From the NCBI RefSeq assembly GCF_000517265.1, contig NZ_AYSJ01000011.1, positions 410,341-447,432 on the forward strand: a stretch of 37,092 nt of DNA, in the 5' to 3' direction. A program made the translations under genes and the position numbers. Within the stretch, counting starts at the first letter, position 1; each line of letters starts with the position of its first letter. This document shows positions 1 through 37,092 of this stretch, piece by piece. This DNA comes from Photorhabdus khanii NC19 (GTDB lineage Bacteria; Pseudomonadota; Gammaproteobacteria; Enterobacterales; Enterobacteriaceae). The notes below the pieces were generated by a model that searched no databases, was not told where the DNA came from, and saw only the letters and a program-made list of their open reading frames with translations.

Positions 1-2
1 AT

Positions 3-353
3 TATGTTGGCGGCCAAAGAAAGAATTCTGATTTGTTTATCAGTCTGTTAGAAAAACTGAAACACACTTATCGTCAAGCGAAAAAACTGACGTTAATCCT
101 GGATAATTATGTGATCCACAAAAGTTGTAAAGTGCAAAATTGGTTGAAAAAGAACCATAAATTTCATCTTCTGTTTTTACCTGTCTATTCATCCTGGCTT
201 AATAAAATAGAACGACTTTGGCAGTCTTTACACGAGACCGTCACACGAAATCATACTTGCCAATATATGTGGCAATTACTGGGAAAAGTAAATCGATTTA
301 TGGCCGCCGCTTCACTCTTCCCGGGCAGTCGAGCAGGAACAGTAAAAGTGTAG
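3..353 (+). CDS. IS630-family transposase, C-terminal part (cut by window edge)
   Basis: The reading frame is open from base 3 and ends at the TAG at 351-353, so this is the C-terminal ~116 residues of a DDE transposase whose start lies left of the window. The core is visible: LILDNYVIHKS carries the second catalytic Asp, and WLNKIERLWQSLHE about 35 residues later carries the catalytic Glu. The ending FPGSRAGTVKV resembles full-length IS630 transposases of Photorhabdus. Unlike the copy at 35749-36678, no stop interrupts this part, so the element may be intact; that cannot be judged here. Confidence 0.9.
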   Translation, partial: YVGGQRKNSDLFISLLEKLKHTYRQAKKLTLILDNYVIHKSCKVQNWLKKNHKFHLLFLPVYSSWLNKIERLWQSLHETVTRNHTCQYMWQLLGKVNRFMAAASLFPGSRAGTVKV

Positions 354-412
354 CGGTATATGAAAGTTAGTTAGATAATCTGAGTCCGGTACAATACCGA
401 ATGTGAAGTTCG

Positions 413-865
413 TTACCTAAAAAACTTCAATATTCCATGCTTAAATGTTTCAGCCTGAACAATTTCAGTATTAAAACCAAAGTTATTTCTTATGAATCCC
501 GAAACTGGTAATAAACGCCCTACGGAGGGTCTGTAATGACCAGAATGATTCACTAAATACACGGTGTTCCTATATCGATACATATAACCAGCACTGATAA
601 CTCTACTTCCTCCCTCCCTTGACGCTAAAACTGGGTGAGAAAGCATCTTCGAATTAACCTTTTTACTGATACTCCCGATAATCAGTTGTCCTTCTACATT
701 AAAAATAAATTTATATGATTTGGTTGTATCAAGCAAAATATCCAGATCTCTAGCCTCAGTGATGGTCTGTACAGACGCATCACCATAACGTCGCGCCCAA
801 CCAGCTAAGTTTTCTTCCATATCAAACAGATTTAGTTTGGTATTTCTCAAATAACCTTCAAACAT
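413..865 (-). CDS. Unrecognised 150-residue protein, possibly toxin-associated
   Basis: A complete minus-strand frame of 150 residues with no signal peptide and no membrane segment. It has a string of ordered motifs: YKFIFNVEGQLIIG (about residues 51-64), a SHPVLA motif near 77-82, then VNHSGHYRPS near 105-114. From memory this series, especially N-x-SGHYRPS, recurs in the C-terminal modules of polymorphic or Rhs-type toxins, but I cannot name a domain or activity. It sits alone beside an IS630 end, which fits a mobile or remnant accessory gene. It could equally be the detached C-terminal module of a larger protein that acquired its own start. Confidence 0.6.
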   Translation of the reverse strand: MFEGYLRNTKLNLFDMEENLAGWARRYGDASVQTITEARDLDILLDTTKSYKFIFNVEGQLIIGSISKKVNSKMLSHPVLASREGGSRVISAGYMYRYRNTVYLVNHSGHYRPSVGRLLPVSGFIRNNFGFNTEIVQAETFKHGILKFFR

Positions 866-1124
866 CTGCGACTCCCCAATGGGGTTTCAAATACTTGCCT
901 TGTGACATATTAATAGATCCTCATACTATTTTTATTTTTCATCTTCCAGCTTACTATTCTAGATACCAAACGATAAAACCACTTTTATAGCTTATAGTTA
1001 TTTTCTAATAAGTGACAAACGTAATAAAACATTTCCCTATTATTTCTGACTTGTCAGTAAACGAAGCATTTTTTAATGTGGTCGATTCACATAATAAGTG
1101 CAACACCTTTACTCCAGAAAAAAG
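866..1124. other. Intergenic stretch without a gene
   Basis: AT-rich DNA between the unrecognised gene and the terminator of the HbpS-like gene. I see no convincing reading frame or RNA. The promoter of the minus-strand gene ending at 413 should lie here, but no clear sigma-70 boxes stand out. Confidence 0.5.
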
Positions 1125-1157
1125 AAAGAGGTTCGATGCTATACATCGAACCTCTTT
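1125..1157 (-). terminator. Rho-independent terminator of the HbpS-like gene
   Basis: A perfect 14-bp stem (AAAGAGGTTCGATG with CATCGAACCTCTTT) closes a 5-base loop. Read on the minus strand it is followed by a T-rich run (TTTCTTTTTTCT), as expected for the 3' end of the gene stopping at 1250. Confidence 0.85.
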
Positions 1158-1249
1158 AAACTAAAAAACTTAAATTTATTTAACACCACAACAAAAATTA
1201 ATTATTACAAACACCCAATTAACAATCACGACAATTCATATTATAAGCT

Positions 1250-1738
1250 TCAAAACTCTAATGAAACCTTTTGAATTGCATCAAGGGCACATTGATGATC
1301 TAAATGACCCCCAGGTGCACCACCAATACCAATTGCACCAATGATTTCACCACCCGACCTCACCGGAACACCACCAGCCATCAGCAGGAAACCTGGGATG
1401 TGCACCATATTTTGAGCACCAAGATTTGATTGTGCAGATTTCATTACTTCATCTGACGTTCTTTGGGTAGATAATGCCGTATAAGCTTTCATTTTGCTCG
1501 CCTCAACGGTATGTAAACCCGCTTTATCCATACGCTGAACAGCTTTCAAAACCCCACTTTTATCAACAACAGAAACCGTCACGTTATAATTATTCGATTG
1601 ACAGGATTGAATTGCCTCAGAGGCTAATTTATTTGCTGTTTCAAGCGAAATATTACGTTCAGTAATTGTTGATGTAGCAAAAGCCATTTGAGCAAATAAA
1701 CCTGTCGCCAGGATAGTACAGAGAAGAGAATGTTTCAT
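1250..1738 (-). CDS. Secreted GlcG/HbpS-family protein
   Basis: 162 residues. Residues 1-21 form a signal peptide ending AFA, so the mature protein is periplasmic or secreted. The rest is a GlcG/HbpS-like (DUF336) domain: SVVDKSGVLKAVQRMD, the helix with KMKAYTALSTQRTS, and the glycine-rich GGEIIGAIGIGGAPGG near the end. Family members include GlcG of glycolate operons and Streptomyces HbpS, an extracellular haem-binding protein that works with the SenS-SenR two-component pair. This gene lies 101 bases downstream of a two-component pair on the same strand, which suggests a comparable accessory-sensor or target role. That role is inferred; haem binding cannot be seen here. The SD (GAGG) lies about 7 bases before the ATG and is partly inside an inverted repeat. 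Confidence 0.85.
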   Translation of the reverse strand: MKHSLLCTILATGLFAQMAFATSTITERNISLETANKLASEAIQSCQSNNYNVTVSVVDKSGVLKAVQRMDKAGLHTVEASKMKAYTALSTQRTSDEVMKSAQSNLGAQNMVHIPGFLLMAGGVPVRSGGEIIGAIGIGGAPGGHLDHQCALDAIQKVSLEF

Positions 1739-1746
1739 AGGTAAAC

Positions 1747-1786
1747 CTCATTAAGTTGATGAATTATCCTGCTCTAACTTAATGAG
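1747..1786 (-). promoter_or_regulatory. Inverted repeat covering the HbpS-like gene's SD region
   Basis: Perfect 11-base arms, CTCATTAAGTT at 1747-1757 and AACTTAATGAG at 1776-1786, are separated by 18 bases. On the minus strand the arm nearer the gene ends in GAG of the GAGG ribosome binding site, seven bases before the start codon at 1738. No T-run follows, so this is not a terminator. It could be a two-site operator (arm centres 29 bp apart) for the neighbouring response regulator, or an mRNA hairpin that hides the SD. Confidence 0.55.
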
Positions 1787-1839
1787 ATTTATAGACTCTA
1801 TCTATTAGGTTGATTACTTATCCGGCTTAGTAGAAATAC

Positions 1840-2466
1840 TTAAACATAAGATAATGACTTAAATAGCTCATATTCTTTTACTAATTGTGGTAAGGAATGA
1901 ATATCTAATTTATGAAATATATTAGCCCGATGAACTTCAATTGTACGTGGTGATAATGCCAATTGTTGAGCAATTTGCTTACTGGTTTTTCCTTCCAGAA
2001 TAATTTCCATTACTTCACTTTCACGCTCAGATAACTGGCTGAATTTAGTTTTCAACTGCTTATATATCTGACATTGCTTAAATATTTCCTGATGAGATAA
2101 TAATGCATTTGAAACTGTTTCAATCAATAAATCTGCATCAATAGGCTTAGTTAAAAATTCAAAAGCCCCATTTTTAAAAGCACGGCGACAAATATCAATA
2201 TTTCCGTGCCCTGTCATAATAATCACCGGCAATGTATTGTTGAGTTTTAGAAGTTCATCATGTAATGTCAACCCAGGTTTTCCCGGCATACGAATATCCA
2301 ATAAAATACATCCCTGAAGATCTGAAATATTTGTCTTATCAATATCATCAAGAAATTCTTGAGCGCCAGGAAATGAAGTTACCGACCAATTCATTGTTTC
2401 TAACAACATAGATATTGAATCACGAATCGCTTCATCATCATCAATGAGATAAATCACTGCTGCCAT
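1840..2466 (-). CDS. FixJ/NarL-type response regulator
   Basis: 208 residues: an N-terminal receiver domain and a C-terminal LuxR-type helix-turn-helix (about 145-200). The acidic pocket (IDDDE near 8-12), phosphoacceptor Asp57 in LLDIRMPG and conserved Lys in FLTKPID are all present. The HTH has the usual LSERESEVMEIILEGKTSKQIA and SPRTIEVHRANI motifs. The ATG overlaps the kinase stop by one base (TAATG) after a strong GGAGGAG, so the two are translationally coupled. It is the cognate regulator of the upstream kinase; target genes are not shown by the sequence, though the HbpS-like gene downstream is the obvious candidate. A TtrR-type tetrathionate regulator is an alternative, but no ttr genes are nearby. 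Confidence 0.9.
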   Translation of the reverse strand: MAAVIYLIDDDEAIRDSISMLLETMNWSVTSFPGAQEFLDDIDKTNISDLQGCILLDIRMPGKPGLTLHDELLKLNNTLPVIIMTGHGNIDICRRAFKNGAFEFLTKPIDADLLIETVSNALLSHQEIFKQCQIYKQLKTKFSQLSERESEVMEIILEGKTSKQIAQQLALSPRTIEVHRANIFHKLDIHSLPQLVKEYELFKSLSYV

Positions 2467-3797
2467 TACTCCTCCTTACCTTTATTGACTGGTAACCAAA
2501 TAATAAAACGAGCACCACCTGTTTCACAATTTTCAGCACGAACATCACCACCAAGTTTCTGAATTAATGTCTCCGTTAGAGTCATACCTAACCCCATTCC
2601 CTGCTGGCGTGTTGTAAAGAATGGAATAAAGATGTTTTTCAAAACTTCATCGCTTAATCCTGGTCCACTATCTGCAATTACGATTTTTATCATGTTATCA
2701 GTATAGGTGATATCAATACAGATCCAATTCTGATGGTTTGTGTGATCTTGCTGTGCCTGAATTGCATTATTTATTAAGTTATGGAATATTTGCTCTACCC
2801 ATAATGGTTCGGTGAATATCATTGGTAAATCATCACAAATATGTTTTATGACCTTTATTTTCCCCGCTTTGATTTCATTTCCGAGCAATATTTCAACCCG
2901 ACCTAATATCGATAGAATATTTACAACCTGTAGTACAATACTACCCGTCGTCAGCTTTTGGCGGTATTGTGTTAATAAATTTGCGATACGTTGAGTTTGT
3001 AAGATTGATGAATCCAGTATTGAAGTGATTTTATCATATTGCTGCTTTTTCATTAGCCGCAGTGCGGTTTGGTTATAACTCATAATCGCCGTCAAAGGCT
3101 GGTTTAACTCATGAACAATACCCGTTGCCACCTCATCCATGGTATTCAAACGGGTGAACTCAAAGAAATGTGCCCGTAAATCAGAAATTTCCCTTAATCT
3201 CTTATTCTTTTGAATTAAAAAGATAGAACAAATAATCACTGCCCACAAGAAACTGAGACAAGTAATATAACCCCACGGCAGTTGCGACCATTGTTGATTA
3301 TTACTGGCTTTAAGCACGAAAGGCTGAAAACGACTGGTCAGCTTTTTCTCCCAGTGCCAAAAATGCTGCTCTTTCTCCGGCCCATATGTAATCAATTGAC
3401 GATTATTCCAATCCAGTTGTACCGATCGAAATTGTGACAATAATGATAATTTTTTCATAAGGATATTGAGATCAATCAATAATCGGATACTGTTGTTTGT
3501 ACTATTAAGCCAATATCTTCCATCTCCCTCTTCACTGATTACAGGGAATATTAATACATTCACCGGGATCTCCTGTAATCCGATGATTTGCTGAAAATTT
3601 TCCTGTAACTGCTCCAATCCGATATTAGCATCCATCAGCGATATAATGGCATCATGCTGTGCAAGCTTTTCACTCAATTCCCGATAAAGGATATTAAATG
3701 AAACTGTTTGTTGTTGATAATTTTGCTCTAATGAATGATTAATCATTCCCCAGGCTGTCAAAACTGTTAACACGATCCACGCAAAAAAATGCCACAT
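2466..3797 (-). CDS. Membrane sensor histidine kinase
   Basis: 443 residues. Two membrane segments (about 5-20 and 175-195) bracket a periplasmic domain of roughly 150 residues of no recognised fold. The cytoplasmic part has the HisKA phosphoacceptor His229 in IVHELNQPLTAI, the N box in FHNLINNAIQA (340-347), the G1 box ADSGPG (Asp376) and the G2 box GMGLGMTL. The HELNQPL form is typical of FixL, DctB and TtrS-type kinases. It is the first gene of the kinase-regulator-HbpS-like string. The periplasmic domain is where a secreted HbpS-like partner could act; this is inferred from context only. Confidence 0.9.
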   Translation of the reverse strand: MWHFFAWIVLTVLTAWGMINHSLEQNYQQQTVSFNILYRELSEKLAQHDAIISLMDANIGLEQLQENFQQIIGLQEIPVNVLIFPVISEEGDGRYWLNSTNNSIRLLIDLNILMKKLSLLSQFRSVQLDWNNRQLITYGPEKEQHFWHWEKKLTSRFQPFVLKASNNQQWSQLPWGYITCLSFLWAVIICSIFLIQKNKRLREISDLRAHFFEFTRLNTMDEVATGIVHELNQPLTAIMSYNQTALRLMKKQQYDKITSILDSSILQTQRIANLLTQYRQKLTTGSIVLQVVNILSILGRVEILLGNEIKAGKIKVIKHICDDLPMIFTEPLWVEQIFHNLINNAIQAQQDHTNHQNWICIDITYTDNMIKIVIADSGPGLSDEVLKNIFIPFFTTRQQGMGLGMTLTETLIQKLGGDVRAENCETGGARFIIWLPVNKGKEE

Positions 3798-4284
3798 ATG
3801 ATTACCGAAAGGATATATTTCATGATGTTAAGATATTGTAAGAATATATAAATTAAACAACTATCAGAACAAACAAATTCAGGGTAAATTGGATTTTAGA
3901 TAACGTTTGTAATTTAGTGTCACATAAAATTCATTACAGTGTAATTATTTCATCAAAACATTCCTCAAAAAAGTAGTTGGCTACAGTAATGTTAAATTCC
4001 CGCTTTTTCATTTTCTCTGAGCGTTTTTTAACCATTAATAAAATAATTTCGATAGATGAATACTGGATAAGCGTTTACGACGGTTTTTACTAAGACGCTT
4101 AATGTCATGTCAAATTTCCTGAATAATTTAAGGTAACCATTCAATAAATCGACTAAGAGAAATGGTTCTCATTCTCTTAAATGCCACTCCACACCTATAA
4201 AAATATCAATATTTATCAAATAGTTGATAAAACTCCCCACAATTTTTTCCATTTAATCAGAAAAAACACTTTACAATCGATAGT
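3798..4284. other. Intergenic region upstream of the sensor kinase and ryhB
   Basis: About 490 bases of AT-rich DNA with no supportable gene. It should contain the minus-strand promoter of the kinase operon. I see no repeats of note before the Fur box at 4285. Confidence 0.5.
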
Positions 4285-4303
4285 GATAATTATTATCATT
4301 CGT
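4285..4303 (+). promoter_or_regulatory. Fur box of ryhB
   Basis: The bases GATAATTATTATCATT from 4285 match the 19-base Fur consensus at about 14 positions and sit directly upstream of the RyhB RNA. Iron-loaded Fur would repress the small RNA when iron is plentiful, as in E. coli. Confidence 0.85.
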
Positions 4304-4305
4304 AT

Positions 4306-4406
4306 CGCTTTCAGATGAACCGCCTTCCGGGTAAAGATGAAAGCACGACATTGCTCACATTGCTTCCAGTGTTTACTTTAGCCAGCCGGGTGCTGGCTTT
4401 TTTTTA
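4306..4406 (+). ncRNA. ryhB: RyhB iron-responsive small RNA
   Basis: The pairing core GAAAGCACGACATTGCTCAC and the following CATTGCTTCCAGT are almost identical to E. coli RyhB. The 3' terminator hairpin AGCCAGC-CGGGT-GCTGGCT is followed by eight T's. The 5' part has diverged but still forms a stem (GCTTTCA with TGAAAGC). RyhB is an Hfq-dependent RNA that pairs with mRNAs of iron-using proteins and lowers their expression in iron starvation. It lies beside yhhW, as ryhB does near yhhX/yhhW in E. coli. The exact 5' end is estimated from the stem and could be off by a few bases. Confidence 0.93.
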
Positions 4407-4520
4407 TTGATCAATCCGATTGTTATATTTTCAAAATATTTGAATAATTAAGTTAGGTTTTTAGACTTTTATGTTATCTCTTCTCAACTAGACTGTAAAA
4501 ACCATTGAGGAGATTTGAAT

Positions 4521-5216
4521 ATGATCTATTTACGCAAAGCATCAGATCGCGGCCACGCCAATCATGGCTGGCTAGATAGCTGGCATACCTTCTCATTTGC
4601 CAACTATTACGACGCTAATTTTTTGAATTTTTCAGCGCTGAGAGTAATTAATGAAGACTTCATCGAAGCAGGTCAAGGCTTTGGGACCCATCCACATAAG
4701 GATATGGAAATACTGACCTATGTGCTTTCCGGTGCAGTTGAACATCAAGATAGTATGGGAAATAAAGAGCAGGTACCCGCTGGTGAATTCCAAATTATGA
4801 GTGCAGGTTCGGGTATTCGTCATTCAGAATATAACCCAAGCAGTGATCACCCATTACATCTGTATCAAATCTGGATTGCTCCAGATAAAACCGGCTTGAC
4901 ACCACGCTATGAACAGCGCCGTTTTGATGATGTACAAGGTCGCCAATTAGTGCTCTCTCCCGATACCCGAGACGGCTCACTAAAAGTCTTCCAAGACATG
5001 ACCTTGTGGCGTTGGATACTGAAAAATCATGAAACTCCCGAATATCTTACAGAGAACGGCCGTTATATCTGGATACAAGTGATACGTGGAGAAGTGACTG
5101 TTAATGGTGTACAGGCAACCACCAGCGATGGTCTGGCGATCCGGGATGAAACCCATCTTCAACTTAACGCCGGTGATGATAGTGAAATATTGCTGTTTGA
5201 CCTTCCTGCGGCATAA
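4521..5216 (+). CDS. yhhW: Pirin-family quercetin 2,3-dioxygenase YhhW
   Basis: 231 residues, the same length as E. coli YhhW and near-identical over long stretches (for example QGFGTHPHKDMEILTYVL and FQIMSAGSGIRHSEYNP). A bicupin pirin; the N-terminal cupin carries the metal ligands in the HPHKDME region and in HSEYNP. Known family activity is quercetin dioxygenation in vitro; the physiological substrate is unclear. I start at the ATG at 4521, eight bases after GAGGAG, rather than the in-frame TTG at 4515. Transcription ends at the shared hairpin before pckA. Confidence 0.95.
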   Translation: MIYLRKASDRGHANHGWLDSWHTFSFANYYDANFLNFSALRVINEDFIEAGQGFGTHPHKDMEILTYVLSGAVEHQDSMGNKEQVPAGEFQIMSAGSGIRHSEYNPSSDHPLHLYQIWIAPDKTGLTPRYEQRRFDDVQGRQLVLSPDTRDGSLKVFQDMTLWRWILKNHETPEYLTENGRYIWIQVIRGEVTVNGVQATTSDGLAIRDETHLQLNAGDDSEILLFDLPAA

Positions 5217-5222
5217 ATCCCC

Positions 5223-5254
5223 AATAAACCTCACCCATACGGATGAGGTTTATT
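5223..5254. terminator. Bidirectional terminator between yhhW and pckA
   Basis: An 11-bp stem, AATAAACCTCA with TGAGGTTTATT, closes a 10-base loop between two convergent genes. A/T-rich tails on both sides fit termination in both directions. Confidence 0.75.
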
Positions 5255-5265
5255 TATACTCACAA

Positions 5266-6885
5266 TTACAGCTTAGGACCCGCTTTTACTAAAGCTTCCC
5301 CTGCTGGGGTATCCGTGTATTTATCAAAGTTGTCGACAAAACAATGTGCCAAATCTTTCGCCTTCTCTTCCCACTGAGATTTATCTGCATAAGTATCACG
5401 TGGATCAAGAATATCAGTATCAACACCAGGCAACGCAGTCGGAACCGCCAGATCGAAGATAGGTAATGTCGTGGTATCAGCTTCCTCAATATCACCACTT
5501 AGGATGGCGTCAATGATTCCACGGGTATCCTTAATAGAGATTCGTTTACCGGTACCATTCCAGCCTGTGTTCACCAGATAAGCCTTGGCACCTGCGGCCT
5601 GCATGCGTTTTACCAAGACTTCCGCGTATTGAGTTGGATGCAGACTTAGGAAGGCGGCACCGAAACAGGCAGAGAACGTTGGTGTTGGTTCCGTCACACC
5701 GCGTTCTGTACCAGCCAGTTTTGCCGTGAAGCCAGACAAGAAATGATATTGAGTCTGCTCCGGTGTCAGACGGGATACCGGAGGCAACACGCCAAACGCG
5801 TCTGCCGTCAGGAAAATGACCTTGGTCGCGTGACCTGCTTTAGAAACCGGCTTAACAATGTTTTCAATATGGTAGATAGGATAAGAAACACGGGTGTTTT
5901 CAGTTTTTGAACCATCATTGAAATCAACCGTGCCATCTGCCAGTACAGTCACGTTTTCCAGCAATGCATCACGTTTAATTGCATTGTAGATATCAGGTTC
6001 CGCTTCTTTGGATAGATTGATAGTTTTCGCGTAACAGCCCCCTTCAAAGTTGAATACGCCGTCATCATCCCAACCGTGTTCATCATCACCAATCAGCTTA
6101 CGTTTTGGATCAGTAGAAAGCGTGGTTTTACCTGTACCTGATAAGCCGAAGAAAACAGCAACATCGCCCTTCTCACCCACGTTGGCAGAACAATGCATTG
6201 AAGCAATACCTTTCAATGGCAGCAGGTAGTTCATCATTGAGAACATTCCTTTCTTCATTTCACCGCCGTACCAGGTACCACCGATAAGCTGCATACGCTC
6301 TGTCAGGTTGAATGCGACAAAGTTTTCAGAATTCAAACCCTGCTCTTGCCATTGTGGGTTAGTGCATTTTGCACCGTTCATCACAATAAAGTCTGGTTTG
6401 AATCCGGCCAATTCTTCATCTGAGGGGCGGATAAACATGTTCTTAACGAAATGAGCCTGCCATGCAACTTCTGTAATAAAGCGGACTTTTAGGCGTGTAT
6501 CTGCATTCGCACCACAGAAAGCATCAACAATAAACAAACGTTTGCCTGAAAGCTGTTGAGTAACCAGACCTTTCAGATGTGTCCATGTTTCCTGTTGTAA
6601 TGGCTTGTTATCATTCTTGCCTTTTCCCTGGTCAGCCCACCATACGGTATCACGGGTAACATCATCACGGACAATATACTTATCCTTGGGGGAACGACCA
6701 GTGAAGATCCCCGTATCGACAGCCACAGCCCCCAGGTCGGTCAAAGTGCCACTCTCGTAACCCTCCAGTGAAGGTTTAGTTTCTTCTAAAAATAACAGCT
6801 CATAGCTTGGGTTATAAACAATCTCACTAACATCATGGATTCCATAGTCCGCGAGTTCCTGCGGGGTAATGCCTTTAACACTCAT
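5266..6885 (-). CDS. pckA: Phosphoenolpyruvate carboxykinase (ATP)
   Basis: 539 residues, matching the E. coli enzyme length. It converts oxaloacetate plus ATP to phosphoenolpyruvate and CO2, the entry step of gluconeogenesis. The nucleotide-binding loop [11 protein letters not shown], the kinase-2 region [20 protein letters not shown] and the [11 protein letters not shown]-terminal motif are intact. The ATG at 6885 follows a good AGGAG. It is a single-gene unit convergent with yhhW; the upstream 200 bases should hold its catabolite-controlled promoter. Confidence 0.98.
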
Positions 6886-7058
6886 GTTATTGCTCCTGGG
6901 TCCTGGATAGTCACGCTTTTTCTGTAAGCAATAATAAATAGTTATGATTAATTAACAGCGATTGTTATCAAAAAATTGAAAACCTATCATTTTTTTAGGC
7001 GTAATCTGAAACGAAAGACACGAAAGAAGCCTTTGAATATTATAGATATTGATAGAAA

Positions 7059-7074
7059 GGCGCGGATCCGCGCC
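7059..7074 (-). terminator. Possible terminator of hslO
   Basis: A perfect 16-base palindrome, GGCGCGGATCCGCGCC, lies just past the hslO stop and is followed on the minus strand by TTTCTATC. The stem is strong but the loop is minimal and the T-run is short, so termination is only likely. Confidence 0.45.
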
Positions 7075-7090
7075 CTAAAACAGATAAATA

Positions 7091-7963
7091 TTAGTGTAAC
7101 CGGCTCTTTTTTTCTGACCTGATTTCAACGATATCATCAGCATCAAAAATATAGTGTGTACCGCAGTATTCACACTCCATATTAATGTTGCCATCTTTCT
7201 GCAAAATATGATTAACATCCTCATCAGAAAGTGTGACTAACGTGTCAGCACAACGTTGACGAGAACAAGTACAGCGGAATTCAACGGGTTGCGGCTCATA
7301 TAATACAACATCCTCTTCATGATAAAGACGATGCAAAATCTCCTTAACTTCCAGTGAAAATAGCTCTTCACCTTTAATGGTTGCAGTAAGCTGTACCAGA
7401 TGATCAAATACGTCTGCACTACCCTGCTCCGCTGCTGGCAAAATCTGTAGTAACATACCGCCGGCAGCGATACTTCCATCCTGAATACCGGTACGGATAA
7501 ACAGACGGGTTGGTAACTGTTCAGACTGTCTGAAATAATCATCCAGACATTCCGCCAGCGTTTCACCTTCCAATGCAACGACACCCTGATAACGCTCACC
7601 ATGAATTGGTGTAATGGTAATGACCATATAGCCTGTGCCAACCATCTGCTTCAAACTACTATTTTCAGCAACTAATCCGTCAATACGGGCGACACCGCGC
7701 ATTTGTTGCTGATGATTACCGTTAATGACTGCCAGTTTTACCGGGCCATCTCCCTGAATTTGAACAGTAATATCACCATCAAATTTCAGTGTCGCCGTTA
7801 ATAAACTGGTTGCTACCAACAGTTCTCCCAATAATTGCTGTACCGGCTGCGGGTAATCATGATTTTCCAGAATATGCTGGTAAGTTTCACTGGCTAAAAC
7901 CAGCTCACCACGTACAGAATAATTCTCAAACAAAAAGCGGTGTAATTGGTCTTGTTTAAACAT
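7091..7963 (-). CDS. hslO: Redox-regulated chaperone Hsp33
   Basis: 290 residues, close to E. coli HslO. The C-terminal redox switch is intact: CTC (in [10 protein letters not shown]) and the later CEYC supply the four zinc-binding cysteines. Disulfide formation under oxidative stress releases zinc and activates the holdase. It is the last gene of the igaA-hslR-hslO run, 22 bases after hslR. In E. coli yhgE lies between hslO and pckA; it is absent here. Confidence 0.97.
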
Positions 7964-7985
7964 AAATATCTCTCACTGGAGCAGG

Positions 7986-8402
7986 TTATTCCTGCTCACT
8001 TAATTTGGTGTTTTTAAACTTAATCAGCGTGCGTCTTTCTTTTTTATCCGGCCGGCGATCAGGATGAGGCATAGTTAATGCGTTCATTTTACGGGCTATC
8101 GCTATTTTTTCCCGATTAGCCATACTCGCTTCAGTCTCCCGGTAAAGTTGTTGAGCTTCCGGTGCACCGCGCCGATGGCTGCTTAACGCAAGAACTTCAA
8201 TCGTACGTTCATCATTACCCTGACGCAGTTTAATTTCAGCTCCGAGTTCAACCACTTTACTCGGTTTACTTCGTTGACCATTATAGTGAACTTTACCACC
8301 GTCTATCATTTCCCGTGCCATAGCCCGTGTTTTATAAAAGCGGGCAGCCCACAGCCATTTATCCAGACGGACAGCTTGATTGGAGTCTGAATTATCTTTC
8401 AT
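7986..8402 (-). CDS. hslR: Heat-shock ribosome-associated protein Hsp15
   Basis: 138 residues with an N-terminal S4 RNA-binding domain (VRLDKWLWAARFYKTR through VELGAEIKLRQG, about 10-60) and a basic C-terminal tail (DRRPDKKERRTLIKFKN). Hsp15 binds 50S subunits carrying a stalled nascent chain and helps recycle them. It sits between igaA and hslO; E. coli has yrfG between igaA and hslR, which is missing here. Confidence 0.96.
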   Translation of the reverse strand: MKDNSDSNQAVRLDKWLWAARFYKTRAMAREMIDGGKVHYNGQRSKPSKVVELGAEIKLRQGNDERTIEVLALSSHRRGAPEAQQLYRETEASMANREKIAIARKMNALTMPHPDRRPDKKERRTLIKFKNTKLSEQE

Positions 8403-8462
8403 TTTTTTCTCCCAATATCAGCTCCGGCGAAAAAGCCAAGCCTAACACACCATTGCTGATTA

Positions 8463-10574
8463 TCACCAACGTGTAGGTGGGAAAGCCGTATCAAAACAGC
8501 TATCGTAATACTGCCTGATTTTGCTTAGACGTTGTTTGTTTTGCCGATTTTTCTTAACAGCTAACACCGAATTAATGACCAAAATAGTCAAAAGCACCAA
8601 AAGTAAAAGCGTTGTGCCAATACAACGGATCAGCGTCATGGAATCCAGTGCACTATGTAACACAATCCGGCGGGTTCCATTAGTATCTACGGACAATTCT
8701 GTAATAATTCCTACTGTCTCAAATGGTGTTTGCAACACCGTATCCGATAACCGCTGTAACTCACGCCATTGTTCTAACGCGCTATGGTCATAAGAAACAA
8801 TTGCCGGCGTGATATATTCAACCAGCTGTTTACCTTCATCACTAATCAGCAGAACACCACCCGGAGAAGGGCTATTAAGCAGGATTGCTATTTTATCTAT
8901 TTCCCGGTAGATAAATGACGATGTCGTCGCATCAACCAGCTTTCCCAGAGCTTCAGCCCCCGCTGGACGCAATAAAACATGGATATCATCAAACTTGCCA
9001 TCCTCTGTATTCTTTAACAAAGTTGTCCAATCATTGGCACTACCCAGGTTAACCAAAGCATTCTTCAATCGAAAACAGTCTGCTTCTTTTCCACATAATT
9101 TTTTAGTTTTCAATATGATATCAGAAAAATCATCCAATAAAATCATACCAGATTTAGCAATTTCCTGAGCAAGACCTGGATTAATTACATCGCTATTTTC
9201 CTGTAAACGTAATTGCTTATTAACAGTTGCAATCAGTTTAGCCGCATTTTCTATAACTTCCGATTCTTGGATTGGCAGTGAATGAGTACTATTCCAATAT
9301 ATCCCTGAGCAATCGAATGGAGAAAAATAAGTGTCTCCTTTGCCGTTCATATTATTTGGCGGCATATAACACATACCAACCCCTTTTGCTTTCAGGACAT
9401 CCCCGACCCGCAACGCCATCTCTTTCATCGTATTAGCATCAGTGACAACCTTCGTGCTGCTACCACGCAACCAGGCAAAACTGAGTTTCATTGGTACACT
9501 AACCGGCTGATAAAAATAGAGCAGCAGCATAATAAGCAAGCTGCCGCCAATCATCATTAGATTTTTCCCATAACGGTGATAAGGGTGATTTTTCTCCTCA
9601 TCGTGCAAAGAGAGATAATGCCCTTGCCTGACTACCTGGCCGTTAGTGTAAATATCGATATTGATTTTCTGATCAAGATCGTAGGTAATATAAGATTCCC
9701 AATGAGGTGGGTATATTAAATCAATCCCACCAAGAGAAATATTACTCATTTGCCCTTGTTCAAATTCTCCAAATAATCCCCACCGTTTTGGCATACCGGT
9801 AAAACAGTGGATATCCTGGCGCCTGCGTCTTGAAGACGGACAGAACAACGGCCAAAAGCTGACAGCCATTAAAGTACCAGCAATCAACATCAGCCACGGC
9901 AAAAACAGTATCGGTGAGAGTAACGCAAGGAACCAAATAAAAAATCCGAGACACAAGAATCCTCCCTCCCAAATACCCGATGAGTGATTTAACCGGTATT
10001 CTTCCGAAGTCTCTTTACGGATACTTTGTAATTTTACGCTGGTATCGCCATTTTTTTGGATCGATGCCTGCTGATGGGATACATCTGAAACTACCGGAGC
10101 GGAAGGAAAATCCCGTTGAAAATCTTTCAGGAAGTGACCATTAATCGAAATAACAAGTGGTATTCCCGCAGTGTGAACAACATCAATAATATTCTGTTGT
10201 TTAATAAAAGGCTCAAGGAAAAATGGCAAATGAACTTCTGCCATATCAATGTAATAACGCCAGCTATGTGGTTCATCTGAGGCAACAGAAAACCGGGTAA
10301 TGGAATTACAGATAGTATAAACCGTATCATTTTTGTCCGTCAGAATTAACCCGCTTGTTTTATTGATACGGTCGGTTAAAACCAGTGGCAACACCTGCTT
10401 CAGATAACATTCAATGGCCTGATATTCATCAGCATGAAGTTTACGATAGGTCGGGTCAGCAACAGAAGGCAGATAACGGGCGTTATCATGCGGCTTCCAT
10501 CTGAAAATCAGAAAAGAAGCCATTATAATCAGGCTAATCATCAAGATAGCCAATATAACGGCTGTTGAGTTCAT
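8463..10574 (-). CDS. igaA: IgaA/UmoB/YrfF Rcs-pathway inhibitor
   Basis: 703 residues, close to the usual length of about 710. An N-terminal membrane segment (about 5-24), a pair of segments near 207-245, another near 341-358 and one near the C-terminus (about 655-675) give the known multi-pass inner-membrane layout with a large periplasmic domain. In enterics IgaA holds the Rcs phosphorelay in check by contacting RcsD; UmoB in Proteus is the homologue tied to swarming. It heads the igaA-hslR-hslO unit and is divergent from nudE, as in E. coli. The sequence is less conserved than its neighbours, so the call rests on length, topology and context. Confidence 0.88.
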   Translation of the reverse strand: MNSTAVILAILMISLIIMASFLIFRWKPHDNARYLPSVADPTYRKLHADEYQAIECYLKQVLPLVLTDRINKTSGLILTDKNDTVYTICNSITRFSVASDEPHSWRYYIDMAEVHLPFFLEPFIKQQNIIDVVHTAGIPLVISINGHFLKDFQRDFPSAPVVSDVSHQQASIQKNGDTSVKLQSIRKETSEEYRLNHSSGIWEGGFLCLGFFIWFLALLSPILFLPWLMLIAGTLMAVSFWPLFCPSSRRRRQDIHCFTGMPKRWGLFGEFEQGQMSNISLGGIDLIYPPHWESYITYDLDQKINIDIYTNGQVVRQGHYLSLHDEEKNHPYHRYGKNLMMIGGSLLIMLLLYFYQPVSVPMKLSFAWLRGSSTKVVTDANTMKEMALRVGDVLKAKGVGMCYMPPNNMNGKGDTYFSPFDCSGIYWNSTHSLPIQESEVIENAAKLIATVNKQLRLQENSDVINPGLAQEIAKSGMILLDDFSDIILKTKKLCGKEADCFRLKNALVNLGSANDWTTLLKNTEDGKFDDIHVLLRPAGAEALGKLVDATTSSFIYREIDKIAILLNSPSPGGVLLISDEGKQLVEYITPAIVSYDHSALEQWRELQRLSDTVLQTPFETVGIITELSVDTNGTRRIVLHSALDSMTLIRCIGTTLLLLVLLTILVINSVLAVKKNRQNKQRLSKIRQYYDSCFDTAFPPTRW

Positions 10575-10927
10575 TTTTCCCCCACATCCATGACAATATT
10601 GCTATTGTTGTTTGCAAAATAGCAACCACACGTTCAGTTCTGAATCAGGTTATTTCTATCTATCTTTTTAATTTATTTTACAACAAGTTATATAATCACT
10701 CTCTGAATTATCTATAACACAGATCTATTTCCAAAGAGGATAAAAATAACAGTAACAACAATGACAAGCGATAATCACTATCATTTATCAAAATAATCGG
10801 CCATATTTAGTCAAGCTATGGAGTGTACCTAATTTCATCATAAAACCTAAGGTTAATGAAATAATTTATGACGTAATAATGCACAGACACTCAAATCAAC
10901 CAAATATTAATGCCATCAGGGGCAACT
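10575..10927. promoter_or_regulatory. Divergent igaA/nudE promoter region with a Fur-like site
   Basis: About 350 bases of AT-rich DNA with no gene, expected to hold promoters in both directions. GATAATCACTATCATTTATC at 10770-10789 matches the Fur consensus at about 13 of 19 positions. This is weaker than the ryhB site and may be chance in AT-rich DNA. Confidence 0.35.
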
Positions 10928-11476
10928 ATGAATGACCAGAAAAACCCTAAAATCCTGAACATAGAGAACATTGCCCATTCACGTCTATTTCATATTCAGT
11001 CAGTAAATCTCGAATTCAGTAACGGTGTAAAACGCGTTTATGAACGGATGCGTCCAGCAACCCGGGAAGCAGTTCTAATCGTCCCGGTCATTGGAGATGA
11101 ATTGATACTCATCCGTGAATACGCAGTAGGTATTGAGCAATATGAATTAGGCTTTCCCAAAGGTGCTATCGACTCTGGTGAAAGTATCCTTGAAGCAGCT
11201 AACCGTGAATTGAAAGAAGAAATCGGTTTTGGCGCCAGAAAAATAGAGCAACTAGCCAAACTCACTATGGCTCCGTCCTATTTTTCCAGCAAAATGAACA
11301 TTGTTATTGCTGAAAATCTCTATCCGGAAAGCCTGGAAGGGGATGAACCTGAACCATTGCCGCAAATACGTTGGCCAATAGCCGATATGATGTCATTGCT
11401 GGATCACGCTGATTTCAACGAAGCGCGAAATGTCTGCGCCCTGTTTTTGGCGCAAAAATACTTACACCACCGCTGA
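10928..11476 (+). CDS. nudE: ADP compounds hydrolase NudE
   Basis: 182 residues from the ATG at 10928, preceded by AGGGG; the in-frame ATG six codons earlier lacks a ribosome site. The Nudix box GAIDSGESILEAANRELKEE continues into IGF, with all catalytic glutamates. Family activity is hydrolysis of ADP-ribose, NADH and diadenosine polyphosphates. SYFSSKMNIV and YPESLEGDEPEPLPQ match E. coli NudE closely. It is convergent with mrcA across a shared terminator. Confidence 0.96.
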   Translation: MNDQKNPKILNIENIAHSRLFHIQSVNLEFSNGVKRVYERMRPATREAVLIVPVIGDELILIREYAVGIEQYELGFPKGAIDSGESILEAANRELKEEIGFGARKIEQLAKLTMAPSYFSSKMNIVIAENLYPESLEGDEPEPLPQIRWPIADMMSLLDHADFNEARNVCALFLAQKYLHHR

Positions 11477-11482
11477 AATTAA

Positions 11483-11511
11483 CAGGCACAACGGATTTCC
11501 CGTTGTGCCTG
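11483..11511. terminator. Bidirectional terminator between nudE and mrcA
   Basis: A 12-bp stem, CAGGCACAACGG with CCGTTGTGCCTG, closes a 5-base loop. It is followed by ATTTATTAT on the plus strand and lies between convergent stops. Confidence 0.85.
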
Positions 11512-11519
11512 ATTTATTA

Positions 11520-14048
11520 TCAGAATAGCTCCTGACTTTCACCATTCTCGATCAACGTTGTGCCAACTTCCTGCACCGCACTCGCTGTAGGCTGAGTTCC
11601 GTCAATGAAATACTCACTGCGGGTATCTCCACCTCCACCAGCAAGTTTACCTGTTTTACGATCTATCACGACGGAAACAATACCCGGAGGGGCGGCTACT
11701 TCTTTTTCAGGAACACCCTCCAGTGCAATTTTCATAAAGTCATCCCAAATTGGCTGCGCACTCTTAGCACCCGCTTCACCGCCACTGGCTGCTGTACGAC
11801 CAAGGCTTCTACGGTGATCATCAAAACCAATCCAGACGGTCGCCACAATATCCGGCCCATAACCTGAAAACCAGGCATCCTTTGAACTGTTGGTTGTCCC
11901 GGTTTTACCACCAATATCGCGACGTTTCAGATCGCGCGAGGCACGCCACCCCGTACCGCTCCAACCTGGCTCACCAAAAATATTGGTATTCAAAGCATCA
12001 TGGATCAGAAATGCCAAAGGGGTACTGATAACGTGAGGCGCATATTTTTGCCCATATTCACTACCGTCAACTACCGGAACCTTCTCTAGTTCAGGCAGCG
12101 GTAATATCTCCTGCTGCCTGACCTGAGATTGAGCTACATTTTCAATCGAGTTTTCAGAAAGTTCGATTGAACGCACAGTATCACCATAAATCACCGGAAT
12201 ATCGCATTGCGGACACGCAATCTTCGGCTTTGCCTCAAACAGAATATCCCCATCTTCATTTTCAATTTTGGTAATGAAATAAGGATCTATCAAATAGCCG
12301 CCATTGGACATGACCGAATACCCACGCACCATTTGCATTGGTGTAAATGATGGGGATCCCAAAGCCAGAGATTCTGTACGAACGATATTTTGTGCCGGAA
12401 AGCCAAACCGTTGCAGATAATCAGCGGCATAATCAACCCCCATCGCACGCATTGCCCGAACCATCACAACGTTCTTCGATTGTCCTAATCCCTGACGCAA
12501 ACGAATTGGCCCCGCATAAGTTGGTGGGGAATTTTTCGGACGCCAGTCAGTACCGGCTCCCGCATCCCAGCGGCTGATTGGCAGGTCATTAAGCAATGAA
12601 GCCAGCGTCAGCCCTTTATCCATCGCAGCGGTATAGAGAAACGGTTTAATATTGGAACCAATCTGACGTAATGACTGCGTAACACGGTTAAACTTACTTA
12701 AGCTGAAATCAAACCCACCCACCAGCGCCTTTACAGCACCATCATTAGGATCAATAGAAACCAAAGCCGCATTAACTTCCGGCATTTGTGACAACCACCA
12801 GATATCTTTTACTTTCCGAACCCAAACCTGTTCACCAGCCTGAACCACTTCATTCACACTACGTGGAACCGCACCCTGCACACTATCAGATTTGAATTTT
12901 CTGGCCCAACGGACACCCGCCATCGGCAATTCTGCACTGCTGCCATCAACCAGCATCACCGTCGCCTGATCAGCTCCCGTGCTGGTCACAACCGCCGGCA
13001 TTAACGGCCCATAATTTGGCAGGGCCTTAAGCTTCTTAACAATCTGTTCCCTATCCCAGGCAGGTTCACCCACTTTCCACAACACTTCCTGCGCCCCGCG
13101 ATAGCCATGACGCATATCGTAATCAATGATGTTATTACGCACCGCATCCGTGGCAGCCAACTGAAGTTTGCGGGTAATCGTGGTGTAAACTTTATAACCG
13201 TCGGTATAAGCATTCTCGCCATAACGCTCAATCATGTCCTGACGTACCATCTCAGCCAAATAGGGCGCAGAAAAAGCAATCTGAGGCGCATGATAATTAG
13301 CCACCAACTTTTCACTTCTGGCTTGATTATATTGCTGCTGAGTAACATAGCCCTGATCGAGCATACGGCTCAGAACCACATTCCGGCGGTTAATCGCCCG
13401 GTCATAAGAATAAAGCGGGTTAAAAGTAGAAGGCGCTTTTGGCAGACCGGCAATCATGGCCATTTCACTCAATGTCAACTCATTGACATTCTTACCAAAA
13501 TAAACCTGAGCCGCAGCCCCAACACCATAAGCCCGGTAACCGAGATAAATTTTATTGAGATAGAGTTCAAGGATCTCATCTTTATTCAGTAACTGCTCAA
13601 TCCTGACGGCCAGAAAAACTTCCTTGATTTTACGCATCAATGTCTTCTCAGGACTGAGAAAGAAATTTCTCGCTAGTTGCTGAGTAATGGTACTGGCCCC
13701 TTGAGAAGCACGGCCTGAAGTCATCGCCACAGATGCCGCCCGGATAATTCCTATAGGATCAACGCCATGATGTTCATAAAAACGACTGTCCTCCGTTGCA
13801 ATAAATGCCTTCACCATCACAGGTGGAATTTCGGACAGAGTAAGAGGCATACGGCGCTTCTCACCATACTGCTCAATAAGCTCCCCATCCGCACTGAACA
13901 CCTGCATTGGTGTCTGTAATCGAACATCTTTTAATGTCGCCACATCAGGTAACTGAGGCTCGATATATTGGTACATGCCAAAAATCGAGGCTGTTCCCAG
14001 AAAAATGCAACTCACGACAAAGATTAAAAAATACTTTACGAACTTCAC
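11520..14048 (-). CDS. mrcA: Penicillin-binding protein 1A
   Basis: 842 residues, a bifunctional class A PBP with an N-terminal membrane anchor (about 5-27). The glycosyltransferase domain carries catalytic Glu86 in ATEDSRFYEHHGVDP and the QGASTITQQLARN motif. The transpeptidase domain has the SxxK serine in GSNIKPF, the SKN motif (QSKNVV) and KTGTTNSSKDAWF. It polymerises and cross-links peptidoglycan on the periplasmic face. It is divergent from the hof genes, as in E. coli. Confidence 0.97.
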   Translation of the reverse strand: MKFVKYFLIFVVSCIFLGTASIFGMYQYIEPQLPDVATLKDVRLQTPMQVFSADGELIEQYGEKRRMPLTLSEIPPVMVKAFIATEDSRFYEHHGVDPIGIIRAASVAMTSGRASQGASTITQQLARNFFLSPEKTLMRKIKEVFLAVRIEQLLNKDEILELYLNKIYLGYRAYGVGAAAQVYFGKNVNELTLSEMAMIAGLPKAPSTFNPLYSYDRAINRRNVVLSRMLDQGYVTQQQYNQARSEKLVANYHAPQIAFSAPYLAEMVRQDMIERYGENAYTDGYKVYTTITRKLQLAATDAVRNNIIDYDMRHGYRGAQEVLWKVGEPAWDREQIVKKLKALPNYGPLMPAVVTSTGADQATVMLVDGSSAELPMAGVRWARKFKSDSVQGAVPRSVNEVVQAGEQVWVRKVKDIWWLSQMPEVNAALVSIDPNDGAVKALVGGFDFSLSKFNRVTQSLRQIGSNIKPFLYTAAMDKGLTLASLLNDLPISRWDAGAGTDWRPKNSPPTYAGPIRLRQGLGQSKNVVMVRAMRAMGVDYAADYLQRFGFPAQNIVRTESLALGSPSFTPMQMVRGYSVMSNGGYLIDPYFITKIENEDGDILFEAKPKIACPQCDIPVIYGDTVRSIELSENSIENVAQSQVRQQEILPLPELEKVPVVDGSEYGQKYAPHVISTPLAFLIHDALNTNIFGEPGWSGTGWRASRDLKRRDIGGKTGTTNSSKDAWFSGYGPDIVATVWIGFDDHRRSLGRTAASGGEAGAKSAQPIWDDFMKIALEGVPEKEVAAPPGIVSVVIDRKTGKLAGGGGDTRSEYFIDGTQPTASAVQEVGTTLIENGESQELF

Positions 14049-14167
14049 CTGAAATTTCCCATGCCACGTTAGTTGGGTGGTTTATAAACAATCGGCACGT
14101 AGTATAAAGGTTACACAGCACCTTGAATATGGTCTTTTATTAAAATTACTGATATGGAGATCGTCAT

Positions 14168-14998
14168 ATGTACTCACCAAAGTGGTATGTCGGACTGGAC
14201 ATCCAAAATGGAGCCATTCGTGCCGTCGCAGCCATAAAACGCCGTAATGGCTGGCAGCTTCGCCACTGCTGGCAATATCTTTTATCTGATGCGGTTATGC
14301 CAGAAGGTCGTTTACAGCAGCCAGAGATATTATGCGATATATTAAATCAATGGCGCCAAAAATTACCCAAAAAAATCAGTTTCAGACTTGCCTTACCTGT
14401 ACAGCAAACATTGCAGCGAAATCTGACTTTACCTTCAGATATCAGTCTTAAAGAGCCGGAACAAGGCTGGTTTATCAATGCCAGCGCCGAAAAACAATTT
14501 CCTTTTAACACCCGTGAACTGGCTCTGGATTACCGTATTATCGAGCAAAACGCCTATATCAGCGCCGCCCGTCAGAAAGATCTGAATATCTGGCTACAAT
14601 GCCTTGCACAAGCAGAAATCTTTCCGGACGCCATTGATATTGCCCCCTGTGCACTACGCTATATAGCGCAATATGCTGGCGTTCCGGCTGATAGCTGGCT
14701 GTTACACCGGCAACAATCCAGTTGGTTGTGGGTATCTCCTGCTAATGCCCCCTTTGCTTATGACCTGGTATCAGCAAATACCGCAGCTTCTCCACTACAG
14801 GTTATTAGCCAATTACCGGCCTCATCCATAACTAAAAAGAATATTTATTACAGCAGCTACCAGCAGGAAGCTCTGCCTGAAGGCACTTCCTCCTGGGATA
14901 TGCTGGCAGCATTCCGTCACTATCAACCACCGCTCCCAGTTCAACTGATGGAGTATGTGATAGCCGGTGGCTTGGCACTCAGACCGGATGACAAATGA
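14168..14998 (+). CDS. hofM: HofM, PilM-like protein
   Basis: 276 residues. The start YVGLDIQNGAIRAVA resembles the nucleotide-binding phosphate-1 loop of PilM-type actin-like ATPases. It is the first gene of a hofM-N-O-Q string divergent from mrcA, the E. coli arrangement. Hof proteins are homologues of type IV pilus assembly/DNA uptake proteins and in E. coli are needed for growth on DNA as nutrient. Its stop overlaps the next start (ATGATG). Confidence 0.88.
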   Translation: MYSPKWYVGLDIQNGAIRAVAAIKRRNGWQLRHCWQYLLSDAVMPEGRLQQPEILCDILNQWRQKLPKKISFRLALPVQQTLQRNLTLPSDISLKEPEQGWFINASAEKQFPFNTRELALDYRIIEQNAYISAARQKDLNIWLQCLAQAEIFPDAIDIAPCALRYIAQYAGVPADSWLLHRQQSSWLWVSPANAPFAYDLVSANTAASPLQVISQLPASSITKKNIYYSSYQQEALPEGTSSWDMLAAFRHYQPPLPVQLMEYVIAGGLALRPDDK

Positions 14999-15549
14999 TG
15001 TATCAAGTTAATTTTCTGCCCTGGCGACAAACCCGACTGAAATCCCGCTATCGTTGGTGGACCATTCTTCTCCTATTGCAATTAGCGTTGTGGCTGGCGG
15101 TACTCATTTGGATGTCGTTTAAACAACTGGAAACGATTAACAAGCATCAAAGACAATTACAACAACTTAACCAGCAACAATTACATTTACAACAACAGAT
15201 AACTCAGACAGAAGAGGCATTCAATCTTCACAACAAACTAGCCTATAAATTAAAACAACAACAAACGCGGCTGAAACAGAATCAGCAACATTTGAGATTA
15301 TTCAATGAATTACCTGAGTTACTACCGGAAGGAAGTTGGCTAACCGCTTTCGATGACCATGCAGGTCAATTGAAATTGGTTGCTAACAGTCTGGATTATT
15401 CCAGTATGACATCGCTGCTGGATAATCTCGAAAACAACGGGCAATTATCTGAAATTCAACTGAAAAAAATGACCACCACTGAGCAGCAAATCAGGCAATT
15501 TATTATTGACGCGAACTGGCAGACGGAGATACCCGATGATAAAAAATGA
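14995..15549 (+). CDS. hofN: HofN, PilN-like protein
   Basis: 184 residues. VNFLPWRQTR at the N-terminus is the PilN signature that binds PilM; a single membrane segment (about 23-40) and a Gln-rich coiled coil (about 45-100) follow, then a small periplasmic domain. It bridges cytoplasmic HofM and periplasmic HofO. Its 4-base overlap with hofM and 14-base overlap with hofO imply translational coupling. Confidence 0.87.
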   Translation: MMYQVNFLPWRQTRLKSRYRWWTILLLLQLALWLAVLIWMSFKQLETINKHQRQLQQLNQQQLHLQQQITQTEEAFNLHNKLAYKLKQQQTRLKQNQQHLRLFNELPELLPEGSWLTAFDDHAGQLKLVANSLDYSSMTSLLDNLENNGQLSEIQLKKMTTTEQQIRQFIIDANWQTEIPDDKK

Positions 15550-16081
15550 CTATTTATGGTGGTTTGCCAAACCCACCTGGCTGCTCTTTATTTGGCAACA
15601 AACTATCATCATCCTGGTCCTGACCCTGTTTTATCTTTTCTCCTGGCAAGAGAAAGCTGAACGGGAAATTGGGCTGACACAGGAAATAATCACCCAACAA
15701 ACCAATACAAAATCAGCCAATAACCAGCTAAATCAGTTACCTCAGTTGGAAGATATACGGCAACAGATAAACCAAATAGAAAATGAACTTAACCAGCCAC
15801 CACAAAACACCGTAAAAATTACCGCAGTAAAACAACTGCAACAACCGTTGATAAATTCTGGCGGGCAAGTTATTGAGTGGCAACGTAAAAATGAAGGGGA
15901 AAAAACGCTCTGGCAAATAACGATTTATTTAAACTATGAACAAATGCTGAATTTTCTTGATGCATTACAGGCGTTATACCCGCCGCTGCTGATTAAACAG
16001 TTTTCTGTTTCTCCATCAGGCGAATCTCTCAATGTCAAAATGACTTTGTCAGAAACCTCATATGAAGAATTTTATGACTAA
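15536..16081 (+). CDS. hofO: HofO, PilO-like protein
   Basis: 181 residues from the ATG at 15536, which has ACGGAGA upstream. A membrane segment (about 18-36) is followed by a coiled coil (QINQIENELNQPP region) and a small alpha/beta domain, the PilO plan. Sequence conservation is low and the call leans on topology and position between hofN and hofQ. Its last 20 bases overlap the next gene. Confidence 0.82.
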   Translation: MIKNDYLWWFAKPTWLLFIWQQTIIILVLTLFYLFSWQEKAEREIGLTQEIITQQTNTKSANNQLNQLPQLEDIRQQINQIENELNQPPQNTVKITAVKQLQQPLINSGGQVIEWQRKNEGEKTLWQITIYLNYEQMLNFLDALQALYPPLLIKQFSVSPSGESLNVKMTLSETSYEEFYD

Positions 16082-17108
16082 AATATTTATTCTGTTTATC
16101 ATTTTTCTGCCTGCTATCTGCATTGCAGAAATAAGAAACCCTTTTGCTCCACCAATAACAGAAATAGCAGAGCAACCTATTGAGTTATTTGATCAATCAA
16201 TCAATGAAGCTGAGATTCAGTACCTCTCAACAGCATTACAATATGCAGACGCAGAAAAAATTGCCCTTAATCTCAGACAAAATATACCCTCACTGATGAC
16301 CAAAGAGGGTAAAGCTGATTTTGATCCTGAAACCAACAGCCTGATTTTGCAGGATAGCCCCATCGCAATCGCTCAGATAAAAAGCTGGCTAAAAGAAATA
16401 GATACACCACAACAGCAAGTGCAGATTACCGCACATATCGTAACCAGCAGCAGGGAAGCATTGCATGAGCTGGGAATCTATTGGGGGATACCGATAGGAG
16501 ATCAACTTAATACATCAACAGGTATAAACCGCCTCAATATCAACCAAGCCGCCAGCGACAACATGCACCGATTTGCGTTCAATATTGCCCGCGTCCATAC
16601 CAGTTTGCTGGAAATGGAACTCAGCGCCTTAGAACAGGAAAACCAACTGGATATTATTGCCAGCCCAAGACTAACCGCTTCACATCAACAGCTAGCCAGC
16701 ATTAAACAAGGCTCTGATATCCCCTACGTCAGTCAGGAAAAAGAGAAAAGTACCGTACAATTTAAAGAAGCTGTACTTGGGATGGAAGTCACACCTCATA
16801 TACTGAGAAAAGATAAAATCAGACTCTCACTGAAAATCAGCCAAAACATGCCGGGAATCTCAATCAGTCAAGGTGGAGGTGAGAATTTAACCATCGATAA
16901 ACAGGAAATCATAACTCAAGTTACTGTAAAAAATGGCGAAACCCTTATTCTCGGTGGGATTTTTCAACAGAAAAAAGGTGAAAAAATGCAAAAAGTACCT
17001 TATCTATCAGACATCCCGCTACTCGGTTCATTATTTAGCCAAAAAGGTCATAAACACAGCCGCCGTGAGCTGGTGATATTTATTACGCCTCAACTGATGG
17101 ATATTTAG
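16062..17108 (+). CDS. hofQ: HofQ secretin with HofP-like N-terminus (apparent fusion)
   Basis: 348 residues, against 412 in E. coli HofQ. Residues 1-22 are a signal peptide. The mature start EIRNPFAPP matches the RDPFKPP motif of HofP/PilP, not HofQ. From about residue 50 (EIQYLSTALQYADA) it follows E. coli HofQ to the end, including LDIIASPRLTASHQQ, FKEAVLGMEVTPHIL and the secretin signature VKNGETLILGGIF. The N-terminal STN-type domain of HofQ and most of HofP are missing, and no separate hofP exists in the cluster. The simplest reading is an in-frame deletion that joined the hofP 5' end to the hofQ body. The product should still reach the outer membrane. A start at 16074 is also possible. 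Confidence 0.88.
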   Translation: MKNFMTKIFILFIIFLPAICIAEIRNPFAPPITEIAEQPIELFDQSINEAEIQYLSTALQYADAEKIALNLRQNIPSLMTKEGKADFDPETNSLILQDSPIAIAQIKSWLKEIDTPQQQVQITAHIVTSSREALHELGIYWGIPIGDQLNTSTGINRLNINQAASDNMHRFAFNIARVHTSLLEMELSALEQENQLDIIASPRLTASHQQLASIKQGSDIPYVSQEKEKSTVQFKEAVLGMEVTPHILRKDKIRLSLKISQNMPGISISQGGGENLTIDKQEIITQVTVKNGETLILGGIFQQKKGEKMQKVPYLSDIPLLGSLFSQKGHKHSRRELVIFITPQLMDI

Positions 17109-17476
17109 CCAAAACAAAAAATATAACTGTTATATCAATGAATTGACAATGAAAAATTCAGCTATTACGTATGATTATGCGCAGATTTTTTCATCTAACC
17201 CTGTTTATAGATTTGACGCTGAGTCCGATTTAGCATACAAGAGTTAGCTAATTGAGTGGTCGGGTTAACATCACAATAATAAGCCAATAAAACCGGGGTT
17301 TCTATCACAAGAAGCTCAAGGTTGATTTATATAGTTGCAAAACTGGCTGATGTACTGAGATAATTTTCTCATCTGATCTCACATTACCGCTCATGAGGTT
17401 TCAGTTTAGGTCCCGCTGCTAATTTGATTGGCGGGGCGGGTTATCATTAACGAATAGTCTTAGTAATACCAAAAAC
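17109..17476. other. Leader region of the aroK operon
   Basis: 368 bases with no supportable gene. Near the end CCCGC (17412-17416) and GCGGG (17431-17435) can pair just upstream of aroK; no T-run follows, so it is not an obvious terminator. The promoter of the aroK-to-trpS operon is expected here. Confidence 0.45.
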
Positions 17477-17998
17477 ATGGCAGAGAAACGTAATATCTTT
17501 CTGGTTGGGCCTATGGGTGCCGGCAAAAGCACTATTGGTCGTCAGTTAGCTCAGCAACTCAATATGGAGTTTTATGACTCCGATCAAGAAATTGAGCGAC
17601 GTACCGGAGCTGACGTGGGCTGGGTATTCGATGTGGAAGGTGAAGAAGGCTTCCGCGAACGCGAAGAAAAAGTGATTAACGAACTCACTGAAAAACAAGG
17701 CATTGTGCTGGCGACTGGCGGGGGCTCTGTTAAATCCAGAGAAACTCGTAATCGCCTGTCTGCCCGTGGTGTCGTAGTCTACTTGGAAACCACCATTGAA
17801 AAACAGTTAGCACGCACTCAGCGCGATAAGAAACGTCCTTTACTTCAAGTTGATGCACCAGCACGCGAAGTTTTAGAAAATTTAGCAAACGAACGTAATC
17901 CTCTGTATGAGGAAATTGCTGATGTCACTATCCGTACCGATGAACAAAGCGCTAAAGTTGTCGCTAACCAAATCATTGAGTTACTGGAAAAGAACTGA
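17477..17998 (+). CDS. aroK: Shikimate kinase 1
   Basis: 173 residues, the E. coli length. The P-loop [15 protein letters not shown], the shikimate-binding [13 protein letters not shown] stretch and [11 protein letters not shown] are intact. It phosphorylates shikimate at O3 in the aromatic amino acid pathway. It is first in the aroK-aroB-damX-dam-rpe-gph-trpS order typical of enterics. Confidence 0.98.
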
Positions 17999-18044
17999 TT
18001 CAAGCAAGTCTGTACAGCGATAAATAATGAAGGCGAAGGCTGCT

Positions 18045-19145
18045 ATGGAAGAGATCACTGTTACTTTAGGGGAGCGTAGCTACCCAATTACTATCGCCAA
18101 AGGGTTATTTGATGATCCTTCTGCTTTTGCACCACTAAAAGCAGGTCAGCAGATTATGCTGGTGACGAATCAAACTCTGGCTCCGTTGTATCTGGCAAAA
18201 GTAAAAGCCACCTTGCAACAAGCCGGGATTCAAGTAGATGAAGTTATTCTGCCTGATGGTGAACAGTACAAATCTCTTTCCATATTAAATGACGTATTTT
18301 CTGCTTTACTAGAAAATAACCATAGCCGGGATACAACCCTTATTGCTCTCGGTGGCGGCGTAATCGGTGATTTAACTGGTTTTGCCGCTGCCAGTTATCA
18401 ACGTGGTGTCCGTTTTATTCAGGTTCCTACCACCCTTCTTGCTCAGGTTGATTCCTCTGTAGGAGGAAAAACCGCAGTAAACCATCCTTTTGGCAAAAAT
18501 ATGATAGGTGCGTTCTATCAACCAGCCTCTGTGATGGTCGATCTTAATTGCTTGCAAACGCTCCCAGCCCGTGAGCTTTCTTCCGGTCTGGCTGAGGTAA
18601 TTAAGTACGGTATCATTCTCGACAGCGAATTCTTTAGCTGGCTTGAAAATAATATGGATAAACTGCTCACTCTTGATGACCAGGCAATGGCTTACTGCAT
18701 CCGGCGCTGTTGTGAATTGAAAGCAGAAGTTGTCGCAGCAGATGAAAAAGAATTAAGCGGCCTGCGTGCCTTGCTGAATCTTGGTCATACATTTGGTCAC
18801 GCAATTGAAACAGAAATGGGATATGGCGTCTGGCTACACGGAGAAGCGGTTGCCGCAGGAATGGTTATGGCAGCCAGAACAGCCCAACTGGTTGATAATT
18901 TCTCTGAGCAAGATACTCAACGTATTATCCGATTATTGGAGCGGGCAAATCTGCCTATATACGGGCCAAAAAACATGCCACTGGAAGCTTATCTCCCGCA
19001 TATGATGCGAGATAAGAAAGTTATAGCAGGTAAATTACATCTGATTCTTCCGACAAAAATTGGTAAAGCTAATCTTCGTTCAGACATTGGACATGATTGT
19101 GTCCTTGAAGCTATCCGCCAGTGTTTACCATCTGAAAATATGTAA
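18045..19145 (+). CDS. aroB: 3-dehydroquinate synthase
   Basis: 366 residues from the ATG at 18045, preceded by GAAGG; the in-frame ATG at 18027 has no good ribosome site and adds residues absent from E. coli AroB. NAD-binding [27 protein letters not shown], and metal-ligand regions [11 protein letters not shown] and [10 protein letters not shown] are intact. It converts DAHP to 3-dehydroquinate, the second shikimate-pathway step. Confidence 0.97.
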
Positions 19146-19299
19146 TTATCAATAAATTAAATGTTTTTTTGCATACATCTGGTTGTTATGTCATAAAATA
19201 GCTACTTTATCAGACAAATTTTCATTCATTGCTAGTTAAGTCAACCTATCGGACCGACTTTAATTGCAATTGGCAGTATTAGCTCTGTTTGGAGGGCAT

Positions 19300-20208
19300 A
19301 TGGACGAATTCAAATCAGAAAATGAACAAAGGGCAGATAACGAGTTTAGACCAGATACCTCAGACCGCCGTCCTTCACGATCACGCCAACCATTAAACAA
19401 ACCCAAGTTTGCAGTTTCACGCCAGCAAATGATGATCGGGATTGGAATTTTAGTGCTGCTACTGCTGATCATGGCTATCAGCTCTGCTTTAAAAGCACCA
19501 ACTGAACATGAGAAACAGCAATCTTCAAATGTTGCAGAAAAAAATATTGATTTATCAGGTTCACCATCCAAAAACGATAACAATCAATCCATCACATCGG
19601 AGAATACCACTGCAAATACAATTAACAGGCCACAGGAAATCAATATTCCTCCTGTCAGTGGTACCTCAACACAACCTCAGCAGCCTCAAGTTAACAATGG
19701 TGAAAGCCAGCGCATTGAATTACCCGGACATACTCCTGATGCGCTGACTCAGCAACAAAGTAATATAAATCATGCGGTGCAAGATCTGAATCAGACCCAG
19801 CAACCGCAGACAGTAACACCGCCACCAGCGGTACAGCAGAAACCAGAAAATATCCGTCCACTGAAACCAGAAACACCGGCTAAATCAAAACCATCTACAA
19901 GTCATACCAGCAAAAGTAATGTGGCCGGCAGTAATCCGCTGAAAGCCGCGGCAAACCACTACACTTTGCAATTAAGCAGTGCCAGCCGCTCAGATACACT
20001 GACCGCTTTTGCTAAAAAGAATAACCTCACTCATTACAAAGTTTATGAAACTAAACGTAATGGAAAAACCTGGTTTATTTTGATTCATGGTGATTACAGT
20101 TCTGTTTCTGAAGCCAAACGGGCCGTTTCATCTCTACCAGCCGAAATTCAGGCGAAAAAACCTTGGGTCAGAACGATGCAGCAAGTGCAACAAGATCTGA
20201 GAAAATAA
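19300..20208 (+). CDS. damX: DamX, SPOR-domain cell-division protein (short form)
   Basis: 302 residues from the ATG at 19300, which follows GGAGGG and gives the E. coli-like start MDEFK. A cytoplasmic basic segment precedes one membrane helix (about 47-67, IGIGILVLLLLIMAISSALK), then a long Gln/Pro/Thr-rich linker. A C-terminal SPOR domain (about 225-300, YTLQLSSASRSDTL onward) binds denuded septal glycan. E. coli DamX has 428 residues; the acidic cytoplasmic stretch and part of the linker are missing here. Function at the septum should be retained. Confidence 0.94.
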   Translation: MDEFKSENEQRADNEFRPDTSDRRPSRSRQPLNKPKFAVSRQQMMIGIGILVLLLLIMAISSALKAPTEHEKQQSSNVAEKNIDLSGSPSKNDNNQSITSENTTANTINRPQEINIPPVSGTSTQPQQPQVNNGESQRIELPGHTPDALTQQQSNINHAVQDLNQTQQPQTVTPPPAVQQKPENIRPLKPETPAKSKPSTSHTSKSNVAGSNPLKAAANHYTLQLSSASRSDTLTAFAKKNNLTHYKVYETKRNGKTWFILIHGDYSSVSEAKRAVSSLPAEIQAKKPWVRTMQQVQQDLRK

Positions 20209-20292
20209 AACAATATTTATTAGGCGCTGATATGCTGTCCTAAACAGAGTACAATCTGCGGCTCTGGAATGATTGAGTAATTAATTGACAGC

Positions 20293-21105
20293 ATGAAAAA
20301 AAAACGCGCTTTCTTAAAATGGGCCGGTGGAAAATACCCGTTGGTAGATGATATCAAACGTCATCTGCCAGCCGGTAATTGTCTGATAGAGCCATTTGTT
20401 GGCGCAGGTTCTGTTTTTCTGAACACAGACTATGATTCTTACATCCTCGCTGATATCAACAGTGACCTAATTAACTTGTACAACACAGTAAAATTCAGGG
20501 CTAATGAGTTTATCACTCATACACGCCCTCTGTTTACCCAGGAATACAACACCGCCGAACATTTTTATCAGTTACGGGAACAATTTAACCAAAGTACCGA
20601 CCCGTTCCAGCGTAGCGTGTTATTCCTTTATCTCAATCGCCATTGTTACAACGGCCTCTGTCGTTATAATTCTCATGGTAAATTTAACGTACCATTCGGT
20701 CGTTATAAAAAACCCTATTTTCCTGAAGACGAATTACACTGGTTTGCTGAAAAATCCCAAAATGCCGCTTTTATCTGTGAGCACTATCAACACACGTTGA
20801 ACAAAGCACGGGAAGGCTCGGTTATCTATTGCGACCCGCCATATGCCCCTCTGTCAGCAACAGCAAACTTTACAGCGTATCACACCAACAGTTTCAACAT
20901 TGCAGATCAGGAAAATCTGGCACAGATTGCATTTAAGTTATCATCAGAACGTGCAATTCCTGTTTTGATATCCAATCACGATACGCCAATGACACGAAAA
21001 TGGTACCATCAGGCTTCACTTCATATTGTCAAAGCACGTCGTACTATCAGCAGGAATATCCTTGCCCGCAGTAAAGTAGACGAACTTTTGGCATTATATC
21101 GCTAA
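20293..21105 (+). CDS. dam: DNA adenine methyltransferase
   Basis: 270 residues, matching E. coli Dam. The AdoMet-binding [11 protein letters not shown] at the N-terminus and the catalytic [10 protein letters not shown] near residue 180 are intact. It methylates adenine in GATC for mismatch-repair strand choice, replication control and gene regulation. It lies 84 bases after damX. Confidence 0.97.
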
Positions 21106-21163
21106 CTTATCCCCCCTTTTTGCCTCGCAATTAAGGGGTGATAGAAATGATTTGGAGAAGATA

Positions 21164-21844
21164 ATGAAAGATTTTCTGATTGCCCCATCCATTTTATCTG
21201 CAAATTTTGCGCGATTGGGTGAAGATACAGCAAAAGTACTGGCAGCAGGTGCTGACATTGTTCACTTTGATGTGATGGACAACCATTATGTTCCTAACCT
21301 AACTATCGGCCCTATGGTCTGCCAGGCTCTGCGGGATTATGGCATTACTGCGCCAATTGATGTTCATCTGATGGTAAAACCGGTTGACCGTATTATCCCG
21401 GATTTTGCTAAAGCAGGAGCGACTTACATTACCTTCCATCCAGAAACCAGTGAACATATCGACCGCAGCCTGCAACTCATCAAAGAGCATGGTTGTAAAG
21501 CCGGCTTGGTATTCAATCCTGCAACTCCACTAAGTTATCTTGATTACGTTTTGGATAAATTGGATATCATTCTGTTGATGTCGGTCAATCCTGGGTTCGG
21601 CGGCCAATCTTTCATCCCGGGAACACTGGAGAAGCTGCGCCAGGTTCGTAAAATTATTGACGAAAGTGGTTATGATATTCGTCTTGAGGTAGATGGTGGT
21701 ATTAAAGCCAGCAATATCGCAGAAGCGGCAACCGCTGGTGCAGATATGTTCGTTGCTGGTTCAGCCATTTTCAGTCAGCCAGATTACAAAACCGTCATTG
21801 ATAATATGCGTAGTGAATTGTTAAAGGTATCTCATGGCAAATAA
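21164..21844 (+). CDS. rpe: Ribulose-phosphate 3-epimerase
   Basis: 226 residues from the ATG at 21164, after TTGGAGAAG; the upstream TTG at 21152 is part of that ribosome site. TIM-barrel metal ligands appear in [17 protein letters not shown] and LEVDGGIK, with SVNPGFGGQ near 144-152. It interconverts ribulose-5-P and xylulose-5-P. A G/C-rich imperfect hairpin without a T-run lies between dam and this gene (about 21108-21143). It overlaps gph by 11 bases. Confidence 0.97.
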
Positions 21845-22538
21845 GGTATTAAAAGGTATTCGTGCTATCGCCTTTGATCTGGACGGCACGCTGGTAGACA
21901 GTACCGGTGGTTTGGCTGATGCACTGGATCAGGCTCTGTTAGCTAAAGGTTTCCCTGCTCCGGGAAAAGAACGGGTTGCTGTCTGGGTAGGCAACGGCGC
22001 AGATATTATGGTCGAACGTGCGTTGACATGGGCCAGAGTCGAATTGACCACACAACTGCATCAAGAAACCCGTGAGCTGTTTGACCATTTCTATAAAACA
22101 ACGGTAACAACAGGCAGTCAGTTGTTCCCGGAAGTCAAAGTCACCTTGGCCGAACTGGCAAAACACAACCTGCCAATGGGTATCATCACCAATAAGCCAA
22201 CACCTTTTATTGCTCCTTTGCTGGATTCTTTCGGTATCAGTGAATACTTTTCATTGGTGTTAGGCGGTGATGATGTTAAAAAGAAAAAGCCACACCCGGC
22301 ACCTGTTTATCTAACAATGGGCACATTCGGACTGCGTAAGGAAGAACTGCTCTTTGTCGGTGATTCCCGTAATGATATTTTAGCAGCACAAACGGCGGGT
22401 TGCCCTTGTATTGGTTTAACCTATGGATATAACTACGGTGAATCTATTGAATTAAGCAATCCAGACTGCATATTAACGAATTTCTCGGATCTGCTATCCA
22501 CAATTGGACTCCCATCTTTGAAACTTCAGGAAGCATAA
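21834..22538 (+). CDS. gph: Phosphoglycolate phosphatase
   Basis: 234 residues, shorter at the C-terminus than E. coli Gph (252). HAD motifs are complete: [10 protein letters not shown] with the nucleophile Asp, ITNKP, and [11 protein letters not shown]. It removes 2-phosphoglycolate formed in repair of oxidised DNA ends. The 11-base overlap with rpe and the 4-base gap to trpS indicate one transcript. Confidence 0.96.
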
Positions 22539-22542
22539 TAAA

Positions 22543-23580
22543 ATGAATGAACCCACTGTATCTGAAAAACTAAACGCCCAAAAACCTATTGTATTCAGCG
22601 GCGCGCAGCCTTCCGGTGAATTAACCATCGGTAACTACATGGGGGCGTTACGTCAGTGGGTTAAAATGCAGGATGATTATGACTGCATCTATTGCATCGT
22701 TGATCAACATGCAATTACTGTTCGCCAGGACCCACAAGAATTGAGAAAACGCACTCTGGATACACTGGCGCTCTATCTGGCTTGTGGCATTGATCCAGAG
22801 AAAAGCACCATTTTCGTTCAGTCCCATGTACCACAGCACGCTCAATTAAGCTGGGTCCTGAACTGCTATACCTATTTCGGTGAACTCAGCCGTATGACTC
22901 AGTTCAAAGACAAATCAGCCCGCCATTCCGAAAACATCAACGCAGGCCTGTTTGATTATCCGGTACTGATGGCTGCGGATATTTTGGTATATAAAACAAA
23001 CCAGGTCCCGGTAGGTATCGATCAGAAACAGCACCTTGAACTGAGCCGCGATATCGCTCAACGATTTAATGCTATCTACGGCGATATCTTCACTGTGCCA
23101 GAACCGTTCATCCCAGCCGGTGGTGCCCGTGTTATGGCCCTTCAGGACCCAGAAAAGAAAATGTCTAAGTCAGATGATAACCGCAACAACGTTATCACTC
23201 TGTTGGAAGACCCAAAATCAGCAGCTAAAAAGATTAAACGGGCAGTCACAGATTCAGAAGAGCCACCCCGCGTTCGTTACGATCTCGAACAAAAACCGGG
23301 TGTTTCTAACTTATTGGATATCCTCGCTGGCGTTACCGGCAAAACTATTCCTGAACTGGAAACAGAATTTGCAGGCCAGATGTATGGTCATCTAAAAGGT
23401 GCTGTGGCTGATGCAGTTTCCGGTATGCTGACTGAGTTACAAGAGCGTTTCCATCATTGCCGTAATGATGAAGCCCTGCTGAATAAGATCATGGCAGAAG
23501 GTGCAGCGAAGGCAAAAGCCCGCGCCCAGATTACGCTGGATAAAGTGTACGAAGCTGTTGGCTTTATTGCTCATCCTTAA
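22543..23580 (+). CDS. trpS: Tryptophanyl-tRNA synthetase
   Basis: 345 residues; E. coli has 334, and the extra residues are an N-terminal extension before [19 protein letters not shown]. Class I signatures are the HIGH-like TIGN and KMSKS at KKMSKSDDN. It charges tRNA-Trp. It is the last gene of the operon, and the island boundary repeat begins 11 bases after its stop. Confidence 0.98.
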
Positions 23581-23590
23581 TAATTAAGCG

Positions 23591-23634
23591 ATAAAATGTG
23601 CACGTTTACTACGTGCACATTTCAGACCGCTGAC
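23591..23634 (+). repeat. Island boundary inverted repeat, left copy (hairpin after trpS)
   Basis: ATAAAATGTGCACGT, five bases, ACGTGCACATTTCAGA, two bases, GCTGAC. The inner 12-bp arms form a perfect hairpin (23594-23605 with 23611-23622). The same element occurs in reverse at 28034-28077 with 37 of 44 bases identical, differing only in the loop and two bases. It may also act as the trpS terminator, although no T-run follows the stem. Confidence 0.85.
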
Positions 23635-24023
23635 AAGCCAAGCCTATTTAAAAAACGAAGGGGATTTTCGCGTCATCAGAAATGCAAGTTTAAAGAGCCT
23701 GTAATTTAAATTATTTATTTGCGGGTTTTATTATGCCAATTTTTTATCACCTATTATTTAACTGGTTTGTGAAAAAGTTTATTCCGTAGTTGAAATTGTT
23801 ATTAAAGCGGTTCATTTTGGAAAATATATTACTTAACTAACCTATTCATATTTTATTTATCTTTTTCCTCGGGCACATAAACATTAGCAAGGCCAATTTT
23901 TTCTTCTCATTTTCCATTGATAGTTTTATGACGGGCAAATTTTAAGCCTTTATTAAAGGCCGTTGTTTTACCTTCTAGTTTTAATCGGCATCAGGTTTTG
24001 ACCGTTGTTTTTACCACTTTTAA
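23635..24023. other. Non-coding left margin of the island with degenerate reading frame
   Basis: AT-rich DNA with no intact gene. On the minus strand, about 23870-24050, a frame with protein-like composition (KTTAFNKGLKFARHKTINGK) is broken by at least two stops, suggesting a decayed gene of unknown family. Confidence 0.4.
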
Positions 24024-24197
24024 CGCCTGCTTTTTATTAAGTTTAATCGGAAGTTTTTTGGCATCCTGATACAGATGTACTACGGCGACCACAACTCACC
24101 TCACTTTCACGCCTACTACAATGAACATGAAGGGATGCGCTTAAAAAACGGAAAATATCCTAGAACAATCTTGTTTTTTGTACAGACCGATATCTGA
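24024..24197 (+). pseudogene. Remnant of a DUF4160-family protein
   Basis: The frame reads FFGILIQMYYGDHNSPHFHA followed by YYNEHEG, the hallmark of small DUF4160 proteins (usually about 80 residues, IRMYxxDHxPPHFHAEY). It has no start at the expected place and the C-terminal half does not follow the family pattern, so I read it as a fragment. DUF4160 genes often accompany DUF2442 genes in toxin-antitoxin-like pairs. Confidence 0.6.
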
Positions 24198-24262
24198 TTC
24201 ACAAAAATAAGTCATTAAAAATCAGTTAACTATAAAAAAATCATTTTTTTTCTCATATTCAC

Positions 24263-24290
24263 TGTAAGAAATTGATGCGCAGTGCGACTA
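24263..24290 (+). promoter_or_regulatory. Candidate ECF-sigma promoter of the buf operon
   Basis: TGTAAG at 24263-24268, a 16-base spacer, then CGACTA at 24285-24290, about 70 bases before bufA. A similar arrangement, GGTGAG, 16 bases, CGACAA, precedes the sigma gene on the minus strand. GTAA-type -35 and CG-containing -10 elements with 16-bp spacing are usual for ECF sigma factors. Confidence 0.55.
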
Positions 24291-24362
24291 ATTGAGTGAA
24301 GCAAATGCTTGTTTCAGCAAAGCAGTAATTCACCTTCTACACAAATATAAAAGGAACGTTCT

Positions 24363-24656
24363 ATGACTAAGCAAACGACAAAAGCATTACTGGCCCTAGC
24401 CTTAGGCAGCGTATTTATTGCGGGAAGCACTTCAGCAATGGCGGATTCCGGCAGCAAAATGGAGAAATGTTATGGCGTTTCTCTGAAAGGGAAAAACGAC
24501 TGTAAAGCAGGTGCAGGCACCACCTGTGCTGGTACCTCAAAAATCGATTATCAGGGCAATGCCTGGAAAATGGTACCGGCGGGTTCCTGCGTAAAAATGA
24601 AGTCCCCGACCTCCCCGACCGGTTTTGGTCAACTAAACGCATTTAAAGAAGTGTAA
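24363..24656 (+). CDS. bufA: Bufferin/oxazolin precursor (DUF2282, BufA1-type)
   Basis: 97 residues. A signal peptide (about 1-27, ending SAMA) precedes a 70-residue mature part with four cysteines: C36 in EKCYGV, C47 in NDCKAG, C55 in TTCAG and C76 in GSCVKM. This is the DUF2282 pattern of BufA1 peptides, in which the partner MNIO enzyme converts cysteines to thiooxazoles and the periplasmic product binds copper. The start has AAGGAAC upstream and heads bufA-bufB-bufC-bufD. It is richer in G+C than the surrounding genome. Family assignment is firm; the metal bound here is inferred. Confidence 0.93.
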
Positions 24657-24692
24657 TTCCGGCACCAGGCACATCAGGCAGGAGCTCATACG

Positions 24693-25616
24693 ATGACAAT
24701 TTCTTTACCCCCACACAGCGTCTCTCGTGACGCTCCTGACCGCCTAATGCTAAATAGGCTTCCGACCAGAGCAGGGATCGGGTTAAAGCCGGAGCATTTT
24801 CGCGCTATCTTGCGCGATAAACCCGATATCGGTTTTTTTGAAATTCACGCGGAAAATTATCTGGTTGCGGGAGGTCCGTTTCATCAGGCACTGACCGCCA
24901 TTCGCCAGGATTATCCGCTCTCTATTCATGGTGTGGGCATGTCCATCGGAGGAGAAAACCCTCTGAATCAGCCCCACTTACAACGTGTTGCTGCGCTGGT
25001 TGAACGCTACCAGCCGGCCGTTTTTTCTGAACACCTTGCCTGGTCGACACACAACGATCTATTTCTCAATGATCTGCTGCCGCTGCCTTATACCAACGTC
25101 ACGCTAACGCGGGTCTGCGAACACATCGATCAGGTACAGAATGCGCTGCGTCGCCCCATTCTGCTGGAAAACCCGTCCACCTACATCGAGTTCAGTGCCT
25201 CAACCATGAGCGAAACTGACTTTATCTCCGAGGTGATACGCCGCACCGGATGCGGATTACTGCTGGACGTGAACAATCTCTATATCAGTGGCGTCAACCA
25301 TAATCGCTGCCCGTGGCAGATGCTATTCGAGCTGCCACTTCACTGTGTCGGTGAAATTCATCTGGCGGGCTATACGGAAAGCCGCGATGGGGCAAACGAC
25401 CTGCTGCTGATTGATTCACACGACAGTCATGTGACCGAGCCTGTCTGGGATCTCTATAACAAGACCCTGCGTGAAACGGGGCCGATCGCCACTCTGATCG
25501 AATGGGACAGCAATATTCCACCATTAGACGTGTTGCTGAACGAAGCCAGCCATGCCCAGCGTTACATTACGGAGAACGCGAAAAATGCAACAACAACTGT
25601 ATCAAGCACTTCTTGA
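24693..25616 (+). CDS. bufB: MNIO (DUF692) peptide-modifying iron oxygenase
   Basis: 307 residues, a TIM-barrel multinuclear non-haem iron-dependent oxidase. Likely metal-site residues are H79 (SIHGVGMS), E113-H114 (SEHLAW), E159-N160 (LLENPS), D192/N194 (LDVNNLYIS), H223 (EIHLAG), D244/H246 (HDSHV) and E270/D272 (EWDSNIP). In bufferin systems it modifies cysteines of BufA with help from BufC. It starts 36 bases after bufA behind AGGAG, and its 3' end overlaps bufC by 32 bases. Confidence 0.95.
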
Positions 25617-26334
25617 CCCCGACCTCACGGTACCAAAGGGGCTGACAGCCTGGAACGGTAGCGATCCGGCGGTACGTTTTGCGATTTATCGTAATAATGT
25701 CATAGCATCGCTGATTGACGCACTGGCCGAAAACTGCCCCGTCCTTCTCGCCCAGCTCGGAGAGTGCTTTTTCCGTGCGATGGCGGCGGAGTTTATACGT
25801 CAACAACCGCCTTCTTCTCCTGTTTTGGCGGGCTATGGCGCGCAATTGCCGGACTGGATTGCAACGTTTCAGCCATTAGCAGACTGGCCCTGGCTGAGCG
25901 ATCTCACCCGGCTGGAAATGTTGTTTATTGAATCGCTGCACGCGGCGGACCCTGCCGTACAAACGGCAGAAGCGGCCCCCGGTGACGATCCCGCACAGTT
26001 GCTGATGGAGATCCATCCTTCGGTACGGCTCTTCAGTTCAGATTATGCTGTCTTCAGCCTGTGGGCCTCACACCAACAAAGTGAAAACGAGATGGCGCTG
26101 GACCCATTCCAGCCGGAACATATGCTGCTGTGCCGTGTTGACGATGACGTGCGAATAATGTTGCTCAACCGTGCGGAAATGCAATTTGTTGCCATGATCC
26201 AGTCCGGTCGGTGTCTTACCGAAGCCCTAGATATCGCCGCCAGGGAAGATGCAATTTTTGAGCCTCAGCAGGTTTTACAACGCATGCAGCACTACGGGCT
26301 GATCCTTTCTCTATATAGCAACACGGAGCGCTAA
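25585..26334 (+). CDS. bufC: DUF2063-family partner of the MNIO enzyme
   Basis: 249 residues from the ATG at 25585, with CGGAGAA upstream; the frame extends further 5' but that part lies inside bufB. The N-terminal DUF2063 domain ([32 protein letters not shown]) is the partner that presents the precursor peptide to DUF692 enzymes. The C-terminal part (about 140-245) includes a winged-helix-like end. Overlap with bufB implies coupled synthesis of the two subunits. Confidence 0.9.
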
Positions 26335-26335
26335 A

Positions 26336-26815
26336 ATGGCATTACTCAAAATATTAGTGTTAAAAGGGCAACACATTGCACAGGAAAGTGTTATCCCCCT
26401 TCTGGCGCGCATTAGCCTTGCCGCAACATTCTGGTTGTCGGGCCAAAGCAAAGTGGTGGGATTAAACATAGATATTCTGGAGGCACGCACACCCTGGCAA
26501 CTAGGGATCCCGCGCGTTACCGACAGCTCCGTGTCGCTCTTTACCAGCGAGTACAAGCTTCCTCTGCTGCCACCCGATGTTGCTGCCGTCATGGCCGCAA
26601 CCGCAGAACATTTGTTTCCGCTGCTGCTGATTGTCGGATTAACGACACGCTTCTCTGCTCTAGCATTAATGGTGATGACGCTGGTGATTCAGATATTTGT
26701 TTATCCGGATGCCTGGCCTGTCCACGCTACTTGGCTGACGGCTCAGTTGTATCTGGTGACGTATGGCGGTGGGAGGTTTTCGCTTGATCGCCTGATTTAC
26801 CGCCATCGTACCTGA
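26336..26815 (+). CDS. bufD: DoxX-family membrane protein
   Basis: 159 residues with about four membrane segments. ARISLAATFWLSGQSKV and AATAEHLFPLLLIVGLTTR are typical DoxX stretches. DoxX proteins commonly close bufferin-type operons; the role is unknown, perhaps in redox handling or membrane association of the system. It starts one base after the bufC stop and ends 10 bases from the convergent anti-sigma gene. Confidence 0.88.
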   Translation: MALLKILVLKGQHIAQESVIPLLARISLAATFWLSGQSKVVGLNIDILEARTPWQLGIPRVTDSSVSLFTSEYKLPLLPPDVAAVMAATAEHLFPLLLIVGLTTRFSALALMVMTLVIQIFVYPDAWPVHATWLTAQLYLVTYGGGRFSLDRLIYRHRT

Positions 26816-26825
26816 TTCCCCTTCC

Positions 26826-27026
26826 CTACGTTACTTTATTTTGATTCTCGTTTTCGCCACGAGCGAATGCGGAAGTGATAGTGCGCAGGTCGGCAAGCTG
26901 TTGTCTGAAGTTTCGGCACCCGTCGCATATTCGCAAATGCAGCATCAGCTGAACATGTTGAGAAAGCACGATTTTTTCATCCAGCGCCTGAGACATCAGG
27001 CGCGTAGCTTGGTAACAACTAAGCAT
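26826..27026 (-). CDS. Short zinc-type anti-sigma factor
   Basis: 66 residues from the ATG at 27026, which sits in the overlap ATGCTTAG with the end of the sigma gene. It has no membrane segment. C4, H24 and the H30-x3-C34-x2-C37 motif (HLRICDGC) are the zinc anti-sigma (ZAS/zf-HC2) pattern, which often releases the sigma factor on thiol oxidation or metal exchange. The 8-base overlap supports stoichiometric production with the sigma factor. A longer frame extends upstream to 27086 but lies within the sigma gene. Compare MseR beside RpoE in Neisseria. Confidence 0.85.
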   Translation of the reverse strand: MLSCYQATRLMSQALDEKIVLSQHVQLMLHLRICDGCRNFRQQLADLRTITSAFARGENENQNKVT

Positions 27027-27609
27027 ATTTATCCTCCTGGGAAAACCAGCGTTGTGACAAACATTCGCGTAAACGCATACGCGCACGCCAGAGCATCACA
27101 TTCAGGTTGCTGACAGAGAGCGCCATCTCCTGACAGATCTCCTGAGTCTCAAGACCAATAAATTCGCGCATCATAAATGCCCGCGCGTTTTGCGTTGGCA
27201 ACTGTGTCAGACAAAGCTCGAAAACCGTCCAGAATTGCTCCTGCTCGGCCGCCTCATCCGGTAAATGCCAGCGCTGAAGATGCTCGTTTCGCGGCCAATG
27301 ACCAGATTCATCAAACAGCGCTTCGAAATTTTGCTCATCAATATCATCAGTCAATTGCACGCTGCTGTGCCGATAACGCATACGCAAGGCGTCCGAGATT
27401 TTGTTGCGCAGGATCGTAAACACCCAGCTTTTCCAGGCGGCTCGTCCGGCAAAAGAAGCGGCATTCTTCATCGCCCCTTCCAGCGCCTCTTGGACAACAT
27501 CTTCCGCCTGATGAAAATCATTCAGCTGCAAGCTGGCAAACTGCAACATCTGTTTATGCAGCATGGAAAAAAACTGCGGATCCCGCAGCAAATTACTGAT
27601 ATCGGACAT
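27019..27609 (-). CDS. ECF RNA polymerase sigma factor
   Basis: 196 residues with region 2 (NDFHQAEDVVQEALEGAM, SWVFTILRNKISDALR) and region 4 (ARAFMMREFIGLETQEIC, VSNLNVMLWRARMRLRECL). It belongs to the ECF type found next to DUF2282/DUF692/DUF2063 operons in Neisseria (rpoE-mseR locus) and similar to Caulobacter SigF. It is transcribed toward the buf genes with its anti-sigma gene following. Its own candidate promoter resembles that of bufA, which suggests autoregulation and control of the buf operon. Confidence 0.93.
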   Translation of the reverse strand: MSDISNLLRDPQFFSMLHKQMLQFASLQLNDFHQAEDVVQEALEGAMKNAASFAGRAAWKSWVFTILRNKISDALRMRYRHSSVQLTDDIDEQNFEALFDESGHWPRNEHLQRWHLPDEAAEQEQFWTVFELCLTQLPTQNARAFMMREFIGLETQEICQEMALSVSNLNVMLWRARMRLRECLSQRWFSQEDKYA

Positions 27610-27653
27610 CTTGGTTTCTATCTCAACAGGATTGTTCTGGATAACGGGTATTA

Positions 27654-27681
27654 TTGTCGGAATCGCTGAAATTCACTCACC
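27654..27681 (-). promoter_or_regulatory. Candidate ECF-sigma promoter of the sigma/anti-sigma pair
   Basis: Minus-strand GGTGAG (27681-27676), 16 bases, CGACAA (27659-27654), about 45 bases before the sigma start. It matches the bufA upstream element at four of five core -35 bases and at CGAC of the -10, with the same spacer. Confidence 0.5.
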
Positions 27682-27787
27682 TGATTTAGGGACTGTTTGG
27701 GGAACGGAGGTAATTCTAAATTAAATCTGTTTTTTGTACAGCAAGGGAAGTGTCTTTTTCCCAGCGCAGCTTACTTATCACTCAACC

Positions 27788-27862
27788 TCATTGAATCCGT
27801 TTACGCGCAGTATCATAGGCTTTTTCGTCCTCGCGTTTACCAACAGCAAGAACCTATATCAC
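27788..27862 (-). pseudogene. C-terminal fragment of a RelE/ParE-type toxin
   Basis: Minus-strand frame ending VLAVGKREDEKAYDTARKRI then Q and stop. V-L-A-V-G-K-R-E/D...Y..A..R is the standard C-terminus of RelE/ParE/StbE toxins. A stop codon directly precedes it and no upstream domain is present, so it is a dead fragment. Confidence 0.65.
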
Positions 27863-28033
27863 GGTAATAAATAAAAAGTGCTAAACCGCAAGGTTAAAAC
27901 AGCATTAAAATCCATCTGATAGTAACAAAATGCGATAAAAAGACGTTTAATGTCCATACAAACTGCCAGTAAAAACTTTTTCGTTTTATCATTGACGAAA
28001 ACCTGACAGTGATAGATAGTCACGATGCTAAAA
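27863..28033. other. Non-coding right margin of the island
   Basis: AT-rich sequence between the toxin fragment and the boundary repeat. I see no gene or RNA in it. Confidence 0.4.
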
Positions 28034-28077
28034 GTCAGCAATCTGAAATGTGCACGTTCACCACGTGCACATTTTAT
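28034..28077 (-). repeat. Island boundary inverted repeat, right copy (hairpin after yiiM)
   Basis: Reverse-orientation copy of the element at 23591-23634, with the same perfect 12-bp arms (28046-28057, 28063-28074) and the inward extension CAGA-nn-GCTGAC. Its outer end overlaps the last base of the yiiM stop codon. Loop bases are entirely different from the left copy. Confidence 0.85.
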
Positions 28078-28748
28078 TACTTCCCGAACAATCTACGGTT
28101 AAAATCCTCAATCTTTCCAAACATAACCCGCTTTTGCATCGTCAGACTCCAACTGGCGGATAACCCAGCTGTACTCATCAATCTCCGATACTGTTCTTCA
28201 TCAAATGGCATATTAAAAACAATCGCTATCGCTTCTTTAACCAAAACATCACTATTACGGGAAATAAGAACAAAAGGCTCATCCGGGCTAACATTTCCCG
28301 CTAAAATAATTCGGTAAAGCCAGCCACAACGACCACTCCCCTGCATAATGGCAGAAAAATTACTGATACCGGAATGAGAATTGAGTTTGTAACAAGGCGA
28401 GCGAGGCTGAGTTACCTGAAGCATGGCCTCTCCCCAACGGAAAATATCACCAATACAAACATTCTCTTCAGTCAGGCCAGTTGTGGAAATATTTTCGCCA
28501 AACGCTGGAGCAATAAAGAAATCTTCCTGATCAGGAAATTGATGTTTCCAGAAATCGTAGTGTTCGCGAGGATAATGGCAAAGCGCACGATCGGGGCCAC
28601 CATGGACGCGGGTTTCAGCCTGTTCATCACCTTCCAATCCAAGAGAAGTCAGACGCAGGCTGCCATCAACCATCCGTTTGTTAATTGCACTGGCAGACAG
28701 TTTTTCTGATATTTCAATTTTGCCTGTATATACCTGCGGATAATACAT
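28077..28748 (-). CDS. yiiM: YiiM, MOSC-domain molybdoenzyme
   Basis: 223 residues, about the same as E. coli YiiM. LGLEGDEQAETRVHGGPDRA, HYPREHYDFW and the Moco-cysteine motif QPRSPCYKLN are conserved. Family members reduce 6-hydroxylaminopurine and other N-hydroxylated bases using molybdenum cofactor. It is convergent with trpS across the buf island; sodA lies upstream on the same strand. Confidence 0.95.
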   Translation of the reverse strand: MYYPQVYTGKIEISEKLSASAINKRMVDGSLRLTSLGLEGDEQAETRVHGGPDRALCHYPREHYDFWKHQFPDQEDFFIAPAFGENISTTGLTEENVCIGDIFRWGEAMLQVTQPRSPCYKLNSHSGISNFSAIMQGSGRCGWLYRIILAGNVSPDEPFVLISRNSDVLVKEAIAIVFNMPFDEEQYRRLMSTAGLSASWSLTMQKRVMFGKIEDFNRRLFGK

Positions 28749-28867
28749 AATTCACTTTCCTTATTGAAATCAGTCTGACGATATCATCATAAACCAATAC
28801 CCAATCAATAAAAATGCCGGCAGTAATATCAGCCGGCATAGCAGAAAAGAGAAAACGAGTTAGAAAA

Positions 28868-29494
28868 TTATTTCACTTTTTCCTGATAACGTTTTGCAGC
28901 TTCATCCCAGTTAACAACGTTCCAGAACGCTTTAATGTAGTCAGGACGACGGTTTTGATACTGCAAGTAATAGGCATGTTCCCAAACATCCAGACCAACA
29001 ATTGGATAGCCAGAAGCACCGGAAATAGCTTCACCCATTAATGGGCTGTCCTGGTTAGCAGTAGATACAACCGCCAGTTTGCCATCATCTTTCAGTACTA
29101 GCCACGCCCAGCCGGAACCAAAACGAGTCGCTGCCGCCTGCTCAAATTTCTCTTTAAAAGAATCCACACTACCGAAATCACGTTCAATAGCTTCTTTTAA
29201 TGGGCCTTGCAAAGCTGTCCCTAATTTCAAACCCTTCCAGAATAGGCTATGGTTAGCATGCCCACCAGCATTGTTACGTACAAAAGTACGTTTATCAGCA
29301 GGTATCTTATCTAATTGCTGAATCAGATCATCAACATCCAGTTTTGCCAGCTCTGGGAAGGCTTCCAGAGCGCCATTGGCATTATTAATGTAAGTCTGAT
29401 GATGCTTGGTATGGTGGATTTCCATCGTCTGCTTATCAAAATGAGGTTCCAGAGCGTCATAAGAGTAAGGAAGAGAAGGTAGTAAATAGCTCAT
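28868..29494 (-). CDS. sodA: Superoxide dismutase (Mn)
   Basis: 208 residues from the ATG at 29494, which has GGAG about 8 bases upstream and gives [18 protein letters not shown]; further upstream in-frame starts are unsupported. Metal ligands are H27 (EIHHTKHH), the His in [10 protein letters not shown], and the Asp and His of [21 protein letters not shown] and the length fit the manganese type. It is divergent from acs. Confidence 0.97.
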
Positions 29495-29868
29495 ATCATG
29501 TACTCCAGTCATATAAGAATGGTTCAAAGTCCACACCTTGTGAACAACATGATCATTATAGTTAATTAAATATTATTGGAAATGATTATCAATGCCATAT
29601 TCTCACTATGGTTTTATCATACAACTGTGTTTCAGTGACTTATCAGTCAATTTATCTATATTTAAGATTATTATTGGATTAGGATTTTAAATTACTATTT
29701 TTGGTTAGCAATTAAACCTAATTATACCCATTACACTAAATGGCAATTACGTGAAAAATATTCTTTTTATTGCGTGATCTTCCGCGCAAAAAAAAAACAA
29801 AAATTCTCCTTACACTTTAGTTAACCTTGTTTTGACATACTATTAACATTCGCAAGGAGAATATTAAT
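29495..29868. other. Divergent sodA/acs promoter region
   Basis: About 370 AT-rich bases without a gene. It should carry promoters in both directions; I find no convincing CRP site for acs by eye, which would be expected from E. coli. Confidence 0.5.
29578..29596 (-). promoter_or_regulatory. Possible Fur box upstream of sodA
   Basis: GGAAATGATTATCAATGCC matches the Fur consensus at about 13 of 19 bases and lies about 85 bases before the sodA start. E. coli sodA is repressed by Fur, so the site is plausible. Confidence 0.5.
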
Positions 29869-31824
29869 ATGACTCAAATAATGAAGCACTCTATTCCTGC
29901 TGTCATTGCAGAACATGCCCTGATGAATAAACAACAATATCAACAAGACTATCAATTATCACTGCAAGATCCCGAAAGATTTTGGGGTGAGAAAGGTAAA
30001 ATTGTTGACTGGATTAAGCCTTACACCAAGGTAAAGAATACCTCTTTTGATCCTGGACATGTCAATATCCGTTGGTTTGAAGATGGAACACTGAATCTAA
30101 GCGCAAACTGTCTCGATCGCCATTTAAAAGAGCGTGGCGATCAAACCGCTATTATCTGGGAAGGCGACGATCCAACAGAGTCCAAAACCGTAACCTATCG
30201 TGAACTTCATCATGATGTATGCCAGTTTGCTAATGCATTGAAAAATATGGGTATTAAAAAAGGCGATGTTGTTGCTATTTACATGCCGATGGTGCCGGAA
30301 GCGGCAGTTGCCATGTTAGCATGTGCCCGCATTGGTGCTATCCATTCTGTTATTTTCGCAGGTTTTTCTCCTGATGCCGTATCCGGTCGTATCATTGATT
30401 CGAACACTAAATTGGTTATCACTGCCGATGAGGGTTTGAGAGCCGGACGTACAATTCCCCTGAAAAAGAATGTTGATGACGCATTAAGTAATTCAGCAGT
30501 TGTCAGTGTATCTAATGTTATTGTTTTTAAGCGTACCGGAAATATTGGTAATTGGCACTCAGGTCGCGACCTATGGTGGCATGAGTTGACAGTAGGCGTA
30601 AGTGCTGACTGCCCAGTTGAAGAGATGAACGCAGAAGATCCCTTGTTTATTCTCTATACTTCCGGATCTACCGGTAAACCTAAAGGCGTGCTGCACACCA
30701 CCGGTGGCTACCTTGTATATGCATCCTTATCATTCAAATATGTATTCGATTATCATCCAGGCGAAATCTATTGGTGTACAGCAGATGTGGGCTGGGTGAC
30801 TGGACATAGTTATCTGCTCTACGGGCCGCTTTCCTGCGGTGCTATCACTCTGATGTTCGAAGGCGTACCAAACTATCCTGCGGTTAACCGTCTAAGTCAG
30901 GTTGTTGATAAACATAAGGTAAATATCCTGTACACGGCACCAACAGCAATTCGTGCCCTGATGGCTGAAGGGGACAAAGCTATTGAAGGAACGAAACGGA
31001 CTTCTCTGCGTATTTTGGGATCAGTCGGTGAGCCTATTAACCCGGAAGCATGGGAATGGTATTACCAGAAAATTGGTAACAGCAAATGCCCGATTGTCGA
31101 TACCTGGTGGCAAACAGAAACCGGTGGCTTCATGATAACGCCACTGCCAGGAGCAACTGAACTGAAAGCCGGTTCCGCAACTCTACCGTTCTTCGGTGTT
31201 CAGCCAGCGCTGGTTGATAACCTTGGTGAGCTATTAGAAGGTGTTTGTGAAGGAAACCTGGTTATTACTGATTCCTGGCCGGGACAAGCACGCTCACTGT
31301 TCGGCGATCATGACCGTTTCGAACAAACCTACTTCTCTACCTTTAAGGGAATGTACTTTAGTGGTGATGGCGCACGCCGCGATGAAGACGGCTATTATTG
31401 GATAACTGGCCGTGTTGATGATGTATTGAATATCTCCGGTCATCGTCTGGGCACGGCTGAAATTGAATCCGCTCTGGTTTCCCACCCCAAAATTGCTGAA
31501 GCCGCTGTCGTCGGTGTTCCACATAATATCAAAGGGCAGGCAATTTATGCCTATGTCACGTTGAATCACGGCGAGGAACCTTCCCCAGAATTATATACCG
31601 AAGTCCGTAATTGGGTGCGTAAAGAGATCGGCCCGATCGCTACACCAGATATCCTGCACTGGACAGATTCTTTACCAAAAACCCGCTCAGGAAAAATTAT
31701 GCGCCGCATCCTGCGTAAAATTGCTTCCGGTGATACCAGTAATCTGGGAGATACCTCAACACTGGCAGATCCAGGGGTAGTAGAAAAACTATTGGAAGAA
31801 AAACAAACAATGAATATTTCGTGA
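29869..31824 (+). CDS. acs: Acetyl-CoA synthetase
   Basis: 651 residues (E. coli 652). The ATG follows AAGGAGA by 8 bases. The adenylate-forming P-loop [12 protein letters not shown], the [10 protein letters not shown] core and the C-terminal [10 protein letters not shown], whose lysine is the acetylation switch, are intact. It converts acetate, ATP and CoA to acetyl-CoA. It is first in acs-yjcH-actP. Confidence 0.98.
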
Positions 31825-31889
31825 CATACCATGCCGCCGTAAGGCGGCTTAATCAATGAATATAATAAAAATAGTAAGAGGACATTCTG

Positions 31890-32201
31890 ATGAACGACGC
31901 CATTTACCAAGGGATCGAGAATAACCCTCGTTTCAAAGAATTAATTGAAAAACGAAGCCGTTTTGCATGGCTGCTATCAATAATCACATTAGTTTTGTAT
32001 GTCAGCTTTATTTTCCTCATTGCATTTGCACCCGAATGGCTGGGTACCCCTCTTTATGCTGGTTCATATATTACCCGTGGGATACCCGTTGGCATTGGCT
32101 TAATCGTTGTCTCATTTATCTTAACTGGCCTGTATGTAATCAGAGCTAATGGCGAATTCGATCGTCTTACCTCACAAATTCTTGACGAGGTAAAAAAATG
32201 A
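31890..32201 (+). CDS. yjcH: YjcH, DUF485 inner-membrane protein
   Basis: 103 residues with two membrane segments (about 25-48 and 62-87), the DUF485 layout. It starts behind AGAGGAC, and its stop overlaps the actP start by four bases (ATGA). DUF485 proteins accompany acetate/SSS permeases; the exact role is unknown. Confidence 0.95.
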
Positions 32202-33847
32202 AGAAATTTTTGCTAACAATAATACTGCTATTTCCTGATCTCATATGGGCCGACACAATCTCTGGTTCCGTAGAAAAGCAACCCGTCAACATTCAGGCCA
32301 TTATTATGTTTGTCCTGTTTGTTGGTTTCACACTCTATATCACTTACTGGGCCTCAAAAAGAACGCGCTCCCGTACTGACTACTACACTGCGGGTGGACG
32401 TATTACTGGCTTCCAAAATGGCATGGCGATTGCGGGGGACTTTATGTCCGCAGCATCATTCCTTGGCATTTCCGCTCTGGTCTATACATCTGGTTACGAC
32501 GGGCTGATTTATTCTATCGGCTTTCTCATTGGCTGGCCCATTATCCTATTTCTGATTGCCGAACGATTAAGAAATCTTGGGCGCTACACTTTTGCAGATG
32601 TTGCTTCTTACCGGTTACAACAACGCCCAATCCGTACTTTATCTGCAATTGGCTCACTGGTTGTTGTTGCCCTCTATCTTATTGCACAGATGGTTGGAGC
32701 AGGTAAGCTTATCGAATTGCTCTTTGGCTTGAATTACCATATTGCGGTCGTATTAGTTGGTATTCTGATGGTACTTTATGTTCTGTTTGGCGGCATGCTG
32801 GCAACGACCTGGGTACAAATTATCAAAGCCATTCTATTGCTGGCTGGCGCTACCTTTATGGCTCTTATGGTCATGAAAGCGGTAAACTTCAATTTCAACA
32901 TGCTGTTTAAAGAAGCTGTTGCTGTTCATTCAAGAGGTGAAGCCATCATGAGCCCAGGAGGGTTGGTATCTGATCCGATTTCCGCACTTTCTCTTGGTCT
33001 CGCATTGATGTTCGGTACCGCTGGTTTACCTCATATCATTATGCGTTTCTTTACTGTAAGTGATGCGAAAGAAGCACGAAAAAGCGTTTTCTATGCTACT
33101 GGCTTCATCGGCTATTTTTACATTCTTACGTTCATCATCGGTTTTGGCGCTATTTTCCTGGTCAGCCCAAACCCGTCATTTAAAGATGCTACAGGTGCGC
33201 TAATCGGTGGTACTAACATGGCAGCCGTTCACCTTGCAAGTGCAGTTGGAGGGAACTTGTTCCTCGGTTTTATCTCCGCTGTAGCTTTTGCCACCATTCT
33301 GGCAGTTGTAGCAGGACTGACACTGGCTGGAGCATCAGCAGTATCACACGACCTGTACGCAAACGTCATTAAGCGCGGCAAAGCCAACGAGCGCGATGAA
33401 TTGAAAGTATCAAAAATAACTGTTGTGATACTTGGGTTTGTCGCAATCGGATTAGGTATTTTATTTGAGAATCAGAACATAGCCTTTATGGTTGGATTGG
33501 CATTCTCTATTGCTGCAAGCTGTAACTTCCCAATCATTCTTTTGTCTATGTACTGGCGCAAACTCACTACCCGTGGCGCATTAATCGGAGGTTGGCTGGG
33601 GTTAATTACAGCTGTCGTTTTGATGATCCTAGGTCCAACAATTTGGGTCAGCATTCTCGGCCATGAAAAATCAATCTATCCTTATGAATATCCAGCATTA
33701 TTCTCAATGATTGTCGCTTTTTCCGGTTCATGGCTATTTTCTCTTACCGATAATTCACTACAAGGTATGCGGGAAAGAGAACAATTCAGAACTCAATTTA
33801 TTCGATCACAAACAGGGCTTGGTATCGCACAAGGAAAATCACATTAG
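32198..33847 (+). CDS. actP: Acetate/glycolate cation symporter ActP
   Basis: 549 residues, a sodium:solute symporter (SSS) family protein. A cleavable signal (about 1-18, ending IWAD) precedes roughly 13 membrane segments. [22 protein letters not shown]-type N-terminal and [18 protein letters not shown] motifs match E. coli ActP. It imports acetate for Acs. Confidence 0.97.
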
Positions 33848-33864
33848 TTACGATTTTATACTCA

Positions 33865-33884
33865 ACCTCTCCTTCGGGAGAGGT
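33865..33884 (+). terminator. Rho-independent terminator of acs-yjcH-actP
   Basis: ACCTCTCC-TTCG-GGAGAGGT, an 8-bp stem with a stable TTCG tetraloop, followed by ATTTTTATT. Confidence 0.9.
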
Positions 33885-33885
33885 A

Positions 33886-33902
33886 TTTTTATTAGGAAGC
33901 CA
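33886..33902 (+). repeat. Direct repeat, copy 1 (flanks eptA-like gene and IS630)
   Basis: TTTTTATTAGGAAGCCA begins in the T-tail of the actP terminator. The same bases with one extra T occur at 36991-37008. Confidence 0.45.
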
Positions 33903-33954
33903 TCTAAACTCAGAGCTATTTCGCAAGTTAAGCTCTTGTTTTACTCTTAGGTTA

Positions 33955-35586
33955 ATGATTAACTTTATTATTTCAATTCGCTACTTAACATTATTAGCCT
34001 ATATGCGAAATAAATTACCCATTCTTATTATCTTAATTCTGGCTTTACTGCCAATAATTTTCATTGGTAATGTGGCTAATGAGTATAAGTTAAAGATAGT
34101 ATTACTGAGTTTTTTACTAGCAAGTACTAACGCATTTCTCTATCGTTTTAAATATTTCAAGCCTTTAGTTTTACTTATCTCTTTATTATGGTCACTTAAT
34201 ATATCTACATCATTTTTCTTCTCTAGTAAACACCAGATAAGCTTCTCTTCAACTATTGCCAATACTTTTATCAATACAAATAGCAGTGAAGCTGTAGGTA
34301 TGTTGTCTTACAACAAATACTATGTATTATTCTTTATTTTCATGATGTTAATTTATTTTTTATCCATAAAGTGGTTATCAAAAAATACAGATTATCGATT
34401 TCTAAAATTCAATATATTGGCTTTATTATTTTCCTGCCTATTAGTACCAGTTGATTATTATATTTCAGAAAAAAAACGTTCAGATAAGATAATTTTGTCA
34501 GAGCATTTTTTAATGGGAACACCATTCTATAACTCATCAGCAATGGTAAGAGCAATATATGAAAATCAACAAATCAGGAGAATTACGTCTGTTAAAGTAA
34601 ATTTTAATTATATAAAAAAAGATAAAGATATTGATACTTATGTACTACTAATAGGAGAATCAGCAAGAAGAGATCATATGTCTCTATACGGTTATAATAA
34701 AATCACAACACCAACATTAAACATAATGCAAAAAAATATGCTGATATTCAATCAAGCTATTTCTCCAGCACCAGTTACTATATTATCTGTACCTATTTCA
34801 CTGTCTAATGTCACCTTATATCAGCTCAAAGATAAGACTCATTATGCTGACAATATTGTATCCTTAGCTAAAGATGCAGGATTTAAGACAACCTGGATAA
34901 GTAATCAAGGCAGATCTGGCAAAAGTAACAGCTTAATTACCATTATCGCTAATATGGCTGATAATCAGAAATGGAATAAATATATTGGATATGATGAAGA
35001 GTTGTTACCTTATTTAGATGATGCCCTAGAACAAAAAGGTAAGAAATTTATTATCATGCATATCTATGGAAGTCATGAGCCATCCTGTAACCGCTTCCCA
35101 GAAAATAAACTAATTTCCTTTTCATCGAATGAAGATGATAACTGCTATGACAGTTCAATAGCTTATACAGACCAGCTAATGAAAAAAATCATCAATAAAA
35201 TCAAAGAAGAAAAAGCCTCTATCCTCTATTTCTCAGATCACGGGTTACAACGCTTAGATAAGAATGGTGACATCCGTTATCATCACGGTGTCAGTAACCC
35301 ACGAAAAGATACTTATAATATCCCCTTATTTATCTGGTATAACGATAATGTTAATGCACAATATCGCCACACTGGTGTAGTAAACACGCCTTTTTCAACT
35401 TCAGATAATTATTATCTTATTAGTGACTGGTTGGGTATTCATCATAAATCTCAAAAACACTGCCGTTCCCCATTGAGTAACTGTTTTAAACCACAGAAAG
35501 AATTAATAGTGATAGATGGTAATAAAAACCTGATGAAATATAGTGAACTTCCTGATGAGAAAGATATGAACGATTTTGATAAGTGA
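33955..35586 (+). CDS. Phosphoethanolamine-transferase-like membrane protein (EptA/CptA family)
   Basis: 543 residues. About five membrane segments in the first 190 residues precede a periplasmic sulfatase-fold domain. YVLLIGESARRDHMSLYGY supplies the metal-binding Glu, PAPVTILSVPISLSN holds the candidate catalytic Thr, and FSDHG plus YHHGVSNP supply the Asp/His metal ligands. Family members move phosphoethanolamine onto lipid A or LPS core; the acceptor here is unknown. The gene is notably more AT-rich than actP, and lies between actP and a broken IS630. A start at 34003 is an alternative, since AGG lies very near the first ATG. Confidence 0.85.
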   Translation: MINFIISIRYLTLLAYMRNKLPILIILILALLPIIFIGNVANEYKLKIVLLSFLLASTNAFLYRFKYFKPLVLLISLLWSLNISTSFFFSSKHQISFSSTIANTFINTNSSEAVGMLSYNKYYVLFFIFMMLIYFLSIKWLSKNTDYRFLKFNILALLFSCLLVPVDYYISEKKRSDKIILSEHFLMGTPFYNSSAMVRAIYENQQIRRITSVKVNFNYIKKDKDIDTYVLLIGESARRDHMSLYGYNKITTPTLNIMQKNMLIFNQAISPAPVTILSVPISLSNVTLYQLKDKTHYADNIVSLAKDAGFKTTWISNQGRSGKSNSLITIIANMADNQKWNKYIGYDEELLPYLDDALEQKGKKFIIMHIYGSHEPSCNRFPENKLISFSSNEDDNCYDSSIAYTDQLMKKIINKIKEEKASILYFSDHGLQRLDKNGDIRYHHGVSNPRKDTYNIPLFIWYNDNVNAQYRHTGVVNTPFSTSDNYYLISDWLGIHHKSQKHCRSPLSNCFKPQKELIVIDGNKNLMKYSELPDEKDMNDFDK

Positions 35587-35748
35587 TTTAAATTCAAGAT
35601 CTAGATATTTTAGCCTGTTACTATGAATATCAACTGAAATGCGTGATTCATAAATATAAGAGAAGGGCAGATTGTTATTTTAGTTATCGGGTTCAAGCCC
35701 GTAGGGTGTTTGTATATAGCAATCCTACAATCAAAACCGCTTACATGA

Positions 35749-36678
35749 CATTATGCGCGTCGCCTCACCACGCTCTTGATGTTACATGAAGGGAGTACTG
35801 TTTCTCATGTCTCCAGGACTCTTCACTGTTCACGTTCCTCAGTTAATCACTGGATAAATGGGTTTACATTATCTGGCCTGGAAGGGTTAAAAAGCCTGCC
35901 GGCAGGAAGACCCGCTGTCTGGCATTTATCGCCACTTTTTACTTTGTTGTCGTTCTTATTACAGCACTCCCCGCAGGATTTTGGCTACCTGCGTTCACGC
36001 TGGAGCCTGGAGCTTATTACTAATATAATCAATACATTATTAAACTTATCACTCTCAAAAAGTACGTTATATCGTTACTTTTACCAGAAGGGTATTGTGT
36101 GGAGAAAGGCCGCGCCTACCCTAAAAAAATCTGACCCGGAGTATGACGAGAAAATGGCAACAATTACAAAGGCATTGTCCAACATGTCAGAGCAAAACCC
36201 CGTTTTTTACGAAGACGAAGTGGATATTGACCTTAACCCCAAGATCGGTGCGGATTGGTGCTTTAAGGGGCAGTAAAAGCGGGTAGTGACACCGGGGAAA
36301 AATCAAAAACACTATCTTGCGGGTTGTCTCAATGCACAAACAGGTAAAGTCACGTATGTCAGTGGGGTAAGAAAGAATTCTGATTTATTTATCACCCTGT
36401 TAGAGGAAATGAATGTCCAATATCGCCATGCAGAAAGTATCACAGTCATTTTAGATAACTATGGCATTCATAAAAGCCGGAAAGTCAGGGCATGGTTAAA
36501 GCAGAACGCTAAATTTAATTTGTTGTTTTTACCTGTTTATTCTCCCTAGCTAAACAAGATTGAACGTTTGTGGCAATCGTTACATGAAACAGTAACACGA
36601 AATCATTGCTGTCAGTATATGTGGCAGTTACTTCAATATGTGGAAGAGTTCATGAAGGCGTTTTCGTTACAACAATAA
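35749..36678 (+). pseudogene. IS630-family transposase, two in-frame stops
   Basis: One frame gives a near full-length transposase: HTH region (RRLTTLLMLHEGSTVSHVSR), GLEGLKSLPAGRPAVW, YEDEVDIDLNPKIGADW with the first catalytic Asp, LDNYGIHKS with the second, and LNKIERLWQSLHE with the Glu. TAA at 36274-36276 (where QQKRVVTPG is expected) and TAG at 36547-36549 (inside PVYSPWLNK) break it. No normal start codon precedes the HTH, and the C-terminus is shortened. It is related but clearly not identical to the copy at the left edge. Confidence 0.92.
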
Positions 36679-36761
36679 CCTGGAATGAAAAAAATAAGTG
36701 TATCACTATTATGAAAGCTTATTTAGCCATCAACTTTACAGTAAAAGCATTCTAAACGAAT

Positions 36762-36974
36762 CTAGCTGATAATCTCCACGAACTGAGTCTTCCTCAAAAA
36801 CTCTGATCGTACCTCAAGGCACTTTAATTCTCTTTCTAATACCACAGTCGCAGAAACCCCAAGTCCATATTTTTTCTGATGTTCACAACGCAGAGAAACT
36901 GCATGACTTAAAAGTTTTCCTATGAGAGTACCTTCTATGAGAAAAGAAAATACGACTGTAGTACTAAGAAAACA
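36762..36974 (-). pseudogene. Start-less 70-codon frame, probable gene remnant
   Basis: Between stops, the minus strand reads a protein-like sequence (LLSHAVSLRCEHQKKYGLGV, then SATVVLERELKCLEVRSEF). There is no ATG, and the first GTG lies near the middle. The composition looks coding, but I do not recognise the family. It could be the 3' end of a decayed gene, or chance. Confidence 0.3.
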
Positions 36975-36990
36975 TCAGGCTAATATATGC

Positions 36991-37008
36991 TTTTTATTTA
37001 GGAAGCCA
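36991..37008 (+). repeat. Direct repeat, copy 2
   Basis: TTTTTATTTAGGAAGCCA, matching 33886-33902 apart from a one-base insertion. TAAGCTCAGA occurs 30-odd bases further on, and TAAACTCAGA shortly after copy 1. Confidence 0.45.
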
Positions 37009-37092
37009 CATTGAAATTAATTATTAGAAAAGAATTTCTAAGCTCAGATTTCACTGTGTAATCAAAAAAACGCCAAAAACGCAAACACCCTC

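Follow-up and report, generated by a model that had tools for sequence, protein, structure and literature searches.

Does Photorhabdus carry a complete bufferin system, and is this system governed by a sigma factor of its own? The question is raised by a locus of Photorhabdus khanii NC19 within an analysed stretch of 37,092 nucleotides (hereafter the window). A first-pass annotation of the window proposed a four-gene cassette (DUF2282, MNIO, DUF2063, DoxX) accompanied by a convergent sigma/anti-sigma pair. At 24264-27609 we found a σ-type promoter and six predicted genes, the latter all at the place given by that annotation and with family matches above the cut-offs (Table 1); the sigma and anti-sigma genes are indeed convergent to bufA-bufB-bufC-doxX. 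The start coordinate assigned earlier to the locus, 24263, immediately precedes a conserved site that resembles a promoter (24264-24292). The start of bufC is probably 25585 (preceded by GGAG and giving 249 aa) rather than 25552, and the anti-sigma is probably a protein of 66 aa read from ATG 27026 rather than one of 86 aa read from GTG 27086. With this start, the anti-sigma gene overlaps the sigma stop by 8 bp.

Table 1. Predicted features of the bufferin locus (positions in the window)
Feature	Position	Strand	Details	Evidence
Putative ECF-sigma promoter of the buf operon	24264..24292	+	-35 GTAAGAAATT, -10 CGACTAAT	Motif conservation and sigma association
bufA, DUF2282 bufferin precursor	24363..24656	+	97 aa	PF10048 87.4 bits vs 22.4
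bufB, MNIO peptide-modifying enzyme	24693..25616	+	307 aa	PF05114 354 bits; NF050167 MNIO_BufB above cut-off
bufC, DUF2063/PME1 partner protein	25585..26334	+	249 aa; start overlaps bufB end	PF09836 89.5 bits
doxX, DoxX-family membrane protein	26336..26815	+		PF07681 63.7 bits
Soluble anti-sigma, MseR/ZAS type	26826..27026	-	66 aa; Cys4 His30 Cys34 Cys37	NF052368 58.6 vs cut-off 50
ECF sigma factor, TIGR02943/PRK12544 family	27019..27609	-	196 aa	NF009196 322.7 vs 287; TIGR02943 228.4 vs 162.2

Curated cut-offs were used for Pfam, and they were passed by DUF2282, MbnB_TglH_ChrH, DUF2063, DoxX and both sigma regions. NCBIfam identifies bufB as a BufB equivalog (NF050167, 384.5 bits; cut-off 310), and its product can be aligned to PDB entry 3bww, the two sharing positions of His, Asp and Glu residues. 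The scores of bufC and doxX are under the NCBIfam equivalog cut-offs for HvfC (52.3 vs 142) and HvfX (49.2 vs 80), and searches for PDB relatives of BufA and BufC returned none at E up to 1. All four cysteines of BufA (Cys36, 47, 55 and 76) are present in 29/29 aligned BufA rows, and the protein has a Sec-type signal peptide with the end AMA, as judged by eye. The locus thus has the composition of a bufferin-1 (captophorin) system, namely a DUF2282 precursor with four cysteines and this by-eye signal peptide, a bufferin-type MNIO, and DUF2063/PME1 and DoxX proteins. In the pattern given for Buf1, the central cysteines are modified and the outer ones form a disulphide (PMC12452194, figure legend), and copper binding is described as general among characterised captophorins. 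For relatives of the locus, improved growth in excess copper has been published as well.

A different relation to copper would be its acquisition by a methanobactin-like chalkophore, and a methanobactin-like operon has been described in a publication on P. luminescens TT01. However, the TT01 operon probably lies at a different locus, since separate matches to MNIO occur at C1:584257 and 585370 of G006, a genome in a single contig. In addition, bufB scores 45.6 against the MbnB model, whose cut-off is 325; its partner is a DUF2063 protein, whereas a methanobactin system is recognised by MbnB together with MbnC; and neither a MATE exporter nor a TonB receptor was found among the six cassette genes. 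We therefore regard the chalkophore explanation as very improbable.

All six genes are under purifying selection (dN/dS 0.065-0.19 in 45 genome pairs), with values of about 0.09 for bufA and about 0.065 for the sigma gene. Family membership, architecture, conserved cysteines and purifying selection together bear out the bufferin reading of the first-pass annotation. Selection also bears on the view that the cassette is a non-functional passenger of horizontal transfer. The G+C content of the cassette (50-55%, against about 42-47% in its neighbours) looks foreign, its distribution is patchy, and Citrobacter gillenii has a decayed-looking copy. Nevertheless, the low dN/dS and the promoter elements, unchanged in 10 Photorhabdus genomes, make a non-functional passenger hardly credible. 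Judging from sequence, the cassette was probably acquired horizontally, and the bufferin gene set in Photorhabdus is apparently intact.

The marker of the cassette, DUF2282, occurs in 12 of the 295 sampled genomes of the GTDB family; rarity in Enterobacterales has already been stated in the text of a 2026 paper (PMC13097082). Within Photorhabdus, it occurs in 9 of 12 genomes. The cassette was called unexpected in an enteric genome, which holds for the family but not for Photorhabdus, where it is usual. It lies between trpS and yiiM and is missing there in two relatives (G002 and G003). These relatives do not provide a clean empty site, as they have about 1.05 and 2.46 kb between the positions that correspond to window 23654 and 27866/27867, and this DNA has no match to the window except a short repeat. 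The contig of G010 ends about 450 bases past its match, and no DUF2282 occurs in the G010 genome.

The anti-sigma misses the Pfam zf-HC2 cut-off narrowly (20.0 vs 22.2 bits) and is above that of the NCBIfam antisigmaE model. It shows the ZAS (MseR/RsrA) pattern, i.e., an upstream Cys followed by H-x3-C-x2-C, in a gene adjoining that of its ECF sigma. The four residues are numbered as in MseR, which is described as binding and inhibiting its sigma in a Cys-dependent manner (PMC2893595). By eye, the protein has no transmembrane stretch. As for an NrsF-type switch, no NrsF match was listed for the cassette genes in Pfam or NCBIfam.

The promoter of bufA reads GTAAGAA-N14-CGACTA and resembles the meningococcal σE consensus. 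Across 10 Photorhabdus genomes its -35 and -10 elements do not change at all, whereas the spacer that separates them does. GTAAGAA-N13-15-CGWC was found upstream of bufA in 20 of the 24 cassettes with an adjacent sigma, and without a sigma nearby in 0/14 (order and family controls) and 3/69 cassettes; these counts are not independent, because the loci share genera (ten of the 24 are from Photorhabdus and six from one other genus) and some of these same loci were used to derive the pattern. When each lineage contributes a single row (12 rows), the proportions are 6/8 with the sigma and 0/4 without it (p = 0.06). A stricter form of the promoter occurs once in the P. khanii NC19 genome, at bufA. 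The claim that the cassette has its own sigma switch is upheld in that the promoter tracks the adjacent sigma across cassettes and its strict form is single in the genome.

The sigma might still be a broader stress sigma whose position beside the buf operon is incidental. The TIGR02943 sigma was found in 41 genomes of the 394-genome order sample, and 32 of the 41 are without DUF2282, which requires the sigma family to have further targets elsewhere. Yet wherever the sigma and DUF2282 co-occur (9/394), they are on one contig and within 3 kb of each other (9/9, match starts 840-2809 bases apart), in four different gene arrangements. The promoter, moreover, tracks the sigma, and two-mismatch sites show no excess over a reversed-pattern control in three Photorhabdus genomes (13 vs 33, 13 vs 45 and 8 vs 39). 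We consider an incidental neighbourhood improbable; the adjacent switch probably turns on the buf operon and little else.

A wider regulon was rejected on these counts and on the unconvincing contexts of the sites. The three genomes have 34 two-mismatch sites in total, three of which are the bufA promoters. We inspected the contexts of 12 loci, of which ten (10/12) are P. khanii NC19 sites other than the one at bufA. Two site families common to all three genomes are inside open frames (four loci inspected). The P. khanii NC19 sites L149, L152 and L158 are in none of the listed frames; L158 is about 130 bases upstream of the initial Met of a frame on the forward strand and is absent from the other two genomes.

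Contexts of nine loci with strict sites away from bufA were inspected as well. One pair, common to the two g17 genomes, overlaps the start codon of a frame with 507 codons and thus cannot be the promoter of that gene. The second g17 pair, like the sites L129, L137 and L138, falls within frames of 80 codons or more on one or other strand. A pair common to G008 (with the cassette) and G002 (without it) is about 36 bases upstream of the initial Met of a long frame and could be a promoter; it is absent from the other cassette genomes and from P. khanii NC19. Upstream of the sigma gene, we read a partial promoter match, GTGAG-N16-CGACAATAA, at 27651-27680 of the minus strand. The other nine Photorhabdus genomes do not conserve its -10 part, and autoregulation was rejected; without a conserved promoter copy at the sigma gene, the switch is not supported as self-amplifying.

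What the sequences show, namely the gene content, the conserved cysteines, purifying selection, a promoter associated with the sigma and its single strict occurrence, makes it likely that the locus is a copper-buffering operon of the bufferin-1 type (DUF2282 captophorin), governed by a cytoplasmic thiol/zinc sigma switch. By analogy with published relatives, an inducing stress would make the cytoplasmic zinc/thiol anti-sigma release the ECF sigma. The freed sigma would bring RNA polymerase to GTAAGAA-N14-CGACTA, giving a bufA-bufB-bufC-doxX transcript. Still in the cytoplasm, BufB and BufC may then, like their relatives, convert the central pair of cysteines in the BufA precursor into thiooxazoles by oxidation. 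After export by Sec, the outer cysteines would form a disulphide, and the mature peptide would sequester excess periplasmic copper, with DoxX possibly assisting at the membrane.

Alternatively, the operon may chiefly be a defence against oxidants (hypochlorite, peroxide) or reactive sulphur, where the thiooxazole peptide scavenges oxidants or protects together with DoxX and copper is secondary. In favour of this, the anti-sigma belongs to the cytoplasmic thiol type, oxidative stress is named among the published inducers of 5-thiooxazole (5TO) pathways, and Haemophilus rpoE2, whose product is described as controlling msrAB and a doxX gene cluster, is reported to rise in expression with HOCl and H2O2. 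On the other hand, the meningococcal rpoE and msrA/msrB transcripts are given as unchanged by H2O2, diamide and singlet oxygen (PMC2893595), and copper binding is the property general among characterised captophorins. While msrAB is a described target in Haemophilus and Neisseria, no convincing second promoter was found in the P. khanii NC19 genome (msr upstream regions of Photorhabdus were not inspected singly). We consider an oxidant-centred function possible but rather unlikely. Published descriptions of the relatives of the switch disagree on oxidants, with no response in Neisseria and a rise in Haemophilus.

The copper-buffering operon proposed here adds one more case to a system already known; its pairing with an MseR-type anti-sigma is the less familiar part. 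In Caulobacter vibrioides, the sigF-nrsF locus CC3252-CC3257, which we take to be a bufferin-1 operon, likewise has the DUF2282 precursor, MNIO, DUF2063 and DoxX with an adjoining ECF sigma, but its anti-sigma is NrsF. The promoter described there is GTAACC-N16-CGAA, with a highly similar copy upstream of sigF, whereas Photorhabdus has no conserved copy at the sigma gene. The Neisseria rpoE-mseR operon (NMB2140-2145) has the same order of sigma and anti-sigma, the latter described with Cys4/His30/Cys34/Cys37 (PMC2893595), along with MNIO-PME1-DoxX type genes and a similar promoter (-35 GTMAGBWTT, -10 CGTCTAAH, as given in its description). However, its precursor is an EGKCG-repeat peptide (described as gonophorin in N. 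gonorrhoeae; PMC13097082), all its genes form one operon, and msrA/msrB are a second target, while Photorhabdus has a convergent sigma unit and one target found. The rpoE2-hrsE pair of Haemophilus influenzae is described with a cytoplasmic ZAS anti-sigma of 67 aa, very limited autoregulation and control of a DoxX-DUF2063 cluster, features that the Photorhabdus locus shares or is predicted to share; we take this cluster to be the oxazolin hvf genes. In contrast, that sigma is placed by msrAB and dmt, both targets, with the DoxX cluster elsewhere, and oxazolin is given as an EGKCG-type peptide (PMC13097082). The gigPABT-rpoQ-rsqA locus of Cupriavidus metallidurans, classed as a bufferin operon in PMC12452194, also has an ECF sigma neighbour and is reported to be induced by copper and gold. 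It differs in its divergent orientation and predicted membrane-bound anti-sigma RsqA, and its description gives no evidence that RpoQ drives gig.

A more specific proposal, on which we find the balance even, is a one-target switch that joins a DUF2282 bufferin operon, an MseR-type anti-sigma and the private promoter code GTAAGAA-N13-15-CGWC. It would have been kept with the operon over at least three arrangements and, we infer, moved with it between bacteria, so that in Photorhabdus a periplasmic copper buffer alone answers a cytoplasmic redox or metal signal. The locus places a seemingly intact bufferin system, with a clear promoter open to testing, in an insect pathogen that is studied genetically and whose family rarely has such systems. 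Pairing of sigma and promoter offers a simple route to bufferin operons under the same switch, and a way to find out whether captophorins truly respond to copper, to oxidants or to another signal. CusA/CzcA-type metal pumps above the model cut-off were found in 0/5 Photorhabdus genomes tested, three of the five being without the cassette, which faintly hints at a possibly greater importance of periplasmic copper buffering in this genus. Among two other cassette-bearing enterics, such a pump is absent from G068 and present in G172.

The first-pass annotation had claimed a complete bufferin cassette with its own ECF sigma/anti-sigma pair, and all six genes were located, at 24363-27609, with the Pfam and NCBIfam assignments listed in the table.

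Features of the bufferin cassette and its putative promoter (positions in the window)
Feature	Position	Strand	Characteristics
Putative bufA promoter	24264-24292	+	GTAAGAAATT-N11-CGACTAAT, upstream of bufA
bufA	24363-24656	+	DUF2282 over Pfam cut-off
bufB	24693-25616	+	MbnB_TglH_ChrH over Pfam cut-off; NCBIfam MNIO_BufB 384.5 bits, cut-off 310
bufC	25585-26334	+	DUF2063 over Pfam cut-off; NCBIfam HvfC match below cut-off
doxX	26336-26815	+	DoxX over Pfam cut-off; NCBIfam HvfX match below cut-off
Anti-sigma gene	26826-27026	-	66 residues; tail to tail with doxX
ECF sigma gene	27019-27609	-	Both sigma-70 regions over Pfam cut-offs; NCBIfam PRK12544/TIGR02943

BufA falls below the cut-off of the NCBIfam BufA2 model (26.2, cut-off 60). 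Judged by eye, its N-terminus is signal-peptide-like and ends in AMA. Its four cysteines are kept in 29 of 29 aligned BufA rows; for bufferin-1 (Buf1), a figure legend assigns the outer cysteines to a disulphide and the central ones to modification (section 14, PMC12452194). BufB aligns with the solved DUF692 protein 3bww in two stretches over most of the length, and the two proteins share His, Asp and Glu positions.

The anti-sigma carries Cys4, His30, Cys34 and Cys37, residue numbers identical to those given for meningococcal MseR, whose activity is reported to need the cysteines and not His30. Across 10 Photorhabdus genomes the two bufA promoter elements do not vary and the spacer between them does; the site resembles the meningococcal consensus as published (GTMAGBWTT / CGTCTAAH). 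No conserved copy was found upstream of the sigma gene in the Photorhabdus comparison, and autoregulation of the sigma factor is therefore unsupported; a precedent is Haemophilus RpoE2, whose control of its own gene is reported to be very limited.

The promoter accompanies the sigma gene. The pattern GTAAGAA-N13-15-CGWC was derived from Photorhabdus, two genera of the same family (g17 and g58) and locus L119. Of 24 loci in which a sigma gene adjoins the operon (duplicate copies of the same genomes and a Citrobacter gillenii locus with no bufA being excluded), 20 carry it upstream of bufA, versus 0 of 14 order or family loci without such a gene, a control subset made up of five family loci and nine of the ten order loci that scored best. 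The four misses are near-sites, with one mismatch in L190 and two in L188, L046 and L053. Among 69 other MNIO loci, mostly of Pseudomonas, with sigma status judged from flanks alone (up to 6 kb per side), three had the pattern, two of them in Comamonadaceae; one of the 69, L061, has a 30% match to an ECF sigma nearby. Loci outside the derivation of the pattern (L186-L192) gave 5/7 versus 0/14 (p = 0.001), six of the seven belonging to one genus; with one row per lineage the values were 6/8 versus 0/4 (p = 0.06).

In a sample of 394 genomes of the GTDB order, the TIGR02943 sigma (E up to 1e-40) was found in 41 genomes and DUF2282 in 122. Nine genomes have both, and in all nine the match starts lie 0.8-2.8 kb apart. 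The arrangement differs: the sigma gene is downstream and convergent in Photorhabdus, downstream in the same direction in six genomes of another genus (g178), upstream and divergent in L192, and upstream in the same direction in L193. In the last locus, the 7-kb stretch G457 C1:2240500-2247500, a sigma gene and the promoter accompany DUF2282, and no MNIO, DUF2063, DoxX or anti-sigma match was found.

The strict form GTAAGAA-N13-15-CGACWA occurs once in the genome of strain NC19, at bufA. Each of the nine cassette-bearing Photorhabdus genomes searched has it there, three of them with one further site each; three cassette-less genomes have none or one, elsewhere, and in the two g17 genomes the further sites number two and three. 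The reversed-pattern control gave 0-3 per genome. Since further sites lie mostly over a start codon or within open frames, and a two-mismatch search gave no excess over the control, no second target such as msrAB is convincing in the NC19 genome; g17 is less sure. A strict match also stands at 1501-1528 in L127 (from G002, a Photorhabdus genome without the cassette) and L133 (from G008, with it). About 36 bases further on is the first Met codon of a long frame, which looks like a polyketide-synthase type gene.

Bufferin operons with sigma factors are already in print, the anti-sigma named for Buf1 in PMC12452194 being NrsF, and no paper on the Photorhabdus operon or on DUF2282 paired with an MseR/ZAS-type (zinc-type) anti-sigma was found among open-licence full texts. 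Thus the kind of operon is known, and the regulatory pairing deserves a check.

Of 12 Photorhabdus genomes, 9 carry DUF2282 (NC19 included). In the GTDB family, DUF2282 was found in 12 of 295 sampled genomes (three of them Photorhabdus) and 5 of 154 genera. The GTDB order is broader than the classical enterics. Depletion of MNIO-PME1 clusters in Enterobacterales has already been stated (PMC13097082). Among 80 of the 251 relatives from an MNIO scan of named genomes, eight Photorhabdus loci come first (94-95% identity), followed by a Citrobacter at 70% and then mostly Pseudomonas at 58-64%. Within the family sample, Photorhabdus, g17 and g58 have the convergent sigma unit beside the operon (four g17/g58 genomes examined); no such sigma was found near the operon in four genomes of genera g72 and g25, examined with flanks. 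The shortened Citrobacter gillenii locus (L026, 3446-8847) looks decayed, because bufA is unrecognisable, the MNIO match does not start until residue 29 and the anti-sigma is reduced to a piece of 29 residues. Directly upstream lie genes resembling those for type VI secretion components.

In the MNIO tree (16 of 50 inner branches unresolved), Photorhabdus, C. gillenii and g17 group together (98/93), g58 stands elsewhere next to a betaproteobacterial row (88/84), and g72 and g25 are distant, which fits several acquisitions within the family. The cassette, of 50-55% G+C versus about 42-47% in flanking genes, occupies the trpS-yiiM interval; G002 and G003 have other sequence there and no cassette. 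The genes just past it, yiiM and sodA ([Mn] superoxide dismutase, 28868-29494), are probably merely the insertion neighbourhood, since they are found in genomes with and without the cassette. Across 45 Photorhabdus genome pairs, dN/dS of all six cassette genes was 0.065-0.19, one to three times the 0.06-0.08 of sodA and yiiM. A short palindromic repeat lies at 28035-28081, between the sigma and yiiM genes; other Photorhabdus have stretches like it in the region from trpS to sodA.

Copper or oxidant roles of the cassette would rest on analogy with relatives, and the published signals of related switches are in conflict. The meningococcal genes are reported to show no response to H2O2, diamide or singlet oxygen, whereas Haemophilus rpoE2 is raised by HOCl and H2O2; the gig operon of Cupriavidus metallidurans is copper- and gold-responsive, not demonstrably via RpoQ; and Caulobacter σF, with NrsF as putative anti-sigma, responds to chromium and cadmium. 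The NC19 genome and four relatives each have two multicopper-oxidase matches and no CusA/CzcA-type pump over the cut-off.

A second MNIO gene in NC19 (L183, C15, about 258031-258807) is under every NCBIfam equivalog cut-off. Ahead of it are a 284-aa protein that NCBIfam does not match and, by eye, a 23-codon frame ending ...CNSVDCP (L183 510-581); this is possibly a separate MNIO peptide cluster. The cassette-less G002 has an MNIO match at C3:122480. Two weaker MNIO matches in the single-contig, 5.69-Mb Photorhabdus genome G006 (L184 and L185, C1:584257-584946 and 585370-585804) are perhaps the methanobactin-like operon reported for TT01.
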